From: Nocardioides nitrophenolicus
GTDB lineage: Bacteria; Actinomycetota; Actinomycetes; Propionibacteriales; Nocardioidaceae
Reading direction: 5' to 3'
NCBI RefSeq assembly: GCF_016907515.1
Contig: NZ_JAFBBY010000001.1
Span: 3,224,001-3,288,000, forward strand
Length of the DNA stretch: 64,000 nt
The translations under genes and the position numbers were made by a program. The notes under the pieces are model-generated. The model saw only the letters and a program-made list of their open reading frames with translations, was not told where the DNA came from and did not search any database. Each line of letters begins with the position of its first letter. The first letter of the stretch is position 1. Below, piece after piece: positions 1 through 64,000 of the stretch.

Positions 1-425
1 TCGCGACCGTGCTGCACACCTCGAACGAGCGGTCCGTCGGGCTGGTCCGCTCGCTGCCGGCCGCACCGTCGGTGCGCGAGACCGTCATCGCGCTGTGGGA
101 GGCGTCGACGACGCAGGGTCAGCTCGAGAGCTGCCAGCGCCTGTACGTCGAGGCGGCGGCCCTCGGCCTGCTCGGCAAGGAGCCCTACGCCAGCGTCGTG
201 GGTGAGTCGAACCGGACCTGGCTGCGGGCGCTCGCCGACCTCCTGGTGCGGGCGGGGTGCAGCCCCGAGCTCGCGCCGCGGGCCGCGAACCTGCTCGACG
301 CGGCGCTGATGGGACTCCAGCTCGACCTGCCGCTCGACCGCGGCACGGCCACCCTGGAGCAGTCCGTCGCCGACCTCGCGGACGCGGTCGGGGCGATCGC
401 CGCGGCGGGTCAGGGGAGCCGGTAG
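1..425 (+). CDS. TetR-type regulator, C-terminal part (5' end outside window)
   Basis: The reading frame is open from the first bases, so the start and the N-terminal DNA-binding domain lie upstream of the window. The visible ~140 residues are helical and Ala/Leu-rich, with features such as ALWEASTTQGQLESCQRLYVEA and a closing LLDAALMGLQLDLPL stretch. That looks like the ligand-binding and dimerisation half of a TetR-family repressor. The gene converges on mutY and the two 3' ends overlap by 16 bp, so the region between them cannot hold a separate terminator. The TetR assignment rests only on this C-terminal half; the ligand and targets cannot be read from it. Confidence 0.55.
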   Translation, partial: ATVLHTSNERSVGLVRSLPAAPSVRETVIALWEASTTQGQLESCQRLYVEAAALGLLGKEPYASVVGESNRTWLRALADLLVRAGCSPELAPRAANLLDAALMGLQLDLPLDRGTATLEQSVADLADAVGAIAAAGQGSR

Positions 426-1282
426 CGCCCGTCGGCGTCGAGGGCCGCGAGGCCGTCCGCCACGAGCGACGCCAGCGCCCGCTCGCGCTGGCCGGCGTCC
501 TCCCACACGACGTCGAGGCGCGCCTTCGGGACCGCGCCGGGAGCGTCGCGGAGCACCGCGAGCAGCCGGCCCCGGCACTGCCGATCGGTTCCCGCATAGG
601 TCTGCACCGGCCGCGGTGGTCCGTCGTACGCCGGAGCCCCGGCCCGCTGCCACGCGCACAGGTCCACGACGGGGCAGCCGGCGCAGCGCGGCCGGTCGGC
701 CGTGCACACGAGCGCGCCCAGCTCCATCACGGCGACCGACCAGGTCGCCGCGGTGGGAGCGTCCTGGGGGAGCAGCGCCGCCCCCAGGTCGCGCTCGGCG
801 CGGGTCACCGAGCGCGGCGGGAACTCGGTGCCGGTGATCGTGCGGGCCAGGACCCGCCGGACATTGGTGTCGAGCACCACCTGGCGCTGCCCGTAGGCGA
901 ACGCCGCCACGGCCGCGGCCGTGTAGTCGCCGATCCCGGGCAGGGCCAGCAGGTCGTCGTACGACGCCGGGACCTCGCCGCCGTGCTGCTCGGTGATCGC
1001 CACCGCCGCGGCGTGCAGCCGCAGCGCCCGGCGCGGGTAGCCCAGCCGTCCCCAGGCGCGGACCGCCTCGCCCGAGGACTCCGCCGCCAGCGCCGCGGGG
1101 GTCGGCCACCGGGTCAACCAGGCCTCGTGGACGGGCAGCACCCGCACCACCGGCGTCTGCTGCAGCATGAACTCGCTCACCAGCACCGACCACGGGCTCG
1201 CCTCGGGGCGGCGCCAGGGCAGGTCTCGGGCGTTCGCGTCGTACCAGTCCAGGACCGCGTCGACCAGGGTGCTCGTCGTCAT
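410..1282 (-). CDS. mutY: A/G-specific adenine glycosylase MutY
   Basis: MutY removes adenine mispaired with 8-oxoguanine, starting base-excision repair. The 290-residue protein has the HhH-GPD fold. The catalytic Glu is in SEFMLQQ (E37), the helix-hairpin-helix motif is LPGIGDYTAAAV (from residue 113), the catalytic Asp is in VLDTNVRR (D137), and four cysteines C192-x6-C199-x2-C202-x5-C208 form the [4Fe-4S] site. A long C-terminal NUDIX-like 8-oxoG recognition domain is absent; only about 80 residues follow the cluster, as is common in short actinobacterial MutYs. A GGAG sequence lies about 6 nt before the ATG. disA and radA lie nearby, as around mycobacterial mutY. Confidence 0.93.
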   Translation of the reverse strand: MTTSTLVDAVLDWYDANARDLPWRRPEASPWSVLVSEFMLQQTPVVRVLPVHEAWLTRWPTPAALAAESSGEAVRAWGRLGYPRRALRLHAAAVAITEQHGGEVPASYDDLLALPGIGDYTAAAVAAFAYGQRQVVLDTNVRRVLARTITGTEFPPRSVTRAERDLGAALLPQDAPTAATWSVAVMELGALVCTADRPRCAGCPVVDLCAWQRAGAPAYDGPPRPVQTYAGTDRQCRGRLLAVLRDAPGAVPKARLDVVWEDAGQRERALASLVADGLAALDADGRYRLP

Positions 1283-1364
1283 CGCGGCTCCATTGTGACC
1301 TGCCTCCCGCCGTCGATCACGGGCGGCCTCGGCGGGTCAGCCGGGTTCGTACGGCGCGGCTGAC

Positions 1365-1370
1365 TACCGT
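1365..1370 (+). promoter_or_regulatory. Leaderless-type -10 element TACCGT
   Basis: TACCGT sits exactly 6 nt before the ATG at 1377 and there is no Shine-Dalgarno sequence. In actinobacteria this spacing places the transcription start at the start codon. No convincing -35 was seen. Confidence 0.6.
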
Positions 1371-1376
1371 CGTCCC

Positions 1377-2138
1377 ATGCCCACGTCCCGCCAGCTCCCT
1401 CCCGGGGTCTACTGGCGGCGCCGGGTGTTCGTGCTCGGCATCGCGTTCGCTCTGGTGTTCGTGATCGCCCGGGTGCTCACCGCCGGCAGCGACGGCCGTT
1501 CGGGGGAGCAGCCGGCCGCCGAGCAGGCCGGCGGGCAGGTCGACCCGGCGGCGGACCCGAGCTCGGACGACACCGAGTCGGCCGGCGCCGAGGGCAGCCG
1601 TGGCACCGATGCCGCTGACGGCGCCGTGCCGCCGAGCGTGCCGACGACGCCGACGCTCGCCGTGCCCGACGGCGAGTGCGCGGCCGCGGACGTCCTGGTC
1701 ACCCCGTCGATCGCCGAGGGCGCCGTGGCCGGCCGCGACGTCGCGATCACGCTGTCCCTGCAGACCCGCGAGTCCGAGGCCTGCACCTGGCAGGTCAGCG
1801 CCGACAGCCTGGTCGTCAAGGTCGCCGAGGGCGGCCGGAACGTCTGGACCACCAGCCAGTGCCCGCAGGCCGTCGCGGCGCAGTCGGTCGTCGTACGTCG
1901 GGCGGTGCCGGCCGCCATCCAGCTCACCTGGGCCGAGGCCCGGGAGTCCACCGACGGCTGTACCCGCCGTGCTGGCTGGGCCGACCCCGGCTCCTTCACG
2001 GTCGCCGCGGCCGCGCTCGGGGGTGAGCCCGCCGAGGCGGACTTCGTCCTCAATGCACCCGTCGCCGAGACGATCCAGGTCACACCGGACGCGAAGAAGA
2101 CCAAGAAGCCGAAGAAGTCGAAGACCCCGGTCAACTGA
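1377..2138 (+). CDS. Single-pass membrane or exported protein of unknown function
   Basis: 253 residues. A basic N-terminus (YWRRR) is followed by one hydrophobic helix (about residues 18-35, VFVLGIAFALVFVIARVL), then an acidic, Ala/Ser/Gly-rich linker to about residue 90. A compact extracytoplasmic domain (about 95-235) has one Cys early and a CTW...C...C pattern later, and the tail is Lys-rich (KKTKKPKKSK). The layout suggests a membrane-anchored domain outside the cell with possible disulfides. I do not recognise the family. The start is set by a -10-like TACCGT six bases upstream. The NHL-repeat gene follows on the same strand after 133 bp. Confidence 0.7.
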   Translation: MPTSRQLPPGVYWRRRVFVLGIAFALVFVIARVLTAGSDGRSGEQPAAEQAGGQVDPAADPSSDDTESAGAEGSRGTDAADGAVPPSVPTTPTLAVPDGECAAADVLVTPSIAEGAVAGRDVAITLSLQTRESEACTWQVSADSLVVKVAEGGRNVWTTSQCPQAVAAQSVVVRRAVPAAIQLTWAEARESTDGCTRRAGWADPGSFTVAAAALGGEPAEADFVLNAPVAETIQVTPDAKKTKKPKKSKTPVN

Positions 2139-2271
2139 CCGGCGTCGGCCGGGGCCGGCCGGCGTATCGACGATCTGCGAACGCGACGGGCTCTCGACGT
2201 TTGGTTCCCGGACCCGCCCGGGAACCCGGCGGACGATCTCTGTCCGACGGTCGGTGAAGGGTGTGGGTTCG

Positions 2272-3561
2272 ATGGTGTCGAGAGGGCTTCGTTCGAGGGT
2301 GCTGGGTGCCGCTGTCGCCGGGCTGGTGGGCGTGGGTGTGCTGAGCCCGGCGCCGGGAGCGGTGGCGGCCGACCCGGGGCCCGCGGGCTACGCGTACGCC
2401 ACGGAGTGGATCTACTCGACCGACGCCTCCGAGGTGCCGCAGGCCGTGGCGACCGACGCGGCCGGAAGGGTCTACGCGGTCGGCCCCAACTCCGGCTACG
2501 GCGACGACAACTCCACGGTGCGGGCCTACGACCCCAACGGCGGGCTGGTGACCCAGTGGGAGGTGCCCTTCCCCAATATCGGCGACCTGACCGTGGACGC
2601 CGCGGGCAACGTCCACGTCGGCGACTACTCCGGCCATGTCCCGTCGGACGTCCCGGCCGGGGTCTACGTCTACTCCCCGGCCGGCGCCTACCTGCGGTGG
2701 TACCCGATGCGGCCCTGCTGTGACGTCAACGAGACCGTGGGCGGGATCGGCATCGGGCCCAACGGGCGTACCTATGTCGCCAGCCCGACCAGCGACCAGG
2801 TCGTCGTCTTCAACGCCGACGGCACGCGGTACAAGACGTTCAGCGGCTCTGGCGTTGCGCCGGGGCGGCTGAAGTCGCCGTGGGGGCTCGACGTGGCTCC
2901 CGACGGGAGCGTCGTGGTCGCCGATCGCGACAACAGCCGGGTCCAGGTGTTCACCGCCGAGGGCGTCTACGTCACCGGTTGGGGACAGTCGGGCACGGGG
3001 CCGGGGCAGTTCGTGACCGCCGCGAGCAGCTTCAACGTCGAGGTGCGCGACGACGGCCTGGTCTACGTGGTCGACGGCACCGACCGGGTGCAGGTGTTCA
3101 CCCTCGCCGGTCAGTACCTCGGCACGGTACTCGCGACGACCAAGCGGAGCGGAGACACCATGACCGGCCTGACCGGTGTCGCCTTCGGCCCGCAGCGCGA
3201 GCTCTACGTAGCCGGCAAGCTGTTCCCGTTCGAGAACGGCGTCGCGAAGTACGTCCTCGCCGGTACCGGCGCCGGTGTGGCCAAGGTGAAGGCGCCGAAG
3301 CGCGGGGTGCAGGTCACCAAGCGGAAGGTGCGGCTCACGGTGCGGTGTGTCAGCGCGACGCCGTGCTCGGGCACGCTGAGCCTGACGGTGAAGGGCAAGC
3401 CGGTCGCGACGCCGAAGGCCTACGCCGTCGCCCCGGGCGGCGAGGCCAAGGTCGCGGTGAAGCTGACCAAGAAGGGGCTGAAGAAGGTCCGCAAGAAGCC
3501 GGTGACCAAGGCGGTGGCGAGCGTGACCGGCGGGGCGACGAAGGTCAAGATCCGGCGCTGA
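2272..3561 (+). CDS. Secreted NHL-repeat beta-propeller protein
   Basis: 429 residues. A signal peptide is evident: a basic start MVSRGLRSR, a hydrophobic core GAAVAGLVGVGVL, and a likely cleavage after GAVAA. The body has at least five NHL-type blades with motifs such as GLDVAPDGSVVVADRDNSRVQVF and GIGIGPNGRTYVASP. NHL propellers usually bind proteins or polysaccharides. The last ~95 residues form a separate Lys/Val-rich, probably Ig-like beta domain with a Cys pair. The ATG at 2272 was chosen because GAAGGG lies about 10 nt upstream and the signal peptide begins there; the in-frame GTG at 2254 is less likely. No enzymatic motif is visible, so the role is unknown beyond an extracellular scaffold. 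Confidence 0.8.
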   Translation: MVSRGLRSRVLGAAVAGLVGVGVLSPAPGAVAADPGPAGYAYATEWIYSTDASEVPQAVATDAAGRVYAVGPNSGYGDDNSTVRAYDPNGGLVTQWEVPFPNIGDLTVDAAGNVHVGDYSGHVPSDVPAGVYVYSPAGAYLRWYPMRPCCDVNETVGGIGIGPNGRTYVASPTSDQVVVFNADGTRYKTFSGSGVAPGRLKSPWGLDVAPDGSVVVADRDNSRVQVFTAEGVYVTGWGQSGTGPGQFVTAASSFNVEVRDDGLVYVVDGTDRVQVFTLAGQYLGTVLATTKRSGDTMTGLTGVAFGPQRELYVAGKLFPFENGVAKYVLAGTGAGVAKVKAPKRGVQVTKRKVRLTVRCVSATPCSGTLSLTVKGKPVATPKAYAVAPGGEAKVAVKLTKKGLKKVRKKPVTKAVASVTGGATKVKIRR

Positions 3562-3602
3562 GCCGACCGTTTGTCACGGGGACGGCGGGGGAGGAGGAGT
3601 CG

Positions 3603-3989
3603 GTGGACGTCTCACGGATTCTCGGGACCGGAGCGGTGCTGCTGCTCGGGGCTGCTCTGACCGGCTGCGGCGGCCCGCCGGGCGACGCGAGCGCTCACGA
3701 GTTCTGTGCCACCTGGCAGCAGGACTCGGGCAACGGAGTCGAGGGCGCGCGCGACCGGGCGGCGGCGCTCGAGGAGGTCGGTACGCCGGCCGGCCTCGGC
3801 GACGACGCCCGCGACGGCTTCGAGATCTTCGTCGAGCAGCTCGGCAGCATCGACGCGGAGCAGCTCACCCAGCTCGACCAGGTCGCGGCCGACGTCACCA
3901 GCCTCGCGGACGTCTACGGGATCGACGAGGACGAGGCGGAGGACGTGCTCGCGTTCTTCGACTACGTCACCGCGACCTGCGCGGAGTAG
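3603..3989 (+). CDS. Small putative lipoprotein
   Basis: 128 residues with a lipoprotein signal: hydrophobic segment TGAVLLLGAALTGC, with the lipidated Cys at position 22. The mature part is short, acidic and helical (many Glu/Asp, e.g. EQLTQLDQVAADV), with Cys35 and a penultimate-region Cys that could pair. The GTG start is supported by a strong GAGGAGGAG about 4 nt upstream. It follows the NHL gene by about 40 bp on the same strand and may be co-transcribed with it; it converges on disA. No family recognised. Confidence 0.72.
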   Translation: MDVSRILGTGAVLLLGAALTGCGGPPGDASAHEFCATWQQDSGNGVEGARDRAAALEEVGTPAGLGDDARDGFEIFVEQLGSIDAEQLTQLDQVAADVTSLADVYGIDEDEAEDVLAFFDYVTATCAE

Positions 3990-4003
3990 GCCCTCGGGTC
4001 GAC

Positions 4004-5077
4004 CTAGACGTAGCGCTCGAGGATCGTCGACTCCGCGAGCCGGCTCAGCCCCTCACGGACACTGCGGGCGCGCAGCTCACCGACGCCCTCGACTGCCTGG
4101 AGGTCGTCGATGCCGGCCGAGAGCAGCTTCTGGAGGGTGCCGAAGTGGTCGACCAGGCCCTCGATGACGCTGGCCGGCAGCCGCGGCACCTTGGTGAGCA
4201 GCCGGTAGCCGCGCGGCGCGACGGCGCCGTCGAGGTGCTCGCCGGTGCCGATGCCGAGGACCTTCGCCACCGCCGACGGGTCGACCAGGTCGGTCGAGGA
4301 GAGCTGCTCCAGCTTGCCGAGCAGGTCGCCGGGCTCGCGGCTGCGGCGCCGGGAGGGGGCGTAGTCGCGGATCACCAGCTCGCGCTCGGTGTCGACGCCG
4401 GTGACCAGCTCCTCGAGCTGGAGCGCGAGCAGCCGGCCGTCGGTGCCGAGCTCGAGCACGTAGTCCTCGATCTCGCGCGCGATCCGGCTGACCATCTCCA
4501 GCCGCTGAGCGACGACCGCGACATCGCGCACCGTCACCAGGTCCTCGATCTCCAGCGCGGACAGGGTGCTGGAGACCTCGTCGAGGCGCAGCTTGTAGCG
4601 CTCCAGGGTCGCCAGCGCCTGGTTGGCGCGGGACAGGATCTGACCGGAGTCCTCGAGCACGTGGCGGGTCTCGCCGACGTACGCCGCGATGATCTGCATC
4701 GACTGGGACACCGAGATCACCGGGTGACCGGTCTGCTTCGCGACCCGGTCGGCGGTGCGGTGGCGGGTGCCGGTCTCCTCCGAGGGGATGCTCTGGTCCG
4801 GCATCAGGTGGACCGCCGCCCGGATGATCCGGTTCACCGCGCCGTCGACGATGATCGCGCCGTCCATCTTGGCCAGCTCGCGCAGGCCGGTGGCGGTGAA
4901 CGGCACGTCGAGCTCGAAGCCGCCCGTGCACAGGCTGTCGACCAGCCGGTCCTGCCCGAGCACGATCAGCGCTCCGGTGCGGCCGCGGAGGATCCGCTCG
5001 AGTCCGTCGCGCAAGGGCGTACCGGGGGCGATGGACGCGAGGGCCTCGCGGAGTCGGGGATCGGCCGACGTGACCAC
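4004..5077 (-). CDS. disA: DNA integrity scanning diadenylate cyclase DisA
   Basis: DisA makes cyclic di-AMP from two ATP and scans DNA for branched structures that inhibit it. The DAC domain fills residues 1-145, with the hallmark [10 protein letters not shown] (DGA at 72-74) and TRHRTAD (RHRTA 105-109). A helical spine follows, and the C-terminal ~60 residues hold the RuvA-like helix-hairpin-helix region ([15 protein letters not shown]). I place the start at the GTG at 5077 because AGGGAG precedes it by about 7 nt; an in-frame GTG at 5116 would add 13 residues and has no good ribosome site. It is the last gene of a minus-strand group with a GNAT and an IMPase-like gene downstream of radA. 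Confidence 0.93.
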
Positions 5078-5137
5078 TGGTGCTCCCTGCTGATGTGCTG
5101 CTCGGACAGGTCTCACCCTATCCGCGCGGGGTGCACC

Positions 5138-6016
5138 TCATGCCTGGTTATTCGGTAGGTGGTGTCGTCGTGGCGGGCGACTGTCGTGGATGGTGGCCGC
5201 GGCGGGGCGGTCGGAGGCGGTGACGGCTGCCAGGTGCGGGGCGACCAGGTCGGTCAGCCGTCGGTGGGTCGCGGCGTCGGCGGCGATGATCAGCCCGCGT
5301 CCGGAGGCGAGCTCGGAGCCGCTGAGATCGGTCACGACGCAGCCCGCCGCGCGGCACAGCGCGATTCCCGCTGCGAAGTGGACGCTGTCGACGACGGCGC
5401 CGTCGCTGACATAGCCGGCGCGCCGGCCCGCCGCCACCCAGGCGAGGGCCAACGTGGTCGATCCGACCCGCGGCCCGAAGGCGGCGCGGAAGGCGGCGTC
5501 GATCACCTGCGCGCCCACGAACGGACGGTCGAGCGGCCCGTCGCAGTTGACGTCGACCAGTCGAGACGCGCGCGACGGGGCCAGCGGGAGGTCGGTGCCG
5601 TCGGCGCTCCGGAGCGCGGCGCGCACGCCGTCGGTCCAGAACACCTCGCCGGCGATCGGGTCGGAGGTCGCGGCGACCAGGGTGAGGGCGCCGTCGACGA
5701 GCGCCACGTTGACTGCCACCAGCGGCGTGCGTGCGGCGAAGTTGACGGTGCCGCACAGCGGGTCGACCAGCCACCGGCGGGACGCGGTCGCGGCACCCCG
5801 GCGTCCGGTCTCCTCGCCTTCGACGGCGTCGTCGGGGCGAGCGGCGGTGATCACGTCGAGCATGGCGTGCTCCGCCTCGAGGTCGACGTTCGTCGCGAAG
5901 TCGAGACCGGTCTTCGCCTGGATGCGGAGCGCCTGCCCGTAGCCGGCCCGCACGGTCGTCGTACCGGCGGCAAGGGCCGCCAGGGCGACGTCGAGGTCAT
6001 GCTCCGGCGCGGTCAC
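5138..6016 (-). CDS. Inositol monophosphatase-like protein with altered metal site
   Basis: 292 residues of the IMPase/HisN/CysQ fold: ATNVDLEAE, GEETG (the Glu metal ligand), a motif-A segment at 82-93, and a C-terminal AAGIALCRAAGC. Active members use a DPxDGT motif and a WDxAAG motif to hold Mg2+. Here motif A reads DPLCGT (Cys88 in place of the second Asp) and the second motif reads VHFAAG (His213 in place of Asp, Val in place of Trp). E69 and D85 remain. The normal two- or three-Mg chemistry is therefore doubtful. The protein may be inactive or use another metal through Cys and His. It is coupled to the GNAT gene by an ATGA overlap and lies 60 bp before disA. Confidence 0.8.
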   Translation of the reverse strand: MTAPEHDLDVALAALAAGTTTVRAGYGQALRIQAKTGLDFATNVDLEAEHAMLDVITAARPDDAVEGEETGRRGAATASRRWLVDPLCGTVNFAARTPLVAVNVALVDGALTLVAATSDPIAGEVFWTDGVRAALRSADGTDLPLAPSRASRLVDVNCDGPLDRPFVGAQVIDAAFRAAFGPRVGSTTLALAWVAAGRRAGYVSDGAVVDSVHFAAGIALCRAAGCVVTDLSGSELASGRGLIIAADAATHRRLTDLVAPHLAAVTASDRPAAATIHDSRPPRRHHLPNNQA

Positions 6017-6495
6017 GGCAACGGGTCCGTCGGGGTGAGGTCGGTGCCGAAGACCAGCGCCGGTCCGCCGTGGGCGTGCACCTCGCCCTCGAGGGCCAGG
6101 CCGATCCTCGCGGCCACGCGCTGGGACGGGAGGTTGTCCGGACGGATGATCGCCACCAGGTGGTCGATCCCGGCCTCCCGGGCGGCGTCGCGGACGGCCG
6201 CCGCGGCCTCGGACGCATAGCCCCGGCGGCGCAGGGGCGCACGGACGTGCCAGCCGACCTCGACCAGCTGCTCACCCTCGACCGGCTGCAGGGTCAGCCC
6301 GCAGTCGCCGACGAACTCACCGGCATGGGTCTCGATCACCCACAGCCCGAAGCCGTAGGTCTCGTAGTTCTGGAGGGTCCACTCGATCCAGCCCTGGGGA
6401 CCTCGGGTGCCACCGATGTCCAGCGTCGCGATCAGGGAGAGGTCGCCGGTGTGCATCGGGCGAAACCGGAGTCTCGGCGTCGGCGGTGGAAGCAC
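6013..6495 (-). CDS. GNAT-family N-acetyltransferase (RimJ/RimL type)
   Basis: 160 residues with the GNAT layout: the opening TPRLRFRPM strand, a central beta-bulge strand EVGWHVRAPLRRRGYASEAA carrying the acetyl-CoA pyrophosphate loop (R-R-G-Y-A), and a closing NLPSQRVAARIGLALEGE typical of the RimJ/L-like acetyltransferase_3 branch. These proteins acetylate protein N-termini, ribosomal proteins or small amines; the substrate here is unknown. The GTG start lies 7 nt after a -10-like TAGAGT. The 3' end overlaps the start of the IMPase-like gene by 4 bp, so the two are translationally coupled. Confidence 0.85.
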   Translation of the reverse strand: MLPPPTPRLRFRPMHTGDLSLIATLDIGGTRGPQGWIEWTLQNYETYGFGLWVIETHAGEFVGDCGLTLQPVEGEQLVEVGWHVRAPLRRRGYASEAAAAVRDAAREAGIDHLVAIIRPDNLPSQRVAARIGLALEGEVHAHGGPALVFGTDLTPTDPLP

Positions 6496-6502
6496 CCTGG
6501 GA

Positions 6503-6508
6503 ACTCTA
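6503..6508 (-). promoter_or_regulatory. Leaderless-type -10 element TAGAGT for the GNAT-IMPase-disA group
   Basis: Reading the minus strand, TAGAGT is followed by 7 nt and then the GTG start of the GNAT gene at 6495. This suggests the three downstream genes, including disA, have their own promoter separate from radA. Confidence 0.55.
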
Positions 6509-6547
6509 GGCCAGCGAGCGCGGTCGGGCGGGCGGGAGCGACGTGGG

Positions 6548-7978
6548 CTACTCGACCACCTCCAACGCGTGCTTGGTACGACGGTCGAGGTGGAGGGCGG
6601 TGAGGGCCGAGGCGACGTCGGGGACCTCGATGACGCGCATGCCGTCGACGGTGCGCTGGCTGGCGGCGCGGCGTACGCCCTGGGCGGTGCCGGGGTCGGC
6701 GGGGACGACGGCCATGGCGAAGCCGAGGCGGGCGGCCTCGGCGAGCCGCTGGGGGAGGTCGCGGACCCGGCGCAGCTCGCCGGAGAGGCCGATCTCGCCG
6801 AGGGCGACGACGCCGGCGGGCGGGGCGCTGACGAAGTGGGCGGATGCGACGGCGACGGCGAGGGCGAGGTCGGCGCCGGGGTCGCTGAGGCGGGCGCCGC
6901 CGACGGTCGAGGCGAAGACGTCGTGCTGGTGGAGGCGGATGCCGCAGTGCTGCTGGAGCACGGCGAGGATCATCGCCAGCCGGGAGCCGTCGATCCCCGA
7001 GGTGGTACGCCGAGGCCGCTCGGCGGGCGACAGCGTCACCAGGCCCTGCACCTCGGCCAGCAGCGGGCGGCGCCCCTCCATCGAGACGGCGACGCACGTG
7101 CCGGGGACGCGGCCGTGGTGGCGCTCGACGAAGATCCCGGTCGGGTCGTCGACGGTGCGGATGCCGTCGGGGCCGAGGTCGAAGCAGCCGACCTCGTCGA
7201 CCGGGCCGAACCGGTTCTTGACCGCGCGCAGCATCCGGAACCGGGAGTTGCGCTCGCCCTCGAAGTGCAGCACCACGTCGACGAGGTGTTCCAGCACGCG
7301 GGGGCCGGCGATCGCGCCGTCCTTGGTGACGTGGCCGATCATCACCACGGTGATGTCGCGGCTCTTGGCCATCCGCACCAGCGCCTGCGCGACCTCCTTG
7401 ACCTGGGTGACCCCGCCGGGGACCCCGTCGACGCCGGAGGCGCTGATCGTCTGGACCGAGTCGATGACGACGGTGCTCGGGCGGACCTGCTCGATGTGGG
7501 TGAGCACCGCGCCGAGGTCGGTCTCGGCGGCGAGGTAGAGCTGGTCGTGGATGCCGCCCGTGCGGTCGGCGCGCAGCCGCACCTGGGCGGCCGACTCCTC
7601 GCCGGTGACGTAGAGGGTGCGCTGGCGGGCGGCGGCAGTGCGCGCCGCCACCTCGAGCAGCAGGGTCGACTTGCCGACGCCCGGCTCGCCGGCGAGGAGG
7701 ACGGCCGCGCCCGGCACCAGGCCGCCGCCGAGCACCCGGTCGAGCTCCGGCACGCCGGAGCGGTGGTGGACGGCCCGCTCGGCGGAGACCTGGCCGATCG
7801 GGACCGCGGCACTGGTCACCGGGGCGGCGGACGTGCGCCCCGAAGGGCTGGCGCTCGCGGTGGCGACCTCGGACACCGAGCCCCAGGCCTGGCACTCCCC
7901 GCACCGGCCCACCCAGCGCGCGGTGGACCACCCGCACTCGCTGCAGCGGTAAGTCGAACGTGTTTTCGAACCAGCCAT
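6548..7978 (-). CDS. radA: DNA repair protein RadA (Sms)
   Basis: RadA is a RecA-like, DnaB-like helicase that promotes branch migration during recombination. The 476 residues contain an N-terminal zinc finger (C12-x2-C15 and C26-x2-C29), Walker A GEPGVGKS (97-104), the RadA-specific KNRFG motif near the middle, and a C-terminal Lon-protease-like domain (GGARLSDPGADLALAVAVASA) that lacks a catalytic Ser-Lys dyad, as usual for the family. The ATG at 7978 begins the zinc finger correctly and lies 6 nt after TACTGT with no Shine-Dalgarno sequence. The gene stands head-to-head with the sensor kinase gene. Confidence 0.95.
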   Translation of the reverse strand: MAGSKTRSTYRCSECGWSTARWVGRCGECQAWGSVSEVATASASPSGRTSAAPVTSAAVPIGQVSAERAVHHRSGVPELDRVLGGGLVPGAAVLLAGEPGVGKSTLLLEVAARTAAARQRTLYVTGEESAAQVRLRADRTGGIHDQLYLAAETDLGAVLTHIEQVRPSTVVIDSVQTISASGVDGVPGGVTQVKEVAQALVRMAKSRDITVVMIGHVTKDGAIAGPRVLEHLVDVVLHFEGERNSRFRMLRAVKNRFGPVDEVGCFDLGPDGIRTVDDPTGIFVERHHGRVPGTCVAVSMEGRRPLLAEVQGLVTLSPAERPRRTTSGIDGSRLAMILAVLQQHCGIRLHQHDVFASTVGGARLSDPGADLALAVAVASAHFVSAPPAGVVALGEIGLSGELRRVRDLPQRLAEAARLGFAMAVVPADPGTAQGVRRAASQRTVDGMRVIEVPDVASALTALHLDRRTKHALEVVE

Positions 7979-7984
7979 GGCACG

Positions 7985-7990
7985 ACAGTA
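7985..7990 (-). promoter_or_regulatory. Leaderless-type -10 element TACTGT for radA
   Basis: On the minus strand TACTGT is followed by 6 nt and the ATG at 7978. No ribosome site is present, so the transcript probably starts at or next to the A of ATG. Confidence 0.6.
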
Positions 7991-8096
7991 GATCAGGGGT
8001 CCGACAGAACCGGTGTGGCACGCGGCGGTGGTGGAAAAGGGCCTGGCCGGGCCGCCCGGTGCCGACGGATCCGGGGCGATGGGAAAGGCTGGCCCC

Positions 8097-10430
8097 GTGA
8101 CGACGGTTCCACGGCCGAGCGCCGGCCGGCCGGGAGCGGCGGGCGTCGCTCGCGAGCTGCTGCGTCGTACCGCGCCCTTCGTCCCGGGAGACGGCAGCGC
8201 CACCCGGAGCCTGGCGGACTCGATGCAGCGTGCGTTCCTGGTCGGCACCCTCGGCTGGCAGGTGCTGATGGTCGCGGCGGTGTTCGCGGCGCCCGGGCCG
8301 GTGTCCCGGCTGCTGCCCCTCCTGGCGGCCCACGTCGCGGCCGTCGTGCTGACCTGGCTGGTGCGCCCGGGCGGGCTGCCGGCCTGGGTCCCGCTGGCGA
8401 CCACCTACGCGCTGTTCATCGCTGACTGGGCCGTGGCCGACTCGGCCAACGACCCGCTCCTGTTCGCGGCCTGCTGGATGATGAACCTGGCCGGCGCCAC
8501 GCCGACCTTCCTGCTGCGGGGGCGCTCGGCGCTGCTCGTCCCGGCCGTGGCCTCGGTCGCCGTGACCGGCGCCATGCTGGTGCTCCGGCCGGACCTGGGG
8601 CCGGCGCTGCCGGTCTCGGTCCTCTTGACGCAGGTCTCGATCGTGCTGGCGACCAGGATCGCCCAGTCCTACCTCTACGACTTCGCGGCGCTGGCCGACG
8701 AGGCGTCCGCGGCCGCGCGGCGGGACCAGGCCGCGGCGGCTGTCCAGGCCGCCGCCAGCCGGGCCTCCGCCGAGGACGCCCGGGTCCTGCACGACACGGT
8801 GATCAACACGCTCGCGGCCCTGGCGAGCGGCGGCGCCGCGGTGAGCGACGTCCAGGCCGTGCGGGAGCGCTGTGCCCGTGACATCGCGACGGTGGCCGCG
8901 CTGCGCGACGGCGCCGACCCGGACGTCGACGAGAGCCACGGCCTGCGTGCGGCGTCGTACGACACCCGGGTGCGCGTGCATCACCGTGGCCTGAGCGACG
9001 AAGACCTGGCGGCGCTCGAGTCCGGGCTTCCTCCGCGGCAGCGGCGAGCGCTCCAGCGAGCGGTGGCCGAGCTGGTGCAGAACGCGGCCAAGCACGCGGG
9101 CGTCGACGAGGTCGAGGTGCGCGCGGAGCGGCGTGGCAGCGAGCTGCGCGTCACCGTGGCCGACGACGGGGCCGGCTTCGACGGGCACGTCGGCGCGTCC
9201 GGTGGGCTGGCCACGTCGGTGCGGGCGCGGGCGCTCGACGCCGGTGTCGGTGTCGTCATCGACACCGCGCCCGGGGCCGGCACCCGGGTCGCGCTCACCG
9301 TCGATGTCGCGGGGGCCGTCGCGTCGCCCGCCCCCGACCCGCAGGGCGACATCGCGGACGTGGTCATGGCACTGCGTCGGCGTGCCTGCCTGCTCTACAG
9401 CGTCGGGGTGGCGGTCATCGGCTTCTACCTCGCCGTCGCCAACCATCTCGGCGAGGTGAGCCCCGAGCTCGCGATGGCCGCCCTCGCGCTGCTCGGTGCC
9501 GGCCTCGGCTGGCGCAGCACGCGCGTTCACGGGGTGCTCCCGGTGTCGGTGGTGGCCGTGCTGGTCGTCGCGTCCGGGACGGCTTTCGTGCTGTCGGCGG
9601 CGGCGGTCGACTACGGCCGGGAGGAGGCGCCGAACTGGCAGGCGGTCGGCGCCACCGGCATGCTCGTGCTGATCGCCGAGTTCGGACGCCGCGCCGCGCT
9701 GATCGCGGCCTGCGCGGCGTACGGCGCCGTGGTCCTCACCGTCGCAGCGCTCGTCGCCCGGTCCGACGGGCCGGCCGCGATCATCGTGCTGATGGCCGGG
9801 GCCGCGGCGTTCGGGCTGGTCGCCGGCTGGCGTCGGTTCCAGCACATCATCGCGGCCATCGGCGCGGCGGCCGCGGCCGACCAGCACGCGGCCTGGACGG
9901 CCCGCACGCGGCTTGCCGAGCGGGAGGCCGCCGACCGATCGCGGGCGCGCTGGCGCGACGCGGGACTGAACCGTTCGCTCGAGCTCCTCGAGACCGCGCG
10001 CTCCGCCGACGACCCCGGCGATCCCGCCCTGCGGCCGCGGTTCGCCGCCGAGGAGGCCTACCTGCGCCAGCTCACCCTGCTCCACCCGGACCTGGTGCAC
10101 GTCGGCCAGTGGTTCGCCCGCGCCCTCAACGATGCCCACGACAACGGGGTCCGCCTCGTCGTGCGCTCGGGCGCCACGGACCTGCCGACCGACCTCGCCG
10201 CCGACCTCGGCGGCGTCCTGCTCGCCGCGGTAGCCGATGCGCCGAGCGGCGCCGACCTCACCGTCACGCTCTTCCCCGACCCCGCCGGAGCCCGGCTGAC
10301 GTTGGTCGGCGCGCATCCGTACGTCGGGGCCGGCGTACGGGCCGCGGCCGGGCCGCTCGGGGCCGCCGCGCGGGTGCGGTCCATCGGGGAGCAGGAGATG
10401 GCCGAGATCCTGATCGACCTCTCCGCCTGA
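8097..10430 (+). CDS. Orphan double-module sensor histidine kinase-like membrane protein
   Basis: 777 residues with an unusual repeated plan. Module 1: about five membrane helices (residues ~45-190), a coiled coil, a HisKA_3-like helix with DARVLHDTVINTL (His232), and a GHKL ATPase with N-box ELVQNAAKHAG (325-335) and G-box VADDGAGFD (354-362). Module 2: five more membrane helices (~425-600), a basic coiled coil, and a ~150-residue cytoplasmic domain in which I see no N- or G-box. NarL-type kinases normally have one membrane unit. No response regulator lies next to it. The GTG at 8097 follows GGGAAAGG by about 8 nt; the ATG at 8079 is an alternative. The signal and partner are unknown. Confidence 0.75.
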   Translation: MTTVPRPSAGRPGAAGVARELLRRTAPFVPGDGSATRSLADSMQRAFLVGTLGWQVLMVAAVFAAPGPVSRLLPLLAAHVAAVVLTWLVRPGGLPAWVPLATTYALFIADWAVADSANDPLLFAACWMMNLAGATPTFLLRGRSALLVPAVASVAVTGAMLVLRPDLGPALPVSVLLTQVSIVLATRIAQSYLYDFAALADEASAAARRDQAAAAVQAAASRASAEDARVLHDTVINTLAALASGGAAVSDVQAVRERCARDIATVAALRDGADPDVDESHGLRAASYDTRVRVHHRGLSDEDLAALESGLPPRQRRALQRAVAELVQNAAKHAGVDEVEVRAERRGSELRVTVADDGAGFDGHVGASGGLATSVRARALDAGVGVVIDTAPGAGTRVALTVDVAGAVASPAPDPQGDIADVVMALRRRACLLYSVGVAVIGFYLAVANHLGEVSPELAMAALALLGAGLGWRSTRVHGVLPVSVVAVLVVASGTAFVLSAAAVDYGREEAPNWQAVGATGMLVLIAEFGRRAALIAACAAYGAVVLTVAALVARSDGPAAIIVLMAGAAAFGLVAGWRRFQHIIAAIGAAAAADQHAAWTARTRLAEREAADRSRARWRDAGLNRSLELLETARSADDPGDPALRPRFAAEEAYLRQLTLLHPDLVHVGQWFARALNDAHDNGVRLVVRSGATDLPTDLAADLGGVLLAAVADAPSGADLTVTLFPDPAGARLTLVGAHPYVGAGVRAAAGPLGAAARVRSIGEQEMAEILIDLSA

Positions 10431-10476
10431 CCGACCCCTGCCGGGCGGTGGCGGGTGCTCGCGCCAGGCTGCATGG

Positions 10477-10482
10477 GAGAAT
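10477..10482 (+). promoter_or_regulatory. Weak -10-like GAGAAT before the LacI gene
   Basis: GAGAAT lies 6 nt before the second of two tandem GTG codons (10489). If it is the promoter, the LacI protein starts at that second GTG and the mRNA is leaderless. Confidence 0.35.
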
Positions 10483-10485
10483 CGG

Positions 10486-11526
10486 GTGGTGGACACCCCC
10501 CGCCCACCGGCCACCCTCGCCGACGTCGCCGAGCGGGCCGGCGTCTCCCGGCAGACGGTGTCGAACGCGATCAACAACCCCGACCTGCTGCGTCCCGACA
10601 CCCTGGCCCGGGTCCAGGACGCGATCGAGCACCTCGACTACACCCCCAACCAGGCCGCTCGCCACCTGCGCACCCGCTCGTCCCACCTGGTCGGGCTGCG
10701 GCTCAGCCCGGCGCAGGAGTTCACCGCCAACATGGCGATGGACCGGTTCGTGCACGCGCTGGTCGAGGCCTCGCGCGAGGCGGGCTACCACGTGCTGCTG
10801 TTCTCGGGCGGGCGGGTCGCGGAGGGCGAGCTGCCCGACCCCCTCGGTGGGTACGACGACCTGCTCCGCTCCACCGCGGTCGACGCGTTCGTGGTGACCG
10901 ACACCTATCTCGGCAACCCGCAGACCATCGGTCTCGCGCGGCGCAAGGCGCCGTTCGTGGCGTTCGGCCGGCCCTGGGACGACCCGGGATCGACCCACCC
11001 GTGGGTCGACGTCGACGGTGCCGCCGGCATCGCGGCCGCCACCGAGCACCTGCGCGCGCAGGGCCATGAGCGGATCGCCTGGATCGGCTGGCAGCCGGGG
11101 TCGAGGATCGGCGAGGACCGGCGCGCGGGCTGGCACCGTGCGATGACCGCGCTCGAGCTGCCGACCGCGGGTCTCGAGGCGGCGGTCGAGGACAGCGTGC
11201 TCGCGGGCGGCCGGGCCGCCGCGTCGCTGCTGGAGTCGAGCGCGCCCACGGCGTTCGTCTGCGCGTCCGACACCTTGGCGGTCGGCGTCCTCGGCGCGCT
11301 GGCCGACCGCGGTCTCAAGCCCGGCCGCGATGTCGGGGTGGTCGGCTTCGATGACTCGCAGGTCGCCCAGGTGATGGGCCTGACGTCAGTGCGCCAGCCA
11401 CTGGAGGAGGTCGCGGTGCACCTGGTCGCGGCGCTGCGCGCGCTGCTGGCGCCCGGTCACGTCGCCGAGAGCGGCGTGATGCTCCAGCCGTCGCTGGAGA
11501 TCAGAACGTCTTCGACCAGAGATTGA
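10486..11526 (+). CDS. LacI-family transcriptional regulator
   Basis: 346 residues. The N-terminal LacI helix-turn-helix is clear (PATLADVAERAGVSRQTVSNAINNPDLLRPDTLARV) with the hinge helix NQAARHLRTRSSHLVGL. The rest is a periplasmic-binding-protein-like sensor domain (AFVCASDTLAVGVLGALADRGLKPG; VGVVGFDDSQVAQVMGLTSVRQPLEEVA). Such proteins usually repress sugar-uptake operons and are released by a sugar. No sugar-transport gene is adjacent, so the regulon is elsewhere or the protein controls a distant locus. The 3' end overlaps the convergent methyltransferase gene by 26 bp. The start may be the second GTG at 10489. Confidence 0.92.
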   Translation: MVDTPRPPATLADVAERAGVSRQTVSNAINNPDLLRPDTLARVQDAIEHLDYTPNQAARHLRTRSSHLVGLRLSPAQEFTANMAMDRFVHALVEASREAGYHVLLFSGGRVAEGELPDPLGGYDDLLRSTAVDAFVVTDTYLGNPQTIGLARRKAPFVAFGRPWDDPGSTHPWVDVDGAAGIAAATEHLRAQGHERIAWIGWQPGSRIGEDRRAGWHRAMTALELPTAGLEAAVEDSVLAGGRAAASLLESSAPTAFVCASDTLAVGVLGALADRGLKPGRDVGVVGFDDSQVAQVMGLTSVRQPLEEVAVHLVAALRALLAPGHVAESGVMLQPSLEIRTSSTRD

Positions 11527-12217
11527 CCGCGTAGTCGACCTCGAGCCCCTGGTGCTCGGCGAGGACCTGGTCCGCCACCTCGCCCGCGAACTCGATGCGT
11601 ACGACGGCCTCCAGGTCCGCGCGGGACGCGAACCGCCAGCCCATGTCGACCCGGTCCAGGGTCCACCCGCGCACGCTCCAGAACCGCTCGGTCTCCTCAG
11701 GCGCGTCGAGCTGGGGATAGCCCCGCCGGAACCAGCGGCCGAACGTCGAGCGTGAGCCGTCGTTGTCGATGACGAGCGCGACCCCGCCCCGGCGGACGAC
11801 GCGATCCAGCTCGACCAGGCCCGGCTCGCAGCCACGGCCGAAGAAGTAGGCCCACCGGGCGTGGACGACGTCGACGGAGGCGTCGGGGAGCGGGATCTGC
11901 TGCGCCGTGCCCTGCCGGACCTCGGCGTTGGCGACCTGGCGGGTGCGCAGCCGGCGTGCGGCGAGCTTGGCGAGCCCGGCGTGCGGCTCGACGCCGATCA
12001 CCCGCCCAGCGGTCTCGGCGAAGGCGGGCAGGTGGTAGCCGGTGCCGCAGCCGAGGTCGAGCACGGTGCGGCCGGTCCAGTCGGCCCGCGCCCCCATCGC
12101 CGTCCAGAGCCGGCCGTCGGGGTCGGCGGCGCGGTTCTCGAGCTCGTAGGTCGCGGTGTGGTGCCAGATGTTGGGGCTCGGGATGGCCCCGGGGAGCTGC
12201 TTCACGGCGAGGTGCAT
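11501..12217 (-). CDS. Class I SAM-dependent methyltransferase
   Basis: 238 residues. Motif I is VLDLGCGTGYH, followed by the acidic ribose-binding end of strand 2 (VIGVEPH), IPLPDASVDVVHARWAY (post-I/II), and GGVALVIDN (III). This is a UbiE/Methyltransf_11-type small-molecule methyltransferase; the acceptor is unknown. The ATG at 12217 starts a compact protein (MHLAVKQLPGAIPSPNIWHH); longer readings run through a repeat-rich intergenic region and are unlikely. It overlaps the end of the LacI gene on the other strand. Confidence 0.85.
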   Translation of the reverse strand: MHLAVKQLPGAIPSPNIWHHTATYELENRAADPDGRLWTAMGARADWTGRTVLDLGCGTGYHLPAFAETAGRVIGVEPHAGLAKLAARRLRTRQVANAEVRQGTAQQIPLPDASVDVVHARWAYFFGRGCEPGLVELDRVVRRGGVALVIDNDGSRSTFGRWFRRGYPQLDAPEETERFWSVRGWTLDRVDMGWRFASRADLEAVVRIEFAGEVADQVLAEHQGLEVDYAVNLWSKTF

Positions 12218-12378
12218 GAGAACGGCCGCGGGGCGGGCGGCTGCGCGCCGCCGGTCGCAGGAACCCGTCGGGCGCCCCGCGTGGTCTGGACTGAGCGGAG
12301 CGAGCGAGGAACGAGCGAGCGCAGCGAGGGAAGACCTCGCGCCCAAAGGGCGCCCGACATGCGAGCGGAGCGAGCCAA
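12218..12378. repeat. Intergenic GAGCGAGCG-type repeats with a flanking inverted repeat
   Basis: The 161-bp gap holds three near-copies of a GAGCGGAGCGAGCG-like word (12293-12309, 12312-12330, 12361-12376). An 11-bp inverted repeat, GTCGGGCGCCC (12267-12277) and its complement (12348-12358), encloses two of them. No reading frame of interest is seen. Such GAGCGAGCG words recur between genes in many high-GC actinobacteria; I cannot name the family. Confidence 0.6.
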
Positions 12379-13017
12379 TTAGATGCGTACGATCCCGTTG
12401 GGCGTGAGCACCTGCGCGGCGAGGATGCCGGGGGTGCCGTGCGGCGCGACCCACTCGACCTTGACGTCCTCGAGTGGCGCCTCGACGGTCTCGCCGAGCC
12501 ACTCGCTGACCCGCTGCGGGTCGCCGGCGATCTCGATGCCGGCCAGGGAGACGGTGCCGTCGGCGCCGGTGGAGGGGTGCAGCTCGGTGGGGATGTCCCA
12601 CTGCAGGAAGAACGGCAGCTGGGGGTCGGCGATGAGGCCGTTGATGCCGATCTGCTTCCAGCGCAGCTCGGTGCCGTCGGGGCGGTGCCGCGAGCCGGGG
12701 ACGGCCGAGCGGCCGAGGCGCTCCTCGACGATCGCGATGTCGGGGACGGCGACGGCCCAGCCGAGCCAGCCCCCGCCGAGTGCCGAGCGGGCCTTGACGG
12801 CCTGGCCGAAGGGGGCCTTGTCGGAGGCGGGGTGGTCGAGCGCCTCGACGACCTCGAGGTAGGTGCCGTCGGTCAGCGGAAGGATCATGTTGCGCGTGCC
12901 GAAGCGGGGGTGGACGCCGCCGTCGACGAACTCACGCCCGATCGCCGTACCCAGGCGGGCTGCCGTGCTCGCGAGTCCGTCGGGGCCGGCCGCGTAGGAG
13001 AGATGGTCCAGGCGCAT
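12379..13017 (-). CDS. VOC-superfamily (glyoxalase-like) protein
   Basis: 212 residues resembling the glyoxalase_3-like group: RLDHLSYA at the start, ...RNMILPLTDGTYLEVVEAL, then a second half with VAVPDIAIVEERLG and a final beta strand pair. VOC proteins bind a metal through paired betaalphabetabetabeta units and act in isomerisation, dioxygenation or drug resistance; the reaction here is not predictable. The ATG at 13017 was preferred because CAGAAT lies 7 nt upstream (leaderless pattern) and MRLDHLSYA is the natural N-terminus of this group; ATGs at 13026 and 13035 would add 3 or 6 residues. Confidence 0.75.
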   Translation of the reverse strand: MRLDHLSYAAGPDGLASTAARLGTAIGREFVDGGVHPRFGTRNMILPLTDGTYLEVVEALDHPASDKAPFGQAVKARSALGGGWLGWAVAVPDIAIVEERLGRSAVPGSRHRPDGTELRWKQIGINGLIADPQLPFFLQWDIPTELHPSTGADGTVSLAGIEIAGDPQRVSEWLGETVEAPLEDVKVEWVAPHGTPGILAAQVLTPNGIVRI

Positions 13018-13024
13018 GCCAGAC

Positions 13025-13030
13025 ATTCTG
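13025..13030 (-). promoter_or_regulatory. -10-like CAGAAT for the VOC gene
   Basis: On the minus strand CAGAAT is followed by 7 nt and the ATG at 13017. It supports the shorter start of the VOC protein. Confidence 0.45.
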
Positions 13031-13086
13031 AGCATGCCGCGAGAGGTCCGACGAATCGGGGTCGTTGTCTCTTGACGTCGAGACGC

Positions 13087-13848
13087 TCAGCGCGGGTCGG
13101 CCGGGTGCAGCGCGAGCGCCGATCGGGAGCGCAGGTGGGCCTCGCAGTGGCGCACCAGCTCGTCGTACGCCTCCTGGCCCATCAGCGCCACCAGCTCGGG
13201 CTCGTTGGTGACGTAGACCGGCTCGACGCCGACGTGGGCCTCGGTGTTGCCGGAGCAGTACCAGTCGAGGTCGTGGCCGCCGGGGCCCCAGCCGCGGCGG
13301 TCGTACTCGGTGATGGTGACCTCGACGTACGACGTGCCGTCCATCCGCTCGATCTCGCGGAAGGTACGCCGGATGGGCAGCTGCCAGCACACATCGGGCT
13401 TGGTCTCGAGCGGGTTGCGGCCGAGCTCGAGCGCGAGGCCGTGGAGCGCGCAGCCGGCGCCGCCGGCGAAGCCGGGCCGGTTGGAGAAGACGCACGAGCG
13501 CTGGCCGTCGACCTCGTGCATGCGGGTCTTCCGCTCGCCGTCCTCGTCCTTCTCGACCCAGTCCTTGCGCTTGACGGGGCGGCCGGGGTGGGACTGCCAG
13601 TGCGCCGGGGTCAGCTGTTCGACGAAGACCGCGACCCGCTTCTCGTCGGCCTTGTCGGCGAAGTGCGCGCCGAGGGTGCAGCAGCCGACGTCGGGCGAGT
13701 CGGCGTAGATGCCGGCGCAGCCGCTGCCGAAGATGCAGGTGAAGGACGACGTGAGCCAGGTGAGGTCGCACTTGAGGACCTCGGACTCGTCGGCCGGGTT
13801 GGTGAACTCCACCCACGCACGGGGGAAGTCGAGCGGGACCTCGGGCAC
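13087..13848 (-). CDS. Cysteine-rich conserved protein of unknown function
   Basis: 253 residues with many cysteines in defined groups: [42 protein letters not shown], and DVCWQLPIR. The spread resembles Fe-S or zinc-binding YkgJ/DUF3109-like proteins, but I cannot place it firmly. No signal peptide or membrane helix is visible, so it is probably cytoplasmic. The GTG start lies 7 nt after TACTGT. It is transcribed divergently from ppx with a 59-bp gap, so the two promoters must overlap or adjoin. Confidence 0.75.
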
Positions 13849-13855
13849 TCACCCC

Positions 13856-13861
13856 ACAGTA
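13856..13861 (-). promoter_or_regulatory. Leaderless-type -10 element TACTGT
   Basis: On the minus strand TACTGT is followed by 7 nt and the GTG start at 13848 of the Cys-rich protein. Confidence 0.5.
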
Positions 13862-13895
13862 GTGGTCGTGTGGGCGCGGCCGCATTCGTGGCTAG

Positions 13896-13901
13896 TACCG
13901 T
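13896..13901 (+). promoter_or_regulatory. Leaderless-type -10 element TACCGT for ppx
   Basis: TACCGT is followed by 6 nt and the ATG at 13908. The sequence and spacing are identical to the element before the gene at 1377. Confidence 0.6.
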
Positions 13902-13907
13902 GGACAC

Positions 13908-14846
13908 ATGCGTCTGGGCGTGCTCGACATCGGCTCGAACACCGGCCACCTCCTGGTGGTCGACGCCCATGGCGGTGCGGCGCCGCTGCCGGCGTACTCC
14001 TACAAGGAGCCGCTGCGGCTGGCCGAGCACCTCGACGACAAGGGCGACGTGTCGCCGACGGGCATCGCCGCGCTGACGGCGTTCACCGCGCAGGCGCTGG
14101 TCGTGGCGGAGGAGAAGGGCTGCGAGGAGATGCTCTCGTTCGCCACCTCCGCGGTCCGCGACGCCGGCAACTCCGAGCAGGTGCTGTCCCATGTCGAGAA
14201 CGAGACCGGCGTACGGATCGCCGTGCTGCCGGGCGAGGACGAGGCCCGGCTGACCTTCCTGGCCGTACGCCGGTGGTTCGGCTGGTCGGCCGGCCGGCTC
14301 GCGGTGTTCGATATCGGCGGCGGCTCGCTGGAGATCGCGGCCGGCTCCGACGAGCGCCCCGACGTGGCGTGGTCGCTGCCGCTGGGCGCGGCCCGGCTGG
14401 CGCGGGCGGAGTTCGCGGCGCAGCCCGACGAGGAGCAGCTGCGCCAGATCCGGCGCCGGATCCGCGCCGACATCGCCCGCGACGCGGGCCACCTGCTGCG
14501 CGCCGGCACGACGCACCGCGCGTCGGCGACGTCGAAGACCTTCCGCTCCCTGGCGCGGATCTGCGGCGCCGCGCCGTCCGCCGACGGCCCGCTGGTGCCG
14601 CGGACCCTGCCGCTGGGCGAGCTGCGCCAATGGATCCCCAAGCTGGTGGCGATGACGCCCGAGGAGCTGGCCGCGCTGCCCGGGGTCTCCCCGAGTCGCA
14701 CCCACCAGATCGTGCCGGGGGCGCTGGTCGCCGAGGCCTGCATGGACATCTTCGACCTGTCCGAGCTGGAGATCTGCCCGTGGGCCCTGCGGGAGGGCGT
14801 GATCCTCGAGCGGATCGACAAGCTCAGCGTCAACGACCCGTCATGA
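13908..14846 (+). CDS. ppx: Ppx/GppA exopolyphosphatase family protein
   Basis: 312 residues of the ASKHA-fold Ppx/GppA family, which hydrolyses inorganic polyphosphate or pppGpp. Phosphate-1 motif LDIGSNTGHLLVVD at the N-terminus, ATSAVRDAGN in the middle, and the second phosphate loop VFDIGGGSLEIAAG near residue 145. At about 310 residues it is the short, two-domain form found in actinobacteria and lacks the C-terminal HD-like domain of E. coli Ppx. It is followed by the isomerase-like gene with an ATGA overlap. The ppx, isomerase, proC order matches the M. tuberculosis Rv0496-Rv0498-Rv0500 region as I recall it. Confidence 0.9.
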   Translation: MRLGVLDIGSNTGHLLVVDAHGGAAPLPAYSYKEPLRLAEHLDDKGDVSPTGIAALTAFTAQALVVAEEKGCEEMLSFATSAVRDAGNSEQVLSHVENETGVRIAVLPGEDEARLTFLAVRRWFGWSAGRLAVFDIGGGSLEIAAGSDERPDVAWSLPLGAARLARAEFAAQPDEEQLRQIRRRIRADIARDAGHLLRAGTTHRASATSKTFRSLARICGAAPSADGPLVPRTLPLGELRQWIPKLVAMTPEELAALPGVSPSRTHQIVPGALVAEACMDIFDLSELEICPWALREGVILERIDKLSVNDPS

Positions 14847-15661
14847 GCGAGCGGGGCCGTCCCCGGATCGGGCTCTCCACGAGCTCGGTCTACCCGGAGT
14901 CGACGGCCCACGCGTTCGCGTATGCCGCCTCGGTCGGCTACGAGGCGGTCGAGGTGATGGTCGGCATCGACGCGCTGTCGCAGCAGGTCGACGCCGTGCG
15001 CCAGCTCTCGGAGCACCACCAGCTGCCGATCAGTGCGATCCACGCCCCCTGTCTGCTGTTCACGCAGCGGGTCTGGGGCGTCGAGCCGTGGGGGAAGCTG
15101 GAGCGCTCGGCCGCGATGGCGCGAGCAGTGGGCGCGGAGGTGGTCGTCGTGCACCCGCCGTTCCGCTGGCAGCGGGAGTACGCCCGCGACTTCGTCAACG
15201 GCATCGCGGCGCTCGAGGAGTCGTCGGGGATCGCGTTCGCGGTGGAGAACATGTACCCGTGGCGGGCCTCGCGGCGCAGTCTCGAGATGTACCTCCCCGG
15301 CTGGGATCCCTCCGCGGAGCCCTATGCCAACACCACGATCGATCTCTCCCATGCGGCGATCGCGCGGTCCGACCCGGTCGCGATGGCCGAGCGGCTCGGC
15401 CCGCGACTGCGCCACATCCACCTCACCGACGGCACCGACTCCGCCAAGGACGAGCATCTCGTCCCGGGCCGCGGCGACATCGGCGCGGCGGCGTTCCTGC
15501 GCCATCTGGCGGCGACGGGCTTCACGGGCGAGGTCGTGCTCGAGATCAACACCCGGCGCTGTACGACGCGCGAGGAGCGGGAGGCCGATCTGCGCGAGTC
15601 GCTGGAGTTCGCGATCGAGCACCTCGCCGCCGTGGCCGTCGACGCCGACGAGGGCTCGTGA
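14843..15661 (+). CDS. Sugar phosphate isomerase/epimerase-like TIM barrel protein
   Basis: 272 residues of the xylose isomerase-like (AP endonuclease 2) TIM barrel: IGLSTSSVYPES, VGYEAVEVMVG, ISAIHAPCLL, VVVHPPFRW, FAVENMYPW, TTIDLSHAA, LRHIHLTDG and VVLEIN occur in barrel order. The His/Glu/Asp residues on these strands normally bind a divalent metal. The substrate is not known; the mycobacterial counterpart near proC is also uncharacterised. The start overlaps the ppx stop (ATGA) and the end overlaps the next start (GTGA), giving tight translational coupling. Confidence 0.82.
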   Translation: MSERGRPRIGLSTSSVYPESTAHAFAYAASVGYEAVEVMVGIDALSQQVDAVRQLSEHHQLPISAIHAPCLLFTQRVWGVEPWGKLERSAAMARAVGAEVVVVHPPFRWQREYARDFVNGIAALEESSGIAFAVENMYPWRASRRSLEMYLPGWDPSAEPYANTTIDLSHAAIARSDPVAMAERLGPRLRHIHLTDGTDSAKDEHLVPGRGDIGAAAFLRHLAATGFTGEVVLEINTRRCTTREEREADLRESLEFAIEHLAAVAVDADEGS

Positions 15662-16248
15662 CCGCCGCCGCGCGCGGCCGGCGCCGGGGCAGCCCCGACA
15701 CCCGCGCGGCGATCCTCGCCGCGGCCCGGGCCAGGTTCGCGGAGTCCGGCTTCGCCGGTACGTCGATCCGCCGGGTCGCGGGGGACGCGGGCGTGGATCC
15801 GGCGCTGGTGCACCACTACTTCGGCTCGAAGGACGACCTGTTCGTGGCCGCGCTCGAGCTGCCGGTCGATCCGAGAGCGGTGCTCGCCGAGCAGGTCGTC
15901 GGGCCGGTCGCCGGAGCCGGTGAGCGGCTGCTGCGGGCGCTGATCGGCGTCTGGGACGACCCCGCGGTCCGGCCGGCGCTGCTGGCGATGGTGCGCCGGC
16001 TGATCGAGCCCGGTGGCGACGCGCTGTTCCGGGGCGGCTTCCTCCCTGTCGTGCTGGTGCCGCTGGGGGAGGCGCTGGGGATCGATGCGGCCGAGCGGCG
16101 GATGCAGCTGGTCGCGAGCCAGGTGATCGGGGTGATCGTGCTGCGCTATGTCGTGCGGGCCGACGCGATCGTCGCGATGGACGTCGACAGCCTGGTGGCG
16201 ACGTACGCCCCGGTGCTGGACGGCTTCCTCACCGCGCCGCTGCCCTGA
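15658..16248 (+). CDS. TetR-family regulator of the adjacent ABC exporter
   Basis: 196 residues. Classic TetR N-terminus: TRAAILAAARARFAESGFAGTSIRRVAGDAGVDPALVHHYFGSKDDLFVAAL. The C-terminal part resembles the TetR_C_17-like regulators that sit beside ABC-2 exporters. The gene starts inside the previous stop codon (GTGA) and ends 39 bp before the ABC ATPase. An imperfect palindrome over the ATPase start codon (16279-16296) is the probable operator. The inducing ligand is unknown. Confidence 0.88.
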   Translation: MTAAARGRRRGSPDTRAAILAAARARFAESGFAGTSIRRVAGDAGVDPALVHHYFGSKDDLFVAALELPVDPRAVLAEQVVGPVAGAGERLLRALIGVWDDPAVRPALLAMVRRLIEPGGDALFRGGFLPVVLVPLGEALGIDAAERRMQLVASQVIGVIVLRYVVRADAIVAMDVDSLVATYAPVLDGFLTAPLP

Positions 16249-16274
16249 CCCTTGCGCTCCCACCGGGGGAGGCG

Positions 16275-16296
16275 CATTATTCAACACATGATGAAT
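16275..16296 (+). promoter_or_regulatory. Leaderless promoter and TetR operator overlapping the ABC start codon
   Basis: CATTAT (16275-16280) lies 7 nt before the ATG at 16288. The 18-bp imperfect palindrome ATTCAACACATGATGAAT (16279-16296, 14 of 18 positions symmetrical) covers the expected transcription start and both tandem ATG codons. Bound repressor would block both polymerase and the leaderless start. A GGGGGAGG 15 nt upstream is too far to act as a ribosome site. Confidence 0.6.
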
Positions 16297-17001
16297 TCTG
16301 TCGTCGGGATCGCCGGGCTCCGCGTCGTCCGCGGCCGCACGACGGTGCTCGACGGCCTCGACCTCGAGATCGGCCCGGGCGTGACGGGGCTGCTCGGCCC
16401 GTCGGGTTGCGGGAAGTCCACGCTGCTGCGCTCGGTCGTGGGGGTGCAGCGGGTCGCCGCCGGCCGGGTGACGGTCCTCGGCGAGCCCGCGGGGAGCGCG
16501 CCGCTGCGCGACCGGGTCGGCTACCAGACGCAGTCCTCGAGCGTGTACGACGACCTCACGGTCCGGGAGAACCTCCGCTTCTTCGCCCGGGTGCTCGGCC
16601 TGCCTCCCGGCGCGGTCGAGGAGGCGCTGGCGGCGGTGGACCTGACCGGGCACCGTGACGCCGTGGTCGGCCGGCTCAGCGGCGGCCAGCGCTCGCGGGT
16701 CGGCCTCGCCGTGGCGCTGCTGGGCAGCCCCGCGCTGCTCGTGCTCGACGAGCCCACCGTGGGCCTGGACCCGGTGCTGCGCCGCGACCTGTGGGCGCTC
16801 TTCCACCGCATCGCGGCCTCCGGGACCGCCGTCCTGGTCTCCAGCCACGTGATGGACGAGGCCGAGCGGTGCGACGAGCTGCTCCTCATGCGGGAGGGCC
16901 GGATCATCGCGCAGGGCGCGCCCGCCGCGCTCGAGGCGCGGCTCGGCGTACCCGACATCGAGAGCGCCTTCCTGGCGCTGGTCGAGGACGGCGCGGCATG
17001 A
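16288..17001 (+). CDS. ABC exporter ATP-binding protein
   Basis: 237 residues: Walker A GPSGCGKS (37-44), Q-loop in VGYQTQSSSVYDDLTV, signature LSGGQ (130-134), Walker B LLVLDEP (150-156), H-loop SSHVMDEAE. The DrrA/CcmA-like type pairs with ABC-2 permeases to export drugs, lipids or antibiotics. Two ATGs are in tandem (16288 and 16291); either may be used. The end overlaps the permease start (ATGA). Regulation by the upstream TetR is inferred from the operator over the start. Confidence 0.92.
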   Translation: MMNSVVGIAGLRVVRGRTTVLDGLDLEIGPGVTGLLGPSGCGKSTLLRSVVGVQRVAAGRVTVLGEPAGSAPLRDRVGYQTQSSSVYDDLTVRENLRFFARVLGLPPGAVEEALAAVDLTGHRDAVVGRLSGGQRSRVGLAVALLGSPALLVLDEPTVGLDPVLRRDLWALFHRIAASGTAVLVSSHVMDEAERCDELLLMREGRIIAQGAPAALEARLGVPDIESAFLALVEDGAA

Positions 17002-17732
17002 CGCCCCGGGTCACGCTGGCGATCGCCGTCCGGGTGCTGACCCAGCTGCGCCGCGACCACCGCACGCTCGCGATGCTGCTCGTGCTGCCGTGCCTGCTGC
17101 AGGCGCTGCTGTGGTGGATCTTCCAGGACCAGCCGCTCGTCTTCGACCGGATCGGCCCGGCGCTGCTGGCGATCTTCCCGTTCTTCGTGATGTTCCTGGT
17201 CACCAGCATCACCACCCTCCGGGAGCGCTCGGGCGGCACCCTGGAGCGGCTGTTCACGATGCCGATGGGTCGCCTCGACTTCCTGGTCGGCTACGCCCTG
17301 GCCTTCGGTGCGATCGCCGCCGTGCAGGCCGCGCTGGCCGCCGCCGTGGCGATCGGGCTGCTCGACCTCGACCTGCGCGGACCCGACGTGCTGCTCGTCC
17401 TGGTGGGCGTCGCCGACGCCGTGCTCGGCACCGCGCTCGGCCTGTTCGTCTCCGCCTTCGCCCGCACCGAGTTCCAGGCCGTGCAGTTCCTGCCCGCGGT
17501 GGTGGTGCCGCAGATCCTGCTCTGCGGACTGCTGGTGCCGCGAGACCGGCTGCCGCGGGTGCTCGAGGTGGTCGCCGACGTGCTGCCGCTTACCTGGGCG
17601 GTGGACGCGATGGAGCATCTCGCCACCACCACCCGCACCGGTGCGGTGTGGCGCGACGTCGGCGTCGTGGTGGCGTTCGCGCTCGCCGCCCTGGCGCTCG
17701 GCGCGGTGACCCTCCGGCGGCGTACCGACTGA
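16998..17732 (+). CDS. ABC-2 type transporter permease
   Basis: 244 residues with six hydrophobic segments. The family landmark FVMFLVTSITTLRERSGGTLERLFTMPM (the loop after the second helix) is clear, as is the late LPLTWAVDAMEHL stretch typical of ABC-2 membrane proteins. It forms the membrane channel for the ATPase encoded just upstream. The exported compound is unknown. The only adjacent regulator is the TetR protein, a common arrangement for self-resistance or multidrug exporters. Confidence 0.9.
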   Translation: MTPRVTLAIAVRVLTQLRRDHRTLAMLLVLPCLLQALLWWIFQDQPLVFDRIGPALLAIFPFFVMFLVTSITTLRERSGGTLERLFTMPMGRLDFLVGYALAFGAIAAVQAALAAAVAIGLLDLDLRGPDVLLVLVGVADAVLGTALGLFVSAFARTEFQAVQFLPAVVVPQILLCGLLVPRDRLPRVLEVVADVLPLTWAVDAMEHLATTTRTGAVWRDVGVVVAFALAALALGAVTLRRRTD

Positions 17733-17753
17733 TCGAGGTCACCGGAAGGCCCG

Positions 17754-17759
17754 TACTTT
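17754..17759 (+). promoter_or_regulatory. Leaderless-type -10 element TACTTT
   Basis: TACTTT is followed by 6 nt and the ATG at 17766 of the ProDH-like gene; no Shine-Dalgarno sequence is present. Confidence 0.55.
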
Positions 17760-17765
17760 TGGGGC

Positions 17766-18587
17766 ATGCGACCGCTCCGGGACACCCTGACGCTGCTGTC
17801 GCGCACCAGCCCCGGACGTCGCCTGCTGCGTCAGGTGGTGGCCGGCGAGCGGGTCGAGGACGTGGTGCGGGTCGTCGGTGAGCTCCGGGCCGCGGGCTTC
17901 GTTGCCGGTGTCGAGCGACTCGGCGAGCCGACCGGCTCCGTGGTCGCGGAGCACCTCACGTTGATCGACCGGCTCTCCGACGCCGGCCTCGCGGCGGGCA
18001 CCGACATCACGATCGGCGCGTGCTCCCTCGACGAGGCCCGCAGGATCTGCCGGGCCGCCCTCGGCGCGGGCGCGACCGTGACGACAGGGGCGGACATCGC
18101 CGACGTCGACGTGCGGCTGGCCCTGGTCGCGGCCGTGCGCGCGGAGCTCCCCGGAATGGGAGTGGAGCTGAACGCGGCCCTCCCGCGCACCGAGGCCGAC
18201 TGCCGCGCGCTGGCCGGACCGGGCATGCGGGTTCGTCTCGTACGCGGCGCGGGCAAGGACGCGGCGGAGACCGACAAGGCCTATGTGCGCTGTCTCAAGG
18301 TGCTGCTCGGCGGTGCCGGGCATCCGGTCGTCGCGACCCACGACCCGCGGCTGATCGAGATCGCGATCGCCCTGGCGAGCAGGTACGGCCGGGCGCCGTC
18401 GACGTACGAGATCCAGCTGCCGTACGGCGTCCGCCGCACCGAGCAGCGCCGGCTGGCGGCGAGCGGGGAGCAGGTCCGGGTCCGGCTGGCCTACGGCCCC
18501 GAGTGGCACCGGTACCTGATGGGGCGGGTGGCGGAGCGTCCCGCCGACCTGAGACTCTTCGTCACGTCGTTGGTCTCCGGAAGGTGA
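17766..18587 (+). CDS. Proline dehydrogenase-family protein with substituted active-site residues
   Basis: 273 residues of the ProDH (PRODH/PutA) FAD-barrel fold: LRLVRGAGKD-type motif (seen as RLVRGAGKDAAETD), VATHDPRLIE, YEIQLPYGVR and VRLAYGPEWHRYLMGRVAERP occur in family order. Active ProDHs have RLVKGAY, and a YxxRR pair whose arginines hold the proline carboxylate. Here the tyrosine of the first motif is Gly and the first arginine of the second is Gly (YLMGR). It is also somewhat short (active forms are about 300). Proline oxidation is thus uncertain. It is coupled to proC by a GTGA overlap, placing a putative proline oxidase in one unit with the proline-forming reductase; a regulatory or altered-substrate role is possible. 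Confidence 0.78.
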   Translation: MRPLRDTLTLLSRTSPGRRLLRQVVAGERVEDVVRVVGELRAAGFVAGVERLGEPTGSVVAEHLTLIDRLSDAGLAAGTDITIGACSLDEARRICRAALGAGATVTTGADIADVDVRLALVAAVRAELPGMGVELNAALPRTEADCRALAGPGMRVRLVRGAGKDAAETDKAYVRCLKVLLGGAGHPVVATHDPRLIEIAIALASRYGRAPSTYEIQLPYGVRRTEQRRLAASGEQVRVRLAYGPEWHRYLMGRVAERPADLRLFVTSLVSGR

Positions 18588-19402
18588 GTGAGCAGGGCGT
18601 GGGCGAGAAGCGGACCGCCGTCATCGGCGCGGGAGTGATGGGGGAGACCCTGCTGTCGGGCCTGATCCGGGCCGGCCGGAGCGCCGACGCGCTCGTGGTC
18701 GTCGAGAAGCGGGCCGAGCGGGCCGCCGAGCTCGCCGAGAAGTACGGCGTCCGGGTCGTCGACGACGTCACCGCCGCCGGCGCCGCCGACACCGTGCTGC
18801 TGGTCGTCAAGCCGCAGGACATGGCCGACGTGCTCGCCGAGCTGGCTCCGGCGCTGCGTCCGGGCCAGCTCCTGGTCTCCCTCGCCGCCGGCATCACCAC
18901 CGGCTTCGTCGAGGCCCGGGTGCCCGACGGCGTCGCCGTGGTCCGGGTGATGCCCAACACCCCCGCCCTCGTCGACCAGGGCATGGCCGCCATCTCGCCC
19001 GGCACCCACTGCGACGACAGCCACCTCGCCGAGGCCGAGGAGCTGATGGCCTCGGTCGGCCGGGTGGTCCAGGTCCCGGAGAAGCAGCAGGACGCGGTCA
19101 CGGCGATCAGCGGCTCCGGGCCGGCGTACGTCTTCTTCGTGGTCGAGTCGATGATCGAGGCCGGCGTCCACCTCGGGCTCCCCCGCACCATCGCCCAGGA
19201 GCTGGTCGTGCAGACCCTGGTGGGCTCGGCGACCATGCTCCGCGAGACCGGCGAGCACCCCGCGGTGCTGCGCGAGCAGGTCACCTCGCCCGCCGGTACG
19301 ACGGCCGCGGCGCTGCGCGAGCTCGAGGTGCACCGGGTGCGCGCGGCCTTCCTCGCGGCCCTGGAGGCCGCGCGGGACCGCTCGCGCGAGCTGGGCAGCT
19401 GA
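18584..19402 (+). CDS. proC: Pyrroline-5-carboxylate reductase
   Basis: ProC reduces pyrroline-5-carboxylate to proline with NAD(P)H, the last step of proline synthesis. 272 residues: N-terminal Rossmann motif AVIGAGVMGETLL, VVKPQDM, VRVMPNTPALV, and the signature ITAISGSGPAYVFFVVESM with VTSPAGTTAAALRELE near the end. The GTG at 18584 overlaps the previous stop and has GGAAGG just upstream; a GTG five codons later is an alternative. In M. tuberculosis proC is followed at once by the Xis-like gene and bS22; here those lie almost 8 kb downstream. Confidence 0.95.
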   Translation: MSEQGVGEKRTAVIGAGVMGETLLSGLIRAGRSADALVVVEKRAERAAELAEKYGVRVVDDVTAAGAADTVLLVVKPQDMADVLAELAPALRPGQLLVSLAAGITTGFVEARVPDGVAVVRVMPNTPALVDQGMAAISPGTHCDDSHLAEAEELMASVGRVVQVPEKQQDAVTAISGSGPAYVFFVVESMIEAGVHLGLPRTIAQELVVQTLVGSATMLRETGEHPAVLREQVTSPAGTTAAALRELEVHRVRAAFLAALEAARDRSRELGS

Positions 19403-19420
19403 GCCTCGGCACGGTGCCGG

Positions 19421-19993
19421 TCACCACGCCGGGGGCGTGTTGACGTGAAGGGTGACCGAGTCTCCGGCTAGGGCCTCCCAGCGGTGAGGGCTCTCGCTGC
19501 TGTGCCAGATGCTGTCGCCCTCGGCGAGCTCGTGCACCTCGCCGGAGACGAAGTAGCGCACCCTGCCGGCGACCACGAAGACGATCTCCTCGCCCGCGTG
19601 GCCGAAGGCCTCGAACCGGCCGCTGCCTGCCTCGGTCCGGTACAGCGTCGCCTGGAGCGCGGCGCCGGCGCGGGGGATGAGGGTCTCGGCGCGCGCCTGG
19701 AGCCCGCCGTTGGCCTCGGCCTCCAGCGCCGGGCCCTCGCCGCTGCGCATCACGAGGGGCTTGGGGCCGGTCTCGCGCTGGAGGAGGTCGACGATCTCGA
19801 TGTTCCAGAAGCTGGCGATCTTGCGCAGGTTGTCGACCGTCACGCCCGTCTGGCCGCGTTCGAGGCGGCTGAGGAAGGACTCGGTGAGGCCCACGCCCCG
19901 CGCGAGCTCCGCGAGGGACTGCCCGTGCGACTGACGCAGTCCGCGGATGCGTCGTCCGAGCTCGATGGCGTCCTCGTCGTCATGGCCGGTCAC
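19421..19993 (-). CDS. XRE-family regulator with C-terminal cupin sensor
   Basis: 190 residues: an HTH_3 domain (IRGLRQSHGQSLAELARGVGLTESFLSRLERGQTGVTVDNL, about 12-65) and a cupin_2 domain (about 110-185, with EAFGHAGEEIVFVVAGRVRYFVSGEVHELAEGDSIWHSSESPHRWEAL). This is the SutR/PuuR-like class that represses amine or amino-acid use genes and senses a small molecule in the cupin. It faces the SDR operon, and three TGCAA/TTGCA repeats lie between them. The GTG at 19993 was chosen because it gives a compact N-terminus; upstream in-frame codons run through the operators. Confidence 0.88.
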   Translation of the reverse strand: MTGHDDEDAIELGRRIRGLRQSHGQSLAELARGVGLTESFLSRLERGQTGVTVDNLRKIASFWNIEIVDLLQRETGPKPLVMRSGEGPALEAEANGGLQARAETLIPRAGAALQATLYRTEAGSGRFEAFGHAGEEIVFVVAGRVRYFVSGEVHELAEGDSIWHSSESPHRWEALAGDSVTLHVNTPPAW

Positions 19994-20010
19994 CGTCCCA
20001 GTATCGCCTA

Positions 20011-20081
20011 CTTGAGCAAGGTGCAAACAGCTTGCATGGAGAGTCTTGACCTCTATGCAAGTTACTTGCACCATATGCAAC
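20011..20081. promoter_or_regulatory. Divergent operator region of the SDR/APC cassette
   Basis: Two palindromes with the same half site lie here: TGCAA-ACAGC-TTGCA (20022-20036) and the near-perfect TGCAAGTTACTTGCA (20056-20070), 34 bp apart centre to centre. A further TGCAA half site is at 20076-20080 and CTTGAGCAAG at 20011-20020. The second palindrome lies between TTGACC (20046-20051, a -35-like word) and the ATG at 20082, which has no ribosome site. Binding by the divergent XRE-cupin protein is inferred. Confidence 0.65.
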
Positions 20082-20846
20082 ATGAATCGATTCGAGGGCC
20101 AGGTCGCCCTAGTCACGGGAGGGGCGTCCGGCATCGGTCGGGCGACCGGCGACCGGCTCGCCGACGAGGGCGCACGGGTCTGGGTGCTCGACCGCGACGG
20201 CCAGCAGGCGCGCGCCGCCGCCGACGAGATCCACGCGGCCGGAGGATCGGCCGAGGCCGCCGAGCTCGACGTCACCGATGCCGATGCCTTCGACGGACTC
20301 GTCCGCGAGATCCTCGGCCGCGAGGGGCGCATCGACGTCCTGGTGAACAACGCGGGCGTGACGCTGGCCGGAGCGGTCTGGGAGACGACCTCCACGGACT
20401 GGGCCCAGGTGATCGGCGTCAACCTCACCGGGGTCTTCAACGGGATCAGGACGGTCATCCCGGCGATGATCGAGTCCGGCCGAGGCGCGATCGTCAGCAC
20501 GTCGTCGGACGCCGGACTCGTCGGCTGGCCCGGCCAGGCGGCCTACTGCGCGAGCAAGAGCGGCGTGCTCGGGCTGACTCGGGCCTCGGCCATGGACGCC
20601 GCCGCGCACGGTGTGCGGGTCAACGCCGTCTGCCCCGGGTTCACCCGCACTCCCTTGGTCGAACGATGGATCGCCGAGTGCCCGGACCCCGCCGAGGCGT
20701 TGCGGGAGATCGCGGCCGAGCAGCCGCTGGGCCGGGTGGCCGACCCCTCGGAGATCGCGGCCGCCATCGCCTTCCTCGCCTCCGACGAGGCGGGATTCAT
20801 CACCGGTGTCGCCTTCCCGGTCGACGGTGGGGTGACGGCGCGATGA
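20082..20846 (+). CDS. SDR-family oxidoreductase (first of pair)
   Basis: 254 residues, classical short-chain dehydrogenase: cofactor motif TGGASGIG, D-V-T at strand 4, NNAGV, catalytic Ser in VSTSSDAG and Tyr-Lys in YCASK, and C-terminal FITGVAFPVDGG. It probably oxidises or reduces an alcohol or ketone with NAD(P); the acidic residue LDRDG after strand 2 favours NAD(H). It opens the cassette and probably begins on a leaderless mRNA at the ATG at 20082. The end overlaps the second SDR start by ATGA. Confidence 0.9.
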   Translation: MNRFEGQVALVTGGASGIGRATGDRLADEGARVWVLDRDGQQARAAADEIHAAGGSAEAAELDVTDADAFDGLVREILGREGRIDVLVNNAGVTLAGAVWETTSTDWAQVIGVNLTGVFNGIRTVIPAMIESGRGAIVSTSSDAGLVGWPGQAAYCASKSGVLGLTRASAMDAAAHGVRVNAVCPGFTRTPLVERWIAECPDPAEALREIAAEQPLGRVADPSEIAAAIAFLASDEAGFITGVAFPVDGGVTAR

Positions 20847-21628
20847 CGACCGACGACCGCCCCCGGCGGACGGCACGCCTCGGCGACAAGGTCGCTCTCG
20901 TCACGGGAGCGGCGCAGGGCATCGGGGCGGCGGTCGCCGGCCTCTTCCTGGCCGAGGGCGCCAGGGTCGCCTGCGTCGATCTCAACGCCGACCGGCTTCG
21001 GGAGACCTGGCGGGAACCGCACGACGACCGGATGATCACCATCGCGGCCGACGTCTCCGTCGAGCGGGACGTCGTGCGCGCGGTGACGGCGACCGCCGAC
21101 GCCTTCGGCACGGTCGACATCCTGGTCAACGTCGCGGGTGTCGCCGGTCCTCAGTCGGCCGCGGGCGAGACGCTGGTCGAGGACTGGGACCAGACCCAGG
21201 CGGTCAACCTGCGCGGAACCTTCCTCACGGTCAAGCACTGTCTTCCCCACCTGGTCGAGCGACGCGGCTCCATCGTCAACATCGCCTCGGCGCTGGCGCT
21301 GGTCGGCTGGCCGCAGGAGACGGCCTACGGCCCCTCGAAGGCGGGGGTCGTCCAGTTCACCCGTGGCGTCGCGCTCGACTACGCGCCGTACGTGCGCTCC
21401 AACTGCGTCTGTCCCGGCGCCGTGCGCACGCCGATGATCACCGAGGTGCTCGAAGGTCATCCCGATCGCGAGCGGGCGCTCGCCGAGTACGGCTCCATCC
21501 ACCCGCTCACGGGTCGGCTCGCCGAGCCGATCGAGATCGCTCAGGCGGTCCTCTTCCTCGCGTCGGACGACGCCTCCTTCGTCACCGGTGTCGCGTTGCC
21601 GGTCGACGGCGGATTCACCGCTGCCTAG
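20843..21628 (+). CDS. SDR-family oxidoreductase (second of pair)
   Basis: 261 residues: TGAAQGIG cofactor loop, CVDLNAD (NAD-preferring Asp), NVAGVAG, catalytic SALALVGWPQETAYGPSK (Ser, Tyr, Lys) and FVTGVALPVDGGFTAA. It is a paralogue of the preceding gene with the same GW-P-Q between Ser and Tyr, so the two may act on successive or similar substrates. A 32-bp gap containing CGAAAGG leads to the permease gene. The substrate is unknown. Confidence 0.9.
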   Translation: MTTDDRPRRTARLGDKVALVTGAAQGIGAAVAGLFLAEGARVACVDLNADRLRETWREPHDDRMITIAADVSVERDVVRAVTATADAFGTVDILVNVAGVAGPQSAAGETLVEDWDQTQAVNLRGTFLTVKHCLPHLVERRGSIVNIASALALVGWPQETAYGPSKAGVVQFTRGVALDYAPYVRSNCVCPGAVRTPMITEVLEGHPDRERALAEYGSIHPLTGRLAEPIEIAQAVLFLASDDASFVTGVALPVDGGFTAA

Positions 21629-21660
21629 ATCTCCAGCAGCCTCCACGAAAGGCAATCCGC

Positions 21661-23082
21661 ATGTCTGCCAAGGATGAGTCCACCCACGGCTTGCCCAGCG
21701 GCGCGCTCGGCGTCGTCGGCATCGTCGTCATGTCAGCGGTCCTCATGGGACCGGCCATCTCCTTGTTCTTCAACAGTCCGGTCATGGCCGCCTCCGCCGG
21801 CGCGGCACTGCCGCTCGCGTTCCTGGCGTCGATGGTCGGGATCCTGTTCACGGCATACGCCGTGGCCCAGTACGCCGCCAAGGTCGCCTCGGCCGGCTCC
21901 TTCTACGGCTTCGTGCAGCGCGCGGCCGGCTCACGCGTCGGCTTCCTGGTCGGCTGGTCCACCTTCGGCGCCTACTTCGGCGCGACCATCGGTGGCGGCC
22001 TGATCACCGGCGCCTTCCTGTCCTCGATCATCGAGGCCGACTTCGGCGTGAGCGTCTCCTACTTCTGGTGCGCGTCGGTCGTCTTCGTGCTGACGGTCGC
22101 GCTCTCGATCCGCGGGATCAAGCTCTCCGAGCGCTTCAGCATCGTGATGCTGGCCGTCGAGCTCGTCGCGATCGCGGTCGTCATCGGCGCGATCTTCCTC
22201 CAGGGCGGGGCGGAGGGCTTCAGCGCCGCTCCGTTGGACCTCGGCGACAGCAGTCTCTCGGGCATCCGGCTCGCGATGGTGTTCGGCGTGCTGTCCTTCG
22301 TCGGGTTCGAGATCTCGGCGACCCTGGCTGAGGAGACCCGCAACCCGCTGCGCAGCGTGCCCATCGCCGTCCTGGGCTGCACCGTCGTCGTCGGCGTGAT
22401 CTACATCGTCGGCAGCTATGCCGTGGTCATCGGCTACGGCCCGTCGAACATCGACCAGCTGGCCACGGACGCATCGTCGTTCGACACGCTCGCTCGTCAG
22501 TACGCCGGTCCGATCCGCCCACTGGTCGACCTGATTCTCATCAACTCGCTCATCGGCGCGGAGATCGCGGTGGTCAACAGCTTCGCCCGGGTGGCCTTCG
22601 CGCTCGGCCGCGAGGGCGTGATCCCCGCGGTGTTCGGTCGGATGAGCCGGCGCCACCGGACGCCGCAGGTCGCCCTCGTCACCGGCGGCGCGGCCGGCGT
22701 GATCTCGGCCCTGCTGCTGTCGCTGGGCCACGTCGACGGGCTCACCGCCTACACCTACGTGTCGACGCCCGCCAGCCTGCTGCTGATCCTGGTCTTCATC
22801 GCGTCGAACCTCTGTCTCGCGCGCTTCTACCGACGGCAGCACCACGACGAGTTCCGCGTGCTGAAGCACGTCGTCGTGCCGGTCGCCGGCTCCCTGGTGC
22901 TGGTGATCCCGTTGGCAGCGCAGTTCTATCCCGCGCCGCCGGCGCCGCTGAACCAGCTGCCGCTCTACGCTGCTGCGTGGATCGCCATCGGCGTCGTCGT
23001 CCTGCTCGTCAACCGTCGTCGCATCGGCGCGCTCGACGCCCCGTTCGGCGCGGACGAGGAGCCTGAGGAGGCAACCCGATGA
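21661..23082 (+). CDS. APC-superfamily amino acid/amine permease
   Basis: 473 residues with about twelve membrane helices. N-terminal helix 1 has the unwound substrate loop region (VVMSAVLMGPAISLFFNSPV), helix 2 starts AASAGAALPLAFLASMVG, and a typical APC AQYAAKVASAGSFYGFVQRAAG follows. The C-terminal ~30 residues are acidic and cytoplasmic. APC carriers import amino acids or amines, which fits a cassette regulated by a PuuR-like protein. CGAAAGG lies about 7 nt before the ATG. The end overlaps the hydrolase start (ATGA). Confidence 0.88.
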   Translation: MSAKDESTHGLPSGALGVVGIVVMSAVLMGPAISLFFNSPVMAASAGAALPLAFLASMVGILFTAYAVAQYAAKVASAGSFYGFVQRAAGSRVGFLVGWSTFGAYFGATIGGGLITGAFLSSIIEADFGVSVSYFWCASVVFVLTVALSIRGIKLSERFSIVMLAVELVAIAVVIGAIFLQGGAEGFSAAPLDLGDSSLSGIRLAMVFGVLSFVGFEISATLAEETRNPLRSVPIAVLGCTVVVGVIYIVGSYAVVIGYGPSNIDQLATDASSFDTLARQYAGPIRPLVDLILINSLIGAEIAVVNSFARVAFALGREGVIPAVFGRMSRRHRTPQVALVTGGAAGVISALLLSLGHVDGLTAYTYVSTPASLLLILVFIASNLCLARFYRRQHHDEFRVLKHVVVPVAGSLVLVIPLAAQFYPAPPAPLNQLPLYAAAWIAIGVVVLLVNRRRIGALDAPFGADEEPEEATR

Positions 23083-23915
23083 CCACGAAGCACCACCGGC
23101 TGCCGGACGGGACGCGCCTCGCCTACACCGAGGCCGGCGCGGGCCGCGCGGTCGTCCTGCTCCACGGCGTGCTCGGCTCGCGACGCTTCTACGAGCGGAA
23201 CATCGACGCGCTCGCGCAGCGGTTCCACGTGTTCGCCCTCGACTTCCGCGGCCACGGCGACTCCAGCGACAGCCAGGGCGGCAACACGGTCGCGCAGTAC
23301 GCGCGCGATCTCGAGCACTTCCTGAGCAGCCACGGCCTGGAGGACGCCGTGGCCGTCGGCTGGTCGATGGGCAACTTCGTGATCTGGGAGTACCTGACCC
23401 AGGCCGCGGGCTCGAGCCGCATCGCCGCCCAGATCTGTGTGTCCCAGGGGCCGATGGACCTGAAGGCCGACGGCTGGGAGCACGGCTTCACCGACCGCCA
23501 CGGCCTGCGCGACATGATCAGGTCGGCACAGGACGACTACCGCGCGGTGTGTGCCGAGGTGGCGACGATCTTCACCAAGGAGCTGCCGTCGGAGGCGGAC
23601 CAGGCGTGGATGGTCGAGGAGGAGCTCAAGCTGCTCCCGAACACCGCGGCCTGCATCCTGGCGGACCAGACGCAGCGGGACTACCGAGCGGTCCTCGCCG
23701 ACCTCACGCTGCCGATCCTGGCGGTGTGGGGGAGCGACGAGAAATGCCTCCCGGTCGCGGCCGGCGTCTGGCTGGCCGAGACCGCGAAGAACGCCGAGCT
23801 GGTCGTCTTCGAGGACAGCGGGCACATGCCGATGTGGGAGGAGGCCGACCGCTTCAACCGGCTCGCGTCGGACTGGATCGCCGCGCTCGACCGACAGGTC
23901 CCGGACAGGTCTTAG
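23079..23915 (+). CDS. Alpha/beta-hydrolase fold protein
   Basis: 278 residues: oxyanion loop LLHGVLGSRRFYE, DFRGHGDSS, nucleophile elbow GWSMGN (Ser96), a helical cap (about 120-200), an acid region LAVWGSDEKC and catalytic His in SGHMPMWE near residue 249. It may hydrolyse an ester, lactone or amide derived from the substrate brought in by the neighbouring permease. It is the last gene of the cassette, with a 4-bp overlap to the permease and a 4-bp overlap to the convergent HAD gene. Confidence 0.88.
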   Translation: MTTKHHRLPDGTRLAYTEAGAGRAVVLLHGVLGSRRFYERNIDALAQRFHVFALDFRGHGDSSDSQGGNTVAQYARDLEHFLSSHGLEDAVAVGWSMGNFVIWEYLTQAAGSSRIAAQICVSQGPMDLKADGWEHGFTDRHGLRDMIRSAQDDYRAVCAEVATIFTKELPSEADQAWMVEEELKLLPNTAACILADQTQRDYRAVLADLTLPILAVWGSDEKCLPVAAGVWLAETAKNAELVVFEDSGHMPMWEEADRFNRLASDWIAALDRQVPDRS

Positions 23916-24604
23916 GCCACCTCGGCGAGGCCGCGAACGGCCGTCACGCGGACGCCGGCCCGGCGCGCGTCGTAGCGTCCGTGGCGGTCGAGCAGCCGCG
24001 CCTGCAGGCCCGCCCGCTGCGCGCCGACCACGTCATGACGCAGCGAGTCACCGACCATCAGCGTCGCCCCGGGGTCGGCGCCGAGGGCGGCGCAGGCGGT
24101 GAGATAGGAGCGCGGGTCGGGCTTGGCGGCGGGCAGCGCGGACGAGGCGAAGACGGGCACGTCGGGGCGGAGCAGGCCGGTGCGGCGCAGCTTCTCGGTC
24201 TGGACGGGAAGCTGGCCGTTGGTGAGGACGCCGACCGCCAGCCCAGCCGCGCGGGCCCGGGCGATGGCCGCCGCGGCGTCGTCGAAGGCCCGCCAGGCGG
24301 CGCGGTAGCAGCCGAGGAAGCCGGCGTAGACGTCGTCGGCGAGCGCGTCGTCGGCGAGGTCCCAGCCCGGCAGGAAGTCGCGGATCCGGGCCCGGCGGTG
24401 CTCGACGTAGCTGACCTCGCCGCGCTGGGCGCGCTCGTAGTGGCGGGCCTCGAGCACGAACCAGCGCTCGACATGGGCCTCCAGCTCGGCCGGCGTCTGG
24501 GCCAGGCCGAGGCCGGCGAGCCACGCCCGCAGGCCGCGCTCGGAGGCGCCGCGGTGGTCGACGAGGGTGTCGTCCAGGTCGAGGAGCAGGGCCTGGAGCG
24601 TCAT
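23912..24604 (-). CDS. HAD-superfamily hydrolase
   Basis: 230 residues: motif I LLLDLDDTLVD (nucleophile D9, acid/base D11), motif II in GVLTNGQ, motif III Lys in AAKPDPRSY, motif IV MVGDSLRHDV. The helical cap lies between motifs I and II (C1 type), as in YjjG or haloacid-dehalogenase-like phosphatases. It probably dephosphorylates a small metabolite. CAGACT lies 7 nt before the ATG (24612-24617 on the minus strand), a possible leaderless promoter. It is unrelated in sequence to the second HAD protein at 32.4 kb. Confidence 0.88.
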   Translation of the reverse strand: MTLQALLLDLDDTLVDHRGASERGLRAWLAGLGLAQTPAELEAHVERWFVLEARHYERAQRGEVSYVEHRRARIRDFLPGWDLADDALADDVYAGFLGCYRAAWRAFDDAAAAIARARAAGLAVGVLTNGQLPVQTEKLRRTGLLRPDVPVFASSALPAAKPDPRSYLTACAALGADPGATLMVGDSLRHDVVGAQRAGLQARLLDRHGRYDARRAGVRVTAVRGLAEVA

Positions 24605-24636
24605 GCGGTGCAGTCTGCCAGCGGCCGCCGACAGGG

Positions 24637-25593
24637 CTACAACCCCATCGCGCTCCTCGCCGCGGCGAGCACGGGCGCGGTCACCGCCCGGCAGCGCTCC
24701 GCCCCACGGGCGTACACCTCGGTCACGTGGACCGGGTCCGCGGCGAGGGCCCGATACCGATCCTGGAGCGGCTCGAGCTCAGCCACAACGGCGTCGGTGA
24801 CGGCCGCCTTCAGCGCACCGTAGGTGGTGATCCCGTCGGGGGAGCCGCCGCAGGCGGTGAGGATCTCGAGGAGGTTCGTGACGCCGGGCTTCGCGGCCCG
24901 GTCGGGACGCACGGCGCCCGGGCCGGTGTCGGAGTCGGTCACCGCCCGCGCGACCTTCCGGCGTACGACGTCGGGCGGGTCGAGCAGCGCGATCGAGCCC
25001 GCGTCGGGCCCGGACTTGCTCATCTTGCGGGTCGGGTCGGCCAGGTCCATCACCCGGGCGCCGGCCGCAGGCACGGTGATCTCGGGGAGCGTGAACACCT
25101 CGCCGTAGGTCGTGTTGAAGCGCAGGGCTAGGTCGCGGGTGAGCTCGATGTGCTGGCGCTGGTCGTCGCCGACCGGCACCTGGGTGGGCCGGTAGAGCAG
25201 GATGTCGGCGGCCATCAGCACCGGGTAGGTGAACAGCGAGGTGCGCACCGACTCCTGGCGGCGCGACTTCTCCTTGAACTGGATCATCCGGCCGAGCTCG
25301 CCGGTGGTGGCGACGCACTCCAGCAGGTACGACAGCTCCGCGTGCGCCGGCACCTGGCTCTGCCGGAACAGGGTGCTGGCGTCGAGCCCCGCGGCGAGCA
25401 GCAGCGTGGACTGCTCGGCGATCGCCGCACGCAGGTCCTCCGGGGAGCGGGGCGTGGTGAGGGCGTGCAGGTCGGAGATGCCGTAGAAGCAGTCGGCGTC
25501 GGCCTGGGCGGCCCGCATCGGGCGCAGCGCGCCGAGCAGGTTGCCGAGGGTGAGCCGCCCGCTGGGCGTCAGCAGGGAGAGGCGTCGGGACAT
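24637..25593 (-). CDS. trpS: Tryptophanyl-tRNA synthetase
   Basis: Charges tRNA-Trp. 318 residues, class Ib: the TIGN-type motif appears as SGRLTLGNLLGA (TLGN at 15-18), and KMSKS occurs in the C-terminal half (DPTRKMSKSGPDAGS). SDLHALT carries His43, the residue often altered in indolmycin-resistant mutants; it is kept here. The ATG at 25593 has AGGAG about 8 nt upstream. A leader peptide with two Trp codons and alternative RNA hairpins precedes it (25594-25726), as described for the auxiliary trpRS1 of Streptomyces coelicolor. Whether it is the only or a second TrpRS of this genome cannot be told from the window. Confidence 0.95.
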   Translation of the reverse strand: MSRRLSLLTPSGRLTLGNLLGALRPMRAAQADADCFYGISDLHALTTPRSPEDLRAAIAEQSTLLLAAGLDASTLFRQSQVPAHAELSYLLECVATTGELGRMIQFKEKSRRQESVRTSLFTYPVLMAADILLYRPTQVPVGDDQRQHIELTRDLALRFNTTYGEVFTLPEITVPAAGARVMDLADPTRKMSKSGPDAGSIALLDPPDVVRRKVARAVTDSDTGPGAVRPDRAAKPGVTNLLEILTACGGSPDGITTYGALKAAVTDAVVAELEPLQDRYRALAADPVHVTEVYARGAERCRAVTAPVLAAARSAMGL

Positions 25594-25726
25594 GGTGGAG
25601 CTCCTGGGTGAGGGCCCACGGGCGCCGGAGCAGGTCCGGAGAGGCACGACGGCCGCCCGTGGGCGGCCGGTGAGGGGAGGTGTCGAGGGGCGGCCGCCGT
25701 CAGGCGGGCCACCAGCAGCGGTTCAT
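25594..25726 (-). promoter_or_regulatory. Putative ribosome-mediated trp attenuator before trpS
   Basis: In minus-strand order: leader peptide (25726-25700), segment A GGCGGCCG next to its stop, segment B (25669-25650, a 9-bp perfect hairpin CGGCCGCCC/GGGCGGCCG), and segment C GCCCGTGGGC (25625-25614 region). A can pair with B through GGCGGCCG/CGGCCGCC. C can pair perfectly over 10 bp with GCCCACGGGC at the top of B. These pairings exclude each other, as expected for attenuation. No U-run follows, so control may act on transcription without a U-tract or on access to the trpS ribosome site. Confidence 0.7.
25700..25726 (-). CDS. trpL: Leader peptide MNRCWWPA
   Basis: A nine-codon frame (eight residues and TGA) has two adjacent TGG codons at positions 5 and 6. 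It ends 106 bp before trpS. There is no clear ribosome site, so it may be translated from a leaderless or very short 5' end. Tandem Trp codons in so short a frame directly upstream of a Trp-tRNA synthetase are unlikely by chance. Confidence 0.7.
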   Translation of the reverse strand: MNRCWWPA

Positions 25727-25757
25727 CGGGTTCGACACGTCACGATCATCGCACGGT

Positions 25758-25799
25758 GGGGCGGGGGCGGGTCGGGGTCGGAGTCGGGGTCGGGGCGGG
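25758..25799 (+). repeat. G-run tract with TCGGGG repeats
   Basis: Seven runs of three or more G separated by 1-8 nt, with TCGGGG recurring at 25772, 25784 and 25790. On the plus strand it meets the usual G-quadruplex pattern. It lies just upstream of the trpS leader. Nothing else is seen between it and the repeat element at 25802. Confidence 0.6.
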
Positions 25800-25801
25800 C
25801 T

Positions 25802-25951
25802 TGTAACACGCAGTTCGCCGCTCTACCGGGCCCGAGACGTCGCGAAACCGCGCCCGTACGGGTCGGATACAGCCGGCACGGGGAGGGAAGGGCCGCGAAC
25901 GACGTGTTACAGCCGACGCGGGTCCGGGACACCAGCAGACTGCGTGTTACA
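25802..25951. repeat. Palindromic core-repeat array (TGTAACACGCAGT core)
   Basis: Three copies of TGTAACACG occur: one on the plus strand (25802-25810, extended to CAGT) and two on the minus strand reading from 25951 and 25911, exactly 40 bp apart. A degenerate TGTATCCG follows another 40 bp on, at 25871. The minus copies end in CGGC before the next unit. The first minus copy supplies the TAA stop of the TetR gene. The rest of the 25741-25946 intergenic stretch shows no gene. Confidence 0.65.
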
Positions 25952-26555
25952 GCGCGGCGAGCTCCGGCACTACCTGGCCCGGCGGGGTGAGCAGGCCGAG
26001 CATGGTCGCCGCGATGGCGGTGGCGCCCTGGTCGGGGGCCAGGTCGCCGGCGTACACCGAGGCCGCCGCGGCGTGGGTCACCGTGTGCATGGTCGTCAGC
26101 AGCCACGACACCGGGAGATCGGTGCGGAACCGGCCCTGGTCGCGCCCGGCCTCGAGCAGTCGGCGTACCCGCTCGCGCGGCTCGTGGTGGGCGGCGTCCA
26201 TCTCGGCGGCCGGCAGGCTCTGGTCGGCGGCGACGACGAGCGCGCCGTAGCGCAGCGTGACCTGCCAGGTCGCCTCGATCAGCCGGACCAGCGCGGCCGC
26301 CGGGTCACCGGAGAGGTCGACATCGCGCACCGACGCCTCCGAGTCCCGCATCGCCCGGGCGACGACGGCCGCCACCAGCACCCCGCGGCTCTCGAAGTGG
26401 CCGTAGAGAGTCACCCGTCCGACGCCGGCGGCCTTGGCGATGTCGTTGACGCTGGCGTCGGGATCCCGGGCCAGGGTCGCCGTGGCGGCGTCGAGGATCG
26501 CCTCCACGTTGCGGCGCGCGTCGGCGCGCTGGGGACGGTCGGTACGGGTCGTCAC
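25947..26555 (-). CDS. TetR-family transcriptional regulator
   Basis: 202 residues: ADARRNVEAILDAATATLARDPDASVNDIAKAAGVGRVTLYGHFESRGVLVAAVV is a typical TetR DNA-binding domain. The ligand domain is unassigned. It starts inside the stop codon of the membrane-protein gene (GTGA), so the two form one operon. Two GAACA-N4-TGTTC palindromes in the promoter (27013-27026, 27040-27053) are probable autoregulatory operators. Its stop codon TAA lies inside the first unit of the repeat array downstream. Confidence 0.88.
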   Translation of the reverse strand: MTTRTDRPQRADARRNVEAILDAATATLARDPDASVNDIAKAAGVGRVTLYGHFESRGVLVAAVVARAMRDSEASVRDVDLSGDPAAALVRLIEATWQVTLRYGALVVAADQSLPAAEMDAAHHEPRERVRRLLEAGRDQGRFRTDLPVSWLLTTMHTVTHAAAASVYAGDLAPDQGATAIAATMLGLLTPPGQVVPELAAL

Positions 26556-26989
26556 GAGGCCATCATGGTCGCGCTCCGGTCGCGGCGGCGCGGGGCGTGG
26601 CACCCGGCGTACTCCTCCCAGCGCCAGGCCATCGCGGCCAGCATCAGCACGAACATCGCCACGTGGCCGACCACCATCAGTCCACCGGCGTCCAGTACGC
26701 CGGTCCAGTAGAGGGGGAGCGCGACCGCGAAGCCGGCGTACATCACCGCGCACATCTCGGCGATCGGCGCCCAGCGGTGGCCGCGCACGCGCATCCAGCC
26801 GGCCATCGGGAGCGCCATCGTGGTCGCCATGACCAGCGTCTCGACGCTCACCGAGCGCAGCCACGAGCCGTCGCCGGCGGCGCCGGTCGCGAGCAGCCAC
26901 ACCGGCCAGAGCACGGCCATGCCGATCAGCATGGCGGCCACCATCTCGCCGTAGTGCAGGGCGAACCTGCGGATCCGTCGGCTGGTCAT
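26552..26989 (-). CDS. Four-helix membrane protein of unknown function
   Basis: 145 residues with four hydrophobic helices: YGEMVAAMLIGMAVLWPVWLLATG, SVETLVMATTMALPMAGWM, IAEMCAVMYAGFAVALPLYWTGV and GGLMVVGHVAMFVLMLAAMAW. The tail is basic (HAPRRRDRS). Many methionines lie in the helices. Similar small proteins occur next to TetR genes in actinobacteria and may help in transport or sensing, but no function is known to me. GGGAGG stands 7 nt before the ATG at 26989, which is preferred over an upstream in-frame ATG that would read through the operators. Confidence 0.78.
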   Translation of the reverse strand: MTSRRIRRFALHYGEMVAAMLIGMAVLWPVWLLATGAAGDGSWLRSVSVETLVMATTMALPMAGWMRVRGHRWAPIAEMCAVMYAGFAVALPLYWTGVLDAGGLMVVGHVAMFVLMLAAMAWRWEEYAGCHAPRRRDRSATMMAS

Positions 26990-27012
26990 CGGACACCTCC
27001 CGGAATCATCTC

Positions 27013-27053
27013 GAACATGGATGTTCAAGATCATAAGTTGAACAGTAATGTTC
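27013..27053. promoter_or_regulatory. Twin palindromic operators GAACA-N4-TGTTC
   Basis: GAACATGGATGTTC (27013-27026, perfect arms of six) and GAACAGTAATGTTC (27040-27053, arms of five) are 27 bp apart centre to centre, in the 5' region of the membrane-protein/TetR operon. The site type fits a TetR dimer pair. Regulation of the operon by its own TetR is inferred. Confidence 0.65.
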
Positions 27054-27236
27054 GACAAGGAGTCGGGTCGATCGTCCCGGGAGTTCTGGCGGTCAAGCCG
27101 ACACGCCGGAGCGGGAAAGTTTCACTGATCAATCTCTTCCCCACGAGTCACATCTGGCCCTATTCTCACGCAAGTGGCGTCCGGCGGATCACAGCTGGGG
27201 AAGGCGGTGACCCCGGGCGCGGAAAGTTGGTGTGTC

Positions 27237-27452
27237 ATGGCTCCTTCGTCGCGCGAGCGCGCCGAGTCCCTTCCGGACCCGAAGTTCCTCACCATCGCCG
27301 AGGTCGCCTCGGTCATGCGGGTCTCCAAGATGACCGTCTACCGGCTCGTCCACGGCGGCGAGCTTCCGGCCGTGCGGGTGGGTCGCTCGTTCCGGGTCAC
27401 CGAGGAAGACGTCAACGAGTACCTGCGCAAGTCGTTCTACTCCGCAGGCTGA
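27237..27452 (+). CDS. Small Xis/MerR-like helix-turn-helix DNA-binding protein
   Basis: 71 residues, mostly one winged HTH: PKFLTIAEVASVMRVSKMTVYRLVHGGELPAVRVGRSFRVTEEDVNEYLRK. This is the HTH_17/excisionase-like domain of the small protein beside proC and bS22 in many actinobacteria (Rv0500A in M. tuberculosis as I recall). It is probably a nucleoid-type or regulatory DNA binder and not a phage excisionase, since no integrase is near. The ATG at 27237 follows GGAAAG by about 10 nt; longer readings start in the promoter region. Confidence 0.88.
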   Translation: MAPSSRERAESLPDPKFLTIAEVASVMRVSKMTVYRLVHGGELPAVRVGRSFRVTEEDVNEYLRKSFYSAG

Positions 27453-27472
27453 GTCGGCGGGGTGGTTTCGCC

Positions 27473-27594
27473 GGGTGCAGGAATCGCCGGTTGACCGATT
27501 GTTCCTGCACTTGACGGGCTCTTCTTGCACTTGACGGGCGTTGCAACGGCCGACAAGTGACGGTTTCGCCGGTCGACCGGCGATTCCGTCACCC
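27473..27594. repeat. Palindromic core-repeat array (GGAATCGCCGG core)
   Basis: The outer arms are 25 bp (27473-27497 and 27570-27594) and match at 22 positions when one is reversed; the core is GGAATCGCCGGT-Y-GACCG. Between them are two direct copies of TTGCACTTGACGGGC-like sequence (27505 and 27525 regions), then ACAAGTGACGG. The array fills most of the 304-bp gap between the HTH gene and bS22. No gene is seen; 27595-27743 shows no other structure that I recognise. Confidence 0.6.
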
Positions 27595-27756
27595 GGCTGA
27601 GCCCCCGAGTCCCGCGGTGCGATCTTCATCCCATCTCCCGCGCTGATTCACCGCGCTCACGAGCCTGCGGATAGGCTGACCCGGTGCTCCGGGGTCCCCG
27701 GGGCGTCGTACGTCACGCCGAGCGCCACCGCGCCCGGCGCTCTGGAGAGGTTCCAC

Positions 27757-27858
27757 GTGGGTTCAGTCATCAAGAAGCGCCGCAAGCGCATGGCGAAGAA
27801 GAAGCACCGCAAGCTGCTCAAGAAGACGCGCGTCCAGCGTCGCAAGCTCGGTAAGTGA
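27757..27858 (+). CDS. 30S ribosomal protein bS22 (AURKAIP1/COX24 domain)
   Basis: A 33-residue, highly basic protein beginning [17 protein letters not shown] and ending VQRRKLGK. It matches the small actinobacterial protein next to proC (Rv0500B), identified in mycobacterial ribosome structures as bS22, bound near the decoding region of the 30S subunit. The GTG start has GGAGAGG 6 nt upstream. The gene is too short for most gene finders. It lies 38 bp before the epimerase gene on the same strand. Confidence 0.9.
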
Positions 27859-27896
27859 CCCGAGCCGACCAGTAGCTTCCTGATTCCGAGGAGTCG

Positions 27897-28964
27897 GTGG
27901 AGATGGGTGCCGGACGCACGGTCCTGGTCACGGGGGTCTCGCGAGACCTCGGCCGCACCCTTGCGCGCACCCTGGCCACCGACCCCGGGATCGACCGGGT
28001 CGTCGGTGTCGACGTCGTCCCCCCGCGGGGCGATCTCGGCGACGTCATGTTCGTGCGCGCCGACATTCGCAACCCGGTCATCGCGAAGGTCATCGCGAAG
28101 GAGGACGTCGACACCGTCGTCCACATGAGCGTGATCGCGACCCCCGGCTCCGCCGGTGCCCGAGGCACCATGAAGGAGCTCAACGTCATCGGGACGATGC
28201 AGCTCCTCGCCGCCTGCCAGAAGGCCGAGGGGCTGCGCACCCTGGTCGTGAAGTCCTCGACGACGGCGTACGGCGCCAGCAGCCGCGACCCCGCCATGTT
28301 CACCGAGGACATGGAGCCGCGCCGTCCGGCCCGCACGGGCTACGCCAAGGACGTCGCGGAGGTCGAGCAGTACGTCCGTGGCTTCGCCCGCCGGCGGCCG
28401 GACGTGACGACCACGCTGCTGCGCTGCGCCAATGTCATCGGGCCGCGCGTGGTGAGCCCGCTGGCGTCGTACTTCCGGCTGCCGGTCATCCCCACCGTGC
28501 TGGGCTTCGACCCGCGCCTGCAGTTCCTGCACGAGAGCGACCTGAGCCGGGTGCTGCGCCATGCCGTCCAGGCCGACGTCGCCGGCACTTTCAACGTCGC
28601 CGGCGACGGCCTGCTGATGCTCTCCCAGGCGCTGCGTCGCTCCGGGCGACCCAATGTCGCCGTCCCGGGCGTCGCCTTCGGCGGCCTCGGCTCGGTCCTC
28701 AAGTCCGTACGCCGAGCCGACCTATCGCCCGAGCTGGTCGCCTTCTTGACCTACGGCCGCGGGGTCGACACGACCCGGATGCGCAGCGAGCTCGGCTTCG
28801 AGCCCCATTACTCCACGGCCTCGGCGTTCGCCGAGTTCGCCGCCTCCCTCCCGCCCGGCTCGCGTCGCACCGACCGGGTGCTCGGCGCGCTCGCCGAGCG
28901 TCTCCCCGCGGTCGACGACGACCGTCCCGCCCAGCTCACCCTCGCTGGAGGCACGGATGGCTGA
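27897..28964 (+). CDS. NAD-dependent epimerase/dehydratase family protein
   Basis: 355 residues of the extended SDR fold: Rossmann loop VLVTGVSRDLGRTLAR, DVVPP after strand 2, ADIRNP, a Tyr-Lys pair in TGYAKDVAEVEQYV, and a C-terminal substrate domain (GTFNVAGDGLLMLSQALRR). It corresponds by position to M. tuberculosis galE2 (Rv0501), but the catalytic Y-x3-K is the only firm enzymatic feature and the sugar or steroid substrate is unknown. Starts at GTG 27897 (after CGAGGAG) or ATG 27903. It overlaps the next gene by 8 bp. Confidence 0.85.
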   Translation: MEMGAGRTVLVTGVSRDLGRTLARTLATDPGIDRVVGVDVVPPRGDLGDVMFVRADIRNPVIAKVIAKEDVDTVVHMSVIATPGSAGARGTMKELNVIGTMQLLAACQKAEGLRTLVVKSSTTAYGASSRDPAMFTEDMEPRRPARTGYAKDVAEVEQYVRGFARRRPDVTTTLLRCANVIGPRVVSPLASYFRLPVIPTVLGFDPRLQFLHESDLSRVLRHAVQADVAGTFNVAGDGLLMLSQALRRSGRPNVAVPGVAFGGLGSVLKSVRRADLSPELVAFLTYGRGVDTTRMRSELGFEPHYSTASAFAEFAASLPPGSRRTDRVLGALAERLPAVDDDRPAQLTLAGGTDG

Positions 28965-30141
28965 CGCCGAGATCATCCCGATCGGCACCCGCGGCCAGCC
29001 CGGCCGCGGCACCGGCAAGCGGCCCTCGGCCGCGGCCCGCGGGCTCGCGCCCAAGGCCAGTACGCCGCGCAAGACTCCGGCCAAGAAGCCGGCTCCGAAG
29101 GCCGAGCCCACTCCCGCGGCGGAGCCGCCGGTCGACGAGACCCCCGTGGTCGAGACGCCGTCCCTGCTCGACCCGCCCGCCGACGTACCCGAGGCGCCGC
29201 TGGTGGCGGCGGCCCGCACCCAGGAGCGTGGCGCGAGCCCGCTCACCGGGATCCCGGTGGGTGACTGGCTGGCCGGCTTCCAGCACGCCAGCAAGGAGCT
29301 GTTCGGCGAGCAGTGGGAGCCCCAGCTGGCCCGCTTCCTCGCGTTCCTGCGGCGCCGGGTGACCGGCGACTACACCGTCGACGAGTACGGCTTCGACGCC
29401 GAGGTGACCGAGCGCTTCTTCATGGCCGCGCTGCGGCCGGTGGCGCAGAAGTGGTTCCGGATCGAGGTCCGCGGCATCGAGAACATCCCGACCGAGGGCG
29501 GCGCCCTGGTCGTCTCCAACCACTCCGGCACCATCCCGGTCGACGGCCTGATGACGATGGTGTCGATCCACGACCACACCGGCCGGTTCCTGCGCCCGCT
29601 CGGCGCCGACCTGGTGTTCCGGCTGCCCGTGGTGGGCTCGGTGGCCCGCAAGGGCGGCGCCACCCTGGCCTGCAGCGAGGACGCCGAGCGGATGCTGCGT
29701 GGCGGCGAGCTGGTCGGCGTGTGGCCCGAGGGCTTCAAGGGGATCGGCAAGCCGTTCTCCGACCGCTACAAGCTGCAGCGCTTCGGGCGGGGCGGCTTCG
29801 TCTCGGCGGCGCTGCGCACCGGCGTCCCCATCGTGCCGCTGTCGGTGGTCGGCGCCGAGGAGATCTACCCGCTGGTCGGCAACATCCCGTCGCTGGCGAG
29901 GCTGCTCGGGGTGCCCTACATCCCGATCACACCGTTCTTCCCGCTGCTCGGCCCGCTCGGGCTGGTGCCGCTCCCGTCGAAGTGGCTGCTGGAGTTCGGC
30001 GAGCCGATCCGCACCGACGAGTACGACGACGGCGCGGCCGAGGACCCGATGCTGGTGTTCAACGTGACCGACCAGGTCCGCGAGACCATCCAGCAGACGC
30101 TCTACAGCCTGCTCATGCAGCGGGAGTCGGTCTTCCGCTGA
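28957..30141 (+). CDS. PlsC-family lysophospholipid acyltransferase
   Basis: 394 residues. The first ~95 residues are a low-complexity Ala/Pro/Lys region. The acyltransferase domain (about 165-385) has SNHSGTIPVD (His189 ... Asp196) where the family normally has HX4D; here six residues separate His and Asp. VWPEGFKGIGKPFSDRYKLQRFGRGGF matches the glycerol-phosphate-binding block. It is probably a membrane-surface enzyme of phospholipid or glycolipid assembly; the counterpart Rv0502 sits in the same place in M. tuberculosis. Its start lies within the end of the epimerase gene. Confidence 0.85.
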   Translation: MADAEIIPIGTRGQPGRGTGKRPSAAARGLAPKASTPRKTPAKKPAPKAEPTPAAEPPVDETPVVETPSLLDPPADVPEAPLVAAARTQERGASPLTGIPVGDWLAGFQHASKELFGEQWEPQLARFLAFLRRRVTGDYTVDEYGFDAEVTERFFMAALRPVAQKWFRIEVRGIENIPTEGGALVVSNHSGTIPVDGLMTMVSIHDHTGRFLRPLGADLVFRLPVVGSVARKGGATLACSEDAERMLRGGELVGVWPEGFKGIGKPFSDRYKLQRFGRGGFVSAALRTGVPIVPLSVVGAEEIYPLVGNIPSLARLLGVPYIPITPFFPLLGPLGLVPLPSKWLLEFGEPIRTDEYDDGAAEDPMLVFNVTDQVRETIQQTLYSLLMQRESVFR

Positions 30142-30147
30142 GCGAGC

Positions 30148-30164
30148 GCGGACGGGGAGTCCGC
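30148..30164. terminator. Short hairpin between convergent genes
   Basis: GCGGAC-GGGGA-GTCCGC lies in the 32-bp gap between the acyltransferase and the convergent DUF5667 gene. It has no U-run; it could act as a bidirectional terminator. Confidence 0.4.
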
Positions 30165-30173
30165 TCTCGACCG

Positions 30174-31331
30174 CTACTTGCTGCCGAGCAGGCCGCCGAG
30201 GATGCCGGTCACGCCGTCGACCAGGTTGGGCACCAGGCCGGGGTCGGTGGTGGTGCCGTCGGTGGTCTGGCTGCCGCCGTCGATGCCGAGGGTGCCGGTG
30301 AGGTTGCGGGTGACGTTGTCGACGGTCTCGCCGATCGGGTTGGACGGCTTCGGCGTCTTGGTCGGGTCGGGAGGCTTCGGGAGGTCCACCGGCGGCAGCG
30401 GCGGGATTCCGGTCGGGTTCGACTCGGGGCCCTTCGACGGCGGAGGAGAGGACGGCGTGGTGGCCTCGGGCACCATCGGCGCCACGTCGGTCACCGACGC
30501 GGTGACATTGCCGGTCAGCACCGCGCTGAGCGGCAGCGCAGCGAAGTCGGGCACCTCGGCGACCCCGCCCTCGGCGCACGACGGGCACGCCTCCCAGGCG
30601 GCCGCGTCGATCTGGCGGACGGTCTGGGACGCCGTGATCAGGCTCGGCCGGCTGTCGGTCGCGATGACCTGGCCGAGGCCGGCGAGTACGTCCATGCTGT
30701 CGCCCGCGAAGGCCCGCAGGTCGGCGATCCGGTCGGCCTTGCCCGTGGCGGCGTAGTCGTCGAGCGCGAACTCGGAGGCCTGGCGGGCCTGGTCGGTGAA
30801 GTCCTGCAGGGTCACGTTGACCGCGTCGGCGCTCGCACCGCGCGACACCAGCGACTCGAGCTCGCGCAGCCGGGCGTCGGCGTGGGAGATGAGCGCGTCG
30901 GCCTTGGCCGCGCCGTCGGACTGCAGGTTGGTCTGGGCGTTCTCGATCGCACGCTTGACGGGGTAGAGCACGTCGCCGGGCAGCGCGTCCTGGGACGCCA
31001 TCGCCATCGACCCGGTCGCCGACACCACCGCGAAGCCGCCGATGACCGCGGCGAGGCGGCGCTCGCGGGAGCCGCGGCGCTGGCGCGGGGTGAGCCGGGC
31101 GGCGAGGGCCTGCTCGGCGCGCTCGGGCTCGCGCTCGGCGGCCGCGACCAGCTGGGTGCGCAGGGAGGCGACGAACTCGGGGCGAGCGGTGACCGGCGGG
31201 ACGGCGCGCAGCGCGGCGACCAGCTCGAGCAGCTCGGCGTGCGCCTCCGCGTCCCCGGCACCACCGGAGACCAGAGCGTCGAACTCCTCGGCGCCGCCCG
31301 ACCAGGCGTTCCCGCGCATCACCACGACCAT
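30174..31331 (-). CDS. DUF5667 membrane protein, probable anti-sigma (RsbN-like)
   Basis: 385 residues. Cytoplasmic part (1-90) with a helical region EFDALVSGGAGDAEAHAELLELVAAL typical of anti-sigma-like proteins; one membrane helix (about 92-112, RRLAAVIGGFAVVSATGSMAMAS); then the DUF5667 domain (DALPGDVLYPVKRAIENAQTNL, about 115-235); then a Pro/Thr-rich tail ending in a hydrophobic LVDGVTGILGGLLGSK. It lies downstream of a BldN-type sigma gene, as rsbN follows bldN in Streptomyces, so an anti-sigma role is inferred. The start is uncertain: ATG 31331, GTG 31325 or ATG 31319. A BldN-type promoter is 52 bp upstream. Confidence 0.75.
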   Translation of the reverse strand: MVVVMRGNAWSGGAEEFDALVSGGAGDAEAHAELLELVAALRAVPPVTARPEFVASLRTQLVAAAEREPERAEQALAARLTPRQRRGSRERRLAAVIGGFAVVSATGSMAMASQDALPGDVLYPVKRAIENAQTNLQSDGAAKADALISHADARLRELESLVSRGASADAVNVTLQDFTDQARQASEFALDDYAATGKADRIADLRAFAGDSMDVLAGLGQVIATDSRPSLITASQTVRQIDAAAWEACPSCAEGGVAEVPDFAALPLSAVLTGNVTASVTDVAPMVPEATTPSSPPPSKGPESNPTGIPPLPPVDLPKPPDPTKTPKPSNPIGETVDNVTRNLTGTLGIDGGSQTTDGTTTDPGLVPNLVDGVTGILGGLLGSK

Positions 31332-31389
31332 CCTCGCGTCAGGAGGGACCGCGCCCCGGAGGAGCCCGCCCTCGTGTTCTCTCGAACAG

Positions 31390-31418
31390 CCAACGACCTG
31401 GCAAGGCGGGTGGTTACG
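31390..31418 (-). promoter_or_regulatory. BldN-type ECF promoter CGTAAC-N17-CGTTGG
   Basis: On the minus strand: -35 CGTAAC (31418-31413), 17-bp spacer, -10 CGTTGG (31395-31390), with CCGTAAC...CGTTGGCT in common with the element at 44441-44469. It lies in the 139-bp gap before the DUF5667 gene. It resembles the CGTAAC/CGTTG motifs reported for Streptomyces sigma-BldN, from memory. Confidence 0.6.
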
Positions 31419-31470
31419 GTCCGGAAGGTCACACCGGCATGGCCCGAAATGACCATCGGCCGCGGCGCGC

Positions 31471-32259
31471 TCATCGGATGCCCTCCGGCATCAGTTTGGC
31501 GAGATTGCGGACACCGCGCAGCTGGAGCTGCTTGATCGCGCCGTCGCTGCGGCCGAGGGCCGCCGCGGTCTCGGCGATGCTCATCCCCTGGAGGAAGCGC
31601 ATGATCAGGCAGTCGCGCTGCTCGTTGGGGAGCTTGGTGAGCGACTCCAGCAGGATCTCGTTGGTGAGGCTGGCGAGCACGGCGTTCTCGGGCCCCTCGG
31701 TCGCGTCGTCGTGCTGGCCCATGTCCTCGGTGGTCAGCTCGAGGCGGGTGCGGCCGGCCTTGAAGTGGTCGGTGGCGAGGTTGCGGGCGATGGTCATCAG
31801 CCAGGCGCCGAAGTCCTTGCCCTGCCAGCGGAAGGACGACATGTTGCGCAGCGCGCGGAAGAAGGTCTCCGAGCACAGGTCCTCGGCGACCACGACCGAG
31901 CGGGTGCGGTAGTAGAGGAACCGGTAGACCGAGGGCTGGTAGTGGTCGTAGAGCTGGCCGAACGCCTCCGCGTCGCCGCCGCGCGCCAGCTCGACCAGGG
32001 CGATCAGCCGCTCGCGCGCCTCGGGCGACTCCTCGGAGGAGGCCGCCAAGGTGGCGTCGCCGAAGCCGCCGGTGCTCTCGCGCTCGTAGCCGTCGGTCTC
32101 GGTGCGGGCCTCGCTCAGCAGCCAGTGGTCAGCGGTACGACGCCCGCCAGGGCCCGCCGGGGTGCCGCCGGCCAGCGCCGGCTGAGGGGACAGGGCAGCG
32201 AGCACGGCCGCGCGCAGGGCATCGAGCCCTCGCGACAGGTCGGTGCGCTGCCAGGTCAT
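31471..32259 (-). CDS. bldN: ECF-type RNA polymerase sigma factor, BldN-like
   Basis: 262 residues: a ~90-residue N-terminal extension, then region 2 (FGQLYDHYQPSVYRFLYYRTRSVVVAEDLCSETFFRALRN...GAWLMTIARNLATDHFK) and region 4 (LTKLPNEQRDCLIMRFLQGMSIAETAAALGRSDGAIKQLQLRGVRNL). Streptomyces BldN also has a long N-terminal pro-sequence, removed before activity; the extension here may serve likewise. The position near bS22, hemACD and rex, and the DUF5667 partner, support orthology. The ATG at 32259 is preceded by GGGAGGGG. In a Nocardioides-like organism without aerial hyphae its role would be in the cell envelope or stationary phase; this is inference. Confidence 0.85.
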   Translation of the reverse strand: MTWQRTDLSRGLDALRAAVLAALSPQPALAGGTPAGPGGRRTADHWLLSEARTETDGYERESTGGFGDATLAASSEESPEARERLIALVELARGGDAEAFGQLYDHYQPSVYRFLYYRTRSVVVAEDLCSETFFRALRNMSSFRWQGKDFGAWLMTIARNLATDHFKAGRTRLELTTEDMGQHDDATEGPENAVLASLTNEILLESLTKLPNEQRDCLIMRFLQGMSIAETAAALGRSDGAIKQLQLRGVRNLAKLMPEGIR

Positions 32260-32396
32260 GCGGGTCCCCTCCCTACTGCCCCCGCAGGGGATCCTACGGC
32301 GGATCCTTGCGCAGTGGTACCGGAACGCGACAACCGCTCGCCCGGATCCCGGACCACCCGATCGGATCAGGTTACCGTCCGGTAGGGAGGACGGGC

Positions 32397-33284
32397 TCAG
32401 CCGACGTGGCGTCGCACCTGCCGTCGTACGACCGCCCCGGCGATCGCGGCGCCGGTGGCCGCCGAGCCCGCGATCAGCCCGGCCCGGGCCGCCTTGCGCC
32501 CGGTGCGGTAGTCGCGGATCCGCCAGCCCTGCGCCCGGGCGTGGGCGCGCAGCCTGGCGTCGGGGTTGATGGCGCACGGGTCGCCGACCAGGCTGAGCAT
32601 CGGCAGGTCGTTGGCGGAGTCGCTGTAGGCCGAGCACAGCGCCAGGTCGAGGCCCTCGCGCTCGGCGAGGGCGGTGACCGCCACGGCCTTGGCGGGTCCG
32701 TGCAGCATGTCGCCGACGAGCCTGCCGGTGTAGACGCCGTCGACGTGCTCGGCGACGGTGCCGAGCGCACCGGTGAGGCCGAGCCGGCGGGCGATCAGGC
32801 TGGCGATCTCGATCGGCGCCGCGGTGACCAGCCAGACCCGCTGGCCCTGGTCGAGGTGCATCTGGGCGAGCGCCCGGGTGCCGGGCCAGATCCGGTGGGC
32901 CATCGCCTCGTCGAAGATCTCCTCGCCGATCTCCTCCAGCTCCTGCACCGTGTGCCCGGCGATGAACGCGAGCGCGGAGTTGCGCGCCTCGGCGACGTGC
33001 TCGGGGTCCTCGACCCCCGCGATGCGGAAGTAGGCCTGCTTGTACGCCGCCCCGACCAGGTCGCGGGTGGTGAAGAACTTGCGGCGGTACAGGCCCTTGG
33101 CCAGGTGGAAGATGCTCGCGCCCTGCATGACCGTGTTGTCGACGTCGAAGAACGCGGCCGCCTTGGGGTCGACCGGGTGTGCGAGGGCCGTCTCGACCTC
33201 CGCGGCGGCCGCCGCGGCCTCGCCGGCCAGGCGCGAGCGCTGCTGCAGGTTGAGCCGGCGGGGTCGGTCGGCGGGCGGCACCAT
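32397..33284 (-). CDS. HAD-IB family phosphatase (SerB1-like)
   Basis: 295 residues: nucleophile motif [11 protein letters not shown] (DxDxT), [12 protein letters not shown] (motif II), GKAKA-type Lys region ([12 protein letters not shown]), and [13 protein letters not shown] (motif IV). A C-terminal hydrophobic segment [19 protein letters not shown] followed by RRQVRRHVG may anchor it to the membrane. It matches SerB1 (Rv0505c), next to the hem genes in M. tuberculosis, and the HAD-IB group that acts on phosphoserine or phospholipids; the substrate here is not proven. TAGGCT 7 nt before the ATG suggests a leaderless mRNA. It is divergent from the ligase gene with a 41-bp gap. Confidence 0.87.
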
Positions 33285-33291
33285 GCGGCCC

Positions 33292-33297
33292 AGCCTA
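33292..33297 (-). promoter_or_regulatory. Leaderless-type -10 element TAGGCT (minus strand)
   Basis: TAGGCT on the minus strand lies 7 nt before the ATG at 33284. It is back-to-back with the plus-strand element at 33314; the two genes share only 41 bp, so each -35 region must lie near or within the other gene's start. Confidence 0.55.
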
Positions 33298-33313
33298 GAA
33301 GACTTCGGGCACG

Positions 33314-33319
33314 TAGGAT
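33314..33319 (+). promoter_or_regulatory. Leaderless-type -10 element TAGGAT (plus strand)
   Basis: TAGGAT is followed by 6 nt and the ATG at 33326 of the acyl-CoA ligase gene; no ribosome site is present. Confidence 0.6.
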
Positions 33320-33325
33320 CCCTCC

Positions 33326-34936
33326 ATGTCGTTGCCGGACGCTGTGCCCGACGTGGCCGCTCTCGTCGCGTCCGCCGCCGCCGAGCACCCCGACCGGCTC
33401 GCGGTCGTCGAGGCCGGGGGGCGGGGGCTGACCTGGGCCGAGCTGGAGGACGAGGTGGCCCGGGTCGCGACCGGCCTGGGCCGGTCCGGCGTCCTCGCGG
33501 GCCATCGGGTGCTGCTCCTGCTCGGCAACCGGCTCGAGTTCGTCACCGCCTATCTCGGCGTGCTGCGCGCGCAGGCGGTCGCCGTCCCCGTCAACCCGGG
33601 GTCGACGGCGACCGAGCTCGCCACGATGCTCGTCGACTGCGGGGCGCGCCTGGTGCTGGCCGACGAGCAGACCGTCGCGACCGTGCGCGACGCGGTGGCG
33701 CGTCCCGAGGTCGCGGCGGCCGCCCACGACGAGAGCCGCCCGGAGCCGCGGGTCGTGCTGGTCGGCGGCGAGCCGCGGCCCGACGAGAGCGCGTACGACG
33801 ACCTGCGCGCCGAGCCCGCCGTCCCGGTACCGCCGCTGCAGGACCCCGAGAAGCTCGCCGTGCTGCTCTACACCAGCGGCACGTCCGGCCGGCCGCGGGC
33901 CGCGATGCTCACCCACCGCGCGCTGCTGGCCAACGTCGAGCAGGTCGCCTCGGTCGAGCCGCCCATGATCCACTCCGACGACGTCGTGCTCGGAGTGCTG
34001 CCGCTGTTCCACGTCTACGGCCTGGGGGCGGTGCTGGGCGGGGTGCTCCGGCATCGCGCCAAGCTGGTCCTCGCCGAGCGCTTCGACCCCGAGGGCACCC
34101 TCGACCTGGTCGAGGACGAGGCGTGCAGCGTCGTACCCGTGGCGCCGCCGGTCTTCGCCGCGTGGCGGGGCGTCGACGCGCTCGCCGAGCGGCTCGGCCC
34201 GGTGCGGATGATCCTGTCCGGCTCGGCGCCGCTCGCGGCGGAGACGGTCGAGGAGTTCGGCGCGCTGGCCCGGGTCCCGATCCACCAGGGCTACGGCCTC
34301 ACCGAGGCCTCGCCGGTCGTCACGAGCACCCTGCGCTCCGCCGAGCCGAAGGCCGGCTCGGTCGGCGCCGCCCTCGACGGCATCGACCTCCGGCTCGTCG
34401 ACGAGGAGGGCGTACCGCTCGACACGCCCGCCCTCGACGATCCCGGCGAGATCCAGATCCGGGGCCGCAACCTGTTCAGCGGCTACTGGCCCGACGGCCA
34501 CGACGGACCCGCCGACGACGGCTGGTGGTCCACCGGCGACGTCGGCTTCCTCGACGCCGACGGCGACCTCTTCCTCGTCGACCGGGTCAAGGAGCTGGTC
34601 ATCGTCTCGGGCTTCAACGTCTACCCGACCGAGGTCGAGGCCGTGCTCGAGGAGGTGACCGGCGTGCGCCAGGCCGCCGTGCTCGGCGTACCCGACGAGC
34701 AGACGGGCGAGGCCGTCGTCGCGTACGTCGTACCCGAGGCCGGCGAGGTCACCGGGGCCGCCGCCGAGGAGGTCGTCGACGCGGTCGCGGCGGCGGCGCG
34801 CGAGCACCTGGCGCCGTACAAGCGACCGGTGCGGGTCGAGGTCGTCGCGGCGCTGCCCCGCACGGTGACCGGCAAGATCCGCAAGGGCGTGCTGCGCGGC
34901 GCCGAGCGGCGCAAGGCGCTGGGGATCCTCGAATGA
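33326..34936 (+). CDS. AMP-dependent (acyl-CoA) synthetase/ligase
   Basis: 536 residues of the ANL superfamily, which activates an acid as acyl-AMP and then forms the CoA thioester. Motifs: P-loop [18 protein letters not shown] (the usual Lys after Pro is Arg), [18 protein letters not shown]...[39 protein letters not shown] and the catalytic-Lys region [12 protein letters not shown]. The general form is that of long-chain fatty-acid-CoA ligases (FadD type). It overlaps the glutaredoxin-like gene by ATGA. In M. tuberculosis the glutaredoxin is near SerB1 without this ligase, so the ligase may be a local addition. Confidence 0.9.
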
Positions 34937-35169
34937 GCGCCCGGGTCACGCTCTACAGCCGCCCCGGCTGCCACCTGTGCGACGACGCCCGAGCGGTGAT
35001 CGAGGCGGTCTGCGCCGAGCTCGGCGAGTCCTACGAGGAGGTCTCGATCGACGACGACCCGGTCCTCGCCGACCGCTTCGCCAACGAGATCCCGGTCACC
35101 TTCGTCGACGGTCGCCAGCACGACTTCTGGCGGGTCAGCCCGGAGCGCCTGCGCGCCGCGTTGAGCTGA
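34933..35169 (+). CDS. Glutaredoxin-like thiol protein
   Basis: 78 residues with a thioredoxin fold of the DUF836/glutaredoxin-like type: VTLYSRPGCHLCDDAR (redox pair C13-x2-C16), EIPVTFVDGRQHDFWRVSPERLRAAL. The cis-Pro is in IPVTFVDG. It corresponds to the small glutaredoxin gene upstream of rex/hemA in Streptomyces and M. tuberculosis (Rv0508). It overlaps the ligase gene by 4 bp and is followed by the rex promoter. Confidence 0.88.
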   Translation: MSARVTLYSRPGCHLCDDARAVIEAVCAELGESYEEVSIDDDPVLADRFANEIPVTFVDGRQHDFWRVSPERLRAALS

Positions 35170-35239
35170 ACGGGCCGCCGATCGGCCGGCGTCTACCACG
35201 GGCCGCGCCCGTACCCGATGCGGGGGGCTTTCGTCCATT

Positions 35240-35268
35240 TTGTTCCCACGTTCACAAACTCCTACAGT
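35240..35268 (+). promoter_or_regulatory. rex-hemACD promoter with Rex operator
   Basis: -35 TTGTTC (35240-35245), 17-bp spacer, -10 TACAGT (35263-35268). The 18-bp sequence 35240-35257 reads TTGTTCCC-AC-GTTCACAA: the right arm is a perfect Rex half site (GTTCACAA) and the left arm matches at TTGT and the last C. It covers the -35 and most of the spacer, so Rex binding would exclude polymerase. Autoregulation of rex-hemACD by Rex is known in Streptomyces coelicolor. Confidence 0.75.
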
Positions 35269-35317
35269 GATCGAGCCGCGTGGTTGACGCCAGATCGCGC
35301 GGCTGGAAAGTGGAGCT

Positions 35318-36013
35318 GTGACCACACGGAGTTCGACGGATGCCGCCCGGGTCATCCCGGAGGCCACGGTCGCCCGCCTGCCCGTCTACCTGCGGGCCCT
35401 GACGGCGCTGGCCGACAGCGGGATCCGCACCTGCTCGAGCGAGGACCTCGCGTCCGCCGCCGGCGTCAACAGCGCCAAGCTGCGCAAGGACCTGTCCTAT
35501 CTCGGGAGCTACGGCACCCGCGGCGTCGGGTACGACGTCGACTACCTCCGCTACCAGATCGCCCGTGAGATCGGGGTCACCCAGGACTGGCCGGTCGTCA
35601 TCGTCGGCATCGGCAACCTGGGCCACGCGCTGGCCAACTACTCCGGCTTCCGCAGCCGCGGCTTCCGGGTCGTCGCGCTGCTCGACGCCGACCCGGGCAT
35701 CGTCGGCCGCGAGGTCGCGGGCGTCGTCGTGCGTCCCTTCGCCGACCTCGAGGAGATCGTGCGCGAGCACGACGTCGCGATCGGCGTGATCGCCACGCCG
35801 GCGTTCGCCGCGCAGGACGTCGCCGACCGGATGGTCGCGATCGGGATCACGAGCATCCTCAACTTCGCGCCGGCCGTGGTGGCGGTGCCCGAGGGCGTCG
35901 ACGTACGCAAGGTCGACCTGTCGATCGAGCTGCAGATCCTCGCCTACCACGAGCAGCGCAAGGCCCACGGCGCCGACGGCGCGGCCGCGGGCGCCGACGG
36001 AGGTGCCGCATGA
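35318..36013 (+). CDS. rex: Redox-sensing transcriptional repressor Rex
   Basis: Rex leaves its operators when NADH/NAD+ rises. 231 residues: N-terminal winged helix (PVYLRALTALADSGIRTCSSEDLASAAGVNSAKLRKDLSYLGSYGTRGVGYDV) and a Rossmann domain with VVIVGIGNLGHALANY and LLDADPGIVG; the domain-swapped C-terminal helix is LSIELQILAYHEQ. The tail (HGADGAAAGADGGAA) is low complexity. The GTG at 35318 follows GGAG by about 5 nt. The end overlaps hemA (ATGA). A Rex operator lies in its promoter. Confidence 0.95.
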   Translation: MTTRSSTDAARVIPEATVARLPVYLRALTALADSGIRTCSSEDLASAAGVNSAKLRKDLSYLGSYGTRGVGYDVDYLRYQIAREIGVTQDWPVVIVGIGNLGHALANYSGFRSRGFRVVALLDADPGIVGREVAGVVVRPFADLEEIVREHDVAIGVIATPAFAAQDVADRMVAIGITSILNFAPAVVAVPEGVDVRKVDLSIELQILAYHEQRKAHGADGAAAGADGGAA

Positions 36014-37317
36014 GCGTTCTCGTCGTGGGGATCTCCCACAACTCCGCCCCGGTCTCCCTGCTCGAGCGGGTCGCGCTCGACCGCGACGGCGTCCACAAGC
36101 TGATCGCCGACGCCGCGTCCTGCGAGCACGTCAGCGAGGCGACCGTCATCGCGACCTGCAACCGGCTGGAGATCTACACCGAGGTCGAGCGCTTCCACGG
36201 CAGCATCGAGCAGATCTCCCGACTCCTGGTCGACCGAGCCGGCGAGACGACCGAGGCGATGCTCCCGCACCTCTACGTCCACTACGACGACGGCGCGATC
36301 TCCCACCTCTTCCAGGTGGCGGCCGGCCTCGACTCGATGGCGGTCGGCGAGGGCCAGATCCTCGGCCAGACCCGCGAGGCGCTGCGCCGCGGCCAGGAGC
36401 TCGGCACCGTCGGCCCGGCCCTCAACCTGCTGTTCCAGCAGGCGCTGCGGGTCGGCAAGCGCACCCGCGCCGAGACCGAGATCGACCAGGTCGCCCCCAC
36501 TCTGGTCAGCGCCGCGCTCGACGAGACCGCGTCGGTGGTCGGCGCGACCGAGGGCAAGTACGTCGTCGTGGTCGGCGCCGGCGCGATGGCCGGGCTCGCC
36601 ACCGCGACCGCCAGCCGGCTGGGCGCCGGACACCTCTCGATCGTCAACCGCTCGGTGGACCGCGCGGTCCGGCTGGCCGTGCAGTACTCCGGCGAGGCGG
36701 TCCGGCTGGGCGACCTCGCCGACGAGCTGGCCAAGGCCGACATCGTGATCAGCTGCACCGGCTCCTCCGGCACGATCATCGACCGCGCGCTGCTGACCCG
36801 GGTCCGCGGCGACCTCGACCGGCCGCTGGCGCTGATCGACCTCGCCCTGCCCCACGACATCGCGCCCGACGTGGCCGACCTGCCCGGCGTACGACGGGTC
36901 GGGCTGGCCGAGCTCGCCGACCTGCTCCACGGCGGCCCCACCGGTCGCGAGGTCCAGGAGGTGCGCCGGATCCTCGGCGAGGAGGTCACCGCCTTCCTCG
37001 CCGCGCGCCGCCAGGCCAGCGTCACGCCGACCGTCGTCGCGCTGCGCTCGATGGCCACCAATGTCGTCGACGCCGAGATGACCCGCCTCGAGAGCCGGCT
37101 GCCCGACCTCGACGAGGCCACCCGCGACGAGATCCGCCACACCGTGCGCCGGGTCGCCGACAAGCTGCTCCACGAGCCGACGGTCCGGGTCAAGGAGCTC
37201 GCCAACGAGCAGGGCGCCGTCTCGTACGCCGCCGCGCTGGCCGAGCTGTTCGCGCTCGACCCCGACGCGGTCGACGCCGTCACCCGGCCCGTCGTCAGCG
37301 AGGAGGGACGCTCATGA
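36010..37317 (+). CDS. hemA: Glutamyl-tRNA reductase
   Basis: HemA reduces glutamyl-tRNA to glutamate-1-semialdehyde, the first committed step of C5 tetrapyrrole synthesis. 435 residues: catalytic Cys50 in VIATCNRLEIYT, substrate region LFQVAAGLDSMAVGEGQILGQ, NADPH domain VVVVGAGAMAGLATATASRLGAG, and the dimerisation domain near the C-terminus. It is translationally coupled to rex and hemC by 4-bp overlaps, so one rex-hemA-hemC-hemD mRNA under Rex control is expected. Confidence 0.96.
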   Translation: MSVLVVGISHNSAPVSLLERVALDRDGVHKLIADAASCEHVSEATVIATCNRLEIYTEVERFHGSIEQISRLLVDRAGETTEAMLPHLYVHYDDGAISHLFQVAAGLDSMAVGEGQILGQTREALRRGQELGTVGPALNLLFQQALRVGKRTRAETEIDQVAPTLVSAALDETASVVGATEGKYVVVVGAGAMAGLATATASRLGAGHLSIVNRSVDRAVRLAVQYSGEAVRLGDLADELAKADIVISCTGSSGTIIDRALLTRVRGDLDRPLALIDLALPHDIAPDVADLPGVRRVGLAELADLLHGGPTGREVQEVRRILGEEVTAFLAARRQASVTPTVVALRSMATNVVDAEMTRLESRLPDLDEATRDEIRHTVRRVADKLLHEPTVRVKELANEQGAVSYAAALAELFALDPDAVDAVTRPVVSEEGRS

Positions 37318-38333
37318 GCCTGCGCATCGGCACCCGCCGCAGCCTGCTGGCGACCACCCAGTCCGGCCACGTCGCCGCCGCCCTCCAGGCGCTCGGCGGC
37401 GCCACCGAGCTGGTCGAGATCACCACCGACGGCGACCGCAGCCAGGCCAGCGGGGCCTCGCTCGTGGGCGTGCCGTCGACCGGGGTGTTCGTCAGCGCGC
37501 TGCGCGACGCGCTGCTCGCGGGCGAGGTCGACGTCGCCGTCCACTCGCTCAAGGACCTCCCGACCTACGCCACCGACGGCATCGCGCTGGCCGCCGTACC
37601 TCCGCGCGAGGACCCGCGCGACGTCGTCGTCGCCCGCGACGGGCTCACCCTCGGCGAGCTGCCCCCGGGCAGCAAGGTCGCCACCGGCTCCCCGCGCCGC
37701 GTCGCGCAGATCGAGGCGCTCGGCCTCGGCGTCGAGCTGGTCGCGGTCCGCGGCAACGTCGACACCCGGATCGGCCGGATCGCCGAGGGCCGCTACGACG
37801 CCGTCGTGCTCGCCCGCGCCGGCCTGGCCCGGCTCGGCCGGCTCGACGAGGTCACCGAGGTGCTCGACCCGCTCCAGGTGCTCCCGGCCCCCGGCCAAGG
37901 CGCCCTGGCCGTCGAGTGCCGGGCCGACGACACCGAGACCCTCGCGCTGCTCGCCCGGCTCGACGACCCCGGCACCCGCGCCGCCGTCACCGCCGAGCGC
38001 ACCCTGATGGCCACCCTCGAGGGCGGCTGCGCCGCTCCGATCGGCGCCCTCGCCGAGGTCGCCGAGGGCGACGACGGCCCCGAGCTGTGGCTGCGGGCCG
38101 TCGTACTGAGCGAGGACGGCGGGCTCGCCGTACGCCGCTCGGCGTCGGCCGAGCTGGGCGCCGATCCCGCCTCCTGGCCCGACTCCGCCGCCAAGCTCGG
38201 CGGCGACCTCGGCGCCGAGATGCTCGCCGACGGTGGCGCCGAGCTGATGGCCGAGCTGCGTGACGCGCAGTCCACCACCCCCGAACCGAACGACCCCCCG
38301 TCCGCACGATCTGCAGAGGTGCACAACCCATGA
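37314..38333 (+). CDS. hemC: Porphobilinogen deaminase (hydroxymethylbilane synthase)
   Basis: HemC joins four porphobilinogens into hydroxymethylbilane. 339 residues: LRIGTRRSLLATTQSGHVA, HSLKDLPTY, VATGSPRRVAQ, VRGNVDTRIGR and the dipyrromethane-cofactor Cys239 in LEGGCAAPIG. The final ~50 residues (after GAEMLADGGAELM) are a flexible tail. It overlaps hemA and the cobA/hemD gene by 4 bp each. Confidence 0.96.
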   Translation: MSLRIGTRRSLLATTQSGHVAAALQALGGATELVEITTDGDRSQASGASLVGVPSTGVFVSALRDALLAGEVDVAVHSLKDLPTYATDGIALAAVPPREDPRDVVVARDGLTLGELPPGSKVATGSPRRVAQIEALGLGVELVAVRGNVDTRIGRIAEGRYDAVVLARAGLARLGRLDEVTEVLDPLQVLPAPGQGALAVECRADDTETLALLARLDDPGTRAAVTAERTLMATLEGGCAAPIGALAEVAEGDDGPELWLRAVVLSEDGGLAVRRSASAELGADPASWPDSAAKLGGDLGAEMLADGGAELMAELRDAQSTTPEPNDPPSARSAEVHNP

Positions 38334-40000
38334 CGCGAGCCACGACAGCCAAGGCTGCTTCGACTCCCGCCGCCGCCCAGGTCCACCCCGGAGGCCCCGG
38401 CTTCACGGCCTTCGTCGGAACCGGCCCCGGCGACCCCGACCTGCTCACCGTGCGCGCCGTCAGGCTGATCGAGGACGCCGACGTGGTCATCACCGAGGAG
38501 CCCGGTCACGCCGACCTGGTCGCCGTGGTGCGGGCCCGGGCCGAGCAGGTCGGCGACGAGCCGGCCCCCGACCCGGAGATCATCGACGGCGGCTTCGGCG
38601 AGGACGGCCAGCCGCTCACCCACGCCGCCCGCGCGAAGGTCGTCGTCAAGCAGGCCAAGCGCGGCCTGCGCGTGGTGCGCCTCCTCGGCGGCGACCCCTT
38701 CCTCTACGCGTCCGGTCCGGAGGAGGCCCAGGCGGTCGCCAAGGCCGGTCTCGCGTTCGAGGTCGTCCCGGGGGTCTCCTCGGTCGGCGCCGTCCCGGCG
38801 TACGCCGGCATCCCGCTCACCACCAAGGACCACCGTGAGGTGGCCGTGGTGACCTGCGGCGACAAGGTCGACTGGACCCGGTACGCCGACACCCCGACCC
38901 TGGTGCTGCTCTCCGCCGTCGGCCAGATCGGCGACATCGCCAAGCAGCTCATCGCCATCGGCCGCTCGCCGCAGACCCCCGTCGCCATGACCCGGGTCGG
39001 CACCACCACCGAGCAGGAGACGATCACCTCCACGCTCGAGCACATCGCCGCCGACGCCCGGGCCGCCCGGATCGCGCCGCCGGCGATCACCGTCATCGGC
39101 GCCGTCGTCGACCTGCGCGAGAAGCTGTCCTGGTTCGAGACCAAGCCGCTGTTCGGCTGGCGGGTGCTGGTCCCGCGCACCAAGGAGCAGTCCGCGTCGC
39201 TGTCGAACCGGATCCGCGAGTTCGGCGGCGTCCCGGAGGAGGTCCCCACGATCTCCGTCGAGCCGCCGCGCAACCCGCAGCAGATGGACAAGGCGGTCCG
39301 CGGCCTCGTCGAGGGCCGCTACGAGTGGATCGCGTTCACCTCGGTGAACGCGGTGAAGGCGGTCCGCGAGAAGTTCGAGGAGTACGGCCTCGACGCGCGT
39401 GCCTTCTCCGGCCTCAAGATCGCCGCCGTCGGCGAGAAGACCGCCCAGGCGATCGCCGACTGGGGCCTGCGCGCCGACCTCGTCCCCTCGGGCGAGCAGT
39501 CCGCCGCCGGCCTCCTCGAGGACTGGCCCGAGTACGACGAGCAGCTGGACCCGATCAACCGGGTCTTCCTGCCGCGTGCCGACATCGCCACCGAGAACCT
39601 CGTCGCCGGCCTGATCGACCTCGGCTGGGAGTGCGACGACGTCACGGCGTACCGCACCGTCCGGGCCGCCCCGCCGCCGGCGCCGACCCGCGACGCGATC
39701 AAGACCGGCAAGTTCGACGCCGTCGTGTTCACGTCGTCCTCGACCGTGCGCAACCTGGTCGGCATCGCCGGCAAGCCGCACCCGTCGACGATCATCGCGG
39801 TGATCGGGCCCGCCACGGCCAAGACGGCGGAGGAGCACGGGCTGCGGGTCGACGTACTGGCTCCGAAGCCGGACGTCGAGCTGCTCGTCGAGGCGCTCGC
39901 CGGCTTCGGCGCCAGCCGCCGGGCCGCGATGCTGGAGGCCGGCGAGCCGGTCACCAAGCCGAGCGACCGCAAGCCGTCGGCTCGTCGTCGGAAGGCCTGA
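38330..40000 (+). CDS. hemD: Fused uroporphyrinogen-III methyltransferase/uroporphyrinogen-III synthase
   Basis: 556 residues in two enzymes. Residues ~20-265 form the SUMT (CobA) domain: FVGTGPGDPDLLTVRA, LLGGDPFLYAS, VPGVSSVGAVPAYAGIPLT, MTRVGTTTEQETI, PAITVIGAVVDLR. Residues ~280-545 form the HemD synthase, which closes and inverts ring D: VLVPRTKEQSASLSNRIREFGG, WIAFTSVNAVKAVREKF, VFTSSSTVRNLVGIAG. The fusion links heme to siroheme/cobalamin precursors and is usual in actinobacterial hem operons. Its TGA stop is the first part of the repeat array that begins at 39999. Confidence 0.95.
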   Translation: MTRATTAKAASTPAAAQVHPGGPGFTAFVGTGPGDPDLLTVRAVRLIEDADVVITEEPGHADLVAVVRARAEQVGDEPAPDPEIIDGGFGEDGQPLTHAARAKVVVKQAKRGLRVVRLLGGDPFLYASGPEEAQAVAKAGLAFEVVPGVSSVGAVPAYAGIPLTTKDHREVAVVTCGDKVDWTRYADTPTLVLLSAVGQIGDIAKQLIAIGRSPQTPVAMTRVGTTTEQETITSTLEHIAADARAARIAPPAITVIGAVVDLREKLSWFETKPLFGWRVLVPRTKEQSASLSNRIREFGGVPEEVPTISVEPPRNPQQMDKAVRGLVEGRYEWIAFTSVNAVKAVREKFEEYGLDARAFSGLKIAAVGEKTAQAIADWGLRADLVPSGEQSAAGLLEDWPEYDEQLDPINRVFLPRADIATENLVAGLIDLGWECDDVTAYRTVRAAPPPAPTRDAIKTGKFDAVVFTSSSTVRNLVGIAGKPHPSTIIAVIGPATAKTAEEHGLRVDVLAPKPDVELLVEALAGFGASRRAAMLEAGEPVTKPSDRKPSARRRKA

Positions 40001-40140
40001 CCCGGCAGAAAGTGGTTCTGGGTTCGCGCTGACCCGGCAGAAAGTGGCTCAAAGCAGAGCCAGTTTCTGCCGGGTCGGCGTCTTCCGGGAGCTACTTTCT
40101 GCCGGGTCGGCGCAATTCGAGAGCCAGTTTGTGCCGGGTC
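39999..40140. repeat. Palindromic core-repeat array (GACCCGGCAGAAAGTGGCTC core)
   Basis: Five copies of a 20-bp core: plus strand at 39999-40018 and 40031-40050; minus strand at 40057-40076, 40089-40108 and 40121-40140. Copies in one orientation are spaced at exactly 32 bp, with a 12-bp variable tail that tends to end in GCGCC/T. The two orientations face each other across AAAGCA (40051-40056), which makes a long hairpin possible. The first copy begins in the hemD stop codon. Confidence 0.8.
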
Positions 40141-40195
40141 GGTGCAACCTGGGGGCGTGGTCACCACGTTGGGTCCGTCATGGAGCGGATGACCG

Positions 40196-40720
40196 ATGCG
40201 TGACGAGGACGAGTTCGTCGCCTTCGCCCAGGGGGCGCGCGACCGGCTGCGCCGGACGGCGTACCTGCTGTGCGGTGACTGGGACCGGGCGGCGGACCAC
40301 GTCCAGGACGCCCTGATCCGGGTGTACGTCGCGTGGCCGCGGCTGACCCGGGCCGGGCGCGAGTACGCCTATGCCCGCCGGGCGCTGGTGAGCGTGGTGC
40401 TCGACCACGCGCGGCGCCGGTCGAGCACCGAGCTGGTCGTCGAGGCCGACCACCAGCGGCCGGACGGGATCGACGTCGCCGAGCTGGTGAGTGCCCGGGA
40501 GACGCTGCTCGCCGTGATGGCAGAGCTGCCGCCGCGACAGCGGGCCTGTGTGGTGCTGCGCTACTTCGACGACCTCAGCGTCGCCGACACCGCGAAGGCG
40601 CTGGGCTGCAGCGAGGGCACCGTGAAGAGCCAGACCGCCCGGGCGCTTGACCGGCTCCGCTCCGTGTTCGAGGACTCGTCGCTCGGCGAGATGACCCTGG
40701 GAGGAATGCGGACATGGTGA
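40196..40720 (+). CDS. ECF sigma factor, SigE-like family
   Basis: 174 residues: region 2 (FVAFAQGARDRLRRTAYLLCGDWDRAADHVQDALIRVYVAWPRL) and region 4 (MAELPPRQRACVVLRYFDDLSVADTAKALGCSEGTVKSQTARALDRLR). It belongs to the short actinobacterial SigE-like group often followed by a membrane protein with a propeller domain. GGAG lies about 10 nt before the ATG. The next gene overlaps it by 7 bp and is a probable regulator. The 55-bp gap between the repeat array and the start holds its promoter region. Confidence 0.88.
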   Translation: MRDEDEFVAFAQGARDRLRRTAYLLCGDWDRAADHVQDALIRVYVAWPRLTRAGREYAYARRALVSVVLDHARRRSSTELVVEADHQRPDGIDVAELVSARETLLAVMAELPPRQRACVVLRYFDDLSVADTAKALGCSEGTVKSQTARALDRLRSVFEDSSLGEMTLGGMRTW

Positions 40721-42057
40721 ACGAGATGCGCGCCCTGCTCCACGAGGCGGTGGCGAGCCCGCCGGCCGACGACGTCGACCTGGCGGCGGTGCTGGACGGC
40801 GGTCGCCGTCGCGTACGCCGGCGTCGGGCCGGCCTGGCCGGGGGAGTGGCGATCGCGGTCGTCGGCGTGATGGCCGTGAGCTCGCTGGTCGGCCGCGGCG
40901 CCGATGGGCGGGACGAGCCGGCGGCGAGCGTCGTACCCCGTCCGGAGGGACCGGTGACTCGGCTCACCGACGCCCGGGCGGCGGTGGCCGGCACCGACTA
41001 CGACGTGCTGTCGTCGTACACGAACGACGACCTCGAGGCCGCCAACGGCCAGTACTACGACGGCGTGACCGACGACGGGCTGATCCTGTTCCGCGACGGT
41101 CCGCACGGGGCCGAGAACCGCAGCCGCTACGCCCTGCTGGACCCGGCGACCGGGGCCAAGCAGTGGCTGCCCGTGCTGGACGACCAGAGCCAGGCGTGGC
41201 CGGTGGAGCTCGGCACCGACCGGCTGGTGCTCGCCTCGCTGGAGGGCCTGGAGCGGCCGGGGCCGCTGGTCGTCCACGTCTTCGACCGCGCCACCCGCAG
41301 CTGGTCGACGATGTCCTGGCCGGGCCTGCCCGACGGCAGCGAGGGCCCGATCCCCAAGCTCGGCCCCGATGGCCGCCTCTACGTCGGCATCCCGGCCACC
41401 CAGGGCACGGCGCCCCCCGGCGGATGGCCGACCGGGCCCGACGGCGAGGCCGACGACGCCGCGGCGCCGGGCGACACCCATGACCTCTGGTCGGTGTCCC
41501 TGGACGACCCGGCCGACGTCCGCGACGAGCACCTGCGGGTGGGGGCGGTGGCGTTCACCGACGACGCGATGATCTGGTCGGCGGTCAGCGGCGGCGTCAA
41601 CGACCGGATCCACGTGCGCGACCTGGCCACCGGCGCCGAGCACGACTTCGATCCCGGCTCCGGCAGGAAGTGCAACCTGCTCGGCTTCGGGGCGGTCGGC
41701 GACCGGATCGTGCTCAGCCAGTACTGCGGCACCTACGACAACGGGCGCGACGACCGGATCCAGGTGCTCACGACCGACGGCGAGCCGGTCACCACCATCC
41801 AGGGCGACGGCATCGACGGCTGGGTGACCGGCGGGCTGGTCGAGATCACCTCGTACGAGCGCGGCCGGGCGGGGACCTACGTCTACGAGCCGGCCTCCGG
41901 CGCCTTCGCGCGGGTCTCGAAGGCGAACTCGTCGTTCTCGCTCGGCGGACCGGTGCCCGACGGCTACCTGCTCTGGGACACCCCCGTCGGCACGTCGAGC
42001 GGTCCGCAGGAGCCGATCCCCGGCGCCACCCAGTGGCTGGCGCGGTGGCACTCCTAG
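40714..42057 (+). CDS. Membrane-anchored propeller-like protein coupled to the ECF sigma gene
   Basis: 447 residues. Short cytoplasmic part (1-42, [34 protein letters not shown]), one membrane helix (about 43-62), then a ~380-residue extracytoplasmic beta-rich domain with repeated strand patterns such as [26 protein letters not shown] and DLWSVSLDD. This is the usual partner of SigE-like ECF sigmas in Nocardioidaceae. The cytoplasmic segment is short for a standard zinc anti-sigma domain and lacks HxxxCxxC, so an anti-sigma role is only inferred from the overlap. It ends where the hemB promoter begins. Confidence 0.72.
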
Positions 42058-42060
42058 ACT
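42055..42060 (+). promoter_or_regulatory. Leaderless-type -10 element TAGACT for hemB
   Basis: TAGACT is followed by 7 nt and the GTG at 42068. The TAG is also the stop codon of the preceding gene. A CGGAGG lies directly against the GTG, too close to serve as a ribosome site. Confidence 0.55.
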
Positions 42061-42067
42061 CGGAGGC

Positions 42068-43063
42068 GTGAACGAGATCCTGCGCCCGGTCGTCCGTCCC
42101 CGTCGCCTGCGGAGCTCGGCGGCGATCCGGGATCTGGTCGCCGAGGTCACGCTGCGGCCCGAGCAGCTGGTGCTGCCGGTCTTCGTCCGCGAGGGCGCGA
42201 GCGAGCCGATCCCGATCAGCTCCATGCCGGGCGTGGTGCAGCACACCCGCGACTCGCTGCGGAAGGCGGCGGTGGAGGCGGCCGAGGCGGGGCTGCGCGG
42301 GATCATGCTGTTCGGCGTACCGGAGACCAAGGACGCCGTCGGCTCCGGCGCCACGGATCCCGACGGGATCCTCAACGTCGCGATCGCCGACGTGGTCGCC
42401 GAGGTCGGCGACGCCCTGGTCGTGATGGGCGACCTGTGCCTCGACGAGTTCACCGACCACGGCCACTGCGGGGTCCTCGACGCGGCCGGGCGGGTCGACA
42501 ACGACGCCACCTTGGTGCGGTACGCCGACATGGCGCTCGTGCAGGCCCGGGCCGGCGCCGGCATGGTCGGCCCCAGCGGCATGATGGACGGCCAGGTCGC
42601 CGTCATCCGCGACGCCCTCGACGAGGCCGGGTTCACCGACACCGGCATCCTCGCGTACTCCGCCAAGTACGCCTCGGCCTTCTTCGGCCCGTTCCGGGAG
42701 GCGGTCGACAGCTCGCTGCAGGGCGACCGCCGCACCTACCAGCAGGACGGCCGGCGCAATGCCAACGAGGGCGTGCGCGAGGCCCTGCTCGACATCGAGG
42801 AGGGCGCCGACGTGGTGATGGTCAAGCCGGCGTTGGCCTATCTCGACGTCCTGCGCCGGGTGGCCGACGCGGCGGGCGAGCTCGGCGTCCCGACGGCGGC
42901 GTACAACATCTCGGGGGAGTACGCCATGCTCGAGGCGGCCGCCGCGCACGGCTGGATCGACCGCGAGCCCGCCATCCTCGAGATGCTCACCTCGATCCGG
43001 CGCGCCGGCGCCGACCTGATCCTCACCTACTGGGCGACCGAGGCCGCCGGCCTGATCCGCTGA
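42068..43063 (+). CDS. hemB: Porphobilinogen synthase (delta-aminolevulinate dehydratase)
   Basis: HemB condenses two 5-aminolevulinates to porphobilinogen. 331 residues: active-site lysines K200 ([12 protein letters not shown]) and K253 ([11 protein letters not shown]), and the metal region [17 protein letters not shown], which keeps only part of the zinc-ligand cysteine set (C124 and C134 with Asp between), suggesting the Mg-type enzyme. Its own promoter (TAGACT) separates it from the ECF sigma pair. A strong bidirectional hairpin follows. Confidence 0.95.
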
Positions 43064-43080
43064 GCCAGCGCGGAGAAAGA

Positions 43081-43120
43081 CGAGAGCCCCGGACTGGGGG
43101 GTCAGATTCCGGGGCTCTCG
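43081..43120. terminator. Bidirectional terminator between hemB and the transglycosylase gene
   Basis: A perfect 13-bp stem, CGAGAGCCCCGGA (43081-43093) with its complement (43108-43120), encloses a 14-nt loop between two convergent genes. There is no long U-run, as usual in high-GC actinobacteria. Confidence 0.75.
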
Positions 43121-43136
43121 CGGGTCGTGCGACCGG

Positions 43137-44366
43137 CTACGGCTTGAGGCCGTAGCTCAGCAGGCAGTTCAGCAGGTCGACCGTCTGGGTCAGCTTGGGG
43201 TACTGCTTCTGGCAGGCCGCGGCCGCGTCCTGCTTGGTGAGCAGGCCCAGCACGCCGCTGATCAGGTTGGACGTGACCGCGCCGACGCCGTCGTCGACAC
43301 CCTCGACGACCGGGTCGAGCGGGGTGTTGGTCTTCGGGATGGACGGGGTGTTCGGGGTCGGCTTCGGGGTCGGCTTGGTCGGGGTGCCGCCGTTGCCGCT
43401 GTCGCCCCCGTTGTCGGCACCGGCGGGCGGAGCCTGGACGGTCGGGTCGCTGGACGGGTTGCCGGTGGTGGTGCCCTTGCCGCCGCCCTTGCCGCTCTTG
43501 AACTTGCCGGGGCCGCGGACGTCGAAGCTCGGCGGCTCCGGGACGACGTAGCCGGCGGCGGTCGAGTTGTTGGGCACCGAGGTGAAGTCGCCCTCGAGGT
43601 AGGCGTTCATGATCTTCAGGACCAGGTCGACGTACGCCTGGCTGTGGTTGTAGCGGTAGACCGCGGCACGCTGGCCGACGACCGTGGAGAGGTCGCCGTC
43701 ACCGGAGCACAGGTAGACCGCGGCGGCCAGGGCCGCGTCGTCGATGTCCTGGGGGTTGCGGGCGGCGTCGTCGTCGGCGTCGACGCCGACGACCTGCCAG
43801 GTCGACGGGATGAACTGCATCGGGCCGACGGCGCGGTCCCACTGGGTGTCGTTGTCGTAGACGCCCGCGTCGGTGTCGGAGATGGCCTGGGTGTTGTTCT
43901 GGCCGTCGAGCGCGGGGCCGTAGATGCCGGGGGTGGCCACGCCGTCGTTGTCGAGGACGTTGCCGCCGTGGCGACCGTGGTTGGACTCCACGCGGCCGAT
44001 CGCGGCGATGAGCTGCCAGGTGATGTTGCAGGACTCGTCGGCGGAGTTGATGACCGTCTCGGCGCGCTGGTAGGCGGCCAGGGCGGCGGCGGGGATGGCG
44101 TTGGTGGACGCGGCGGAGACGATGCCTGCCTCGTTGCCGTCCTCGAGTCCCTCGATCGAGGCCGGGTCGGAGAGGCTCGCGGGATCCTCGATCGACTGCT
44201 CGGGCACGCTGGTGCCGTCGGTCACCTGACCGGGCGTCTCAGCGGCCTGGACGGGGGAGCCGATGCCCCCGATGCCGGCGACCGAGGCGGTCCACGCCGC
44301 GGACAGCAAGGCGAGTGGAATGATCGTGGCGACGCGTTGCAGTCGCCCCAGACGCTTCCTCGACAT
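43137..44366 (-). CDS. Secreted lytic murein transglycosylase
   Basis: 409 residues: signal peptide (MSRKRLGRLQRVATIIPLALLSAAWTASVAG), then an SLT domain (about 85-255) with the catalytic Glu in AAIGRVESNHGRHGG, NNTQAIS and VGPMQFIPSTWQVVGVDADDD, then a ~150-residue Gly/Pro/Thr-rich tail and a final cysteine pair region (AAACQKQYPKLTQTVDLLNCLL). It cleaves peptidoglycan glycan strands to 1,6-anhydro ends. GGGGAGAGAG stands before the ATG. A BldN-type promoter 75-103 bp upstream suggests control by the sigma factor at 31.5 kb. Confidence 0.9.
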   Translation of the reverse strand: MSRKRLGRLQRVATIIPLALLSAAWTASVAGIGGIGSPVQAAETPGQVTDGTSVPEQSIEDPASLSDPASIEGLEDGNEAGIVSAASTNAIPAAALAAYQRAETVINSADESCNITWQLIAAIGRVESNHGRHGGNVLDNDGVATPGIYGPALDGQNNTQAISDTDAGVYDNDTQWDRAVGPMQFIPSTWQVVGVDADDDAARNPQDIDDAALAAAVYLCSGDGDLSTVVGQRAAVYRYNHSQAYVDLVLKIMNAYLEGDFTSVPNNSTAAGYVVPEPPSFDVRGPGKFKSGKGGGKGTTTGNPSSDPTVQAPPAGADNGGDSGNGGTPTKPTPKPTPNTPSIPKTNTPLDPVVEGVDDGVGAVTSNLISGVLGLLTKQDAAAACQKQYPKLTQTVDLLNCLLSYGLKP

Positions 44367-44440
44367 GTGTGACTCTCTCCCCTGGCCACGAGTGGCCCCG
44401 TTCGCGCGGGCTCTCCCTCAGTGCCCACCTGTGCACCGAG

Positions 44441-44469
44441 TCAACGAATCGTGACACACCGACGTTACG
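44441..44469 (-). promoter_or_regulatory. BldN-type ECF promoter CGTAAC-N17-CGTTGA for the transglycosylase gene
   Basis: Minus strand: -35 CGTAAC (44469-44464), 17-bp spacer, -10 CGTTGA (44446-44441). With flanks it reads CCGTAAC-N17-CGTTGACT, matching the element before the DUF5667 gene. An inverted repeat GTGACAC/GTGTCAC (44451-44457, 44471-44477) brackets the -35. The expected 5' leader is about 70 nt; the remaining bases of the 44367-44575 gap show no gene. Confidence 0.62.
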
Positions 44470-44563
44470 GGTGTCACATGATCCCGCGCACAACTCTGTG
44501 AACATGCTATGGGCGTGGCGCACGACGCAGGGACCGCGATGAGGGCGATTGGGACCCATCGGA

Positions 44564-44569
44564 GACAAT
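44564..44569 (+). promoter_or_regulatory. Leaderless-type -10 element GACAAT for hemL
   Basis: GACAAT is followed by 6 nt and the GTG at 44576. A GGAGA 11 nt upstream of the start is far for a ribosome site. Confidence 0.45.
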
Positions 44570-44575
44570 GGCGCG

Positions 44576-45889
44576 GTGTCCGCACCCCTGACCTCGACCT
44601 CCGAGGCCCTCTTCGCCCGGGCCCGTGAGGTGACCCCCGGCGGCGTCAACTCCCCGGTCCGGGCGTTCAACGCCGTCGGCGGCACGCCGCGCTTCATCCG
44701 CTCCGCCTCCGGGCCGTGGCTGAGCGACGTCGACGGCAACGAGTACGTCGACCTGATCTGCTCCTGGGGCCCGATGCTGCTCGGCCACGGCCACCCCGCC
44801 GTGCTCGACGCGGTCCAGGCGGCGGTGGCCCGCGGCACGTCGTACGGCACCCCGACCGAGGGCGAGGTCGCGCTGGTCGAGGCGATCGTCGCGCGCACCC
44901 CCGTCGACCGGCTGCGCCTGGTGACCTCCGGCACCGAGGCGACCATGTCGGCGATCCGGCTGGCGCGCGGGTTCACCGGCCGCGACGTGGTCGTGAAGTT
45001 CGCCGGCTGCTACCACGGACACGTCGACTCGCTGCTCGCCGCGGCGGGCTCCGGGCTCACCACCTTCTCCATCCCGGGCACCCCGGGCGTGCCGGTCAGC
45101 TCCACCGAGCTCACCCTGGTGCTGCCCTACAACGACCGCGAGGCGGTCGCTGCCGCGTTCGCCGAGCACGGCGACCGGATCGCCTGCCTGATCACCGAGG
45201 CGGCCCCGGGCAACATGGGCGTGGTCCCGCCGGAGCCGGGCTTCAACCGGTTCCTCGCCGAGACCTGCCGGGCCAACGGGGCGCTGTTCATCAGCGACGA
45301 GGTGATGACCGGCTTCCGGGTCTCCCGGTCGGGCCAGTGGGGCACCGACGGCGCCGTCGAGGGCTGGGCGCCCGACCTGATGACCTTCGGCAAGGTGATG
45401 GGTGGCGGCTTCCCGGCCGCGGCGTTCGGCGGTCGCGCCGACGTGATGGCCCACCTCGCGCCCGAGGGGCCCGTCTACCAGGCCGGCACCCTCGCCGGGA
45501 ACCCGGTCGCGACCGCCGCCGGCCTCGCCACCCTCACCGAGGCGACCGACGAGGTCTACGCCCGGCTCGACGTGGTCGCCGACGCGCTGCGCGCCGGGAT
45601 CGCTGAGTCGTTCACCGCCGCCGGGCTGCCCCACGTCATCCAGTCGACCGGGTCGATGTTCTCGGTGTTCCTCACCGAGCACCCCGTGACCGACTTCGCG
45701 CAGGCCCAGGCCACCAGCGTGCCGGCGTACGCCGCGCTCTTCCACTCGATGCTCGACCAGGGCGTGCACCTGCCGCCGTCGGCGTTCGAGGCGTGGTTCG
45801 TCTCCTCCTCCCACGACGACCGTGCCGTCCAGCAGGTCCTCGACGCGCTCCCGTCGGCGGCCCGCGCGGCGGCGGAGGCGATCCGATGA
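44576..45889 (+). CDS. hemL: Glutamate-1-semialdehyde 2,1-aminomutase
   Basis: HemL converts glutamate-1-semialdehyde, the HemA product, to 5-aminolevulinate, the HemB substrate. 437 residues, PLP fold type [67 protein letters not shown] and the PLP lysine K273 in [11 protein letters not shown]. The GTG at 44576 gives the expected N-terminus. It overlaps the following histidine phosphatase gene by ATGA. Confidence 0.95.
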
Positions 45890-46581
45890 GCACCCCCGAC
45901 ACCGTCGTCCACCTGGTCCGCCACGGCGAGGTCCACAACCCCGAGGGCATCCTCTACGGCCGCCGCGACGGCTTCCACCTCTCCACCCGGGGCCGGGCCA
46001 TGGCCGACCGGGTCGCGGAGGCGCTCAAGGGCAACGACATCACCCTGATCCGCTCCTCCCCGCTCGAGCGGGCCCAGGAGACGGCGGCGCCGCTGGCGTC
46101 CGCGCTGGGCCTGGAGGTCGGCCGCGAGGCCCGGGTGATCGAGTCGGCCAACCGGTTCGAGGGGCTCACCTTCGGCAAGGGCAACAACGCGCTGCGCAAC
46201 CCGCTGCTGTGGCGCCACCTCTACAACCCCTTCAAGCCGTCGTGGGGCGAGCCCTACCGGGCGATCGTCGAGCGGATGATGGCGGCGGTCCACGACGCCC
46301 GCCGCGACGCCGCCGGCCACGAGGCGGTGCTGGTCTCCCACCAGCTGCCCATCTGGACCACCCGCCTGGCCGCCGAGAAGCGCTCCTTCCTCCACGACCC
46401 GCGCAAGCGCCAGTGCACGCTGTGCTCGATCACCTCGTTCGGGTTCGCGGGCGAGGACCTGGTCGAGATCTCGTACGCCGAGCCGGCCATCGACCTGATC
46501 CCGACCGGCGACATCGCCGCCCCGTTCTCCGCCGGTGACGCGCCGGAGGAGAACCGGCCCGAGGGGACGCCCCCGGCATGA
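45886..46581 (+). CDS. Histidine phosphatase-family protein (phosphoglycerate mutase-like)
   Basis: 231 residues: catalytic RHG motif in [26 protein letters not shown], and the second His in [15 protein letters not shown]. The same gene lies between hemL and the thioredoxin gene in M. tuberculosis (Rv0525). The substrate is unknown; the small cofactor-independent-looking core and long loops are typical of broad phosphatases rather than glycolytic mutases. Overlaps hemL and tlpA by 4 bp each. Confidence 0.9.
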
Positions 46582-47165
46582 CCCTGGTCCGACGTGCTGT
46601 CGTCGCCGCCCTGGCCGGCGTCGCCCTCCTCGCCTCCGGATGCTCCCGGATCGGCGGGACCGGCGACCTGGAGTACATCAACGGCGACCAGCAGGTCGTC
46701 TCCGTCGACTCCGGCAAGCGGCAGCAGCCGCTCGCCATCAGCGGTACGACGGTCCAGGGCGACCCGCTCGACATCGCCGACCTGCGCGGCAAGGTCGTCG
46801 TGCTCAACGTCTGGTGGTCCGGCTGCGGCCCGTGCCGCAGCGAGATGCCGATGCTGGTCGAGGCCGAGGACGAGCTCGCGAAGGACCAGCCCGACCAGGT
46901 CGCCTTCGTCGGCATCAACATCCGCGACCTGGCGCCCGAGACCGCGGCGGCGTTCGAGCGGGACCGCGGCGTCGACTACCCCTCGCTCTACGACCCCGGC
47001 AGCGAGACCCTGCTCGACATGGGCAAGTACGCGCCGTACGCCCCTCCCGCGACGCTCGTCCTGGACCGCGCGGGCCGGGTCGCGGCGCTGATCAACGGAC
47101 CGGTGCCGTCGAAGACCACGCTGACCACCATCGTCGAGGACACCCTGGCGGAGTCCGATGGGTGA
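46578..47165 (+). CDS. TlpA/ResA-like thioredoxin lipoprotein
   Basis: 195 residues: lipoprotein signal ([22 protein letters not shown], Cys22), then a thioredoxin fold with WWSGCGPCRSEM (C83-x2-C86) and the cis-Pro region YAPPATLVLDRAGRVAA. It keeps apocytochrome c heme-binding cysteines reduced outside the membrane, receiving electrons from CcdA. The partners CcdA, ResB and CcsA follow immediately (8-bp overlap with ccdA). This is the ResA-type component of System II. Confidence 0.92.
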   Translation: MTLVRRAVVAALAGVALLASGCSRIGGTGDLEYINGDQQVVSVDSGKRQQPLAISGTTVQGDPLDIADLRGKVVVLNVWWSGCGPCRSEMPMLVEAEDELAKDQPDQVAFVGINIRDLAPETAAAFERDRGVDYPSLYDPGSETLLDMGKYAPYAPPATLVLDRAGRVAALINGPVPSKTTLTTIVEDTLAESDG

Positions 47166-47922
47166 CTGGTTCCGCGAGCAGGCGCTCGCCGGCGGGCTCG
47201 GCATCGCGATCCCGGTCGCGATGATCGCGGGCCTGGTGTCCTTCTTCTCCCCGTGCGTGCTGCCGCTGCTGCCGGGCTACCTGTCGTATGCCACCGGCCT
47301 TTCCGGCGCCGACCTGGCGTCGGGTGAGGCGAGCCGCCGCCGCGGCCGGATGCTGCTCGGCTCGGTGCTCTTCGTGCTCGGCTTCGCCGTGGTCTTCGTC
47401 TTCGCCGGCACCGCCTTCGGCGGGCTCGCGTCGCGGCTGCAGCGCTGGCAGGACCTGATCACCCTCGTCCTCGGGGTGGTGCTGATCGTGCTCGGCCTGG
47501 TGTTCGCGGGCTTCGTGCCGTGGCTGCAGCGCGACGTCCGCATCCACAAGCTGCCCGGCGTGGGGCTCGGCGCCGCGCCGGTGATCGGCGCGCTGTTCGC
47601 GATCGGCTGGACGCCCTGCGTGGGCCCGACCTTCGGCGTGATCCTCAACCTCACCTACGCCGACGGCGGCACCGCCGCCCGGGGCGCGCTGCTCGCGCTC
47701 TGCTACGCCCTCGGCCTCGGCATCCCGTTCGTGGTCGTGGCGCTCGCCTACAACCGCACCGTCGGCGCGCTGAAGTGGGTCCGGCGGCACCAGGCGACCG
47801 TGATGCGCGTGGGTGGGCTGTTCCTGATCGCGATCGGGCTGCTCATGGTCACCGGCTGGTGGGACCACCTCGTGCAGTGGGCGCAGCTGCGCACCGTCGA
47901 GTTCGGGCAGACCGTCGTATGA
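47158..47922 (+). CDS. ccdA: Cytochrome c biogenesis thiol transporter CcdA
   Basis: 254 residues with six membrane helices. The two redox cysteines are in SFFSPCVLPLLPGYLSY and AIGWTPCVGPTFG, the hallmark of CcdA/DsbD-type proteins. It carries reducing equivalents from cytoplasmic thioredoxin to the extracytoplasmic TlpA-like protein. Starts inside the end of the tlpA gene and overlaps resB by ATGA. Confidence 0.94.
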   Translation: MGDWFREQALAGGLGIAIPVAMIAGLVSFFSPCVLPLLPGYLSYATGLSGADLASGEASRRRGRMLLGSVLFVLGFAVVFVFAGTAFGGLASRLQRWQDLITLVLGVVLIVLGLVFAGFVPWLQRDVRIHKLPGVGLGAAPVIGALFAIGWTPCVGPTFGVILNLTYADGGTAARGALLALCYALGLGIPFVVVALAYNRTVGALKWVRRHQATVMRVGGLFLIAIGLLMVTGWWDHLVQWAQLRTVEFGQTVV

Positions 47923-49478
47923 GCGGCACCGACGAGCGCCGGCCCGGCGAGCTGACCGCGCGCGAGCTCGGCCGCTGGGTGTGGCGCCAGATCACCTCGA
48001 TGCGCACCGCCCTGCTGCTGCTCCTGCTGCTCGCGCTGGCCGCGATCCCCGGCTCGGTGATCCCGCAGGCCGACGTCGACTCGCTCGCCGTCACCCGCTG
48101 GAAGGAAGAGCACCCCAAGCTGACGCCGATCTACGAGAAGCTCGACCTGTTCTCGGTCTACGGCTCGCCGTGGTTCTCGGCGATCTACCTGCTGCTCGTG
48201 CTCTCGCTGGTCGGCTGCATCATCCCGCGCCTGTTCGTCTACTACCGCGCGCTGCGTGCCCAGCCGCCCGTCGCGCCGCGGAACCTCACCCGGATGCCGG
48301 TCCAGGCGTCGTACGACACCGAGCTGGAGCTCGACGAGGTGCTCGCCCGGGCCCGCCGGGTCCTCGGCCGCCGCCACCGGGTGCGCCGCGGCGCCGACGG
48401 CGACGACTTCGTGGCCGCCGAGCGCGGGTACGTCCGCGAGGCCGGCAACCTGGTCTTCCACCTGTCCCTGCTGATCGTGCTCGCGGGTGTCGCGATGGGC
48501 AGCCTCTGGGGCTACCAGGGCGGCGTGATCCTGGTCCAGGGCACCACGTTCAGCAACAACCTCACCCAGTACGACGACTTCAAGCCCGGTGGGCTGTTCC
48601 GGCAGAGCCAGATGAAGAACTTCCGGTTCTCCGTCGACAAGTTCTCCGTCGACTGGCTCAAGGAGGGTCCGCGCTTCGGCCAGGCCCGCAAGTTCCAGGC
48701 CTCGCTGAGCTACCGGGTCGGCGACGGCGCGACCAAGAAGTACGAGCTCAAGGTCAACCACCCGCTCGAGATCGACGGCACCGACGTCTTCCTGATCGGC
48801 CACGGCTACGCCCCGGTCATCACGGTCAAGGACGGCACCGGCCAGGTCGTCTACACCGGGCCGACGGTGTTCCTGCCGCGCGACGCCAGCTTCTTGTCGT
48901 ACGGCGTCGTGAAGGCACCGACCGCGAAGCCCGGCCAGATCGGCCTCGACGGGCTGTTCTTCCCGACCTTCGAGATGGTCGACGGGAACCCGGTCACGGT
49001 CTTCGGCGACGACCTCAACCCGACCCTGTCGATGCTCGCCTACACCGGCGACCTCGGCCTCGACGACGGTCGCTCCCAGTCGGTCTACGTCCTCGACAAG
49101 GCGAAGGCGACCCCGATCGTGAAGGCCGACGGCAAGCCGCTGCGCGTCGACCTCCAGGTCGGCCGCACCGTGGAGCTGCCTGACGGGCTGGGCTCGGTGA
49201 CCTTCGACCGGGTGGACCCGTGGATCCGGGTCCAGATCAGCCAGACGCCCGGCAAGGGGATCGCGCTGTTCGGCGTGATCCTCGCCCTCGTCGGGCTGTG
49301 CTGCTCGCTCTTCATCCGGCCGCGCCGGGTGTGGGTCCGCGCCGTCCCGGCCGGCGTCGGCGGCACCCGGGTCGAGGTGGCGGTGCTCGACCGTTCCGGC
49401 AATGGTGAGATGGACGAGGTCCTCGCCGCCGTACTCGATCAGCTGCAGGACAAACCCGAGAACGTGAGGCAGTCATGA
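47919..49478 (+). CDS. resB: Cytochrome c biogenesis protein ResB (Ccs1)
   Basis: 519 residues: four membrane helices, three at the N-terminus (TALLLLLLLALAAIPGSVIPQ; FSAIYLLLVLSLVGCIIP; LVFHLSLLIVLAGVAMGSLWGYQGG) and one near the end (GIALFGVILALVGLCCSLFI), with a large extracytoplasmic domain between. ResB and CcsA together form the System II heme-ligation machine. The motif NLVFHLSLL contains the conserved His of the family. Overlaps ccdA and ccsA by 4 bp. Confidence 0.94.
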   Translation: MSGTDERRPGELTARELGRWVWRQITSMRTALLLLLLLALAAIPGSVIPQADVDSLAVTRWKEEHPKLTPIYEKLDLFSVYGSPWFSAIYLLLVLSLVGCIIPRLFVYYRALRAQPPVAPRNLTRMPVQASYDTELELDEVLARARRVLGRRHRVRRGADGDDFVAAERGYVREAGNLVFHLSLLIVLAGVAMGSLWGYQGGVILVQGTTFSNNLTQYDDFKPGGLFRQSQMKNFRFSVDKFSVDWLKEGPRFGQARKFQASLSYRVGDGATKKYELKVNHPLEIDGTDVFLIGHGYAPVITVKDGTGQVVYTGPTVFLPRDASFLSYGVVKAPTAKPGQIGLDGLFFPTFEMVDGNPVTVFGDDLNPTLSMLAYTGDLGLDDGRSQSVYVLDKAKATPIVKADGKPLRVDLQVGRTVELPDGLGSVTFDRVDPWIRVQISQTPGKGIALFGVILALVGLCCSLFIRPRRVWVRAVPAGVGGTRVEVAVLDRSGNGEMDEVLAAVLDQLQDKPENVRQS

Positions 49479-50449
49479 GCAATACCGCGTGGGAGACGCT
49501 GAGCAACCAGGCCGTGGGGGCGGCCGGCATCGTCTACTTCCTGGCCCTGGTCGTCTACCTGGCCGAGTGGGCCTCGCTGCGCCAGCCCGCCGCCGACCGC
49601 GAGCTGGTGGGTGCGGGCGCCGCCGCCGATGTGCCGACGGTGGGCGAGCCGGCGTCCGCCGGCCGGACCGCCTTCCTCGGCCGGCTCGGCATCCTGCTCA
49701 CCACGATCGCCTGCGCGGCGCACTTCGTGTCGCTGGTCGGGCGCGGCATGGCCGCGGACCCCAACCGGGTGCCGTGGGGCAACATGTACGAGTTCACCCT
49801 GTCGGGCACCTTCGTGGTGGCGCTGCTCTACGTCGTGCTCTACCGGAGGTTCGCGCTGGGCTGGATGGGCCCGCTCGTCGTCGGCTTCGTGGTCGCCACC
49901 TTGATGGTCGCCGTGATCTGGCTCTACGACGGCGTCGCCCCGCTCACCGAGGCGCTCAACTCGCCGTGGCTGGTCATCCACGTCGTCTCGGCCGTGATCG
50001 CCACCGGCGCCTTCACGCTGGGTGGCATCACGTCGGTGATGTACCTCGTCCGGATGCGCGCCGAGCGCCGCGCCGCCGCCGCGGAGCGCCCGCTGAGCGG
50101 CTGGCTGCAGCGGGTCCCCAAGCTCGACGCCCTCGACCGGCTCGCCTACCGGGTGCACGCCTTCGCCTTCCCGGTGTGGACCTTCGCCGTCCTCATCACC
50201 GGCCCGATCTGGGCGCACGAGGCGTGGTCGCGCTACTGGAACTGGGACCCCAAGGAGGTGTGGGCGTTCATCACCTGGGTCGTGTACGCCGGATACCTCC
50301 ACGCCCGCGCCACCGCCGGCTGGAAGGGCCGCAAGGCCGCGCTCCTCGCGCTGGTCGGCGTCGCGACGCTGTGGTTCAACTTCATCGGGATCAACTACTT
50401 CTCGACCACCAGCCAGCACTCGTACGCGGCGGAGCGGGTCGTCCCCTGA
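49475..50449 (+). CDS. ccsA: Heme export/ligation protein CcsA
   Basis: 324 residues, about eight membrane helices, with the tryptophan-rich heme-handling motif WNWDPKEVWAFITW preceded by HEAWSRY, and WGNMYEF near the N-terminal third. External histidines in HFVSLVGRG and HVVSAVIATG fit the heme-ligand positions of CcsA. With ResB it moves heme across the membrane and attaches it to CXXCH of apocytochromes. It closes the tlpA-ccdA-resB-ccsA operon. Confidence 0.94.
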   Translation: MSNTAWETLSNQAVGAAGIVYFLALVVYLAEWASLRQPAADRELVGAGAAADVPTVGEPASAGRTAFLGRLGILLTTIACAAHFVSLVGRGMAADPNRVPWGNMYEFTLSGTFVVALLYVVLYRRFALGWMGPLVVGFVVATLMVAVIWLYDGVAPLTEALNSPWLVIHVVSAVIATGAFTLGGITSVMYLVRMRAERRAAAAERPLSGWLQRVPKLDALDRLAYRVHAFAFPVWTFAVLITGPIWAHEAWSRYWNWDPKEVWAFITWVVYAGYLHARATAGWKGRKAALLALVGVATLWFNFIGINYFSTTSQHSYAAERVVP

Positions 50450-50496
50450 CGGAGACCCGCCCGGGGCGGCGGGCCCGAGTCCTGCCGGGCGTTCGG

Positions 50497-50736
50497 TCAG
50501 GCGTCGGGGGTGTCCGGCGGCTGCGGCCGGTCGCGGTGCCGCTCCTGCTGGCGGCGCCGCCACTCCAGGTCGCGCAGGAAGCTGTCGTCGTCGTCGGGGG
50601 CGACCGGACGCGTGGGCGGCTGGGGCTTCTGCGTACGACGGCGGGCCGGTTGGTCGCCGTGGCCGTGGTCCTGCAGCCAGCGGACCGCGAGGTAGGTCAC
50701 GGCCGCGAAGACGAGGACGACGAGCAACAGCTTCAC
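50497..50736 (-). CDS. Small single-pass membrane protein
   Basis: 79 residues: one N-terminal hydrophobic helix (KLLLVVLVFAAVTYLAVRWL), then a hydrophilic tail rich in Arg, Pro and Asp (RRRTQKPQPP; DDDDSFLRDLEWRRRQQER). Not recognised. The GTG start lies 6 nt after TACTCT on the minus strand. It is transcribed toward ccsA and divergently from the DUF4229 gene. Confidence 0.65.
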   Translation of the reverse strand: MKLLLVVLVFAAVTYLAVRWLQDHGHGDQPARRRTQKPQPPTRPVAPDDDDSFLRDLEWRRRQQERHRDRPQPPDTPDA

Positions 50737-50742
50737 GTCTCC

Positions 50743-50748
50743 AGAGTA
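50743..50748 (-). promoter_or_regulatory. Leaderless-type -10 element TACTCT
   Basis: On the minus strand TACTCT is followed by 6 nt and the GTG at 50736. Confidence 0.5.
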
Positions 50749-50806
50749 GGCCGTGGGCGGTGAGATCGGGTCGGGTCCCGATGACCGCGGCCGCCCGTCG
50801 GCCGCC

Positions 50807-50812
50807 TAGGCT
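50807..50812 (+). promoter_or_regulatory. Leaderless-type -10 element TAGGCT
   Basis: TAGGCT is followed by GGAGAG and the GTG at 50819. The GGAGAG abuts the start codon and could not serve as a normal ribosome site. Confidence 0.55.
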
Positions 50813-50818
50813 GGAGAG

Positions 50819-51082
50819 GTGAAGGAGTTCTGGATCTACACCGCCCTCCGGGCCGGCCTGTTCCTCGGCGCGTTCTGCGTCGTGGCCGGCGTCTGGCTGC
50901 TCGCCGCCGACACCGTCAACGTGCTGTGGGTCATCGTGATCGCCTTCCTGATCAGCGGCATCGCGTCGTACGTCCTGCTCGAGCGGCAGCGCTCGGCGTT
51001 CGCGGCCAAGGTCGAGAACCGCGCCGGCCGGATCACGGAGAAGTACGAGGAGATGCGGTCCAAGGAGGACTCGGAGGAGTGA
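50819..51082 (+). CDS. DUF4229-type small membrane protein
   Basis: 87 residues: two hydrophobic helices (YTALRAGLFLGAFCVVAGVWLLA and VNVLWVIVIAFLISGIASYVLL) and a charged helical C-terminus (ERQRSAFAAKVENRAGRITEKYEEMRSKEDSEE). This is the form of the actinobacterial DUF4229 family, which often lies near menaquinone genes; function unknown. The stop is followed by a nested palindrome (51110-51191). Confidence 0.75.
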   Translation: MKEFWIYTALRAGLFLGAFCVVAGVWLLAADTVNVLWVIVIAFLISGIASYVLLERQRSAFAAKVENRAGRITEKYEEMRSKEDSEE

Positions 51083-51109
51083 GCTGATCGGTCTGCTGGC
51101 TCGGCATTC

Positions 51110-51191
51110 ATCACGGGATGTAGCCGAACCGGAGCTTCTGTAGCGGAACCCCGCTACAGAAGTGGGGATTCGCCTACATCCCGTGATGAAT
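51110..51191. repeat. Nested palindrome with TGTAGC-GAACC repeats
   Basis: Outer arms of 23 bp (51107-51129 region and its complement ending at 51191) match except one base. An inner 12-bp perfect stem, CTTCTGTAGCGG (51134-51145) with its complement, has a loop of a few bases. TGTAGC-S-GAACC occurs twice as a direct repeat, at 51119 and 51139 (20 bp apart). It lies between the DUF4229 and menA 3' ends and could act as a bidirectional terminator. Confidence 0.75.
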
Positions 51192-51219
51192 CAGCAGCCC
51201 CGCGGACTGAGGCGCAGCC

Positions 51220-52101
51220 TCAGCCCACGACCAGGCCGACGCCGGCCAGCACGGCCCAGAACAGCTCGGCCACACCGGTCTTCTGCAGCACCGGGATGAG
51301 AGCCGGGCCCTGGGCGCCGCCGAGGACGATCCGCGCCCCCGCGACGGCGGGCAGCAGGAAGCCCAGGCCGAGCAGTGCCCACCAGGTGGTGATCGCCGCG
51401 AGCACGACGACGGCGGCGGCGGAGAGCCCGACGAGGACGGCGTAGAAGCCACGCGTACGACGCTCGCCGAGGCGCACGGCCAGCGTCATCTTCCCGGCCA
51501 CCGTGTCGGTGGGGATGTCGCGCAGGTTGTTGGCGACCAGGATCGCGCAGGCCAGCGCGCCGACGCCGGCGCCGGCCGTGAGGGCGGCCCAGCCGCTGGT
51601 GCCCCAGCGCTCGGTCTGCACCCAGGTGGTGCCGATCACGGCGACCAGGCCGAAGAAGACGAACACCATGACCTCGCCGAGGCCGAGGTAGCCGTAGGGC
51701 TTCTTGCCGCCGGTGTAGTACCAGGCGGCGAGCACGCTGAGCGCGCCGACGAGCACCAGCCACCACGACGTGGTCGCGGCGAGGACCAGGCCGGCGACGC
51801 CGGCGACGCCGAAGGACAGGAAGGCCGCGCGCTTCACGGCGCCGGGGCTGGCGAGCCCGGAGCCGACCAGGCGCAGGGGGCCGACCCGCTCGTCGTCGGT
51901 GCCGCGGATGCCGTCGGAGTAGTCGTTGGCGTAGTTGACGCCCACCTGGAGGGCCAGGCTGACGACGGCGGCGAGCAGCGCCTTCCACCACACGCCGCGG
52001 TCGTCGTACACGGCGACGGCGGTACCGACGACGACCGGTGCGACCGCGGCCGGGAGGGTGCGGAGCCGGGCGCCGGCGATCCAGTGCGCGGGAGTGGCCA
52101 T
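51220..52101 (-). CDS. menA: 1,4-dihydroxy-2-naphthoate polyprenyltransferase
   Basis: MenA attaches the isoprenoid tail to dihydroxynaphthoate, forming demethylmenaquinone. 293 residues, about eight membrane helices; first Asp-rich motif NYANDYSDGIRGTDD (substrate diphosphate/Mg2+ binding) and second in NNLRDIPTDTVAGKMTLAVRLG. It is separated from menE-menC-menD by the MFS gene, and encoded on the opposite strand to them. Confidence 0.94.
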   Translation of the reverse strand: MATPAHWIAGARLRTLPAAVAPVVVGTAVAVYDDRGVWWKALLAAVVSLALQVGVNYANDYSDGIRGTDDERVGPLRLVGSGLASPGAVKRAAFLSFGVAGVAGLVLAATTSWWLVLVGALSVLAAWYYTGGKKPYGYLGLGEVMVFVFFGLVAVIGTTWVQTERWGTSGWAALTAGAGVGALACAILVANNLRDIPTDTVAGKMTLAVRLGERRTRGFYAVLVGLSAAAVVVLAAITTWWALLGLGFLLPAVAGARIVLGGAQGPALIPVLQKTGVAELFWAVLAGVGLVVG

Positions 52102-52177
52102 AACGGCCGATTCAAGCAGGCGGGGGTGCGGCGGCGTCCAGCCGGGTCGGGTGCCGAGGGTGCGCGCTCGGCCACCG

Positions 52178-53473
52178 CTACGGCGTCGTCGTGGACGCGC
52201 CGTCCCGGGCGGCTCGGAAGTTCCGCTCGGCGAAGCGCCGCGCCGAGCGCACCGAGGGGCCGAGCCCGATCGTGGCGGCGAGGATGATCGCGGCGATCAC
52301 CAGCCACCCCTCGGCGCCCCAGGTCAGCGCGAGGAAGGTGTAGACGGCAGGCGACCACTGGAAGCCCAGCGCGCCCGCGACCTCCTGGACGCCCTGGTAC
52401 TCGCCGCGCCGGTCGGGGTCCGACAGCTCGGCCTCGAACGACCAGCTCGCCGCGGAGATCGCCAGCTCGGCGCCGGTGACGGTGACGTGCCCGAGCCAGA
52501 CGAGCAGCACGGTGATCAGGCCCACCGTGGAGTGGGTGATCATCGTGATGACGCACGACGTCACGAAGAAGGCCGAGGAGACCCAGGTGTAGCGCAGCGC
52601 GTCGTCGAGGGTGCGCACGCCCTTCGAGGTGTACGCCGGCAGGAAGATGCACAGCACCGTGTTGGTGCCGAACAGCCAGGCCAGCAGGACCTGCGGCGCG
52701 TCGGTGGCCTCCACCAGCCACAGCGGGATCACGACGTTGAGCAGGATCTGGTTGGTCCACATCACGCCGAGGAAGAAGGTCGTGAGGATCCAGCCGATGT
52801 TGCGCAGCGGCCCGGGGCCGGTGGGCCGGACGCGGGCCTCGCCGCTCGACGCGCGCAGGTCGTGGGGCGCGGCGGGCAGCCGGGTGATGCCGACGGCGTT
52901 GAGCACCATCAGGGCCGCGGTGACGACCGGAGTCCACCGGATCACCTCGAGGCTGCCCGTGGCGAGCGCCAGGCCGCCGACCAGCGCGCCGAGGGTGTGG
53001 CCGACATTGAGCCAGGAGTACATGTAGGACTGCGTCTGGACCCGGGTCTGAGGCGGCAGCACATCGTAGACGTAGGCCTGGTGGCTGGACCGGCCGAAGG
53101 CGGTGAAGGCGCCCATCAGGGCGGCCGCGACGACGTACTGCCCGAAGCCCTCGACGAACGGGAGCGCGAGGAACACCAGGGCCCGAGCCACCGCCTGGGC
53201 GGCCCAGACGCGCTTGGGGCCGAGGCGGTCGATGATCCGCCCGGCCGGGTAGGAGAACGCGAACTGGGCGATGCCCATGATCGTCAGCGCCAGACCGGCG
53301 CGGCCCGCCGACATGCCGACGACCCTGGTGAGGAAGACCGCGCTGCCCGTCATGAACGCGCTCTCGCCCAGCGCGAAGACCATGCCCTGGGTGGCGAGTC
53401 GTCGCGGGAGGCCGGCAGGAGGCATCAGGCGGGCGAAGAACCCACGTGGATCGCCCGAGAGGGGAGTGCTCAT
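52178..53473 (-). CDS. MFS transporter
   Basis: 431 residues with twelve membrane helices; the loop 2-3 motif is YPAGRIIDRLGPKRVW (a variant of GxLaDrxGrkxxl). The N-terminal half is typical of DHA1-like drug exporters. It is not an obvious menaquinone gene, but lies between menA and menE in this strand pair. The ATG at 53473 is preferred because GAGG stands 9 nt upstream; the ATG at 53482 would add three residues. The substrate is unknown. It is divergent from menE with a 37-bp gap. Confidence 0.88.
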   Translation of the reverse strand: MSTPLSGDPRGFFARLMPPAGLPRRLATQGMVFALGESAFMTGSAVFLTRVVGMSAGRAGLALTIMGIAQFAFSYPAGRIIDRLGPKRVWAAQAVARALVFLALPFVEGFGQYVVAAALMGAFTAFGRSSHQAYVYDVLPPQTRVQTQSYMYSWLNVGHTLGALVGGLALATGSLEVIRWTPVVTAALMVLNAVGITRLPAAPHDLRASSGEARVRPTGPGPLRNIGWILTTFFLGVMWTNQILLNVVIPLWLVEATDAPQVLLAWLFGTNTVLCIFLPAYTSKGVRTLDDALRYTWVSSAFFVTSCVITMITHSTVGLITVLLVWLGHVTVTGAELAISAASWSFEAELSDPDRRGEYQGVQEVAGALGFQWSPAVYTFLALTWGAEGWLVIAAIILAATIGLGPSVRSARRFAERNFRAARDGASTTTP

Positions 53474-53497
53474 CGCCGACATCCTCGCGCCGGGGGC

Positions 53498-53503
53498 TAG
53501 CGT
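53498..53503 (+). promoter_or_regulatory. Leaderless-type -10 element TAGCGT for menE
   Basis: TAGCGT is followed by 7 nt and the GTG at 53511, with no ribosome site. Confidence 0.55.
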
Positions 53504-53510
53504 CTGTCGC

Positions 53511-54521
53511 GTGGATTTCTGGTCGCCCGACGGCTCGCCCGACAGTGTGGTGGCGCAGGCGCGCGCCTGGCTCGACGGTCCCGCCGAGGTCGACCTCGTC
53601 GTCGCCACCTCCGGTTCGACGGGGGAGCCCAAGCGGGTGCGGCTCCCGCGCGCCGCGCTCCTCGCGTCGGTGCGGGCCTCCGCGGCCCGGCTCGGTGCGA
53701 GCGGACCGTGGGTGCTGGCGCTGCCGCCGTCGTACGTCGCGGGCGCGCAGGTGGTGCTGCGGTCCCTCGTCGCCGGCCACGAGCCGACCGTGCTCGAGCG
53801 CGACGGCTGGCCCGCCGGGGAGGGCTGGTTCGTCTCGCTGGTGCCGACCCAGCTGACCCGGATGCTCGGCTCTCCCGAGGACGTCGCCGCGCTCCGGCGG
53901 GCGCACACGGTGCTGCTCGGCGGCGGGCCGATCGGTGCGTCGCTCCGGCTCCGGGCCGCGGAGCTCGGGGTGCGCGTGGTCGCGACGTACGGCTCCGCGG
54001 AGACCTCGGGCGGCTGCGTCTACGACGGGATGCCGCTCGACGGGGTCGGCGTCGCGCTGGGCGAGGGCGGCCGGATCCGGATCGCCGGGCCCACCCTGTT
54101 CACGGCGTACGACGGCCGGCCGGACCTGACCGCCGAGGTGCTCGTCGACGGCTGGTTCCTGACCTCCGACGCCGGCCGGTTCGACGAGGACGGGCGGCTG
54201 GTCGTGATCGGGCGGGTCGACGACGTGATCGTGACGGGTGGCCTCAACGTGCCCGGGCCGGCGGTGGCCGAGCGACTGCGGGGGCATGCCGGGGTCGGCG
54301 CCGCAGAGGTGCTGGGGATCGCGGACCCCGAGTGGGGCAACCGGGTCGTCGCCTTCGTGGTCGGCGGGCCGGACCTCGACGAGCTGCGGGAGTGGGTGGC
54401 CGCCGTCCACCCGCGGGCGTGGGCGCCGCGCCAGCTGGTCCGGCTCGACGCGATCCCGCTGCTGGCCAACGGGAAGCCCGACCGGCAGGCGCTGCTCCGG
54501 CTTGCGGAGCAGGCGGGGTGA
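53511..54521 (+). CDS. menE: o-Succinylbenzoate-CoA ligase
   Basis: MenE activates o-succinylbenzoate with ATP and CoA. 336 residues, a short ANL-family ligase lacking most of the usual N-terminal subdomain, typical of actinobacterial MenE: P-loop VATSGSTGEPKRVRL, TYGSAETSGGCVYDG, LTSDAGRFDEDGRLVVIGRVDDVIVTGGLNVPGPAV and PLLANGKPDRQALL with the catalytic Lys. Position directly before menC and menD supports the assignment. Overlaps menC by GTGA. Confidence 0.9.
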   Translation: MDFWSPDGSPDSVVAQARAWLDGPAEVDLVVATSGSTGEPKRVRLPRAALLASVRASAARLGASGPWVLALPPSYVAGAQVVLRSLVAGHEPTVLERDGWPAGEGWFVSLVPTQLTRMLGSPEDVAALRRAHTVLLGGGPIGASLRLRAAELGVRVVATYGSAETSGGCVYDGMPLDGVGVALGEGGRIRIAGPTLFTAYDGRPDLTAEVLVDGWFLTSDAGRFDEDGRLVVIGRVDDVIVTGGLNVPGPAVAERLRGHAGVGAAEVLGIADPEWGNRVVAFVVGGPDLDELREWVAAVHPRAWAPRQLVRLDAIPLLANGKPDRQALLRLAEQAG

Positions 54522-55507
54522 GCGGCGCGATGAGGGTGGTGTCGATCCCGATGCGGACCCGGTTCCGCGGGATCACCGTGCGCGAGGCGGCGCTGGTGCG
54601 CGGTCCCGCGGGCTGGGGGGAGTGGAGCCCGTTCCTGGAGTACCCACCCGAGGTGGCCGAGCCCTGGCTGCGCTGCGCGGAGGAGGCCGCCGCGGGCGCC
54701 TGGCCCGAGCCGGTGCGGGACCGGGTGCCGGTCAACGTGACCGTGCCGGCCGTCGGTCCCGAGCGGGCGCACGAGATCGTGCTCGCCGGCGGCTGCCGGA
54801 CCGCGAAGGTGAAGGTCGCCGAGCCGGGGCAGAGCCTCGCCGAGGAGGAGGCCCGGCTGGAGGCGGTGCGCGCCGCGCTCGACGCGCTGGGCCCCGGGGG
54901 CCGGATCCGCGTGGACGCCAACGGCGGGTGGTCGGTCGACGAGGCGGTGGCCGCGATCGCCCGGCTGGACCGGGCCGCCGGCGGCCTGGAGTATGCCGAG
55001 CAGCCGGTCGCCTCCGTCGAGGACCTCGCGCTCGTCCGCCGCCGGGTGTCGGTGCCGGTCGCGGCCGACGAGTCGATCCGTCGGGCCGAGGACCCCTACC
55101 GGGTGCGCGAGCTCGACGCGGCCGACATCGCGGTGCTCAAGGTGCAGCCGCTCGGCGGGGTCCGCGCCTGCCTGGAGATCGCCGAGCGGATCGGCCTGCC
55201 CGTCGTGGTGTCGAGCGCGCTGGAGACCTCGGTCGGGATCGCCGCCGGGGTGGCGCTGGCGGCGGCGCTGCCGGAGCTGCCCTACGCGTGCGGGCTGGCC
55301 ACGGTGCAGCTGCTCACCGACGACGTCGCCGCCACGCCGCTGCTGCCCGTCGACGGCGCACTGCCCGTCGTACGGCCGGCGGTGGAGGAGGCGCGGCTGG
55401 ACGCCCTCGGGGCCGCGCCCGAGCGGGTGGCGCACTGGGAGGCGCGGCTCGCCGAGGTGCGGGAGGTGCGGGCGGTGCGGGCGGTACGGAAGGATCAGCG
55501 GCCATGA
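54518..55507 (+). CDS. menC: o-Succinylbenzoate synthase
   Basis: MenC dehydrates SHCHC to o-succinylbenzoate. 329 residues of the enolase superfamily: the KxK catalytic base TAKVKVAEPG, metal ligands in RIRVDANGGWS (Asp), YAEQPV (Glu) and AADESI (Asp), and second base Lys in IAVLKVQPLGG. The GTG at 54518 overlaps the menE stop; the ATG at 54530 would shorten it by four residues. Overlaps menD by 4 bp. Confidence 0.92.
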   Translation: MSGAMRVVSIPMRTRFRGITVREAALVRGPAGWGEWSPFLEYPPEVAEPWLRCAEEAAAGAWPEPVRDRVPVNVTVPAVGPERAHEIVLAGGCRTAKVKVAEPGQSLAEEEARLEAVRAALDALGPGGRIRVDANGGWSVDEAVAAIARLDRAAGGLEYAEQPVASVEDLALVRRRVSVPVAADESIRRAEDPYRVRELDAADIAVLKVQPLGGVRACLEIAERIGLPVVVSSALETSVGIAAGVALAAALPELPYACGLATVQLLTDDVAATPLLPVDGALPVVRPAVEEARLDALGAAPERVAHWEARLAEVREVRAVRAVRKDQRP

Positions 55508-57102
55508 CCGACAGCTCGTTCGCGCTCGCGGAGGCCCTCGTCGCCCGGCTCCGGCGTGCCGGCGTGACCGAGGTCGTGGTGGCTCCCGGCTCCCGCAATG
55601 CTCCGGTGGCGATGGCGCTGTGGGCGGCGGCGCAGGCCGGCGTACTCCGGCTGCACACGCGCATCGACGAGCGCACCGCCGGCTTCCTCGCTCTGGGGCT
55701 GACCAGGTCGGGAGCGCGCGCGGCCGTGCTGACCACCTCCGGCACCGCCGTCGCCAACCTGCATCCCGCCGTCCTCGAGGCGGCGCACGCCGGCATCGGC
55801 CTGGTCGTCGTCTCCGCCGACCGGCCGGCCCGGCTGCGTCGTACCGGCGCCAACCAGACCACCGACCAGGTCGGCATCTTCGGCCCCCTGGTCCCCACCC
55901 ACGACCTCACCTCGGTGGCGGAGGTGGCCGCCGTACCCGCTGCGTGGGACTCGGTGGTCCACCTCAACCTGCAGCTCGACGCTCCGCTGGTGCCGCCCGT
56001 CCCCCGCGCATCTGACGAATGGGCTGTCATCTCGCCCGATTCGCAGCCCATTCGTCAGATGCGCGAGAAGAACCCGCTCGCCCCGGGACCCCGGACCGTG
56101 GTGGTGGCCGGGGACAGCGCCGGGCCGCCCGCCCGCCGGCTCGCCGAGGACGCCGGCTGGCCCCTGCTGGCCGAGCCGTCGAGCGGCGCGCGGACCGGTG
56201 AGAACGCGCTGCGCACCTACCGGCTGCTGCTCGGCACCGAGCTCGGCGCGTCGATCGAGCGGGTCGTGGTGTTCGGCCGGCCGACCCTGTCCCGGCCGGT
56301 CACCCGGCTGCTCGAGCGAGCCGACGTCGAGGTGCTGGTGGTCCCGGGGCCCGGCGTCTGGCCGGTCCGGCCCCCTGGCTCCACCACGGTCGACGGCCCC
56401 ACCTGGTCCGGCGCACCCGACGACCCGGCCTGGCTCGGCGCCTGGCGCGAGGCCGACCGCGAGCTGGGGCGCCGGCTCGACCGCCTCCTCGCCGAGCAGC
56501 CCGCCCTCACGCCGTACGACGTCGCCGCGGCCACCCACGCCGCCCTGCCCGCCGGCGGCCTGCTCGTCGTCGGCGCCTCCAGCCCGATCCGCGACCTCGA
56601 CCTGATGCTCCGCCCGCCGGCCGTCGGCACCCGGCGCAAGGTGGTCGCCAACCGCGGTCTCGCCGGCATCGACGGCACCATCAGCACCGCCATCGGCGCC
56701 GCACTGGGCCGCCCCGACGGCACCCGGAACCTCGCCCTGATGGGCGACCTGACCTTCCTGCACGACCAGACCGCGCTCGTGCTCGGACCCGACGAGCCGC
56801 GCCCCGACCTGACGATCGTCGTACCGAACGACGACGGGGGCGCCATCTTCTCGATGCTGGAGCAGGGCGCACCCGAGCACGCCGCCTCCTTCGAGCGGCT
56901 CTTCGGCACCCCCCACGGTCACGACCTCGCGGCGCTCTGCGCCGCCGCCCGGGTCCCGCACCTGCGGGTCGGCTCGCGCCCCGAGCTGGAGCAGGCGCTC
57001 GCCAGCCCCAACGGCGGCATCGAGGTCGTCGAGGCCGTCGTGTCCCGGGCCGGGCGACGCGAGCTGGACCTGCGGATCCGCGGGCTCGCCGAGGCCACCT
57101 AG
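55504..57102 (+). CDS. menD: SEPHCHC synthase MenD, with an in-frame palindromic insert
   Basis: MenD, a thiamine-diphosphate enzyme, joins 2-oxoglutarate and isochorismate. 532 residues: VVAPGSRNAPVAMALW at the start, GTAVANLHPAVLEA, and the ThDP-binding GDLTFLHDQTALVL...VVPNDDGGAIFSML. At residues ~168-188, between the Pyr domain (ending LNLQLDAPLVPPVP) and the central domain (LAPGPRTVVVAGD), the DNA at 56005-56065 is a 22-bp perfect inverted repeat with a 17-nt loop and no stop codon. It encodes a hydrophilic linker (ASDEWAVISPDSQPIRQMR). The linker place makes loss of activity unlikely. Confidence 0.92.
   Translation: MTDSSFALAEALVARLRRAGVTEVVVAPGSRNAPVAMALWAAAQAGVLRLHTRIDERTAGFLALGLTRSGARAAVLTTSGTAVANLHPAVLEAAHAGIGLVVVSADRPARLRRTGANQTTDQVGIFGPLVPTHDLTSVAEVAAVPAAWDSVVHLNLQLDAPLVPPVPRASDEWAVISPDSQPIRQMREKNPLAPGPRTVVVAGDSAGPPARRLAEDAGWPLLAEPSSGARTGENALRTYRLLLGTELGASIERVVVFGRPTLSRPVTRLLERADVEVLVVPGPGVWPVRPPGSTTVDGPTWSGAPDDPAWLGAWREADRELGRRLDRLLAEQPALTPYDVAAATHAALPAGGLLVVGASSPIRDLDLMLRPPAVGTRRKVVANRGLAGIDGTISTAIGAALGRPDGTRNLALMGDLTFLHDQTALVLGPDEPRPDLTIVVPNDDGGAIFSMLEQGAPEHAASFERLFGTPHGHDLAALCAAARVPHLRVGSRPELEQALASPNGGIEVVEAVVSRAGRRELDLRIRGLAEAT
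56005..56065. repeat. Perfect 22-bp palindrome inside menD
   Basis: Arms CGCGCATCTGACGAATGGGCTG (56005-56026, last bases given as position range) and its exact complement (56044-56065) enclose a 17-nt loop. The loop begins TCATCTCGCCCGATTCG, an imperfect direct repeat of the left arm 19 bp on. The element keeps the menD frame. It shares the direct-plus-inverted design of the arrays at 25.8, 27.5, 40.0 and 51.1 kb. Confidence 0.85.
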
Positions 57103-57108
57103 CGGCTG

Positions 57109-58206
57109 CTAGGCGATCCAGATCTCCCCGGTGTCCGGGCCGCTCAGCGCGGCGCACCGGACGCCGGGCAGCACCTGGACGTCGAAGATCTCCTCGACCG
57201 CTTGGGTGAACTCGAAGGTCGCCACGGTCGTCCCCGAGGCCAGGTCGATCACGCCGAAGCCGCATTTCAGCTGGTCGTGGTACTCCGCGAGCGGGACGTC
57301 GCCGAAGATGCCGGTCTCCCGGATCCGCGAGAGCCCTACGAACGCCAGGCCGTCGTGGACGGCCAGGCCGCGGGCGTAGCCGGGCAGTGCCGCGACCACC
57401 TCCCGGCGGCCCGAGGCGAGGTCGACGCGCTGCAGGTGGCCCATCCCCGAGTTGAGGACGTAGAGCTGGCCGTCGTGCCACCGCGGTGAGTGCGGCATCA
57501 CGATGCCGGTCGTGACCGGCTGCCCCGAGGCGACGTCGAGGATCATCCCGCTGGCCTTCGGCAGCCTGCGCCAGCCGGAGGGCTCGTCCGTGGCGGCCAT
57601 CAGGCTGACGTACGCCGGCCGCCCGTCCCGCAGCGCCAGCCCGTTGAGGTGGCACCGGTCCTCGGCGGCCATCGAGCTGATGAAGGGCGGGCGCCAGCGT
57701 GGCACGAAGTTGTGCTCCGCGCTCTCGGCGTCCGTCATCCCGACCAGGCAGGAGAAGGCGGTGTTGACCAGCCACAGCTCGGCTGCGCCGTCCGGGTCGC
57801 GCCCCCAGACCACCTCGTGGCCCTGGATCGGCCCGGTGAAGATGGAGCTGCGCGGCAGGTAGCAGCCGTCGTACCTGGCGCCGGGGAGCTGGGGTGCGAT
57901 GCCGGGGAAGGAGCGCAGCGACCACACCTGGTTCTTCGAGCCCACGGTCAGGCCCGGGCCGGCCCGTCCGGCCGCGCTGGGCGCGTCGGCGGGGTCCACC
58001 GCCACGCCCATGGCCCGGTCGAAGTGCCGGAAGGACAGGTGGACGCGTCCCTCGTCGACACCGACCGCGACCAGCTGGCCGGCCTGGTAGGTCGAGACCA
58101 GCAGGCTGCACCCGGCCCGCGTCAGGATCTCGGGCAGGGAGGCGCTGTGGGTCCAGGAGACGGGGGTGCCGGCGTCCTTGCCCGTCGCCTTCTCGGAGCT
58201 CTCCAC
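57109..58206 (-). CDS. TIGR03032-type (DUF4915) propeller protein
   Basis: 365 residues with landmarks of the TIGR03032 group: LLVSTYQAGQLVAVG, HFDRAMGVAV, EDRCHLNGLALRDGRPAYVS, VMPHSPRWHDGQLYVLNSGMG and VGLSRIRETGIFGDVPLAEY. The repeated beta-strand patterns indicate a propeller. No signal peptide is visible. The molecular role is unknown; relatives are predicted enzymes or surface-associated proteins. It starts 7 bp after the ELWxxDGT gene on the same strand, so the pair is probably one operon. It converges on menD with a 6-bp gap. Confidence 0.82.
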   Translation of the reverse strand: MESSEKATGKDAGTPVSWTHSASLPEILTRAGCSLLVSTYQAGQLVAVGVDEGRVHLSFRHFDRAMGVAVDPADAPSAAGRAGPGLTVGSKNQVWSLRSFPGIAPQLPGARYDGCYLPRSSIFTGPIQGHEVVWGRDPDGAAELWLVNTAFSCLVGMTDAESAEHNFVPRWRPPFISSMAAEDRCHLNGLALRDGRPAYVSLMAATDEPSGWRRLPKASGMILDVASGQPVTTGIVMPHSPRWHDGQLYVLNSGMGHLQRVDLASGRREVVAALPGYARGLAVHDGLAFVGLSRIRETGIFGDVPLAEYHDQLKCGFGVIDLASGTTVATFEFTQAVEEIFDVQVLPGVRCAALSGPDTGEIWIA

Positions 58207-58213
58207 CCCGTCC

Positions 58214-60088
58214 TCAGGCGCAGGACGCGGACTGGTTGGCGGCCGCCGCCGTCGCCGCCTTCTTGGCCTTCTTGAGCTTGGCCTTCGCCTTCTTGATCTT
58301 GGCCGCGTTGTGGGACTTCTTGGCCTTCTTGAGCTTGGCCTTGGCCTTGGCCACGGCCGAGGCGGCGTTCGCGGAGGCTGTGGTCGCGGGCGCGCAGGCC
58401 GGGTTCACGGCGGGCGTCCCCGCACCACCGCCGCCACCGCCGCCACCGGTCGCGGGCTCGTCCACGCCGATCACCCAGAGCTCGCGGCCACGAGCAGCGT
58501 CGTCGGCGGAGAAGAACAGGATGCTCCCCGTCGCGGCGAAGCTGCCCGGCCCGCCCGAGTTCGGGTAGGTGTAGGTGTGCCCGTTGTCGGTGTAGGAGTA
58601 GGTGCCCGGGAACAGGTCCTCGACCAGCGCGGTGCCGCCGGTGGTCCCGTCGGAGGACCACAGCTCCGCGCCATTGGCCTGGTCGCGCCCGGAGAAGTAG
58701 AGCGTGCTGCCGACCATCGCGCCGGAGCCGGCTCCCTGGCCGTAGGAGTACGTGCCGCTGCGCGGGCCGGGGGAGACGTCCTTGACGAGCACGGTGCCAC
58801 CCGTCGTCCCATCGGACTTCCACAGCTCGCGGCCGTGGGCCTCGTCACGCGCGGAGAAGAAGAAGGTAGAGCCCGCCGAGGCCAGAGCCGTGGGTGAGGA
58901 CTGGTTCGTCTCGGTCACCGTCTGCTCGATGCCGTCGTCGTCGACGTAGGTGTACGTCGAGGTCCCGGGATAGATGTCCTTGACCAGCGAGGTGCCGGCG
59001 GAGCTGCCATCGGACTTCCACAGCTCCCGGCCGTTGGTCCCGTCGGTCGCGGAGAAGTAGAGCGTGTTGCCGATCGCGCCGACCGCCCGGGGGTCCGCGC
59101 TGTTGGCGAAGGTGTACGAGTAGGTGTGCTCGACGCCGTCGTCATCGACGTAGGTGTCCGTCTCGGTGGTGGTGCCGGGGTAGATGTCCTTGACGAACGC
59201 GGTCCCGGCCGACGTGCCGGATGACTTCCACAGCTCCCGACCGTTGGTCTCGTCCCAGTTGGAGAAGAAGAGCATGGTGCCGGCCGCGGCGAAGCCGTCC
59301 AGGCTCGAGCTGTTCGGGTAGGTGTAGGTGTGCTCGACGCCGTCGTCGTCGGTGTAGGTCTCGGACCTGGTCCCCGGGGTGATGTCCTTGAGGAGCGCGG
59401 TGCCGCCCGTGGTGCCGTTGGACGCCCACAGCTCTTGGCCGTGCTCGCCCTCGTAGGCGGCGAAGTAGAGGGTGTTCCCGATGACGGCGAGGCTGGTGCC
59501 GCCGGAGCCGTACTCGCCGTACCCGGAGTACGTCGAGCCCGCGCTGCCCGGATTGACGTCCTTCACCAGGACGGTGCCGGTGGCCGTCCCGTCGGACTTC
59601 CACAGCTCACGCCCGTGCGCCTCGTCGAAGGCGGTGAAGTAGACATTGCCCCCCATCGCGACGAAGTCGCGGGGCCACGAGCTGTTGTCGTCGGTGTAGG
59701 TGTGCCCGTTGTAGGTGTACGACGAGGTGCCCGGGTAGATGTCCTTGACCAGGACGGTGCCGGCGGCGGTGCCGTCCGACTTCCACAGTTCGGTGCCCTT
59801 GCCGGGCGTGGTGGCCGCGAAGAGCACCGAGCCGCCGAGCGCCGCCTTGTCACCGGGGTCGCTGCCATCGGGACCGGGCCGGATGTCGGCCACCGGGTGC
59901 GGGTCGGTCGAGGCGGCGAGGGCGGGCGCCATGCCGAGTCCGGACAGGCCCAGAGCGGTCACGGCGACGGCGGCGCCGGAGCGGGCGCCGGCGCTGCGCA
60001 GCCGACGCCGGCGCAGCTTGCGCTCGGCCTTCTTCGCCGCTCGCCGCTGGATCGACTTCTCGCGTGCCTGGCGCTGGCCCATGCTCAT
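58214..60088 (-). CDS. Secreted ELWxxDGT-repeat protein
   Basis: 624 residues. The N-terminus has an unusually long, Arg/Lys-rich segment (about 45 residues) before the hydrophobic stretch VAVTALGLSGLGMAPALAAS, an extended signal sequence. Eight blades follow, each with ELWxxDGTxxGT (ELWKSDGTAAGT, ELWKSDGTATGT, ELWASNGTTGGT, ELWKSSGTSAGT and so on), with Tyr/Asp-rich loops such as TYTDDDGVEHTYTYPNS between several blades. The last ~60 residues are a Lys-rich coiled-coil-like tail (KAKLKKAKKS). The repeats form a beta-propeller; DDDG loops may bind Ca2+. TACCTT 7 nt before the ATG suggests a leaderless mRNA. Confidence 0.85.
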   Translation of the reverse strand: MSMGQRQAREKSIQRRAAKKAERKLRRRRLRSAGARSGAAVAVTALGLSGLGMAPALAASTDPHPVADIRPGPDGSDPGDKAALGGSVLFAATTPGKGTELWKSDGTAAGTVLVKDIYPGTSSYTYNGHTYTDDNSSWPRDFVAMGGNVYFTAFDEAHGRELWKSDGTATGTVLVKDVNPGSAGSTYSGYGEYGSGGTSLAVIGNTLYFAAYEGEHGQELWASNGTTGGTALLKDITPGTRSETYTDDDGVEHTYTYPNSSSLDGFAAAGTMLFFSNWDETNGRELWKSSGTSAGTAFVKDIYPGTTTETDTYVDDDGVEHTYSYTFANSADPRAVGAIGNTLYFSATDGTNGRELWKSDGSSAGTSLVKDIYPGTSTYTYVDDDGIEQTVTETNQSSPTALASAGSTFFFSARDEAHGRELWKSDGTTGGTVLVKDVSPGPRSGTYSYGQGAGSGAMVGSTLYFSGRDQANGAELWSSDGTTGGTALVEDLFPGTYSYTDNGHTYTYPNSGGPGSFAATGSILFFSADDAARGRELWVIGVDEPATGGGGGGGGAGTPAVNPACAPATTASANAASAVAKAKAKLKKAKKSHNAAKIKKAKAKLKKAKKAATAAAANQSASCA

Positions 60089-60095
60089 GGGAGCG

Positions 60096-60101
60096 AAGGT
60101 A
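60096..60101 (-). promoter_or_regulatory. Leaderless-type -10 element TACCTT
   Basis: On the minus strand TACCTT is followed by 7 nt and the first ATG (60088) of the ELWxxDGT gene. It supports that start over the ATG two codons on. Confidence 0.5.
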
Positions 60102-60167
60102 GTGACGGCGTGCCGGACCGCGAGGAAACTCCCGGAATTCTTTACCCGGTGGGGTCGTCCGGTCTCG

Positions 60168-60785
60168 TCAGCAGCGCCGGCTCAGATAGTCCAGGACGGG
60201 CGGCGCGAATCGCGCGTAGACCTCCTGGGTGAGCTGTTCGACCTGGCTGCGGGCCGCGCCGTCGAGAGATCCGTCGCCGTCGGGGGCCAGCTCGCCGACG
60301 CGACGGTAGTAGCTGCGCAGGCCGTCCACCGCCGCTTGGACCGCCGAGGGCGGGGCCATCTCGCGCAGCAGCTGCAGAGTGCCCGTGACCTGGGCCCGGA
60401 TCCGTGGCGCCGCCGCGTCCGCCGGCACCGGCGCCACCGGCCCTCGGCCTGCCGGAGCACCACAGGACCCGGTGGTCGGGACGCCCGTCGGGTGCCCCGA
60501 CGGGCGGTCGGAGGGGTGCGCGGACGGACGGCCGGTCGGGGTGCCCCCGTCGGGGGGTGTGCTGGGCGCGGCGTGGGGGCCGGAGGGCGCCGACGAGGGC
60601 GGCGGCGACGGCGAACCGGCGGGCAGCGCGGGCGCACTCGCCGGTGCGGTCGTCGCCGGCCCGTCGGACGCCGCAGGGGCCGGGTCATGGCCGCGGCCGA
60701 GCGCCCAGACCAGCACGCCGGCCGAGATCAGCACGACGACGAGCACCGCTGCCAGCGGGCGCGGGCGGAGTCCGGGCGAGGGCAT
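60168..60785 (-). CDS. Proline-rich single-pass membrane protein
   Basis: 205 residues: a basic start (MPSPGLRPRP), one membrane helix (LAAVLVVVLISAGVLVWALG), then a Pro/Ser/Thr/Gly-rich extracytoplasmic linker of ~85 residues and a folded helical C-terminal domain (RIRAQVTGTLQLLREM...RSYYRRVGEL...EQLTQEVYARFAPPVLDYLSRRC). The lone C-terminal Cys and one in the linker could pair. TAGCAT 7 nt before the ATG (60793-60798 on the minus strand) suggests a leaderless start. Family not recognised. Confidence 0.65.
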   Translation of the reverse strand: MPSPGLRPRPLAAVLVVVLISAGVLVWALGRGHDPAPAASDGPATTAPASAPALPAGSPSPPPSSAPSGPHAAPSTPPDGGTPTGRPSAHPSDRPSGHPTGVPTTGSCGAPAGRGPVAPVPADAAAPRIRAQVTGTLQLLREMAPPSAVQAAVDGLRSYYRRVGELAPDGDGSLDGAARSQVEQLTQEVYARFAPPVLDYLSRRC

Positions 60786-60792
60786 GACCGGG

Positions 60793-60798
60793 ATGCTA
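60793..60798 (-). promoter_or_regulatory. Leaderless-type -10 element TAGCAT
   Basis: On the minus strand TAGCAT is followed by 7 nt and the ATG at 60785. Confidence 0.5.
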
Positions 60799-60922
60799 GG
60801 TGCGCCGACGGGGCGCCGGCCGCGAATCCCCCGAATCGGCGCCCGGCCGGGGAGCGGAATCTCCGGGCCACGCCTTAGGTTGGGGCAGCACGCCGTCGAC
60901 CCCCAGACAAGGACGGACCCCT

Positions 60923-62788
60923 GTGGAGATCGCCCTCCTGCTCGTGGCCATCGCGGCCACGGTGCTCGCCGTCACCGCGATCTCGGAGCGGGCCGAGATC
61001 CCGGCGCCGCTGACCCTGGTCGTGGTGGGGGTCGCGGCGTCGTACGTCCCGGGCGTGCCGGAGCTGCGGCTCGAGCCCGAGGTGGTGCTGCTCGGGCTGC
61101 TGCCGCCGCTGCTGTACTCCGCCGCGGTCAACACCTCCCTGGTCGACTTCAACGCCAACCGCCGGCCGATCCTGCTGCTGTCGGTCGGGCTGGTCGCGTT
61201 CACGACGGTCGGCGTCGCCGCTGTGGTCCGCCTGGTCATCCCCGACATCGAGTGGCCGCTGGCGCTCGCGATCGGCGCCGTGGTCGCGCCGCCCGACGCC
61301 GTCGCGGCCACCGCGATCGGGCGCCGGATCGGCCTGCCGCGCCGGATCGTCACCATCCTCGAGGGCGAGTCGCTGTTCAACGACGCGAGCGCGCTGGTCG
61401 CGCTGCGCGCCGCCGTCACCGCGATCGGTACGACGGTCACCGCCTGGCAGGTCGGGCGCGACTTCGTGATCGCCGCCGGAGGTGGCGTGGCGGTCGGCGC
61501 GCTGGCCTTCGTGGTCGTCGGCTTCCTGCGCAAGAAGATCACCGACCCGCTGATGGACACCGCGATCTCGCTGGTGATCCCGTTCGCGGCGTACATCCTG
61601 GCCGAGGAGATCCACGCCTCCGGCGTGGTCGCGGTCGTGGTCGCCGGTCTCGCGCTCGGGCACGTCGCGCCGGTGCTGCAGACCGCGCAGTCGCGGATCG
61701 CGGAGCGGATGAACTGGCGCACCATCGCCTACGTCCTCGAGAACACCGTCTTCCTGCTCATCGGGCTGCAGGCCGACTGGCTGCTGGGCGAGGTGGGGGA
61801 CAGCGAGTTCGGCGTCGGCACCATCGTGACGGCCTGCGTCGCCGCGTTCGTCGCGGTCGTGGTGCTGCGGATGCTGTGGGTCTTCGCCGGCCAGGCCTTC
61901 CTGCTGCGGCACGGCCCGGACCCGGTGACCGGCGAGCAGCGCTCGTGGCGCTATTCGTTCCTCATCGGCTGGGCCGGTATGCGCGGCGTGGTGACCCTGG
62001 CCGCCGCCTTCACCGTCCCCGAGGACACCGCCCACCGCGAGGTGCTGCTCATCGTCGCGTTCACCGTCGTGGCCGGCACCCTGCTCGGTCAGGGGCTGAC
62101 CCTGCCGCTCCTCGCGCGCCGGCTGCGGGTGCCCGCACCCGACCCGCACGACGACGCCCTGGCCCGCGCCACCCTGCTCCAGCAGGCGGCCAAGGCCGGC
62201 ATCCACCGCCTCGACGAGCTGGCCGCCGACTGCGACGACCCGCACCAGGTCCGGGCGCTCATCATCCAGCGCATCGAGCAGCGCAACTTCGCCGCCTGGG
62301 AGCGGCTCGGGACGACCGAGGGCGAGGAGAGCCCCAGCGACCTGTACTCCCGCTGGCGCGGCGACATGATCGAGGCCGAGCGTCGCCGGGTGCTGGAGAT
62401 CCGGTCCACCGGGTCGGTGCCGTCGGAGATCGTCAGCGAGGTGCTGGCCATGCTCGACGTCGAGGAGTCGATGCTCGACGCGGCCGAGGCGGACCGCGCC
62501 GAGCTGCGCAACAGCACCCGCATCCAGCGCAACGACGGCTGCGAGCACCTCGCGAGCACGCCGCTCCTCGACCCGCCCGACGAGCTGGTCTGCGCACGCT
62601 GTCTCGCCGAGGGCACCCGCTGGGTGGCCCTGCGGATGTGCCTGACCTGCGGCGAGGTCGGCTGCTGCGACTCCTCCCCGAGCCGCCACGCCACCGCCCA
62701 CTTCCGCGAGACCCAGCATCCGGTGATGCGCTCGGTCGAGCCCGACGAGGACTGGCGCTGGTGCTACGTCCACCACCAGACCGGCTGA
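60923..62788 (+). CDS. CPA1-type Na+/H+ antiporter with C-terminal UBP-type zinc finger
   Basis: 621 residues: about twelve membrane helices (1-410) with the Nha/NHE ion-binding features VVAPPDAVAATAIGRRIGLP and ILEGESLFNDASALVAL (family FNDxxxxV); then a cytoplasmic helical region (about 410-540); then a UBP-type zinc finger (about 543-621): CEH, P..LVCARC, WVALRMCLTCGEVGCCD, RHATAHFRETQHPVM. UBP fingers bind ubiquitin C-termini in eukaryotes; in bacteria the ligand is unknown. The GTG at 60923 has AAGGA about 10 nt upstream. Exchange of Na+ or K+ for H+ is the likely activity. Confidence 0.9.
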   Translation: MEIALLLVAIAATVLAVTAISERAEIPAPLTLVVVGVAASYVPGVPELRLEPEVVLLGLLPPLLYSAAVNTSLVDFNANRRPILLLSVGLVAFTTVGVAAVVRLVIPDIEWPLALAIGAVVAPPDAVAATAIGRRIGLPRRIVTILEGESLFNDASALVALRAAVTAIGTTVTAWQVGRDFVIAAGGGVAVGALAFVVVGFLRKKITDPLMDTAISLVIPFAAYILAEEIHASGVVAVVVAGLALGHVAPVLQTAQSRIAERMNWRTIAYVLENTVFLLIGLQADWLLGEVGDSEFGVGTIVTACVAAFVAVVVLRMLWVFAGQAFLLRHGPDPVTGEQRSWRYSFLIGWAGMRGVVTLAAAFTVPEDTAHREVLLIVAFTVVAGTLLGQGLTLPLLARRLRVPAPDPHDDALARATLLQQAAKAGIHRLDELAADCDDPHQVRALIIQRIEQRNFAAWERLGTTEGEESPSDLYSRWRGDMIEAERRRVLEIRSTGSVPSEIVSEVLAMLDVEESMLDAAEADRAELRNSTRIQRNDGCEHLASTPLLDPPDELVCARCLAEGTRWVALRMCLTCGEVGCCDSSPSRHATAHFRETQHPVMRSVEPDEDWRWCYVHHQTG

Positions 62789-62792
62789 CGAG

Positions 62793-64000
62793 ATGGACGA
62801 CGACGCGGCGGCCAGCCGGGTTCTCGCGGTGATGGACGGTCTCGCCGCCGACCGGCTGGTCGAGTCGGGCCCGCCGGACAGGTCGCCGGGTGCATCGGCT
62901 GTTGCGGCCTACGGCCTTCTCTTCGCTGCGCGGTTCGACGAGGCGCTCGCCAGGGTGGCGATGTCGGAGGGCCACTCGCCCTACCAGCGCGCCGTGCGGC
63001 GCCAGGTCGAAGCGCTCTGTTCCGCCACGATCAGCGACTCCCTCGACACGCACGGCGCCGATCCGGCGACCTTGGGCGGGGCAATGGCGGTGTTTCACAC
63101 CTGCGAGGCCGCGCACGTCGTGGGAGCTCTGCGCGAGTGCGAGCGGCTCGCGTCGGAGGCCCTCCAGTTGGGCGTCCGTGATCGACGGGTGCGGACGTGG
63201 TTGAGGCTGGCACTCGTCCGTGGGCTGCTGTTCCAGGGGGAGATCGCCCGGGCGACCGACGAGCTGGACCTCGCCGCGGCGGACGCGACGACTCCGGTCG
63301 CTGAGCAGGCGGTGCGCTGTCTGCGTGCTCTCGTCGCGGGCCTTCGCGGCGACACCGAGGCCGTGGTCTCGGTGGCCGAGCAGATGCGCGCGCTGATCGT
63401 CGCCCCCGCCACGTACGCCGACAGTGGGCTCGCGCTCGTGGGCGCCTTCGGTCTGGCGTCGTGTGGGTACCCGGCCGCTGCTGCGGAGCTCCTGCGGTAC
63501 GGCAGCGGCGGTGCCGGCCTACCGCTCCTGCCGCCTGCACTGCGCGCCTACGGCTACGACCTGCTCGTCGAGGCAGCGATCGCCGGGGGGAACCTGGAGC
63601 TCGCGGAGTGGATTCTCGCGGACTTCGACCGCCTCGCCCTCGGGGACAACGCTCAGATGATCGCCGCCAGAGAGGCCGCGCACGCTCGGCACCGGGTCGC
63701 CTGTGGCGAGGTCGAGGCAGGCCTGCGGCGTGCTTCGGCGGCAGCCGGTCGGGCGGCGGGCGTGAGCAGTCATCTGATAGGTGTCCGGGCCGTGCTGGCG
63801 GCGGCGCAGGCCGGGACGAACGGAGTCGGGGCGATCGCCGAGGCGGACGTCGCCCGGCTGATGGTCGACGTGGCGGGGGACGACCTGCGCGACTGGCTGG
63901 TCCGCGCGCTCGCCCGATCGGGGCGGCGACCACGACCTCTTCCCGGTGTCGGCTGGGACCGGCTCACTCCCACCCAGACCGTGGTCGCGCGGCTGGCCGC
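62793..64000 (+). CDS. LuxR-family regulator, C-terminus outside window
   Basis: The frame is open from the ATG at 62793 to the end of the window (402 codons) without a stop. Most of it is a helical, Ala/Leu-rich TPR-like array (e.g. LRLALVRGLLFQGEIARATDELDLAAAD; AAAAELLRYG; LLVEAAIAGGNLELAEWIL), and the last visible residues WDRLTPTQTVVARLAA are the beginning of a LuxR helix-turn-helix. It thus resembles the C-terminal half of large LAL/MalT-like activators but lacks an N-terminal AAA ATPase. It starts 4 bp after the antiporter gene and is probably co-transcribed with it. Confidence 0.75.
   Translation, partial: MDDDAAASRVLAVMDGLAADRLVESGPPDRSPGASAVAAYGLLFAARFDEALARVAMSEGHSPYQRAVRRQVEALCSATISDSLDTHGADPATLGGAMAVFHTCEAAHVVGALRECERLASEALQLGVRDRRVRTWLRLALVRGLLFQGEIARATDELDLAAADATTPVAEQAVRCLRALVAGLRGDTEAVVSVAEQMRALIVAPATYADSGLALVGAFGLASCGYPAAAAELLRYGSGGAGLPLLPPALRAYGYDLLVEAAIAGGNLELAEWILADFDRLALGDNAQMIAAREAAHARHRVACGEVEAGLRRASAAAGRAAGVSSHLIGVRAVLAAAQAGTNGVGAIAEADVARLMVDVAGDDLRDWLVRALARSGRRPRPLPGVGWDRLTPTQTVVARLA

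Follow-up and report, generated by a model that had tools for sequence, protein, structure and literature searches.

Extragenic repeats are common; to our knowledge, a known partner protein for them is rare, and RAYT is the known case. As described in PMC3733652, the REP, BIME and REPIN sequences and their RAYT resemble the arrays reported here in several respects: they comprise short extragenic units in direct and inverted orientation, lie at 3' ends and between convergent genes, are genome-specific, and flank the gene of their own enzyme. A second parallel is the AbiE type IV toxin-antitoxin system (AbiEi, Rv2827c), whose DNA-binding domain is related to that of the protein discussed below. 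According to PMC7319586, two monomers of the Streptococcus AbiEi occupy two inverted repeats of 23 bp close to the gene that encodes it, Rv2827c binds four, and both autoregulate via repeats upstream of their genes. The DNA uptake sequence dialects of the Neisseriaceae are alike in that many short sites occur in species dialects (PMC3630211). Here we describe a repeat family of Nocardioides nitrophenolicus (genome G000; 5,815,017 bp, one contig), its counterparts in related genomes, and a protein gene with which such arrays are associated.

The hemD array and its dispersed family

In the 64,000-nucleotide stretch of N. nitrophenolicus DNA that was analysed (the window), positions 39999-40140 hold five 20-bp units of GACCCGGCAGAAAGTGGCTC with 0 to 2 mismatches, two forward and then three reversed (Table 1). 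Spacing is exactly 32 bp within each orientation, and the facing inner units are 6 bp apart. This is the layout given in the original prediction, which had also correctly placed the array start inside a stop codon: unit 1 opens with GA, which also closes the TGA at 39998-40000. The gene that ends there is taken to be hemD, as in that prediction. The five GACCCGGCAGAAAGTGGCTC matches in the window compare with a mean of 0 in 100 window shuffles. Unit 5 shares its TTTGTGCCGGGTCGGTGCAACCTGG end with the rightmost units of the arrays that follow hemD in G198 and N. carbamazepini. No Rfam family matched anywhere in the window at the gathering score.

Table 1. Features of the hemD locus (window positions) and the partner gene (genome position)
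Feature	Position	Strand	Remarks
Unit 1	39999..40018	+	1 mismatch to the genome core; GA inside the hemD stop codon
12-bp spacer	40019..40030	+	7 weakly conserved positions and a GCGCC-like end; fixed length, variable sequence
Unit 2	40031..40050	+	exact core
Central hairpin (predicted)	40031..40076	.	the two inner units, which face each other, pair around a 6-nt loop; such pairs covary over 54 arrays from several genomes
Unit 3	40057..40076	-	1 mismatch
Unit 4	40089..40108	-	1 mismatch
Unit 5, outermost	40121..40140	-	2 mismatches
hemD-containing gene	38330..40000	+	array starts in its stop codon
ECF-type sigma factor gene	40196..40720	+	downstream of the array; gene order tandem, not convergent
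Partner gene	G000:C1:4794722-4795690	minus	323 aa; AbiEi winged-helix and REase_MTES_1575-like domain

Genome-wide, the GACCCGGCAGAAAGTGGCTC core occurs in 187 copies (92 + 95) at no more than 3 mismatches, while the reversed-pattern control gave 0. Detailed reading of 327 kb of this genome, covering 160 of the 187 copies, delineated 40 arrays. Thirty-four of these are facing, all in forward-then-reverse order, and six are one-sided, one of which (L069) has degenerate facing copies. Same-strand spacing was 32 bp in 115 of 117 cases, the others being one of 31 and one of 33 bp. Each unit consists of a near-invariant outer half, GACCCGGC, and an inner half near AGAAA[GC]T[GA]GC[TC]C, after which come seven bases of weak conservation and a GCGCC-like end. 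Since the spacing is constant while these seven bases are weakly conserved, the spacer is fixed in length and not in sequence. Judged on array layout, the facing orientation of 34 of the 40 arrays and the 12-bp spacers agree with the earlier view that this is not a CRISPR, for which the array had been called too short. No intrinsic terminator (GC stem plus U-tract) was found in 39700-40500, in line with the claim that the array is not a simple terminator.

The arrays have a marked preference for 3' ends. By a simple codon-usage gene finder trained on the genome's own codons, 28 of the 40 arrays have convergent genes on their two sides and none has divergent ones. Among 270 other neighbouring gene pairs in the same DNA, 32 are convergent and 64 divergent. 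Many arrays start a few bases from a stop codon, as at hemD. Three one-sided arrays point downstream from the stop codon that they abut (two at L071, one at L075); for those at L059, L069 and L076 the direction relative to the stop is ambiguous. With the same gene finder, still trained on N. nitrophenolicus codons, the 17 arrays read in G310, a genome of another genus in the same family, and in Nocardioides sp. CFH 31398 were found to be convergent in ten cases, tandem in five and divergent in two.

The original prediction had grouped the hemD array with loci at 25.8, 27.5, 51.1 and 56.0 kb of the window as one design with a different core at each locus. This five-locus class was rejected: the other four loci fall outside it, being inverted repeats without the fixed-period facing design, and a scan of the window for that design returned the hemD array, backed by 28 pairs, plus a lone weak match at 29595-29668. 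Within this genome the arrays instead have one fixed dispersed core, an outcome that the prediction itself had named as its refutation; between genomes the idea of one design with different cores does hold, as set out in the next section.

The 25.8-kb locus and part of the 27.5-kb locus belong to other dispersed families. TGTAACACGCAGT, followed ~97 bp further on by its reverse, makes up a second dispersed family of inverted repeats, which occurs at 25802-25951 of the window, at L052 1067-1176 and at L058 7238-7347, and a related TGTAACTAAGTGTTACA repeat follows hemD in N. daeguensis at the position of the N. nitrophenolicus array. A third, palindromic family built on GCCGGTCGACCGGC occurs at 27461-27606 of the window, where it lies beside a two-copy 20-bp tandem repeat, and at L058 2368, L068 2301 and L069 5982. 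The loci at 51106-51191 and 56005-56065 are large single hairpins, with 41-nt arms that are 85% complementary and perfect 22-nt arms, respectively, and had no further copies in the 327 kb of own-genome DNA.

Shared positions and lineage dialects in relatives

The hemD-region proteins of Nocardioides daeguensis 2C1-5 and Pimelobacter simplex 3E show 98% identity to that of N. nitrophenolicus. We read the hemD locus in 24 relatives and found an array of the same layout after hemD in N. carbamazepini and Nocardioides sp. LHD-245, with GCAGATTGA as the inner half; in N. daeguensis and P. simplex 3E the end pieces alone remain. Other repeat families occur near hemD in relatives, at L087 5637-5734 (Pimelobacter simplex ATCC 6946), L152 6739-6980 and L105 7186-7381; they comprise palindromic GGCAGTTTCACCGCC at 62 bp, CGTCATACGAA pairs at 62-63 bp and a 50-bp tandem repeat.

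The N. nitrophenolicus core had a match in 61 of 215 genus genomes; five, N. nitrophenolicus included, hold 17-187 copies and the others 0-4. A near one-genome element, as suggested by matches in 3 of 116 genomes at 2 mismatches (own included), was overturned by this full 215-genome search. At least 14 pairs of GACCCGGC heads 32 bp apart were found in 15 of the 215 genus genomes, with 153 in N. nitrophenolicus, versus 0-5 for the reversed pattern. Beyond the genus, G310 has 24 such pairs, with inner half TCGAACCTCCCG, one g12 genome of the same family has 6, and genomes of the three other families searched have 0-2 each. Other Nocardioides and another genus carry facing or one-sided arrays with a period of 21/22 or 31/32 bp and unlike inner halves, often against stop codons. 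A strict de novo scan for the design, which replaced a loose one that gave many matches in coding regions, found 15 regions in 735 kb, several resting on 1-2 pairs, versus 0 in three shuffled copies. In random 20-kb stretches, at a support of at least 3, one facing array (32 bp) was found in 360 kb of Nocardioides DNA. Among random 20-kb stretches of other families (380 kb), one facing repeat with a 33-bp period was seen (L245 14860-15127), which could be coding.

Many of the relatives' arrays occupy the same places. Of 60 arrays from six relatives, 42 align to one of the 40 N. nitrophenolicus array loci used for comparison, a count that includes L191, credited from a separate array reading, and to which the remainder may add by matching other arrays of this genome. 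By genome the counts are 12/16 for G198, 11/15 for G197, 14/19 for G156, 3/5 for G149, 2/4 for G014 and 0/1 for G166; G197 and G198 are closely related and therefore not independent. At all six orthologous loci compared (three in G014, three in G149), the units differ from their home dialect at 2.0-3.7 of 12 positions and from the N. nitrophenolicus dialect at 5.7-8.2, in a comparison whose entry for the window is diluted by heads that occur by chance. The arrays are thus at shared loci but in the dialect of the home genome, which indicates concerted change among the arrays of one genome at unchanged positions. The search of relatives recommended in the original prediction recovered arrays at the same loci, with the inner half of the core differing by lineage.

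An AbiEi- and REase-like gene between arrays

Among the N. nitrophenolicus arrays read, one pair, >>> and <<<<<, about 1.1 kb apart, encloses a single gene; of these two, the <<<<< array starts 115 bp upstream of the gene. The same array-homologue-array arrangement is present in G156 and G310, and in both N. nitrophenolicus and G310 this is the only gene predicted between the flanking arrays. The N. nitrophenolicus protein matches AbiEi_4 (PF13338) at 3.3e-8, above the cut-off, and the PADLOC AbiEi model at 5.8e-12; it gave no NCBIfam match and no PDB sequence match. Of 37 homologues, 26 have an AbiEi_4 match. REase_MTES_1575 was matched by 29 of the 37 at E≤0.01 (best 9.3e-6), with the N. nitrophenolicus protein at 18.2 bits, below the Pfam cut-off of 38.2, and PF18741 is precomputed for 5 of 120 listed homologues. 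Residues D247, E258, E263, H265, D274 and R277 are invariant in the 37 aligned members. We presume these to be a PD-(D/E)XK motif, as would be expected of an active enzyme of that kind, and the invariance of such catalytic-type residues means that selection acts on the nuclease-like domain.

A homologue at E≤1e-40 is present in 157 of the 215 genus genomes. Among 48 non-duplicate loci, which are those of the best-scoring homologues among many more, tandem arrays (at least 6 repeat positions within 300 bp) lie on both sides of the gene in 40, on one side in six and on neither in two; by this criterion L332 passes on both sides, though it may be a palindrome, and L299 fails despite two forward heads. 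Of the two loci without any array, one holds the gene fragment of G167 and the other the second homologue of G310. When positions were drawn at random in 18 Nocardioides genomes, other than the homologue genomes, arrays were on both sides in 0 of 216 cases and on one side in 14 and 11. None of seven distant paralogues in N. nitrophenolicus has an array. The gene is in two pieces in G198 (G198:C1:1776635-1777593) and has one in-frame stop in G063 (G063:C1:936127-937077); intact homologues were seen elsewhere. G181 holds 17 core copies and has no homologue at E≤1e-15, and G167, with its gene fragment (L316), has 14 head pairs; both are below related genomes (81-187 copies), while G198 still has 93. 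The copies in G181 and G198 indicate that arrays can exist without an intact gene.

At 20 loci (L294-L297, L299, L300, L308, L312, L316, L319, L323, L324, L326, L329, L331, L334, L335, L337-L339) the gene or its remnant follows a gene ending in SRRKSGE(I/L)IF or alike, which we assume to be DUF4193-like. The cores at these loci differ between many genomes.

In most genomes compared, the cores that flank the gene match those dispersed in the same genome. In G013, the core at the gene flank (22-bp period) led to 60 + 101 = 161 dispersed copies in that genome, versus 8 in N. nitrophenolicus, 1 in G002, 2 in G003 and 0 in G010; one flank thus predicted these 161 dispersed copies. CFH 31398 has 80 + 104 copies of CGAGTCGGCACGTCTGCGCA genome-wide, and its third homologue is flanked by 4 + 2 exact copies, whereas its other homologue locus, which occurs twice and has the same flanks both times, has another core and 0 copies of CGAGTCGGCACGTCTGCGCA. 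When flank and dispersed dialects were compared in 12 genomes, 11 fitted their home dialect class best, with N. nitrophenolicus, G156, G197 and G198 counted as one class and the dispersed sets of G118, G064, G166, G310 and G261 drawn from 1-3 loci each. The G156 flank is at 3.3 from the N. nitrophenolicus consensus and at 3.7 from that of G156, the G118 flank fits the G149 consensus better than the six sampled units of G118, and the flanks of second paralogues (CFH 31398 a/b, G261b) match none of the sampled dispersed sets.

The period around the homologues is either 31/32 or 21/22 bp, one helical turn apart. Mapped onto a tree of 46 proteins, the 21/22 label requires at least four changes, and the G025 protein, 66% identical to that of N. 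nitrophenolicus, has period 21 inside the 32-bp clade. The two periods would be best accounted for by a row of DNA-bound proteins on one face of the helix.

Candidate roles and known systems

Taking the sequence evidence together, we consider it probable that the arrays are phased recognition sites of the AbiEi-REase protein, and that array and enzyme form a self-maintaining pair. Each unit of ~20 bp would be one protein-binding site, and the repeat binding of AbiEi and Rv2827c makes it plausible that such an asymmetric unit serves one monomer. Two or more units in a row, 22 or 32 bp apart, would present these sites on one helix face at two or three turns. Arrays usually point downstream from the stop codon of a gene, convergent genes yield facing arrays, and the inner pair probably forms a hairpin in the clade of N. 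nitrophenolicus. The outer half of the unit is conserved (GACCCGGC or GAGTCGGC); the inner half is specific to the lineage and shifts jointly in all arrays of one genome, also in those on either side of the gene of the protein. Nicking or cutting of the arrays by the putative nuclease, followed by repair or copying between units, could keep the dialect uniform, and 3' ends between convergent genes may be the sites where arrays do least harm. Such a logic of array and enzyme would be comparable to that of REP sequences and RAYT. Of this scheme, the dispersal, placement and phasing of the arrays, their concerted dialects, shared locations, association with the gene and matching cores are observed; protein binding, nuclease activity and the copying step are inferred. 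Several observations count against recognition sites: the MTES_1575 score of the N. nitrophenolicus protein is below the cut-off; eight of the 48 loci lack one or both arrays; G181 and G198 have arrays without an intact gene; two of 17 arrays are divergent; and the core matches of G118, G156 and the second paralogues are imperfect. The RNA-hairpin-like covariation of the inner pair, described below, also counts against this best explanation, as site recognition alone does not need it.

More tentatively, the arrays may constitute an undescribed class of repeats in which the AbiEi-REase gene is an autonomous array-gene-array cassette and the gene-less arrays, at some 40-50 places, are non-autonomous or maintained. 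The enzyme would then copy or rewrite the arrays, the dialect would follow the protein, and the period would jump by helical turns.

A serious rival is regulation without cutting, in which the protein is a repressor or insulator with an unused nuclease domain, the arrays are regulatory and those flanking the gene are autoregulatory operators. AbiEi and Rv2827c do autoregulate by repeat binding, according to PMC7319586, and the <<<<< array upstream of the N. nitrophenolicus gene would be suitably placed. However, the arrays of this genome are at 3' ends and never between divergent genes, where promoters are (although 2 of 17 are in G310 and CFH 31398), and the catalytic-type residues are invariant throughout the 37 homologues. 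We regard this account as doubtful.

The arrays could also be bidirectional terminators or 3'-end RNA hairpins between convergent genes, with the repeats merely supplying the stems. Their convergent 3'-end placement fits this, as does the RNA of 39996-40145, which folds to -108 kcal/mol (z -11.9). Further support comes from the innermost facing pair, which over 54 facing arrays from four genome groups (N. nitrophenolicus 23, G197 and G198 16, G156 12, G149 3) is identical at 9.72 of 12 positions, versus 9.04 (sd 0.13) when permuted, a value as high being reached in 0 of 5000 permutations. The second-level pairs, however, are less alike than expected by chance (54 pairs: 7.37, with 7.73 expected; p about 0.009), and the N. 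nitrophenolicus inner pairs by themselves are not significant (p 0.09, 23 pairs). From the covarying inner pair and the unlike second pairs, a structured array centre is likely in the clade of N. nitrophenolicus, with the outer units not kept for pairing. Moreover, one-sided arrays, as at L221, L223 and L279, cannot form such a hairpin, and of the nine CFH 31398 arrays with at least two units per side, seven have inner units whose starts lie 97-204 bp from each other. Since the region of the hemD array has no U-tract terminator either, and since this account leaves the dialects, the period and the flanked gene unexplained, it seems rather unlikely.

That the association of gene and arrays is a by-product of a shared neighbourhood between array-bearing genes is very improbable: 20 homologue loci do share one conserved place, after the SRRKSGE(I/L)IF-type gene, but the homologues of N. 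nitrophenolicus, G222, G024, G261 and G310 have other neighbours and arrays nonetheless, and where a genome has several homologues, their cores can differ, with one identical to the core found genome-wide. Least probable of all are ordinary REP/REPIN moved by RAYT, a Y1 transposase, since, although the arrays share with those described in PMC3733652 their dispersed and extragenic nature, their 3'-end and convergent placement and their genome-specific families, Y1_Tnp (PF01797) was found 0 times in the N. nitrophenolicus genome and in one of 215 genus genomes, that one 86%-complete.

The N. nitrophenolicus arrays do correspond to REP/REPIN in consisting of dispersed extragenic units with inverted pairs, and comparison by eye with tagged REP sequences shows a head, GCCGACCCGGC, that is a short imperfect palindrome; the GTAG/CGTC tag was not seen in the unit. 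They differ in having an exact period of 21/22 or 31/32 bp and in that their locations are common between species while the core is rewritten. The enzyme also differs, as it combines an AbiEi winged helix-turn-helix with an MTES_1575-like domain and is not a Y1 transposase. Unlike in AbiE, the C-terminal part of this protein matches a restriction-endonuclease-like domain, and the sites are genome-wide. DNA uptake sequences form inverted pairs at terminators; they are single sites that are not known to form fixed-period arrays and have a pilin as their receptor, whereas the arrays described here have a fixed period. The ends of Tn7-like transposons present several transposase sites in facing groups around a nuclease-type gene. 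In contrast, the AbiEi-REase gene is the only one predicted between the arrays in N. nitrophenolicus and G310, and the gene-less arrays stay at orthologous loci. A search of the open-licence literature gave no account of AbiEi with such repeats. The data point to an undescribed repeat-plus-protein system. If true, this would be a second, unrelated pairing of repeat and protein, here a DNA-binding, nuclease-like one, so that such partnerships would have had more than one origin. With many dialects, two periods and homologues that have separate cores in one genome, the joint change of a protein and hundreds of its sites can be tested directly, and this variation would provide many naturally matched pairs of protein and site.
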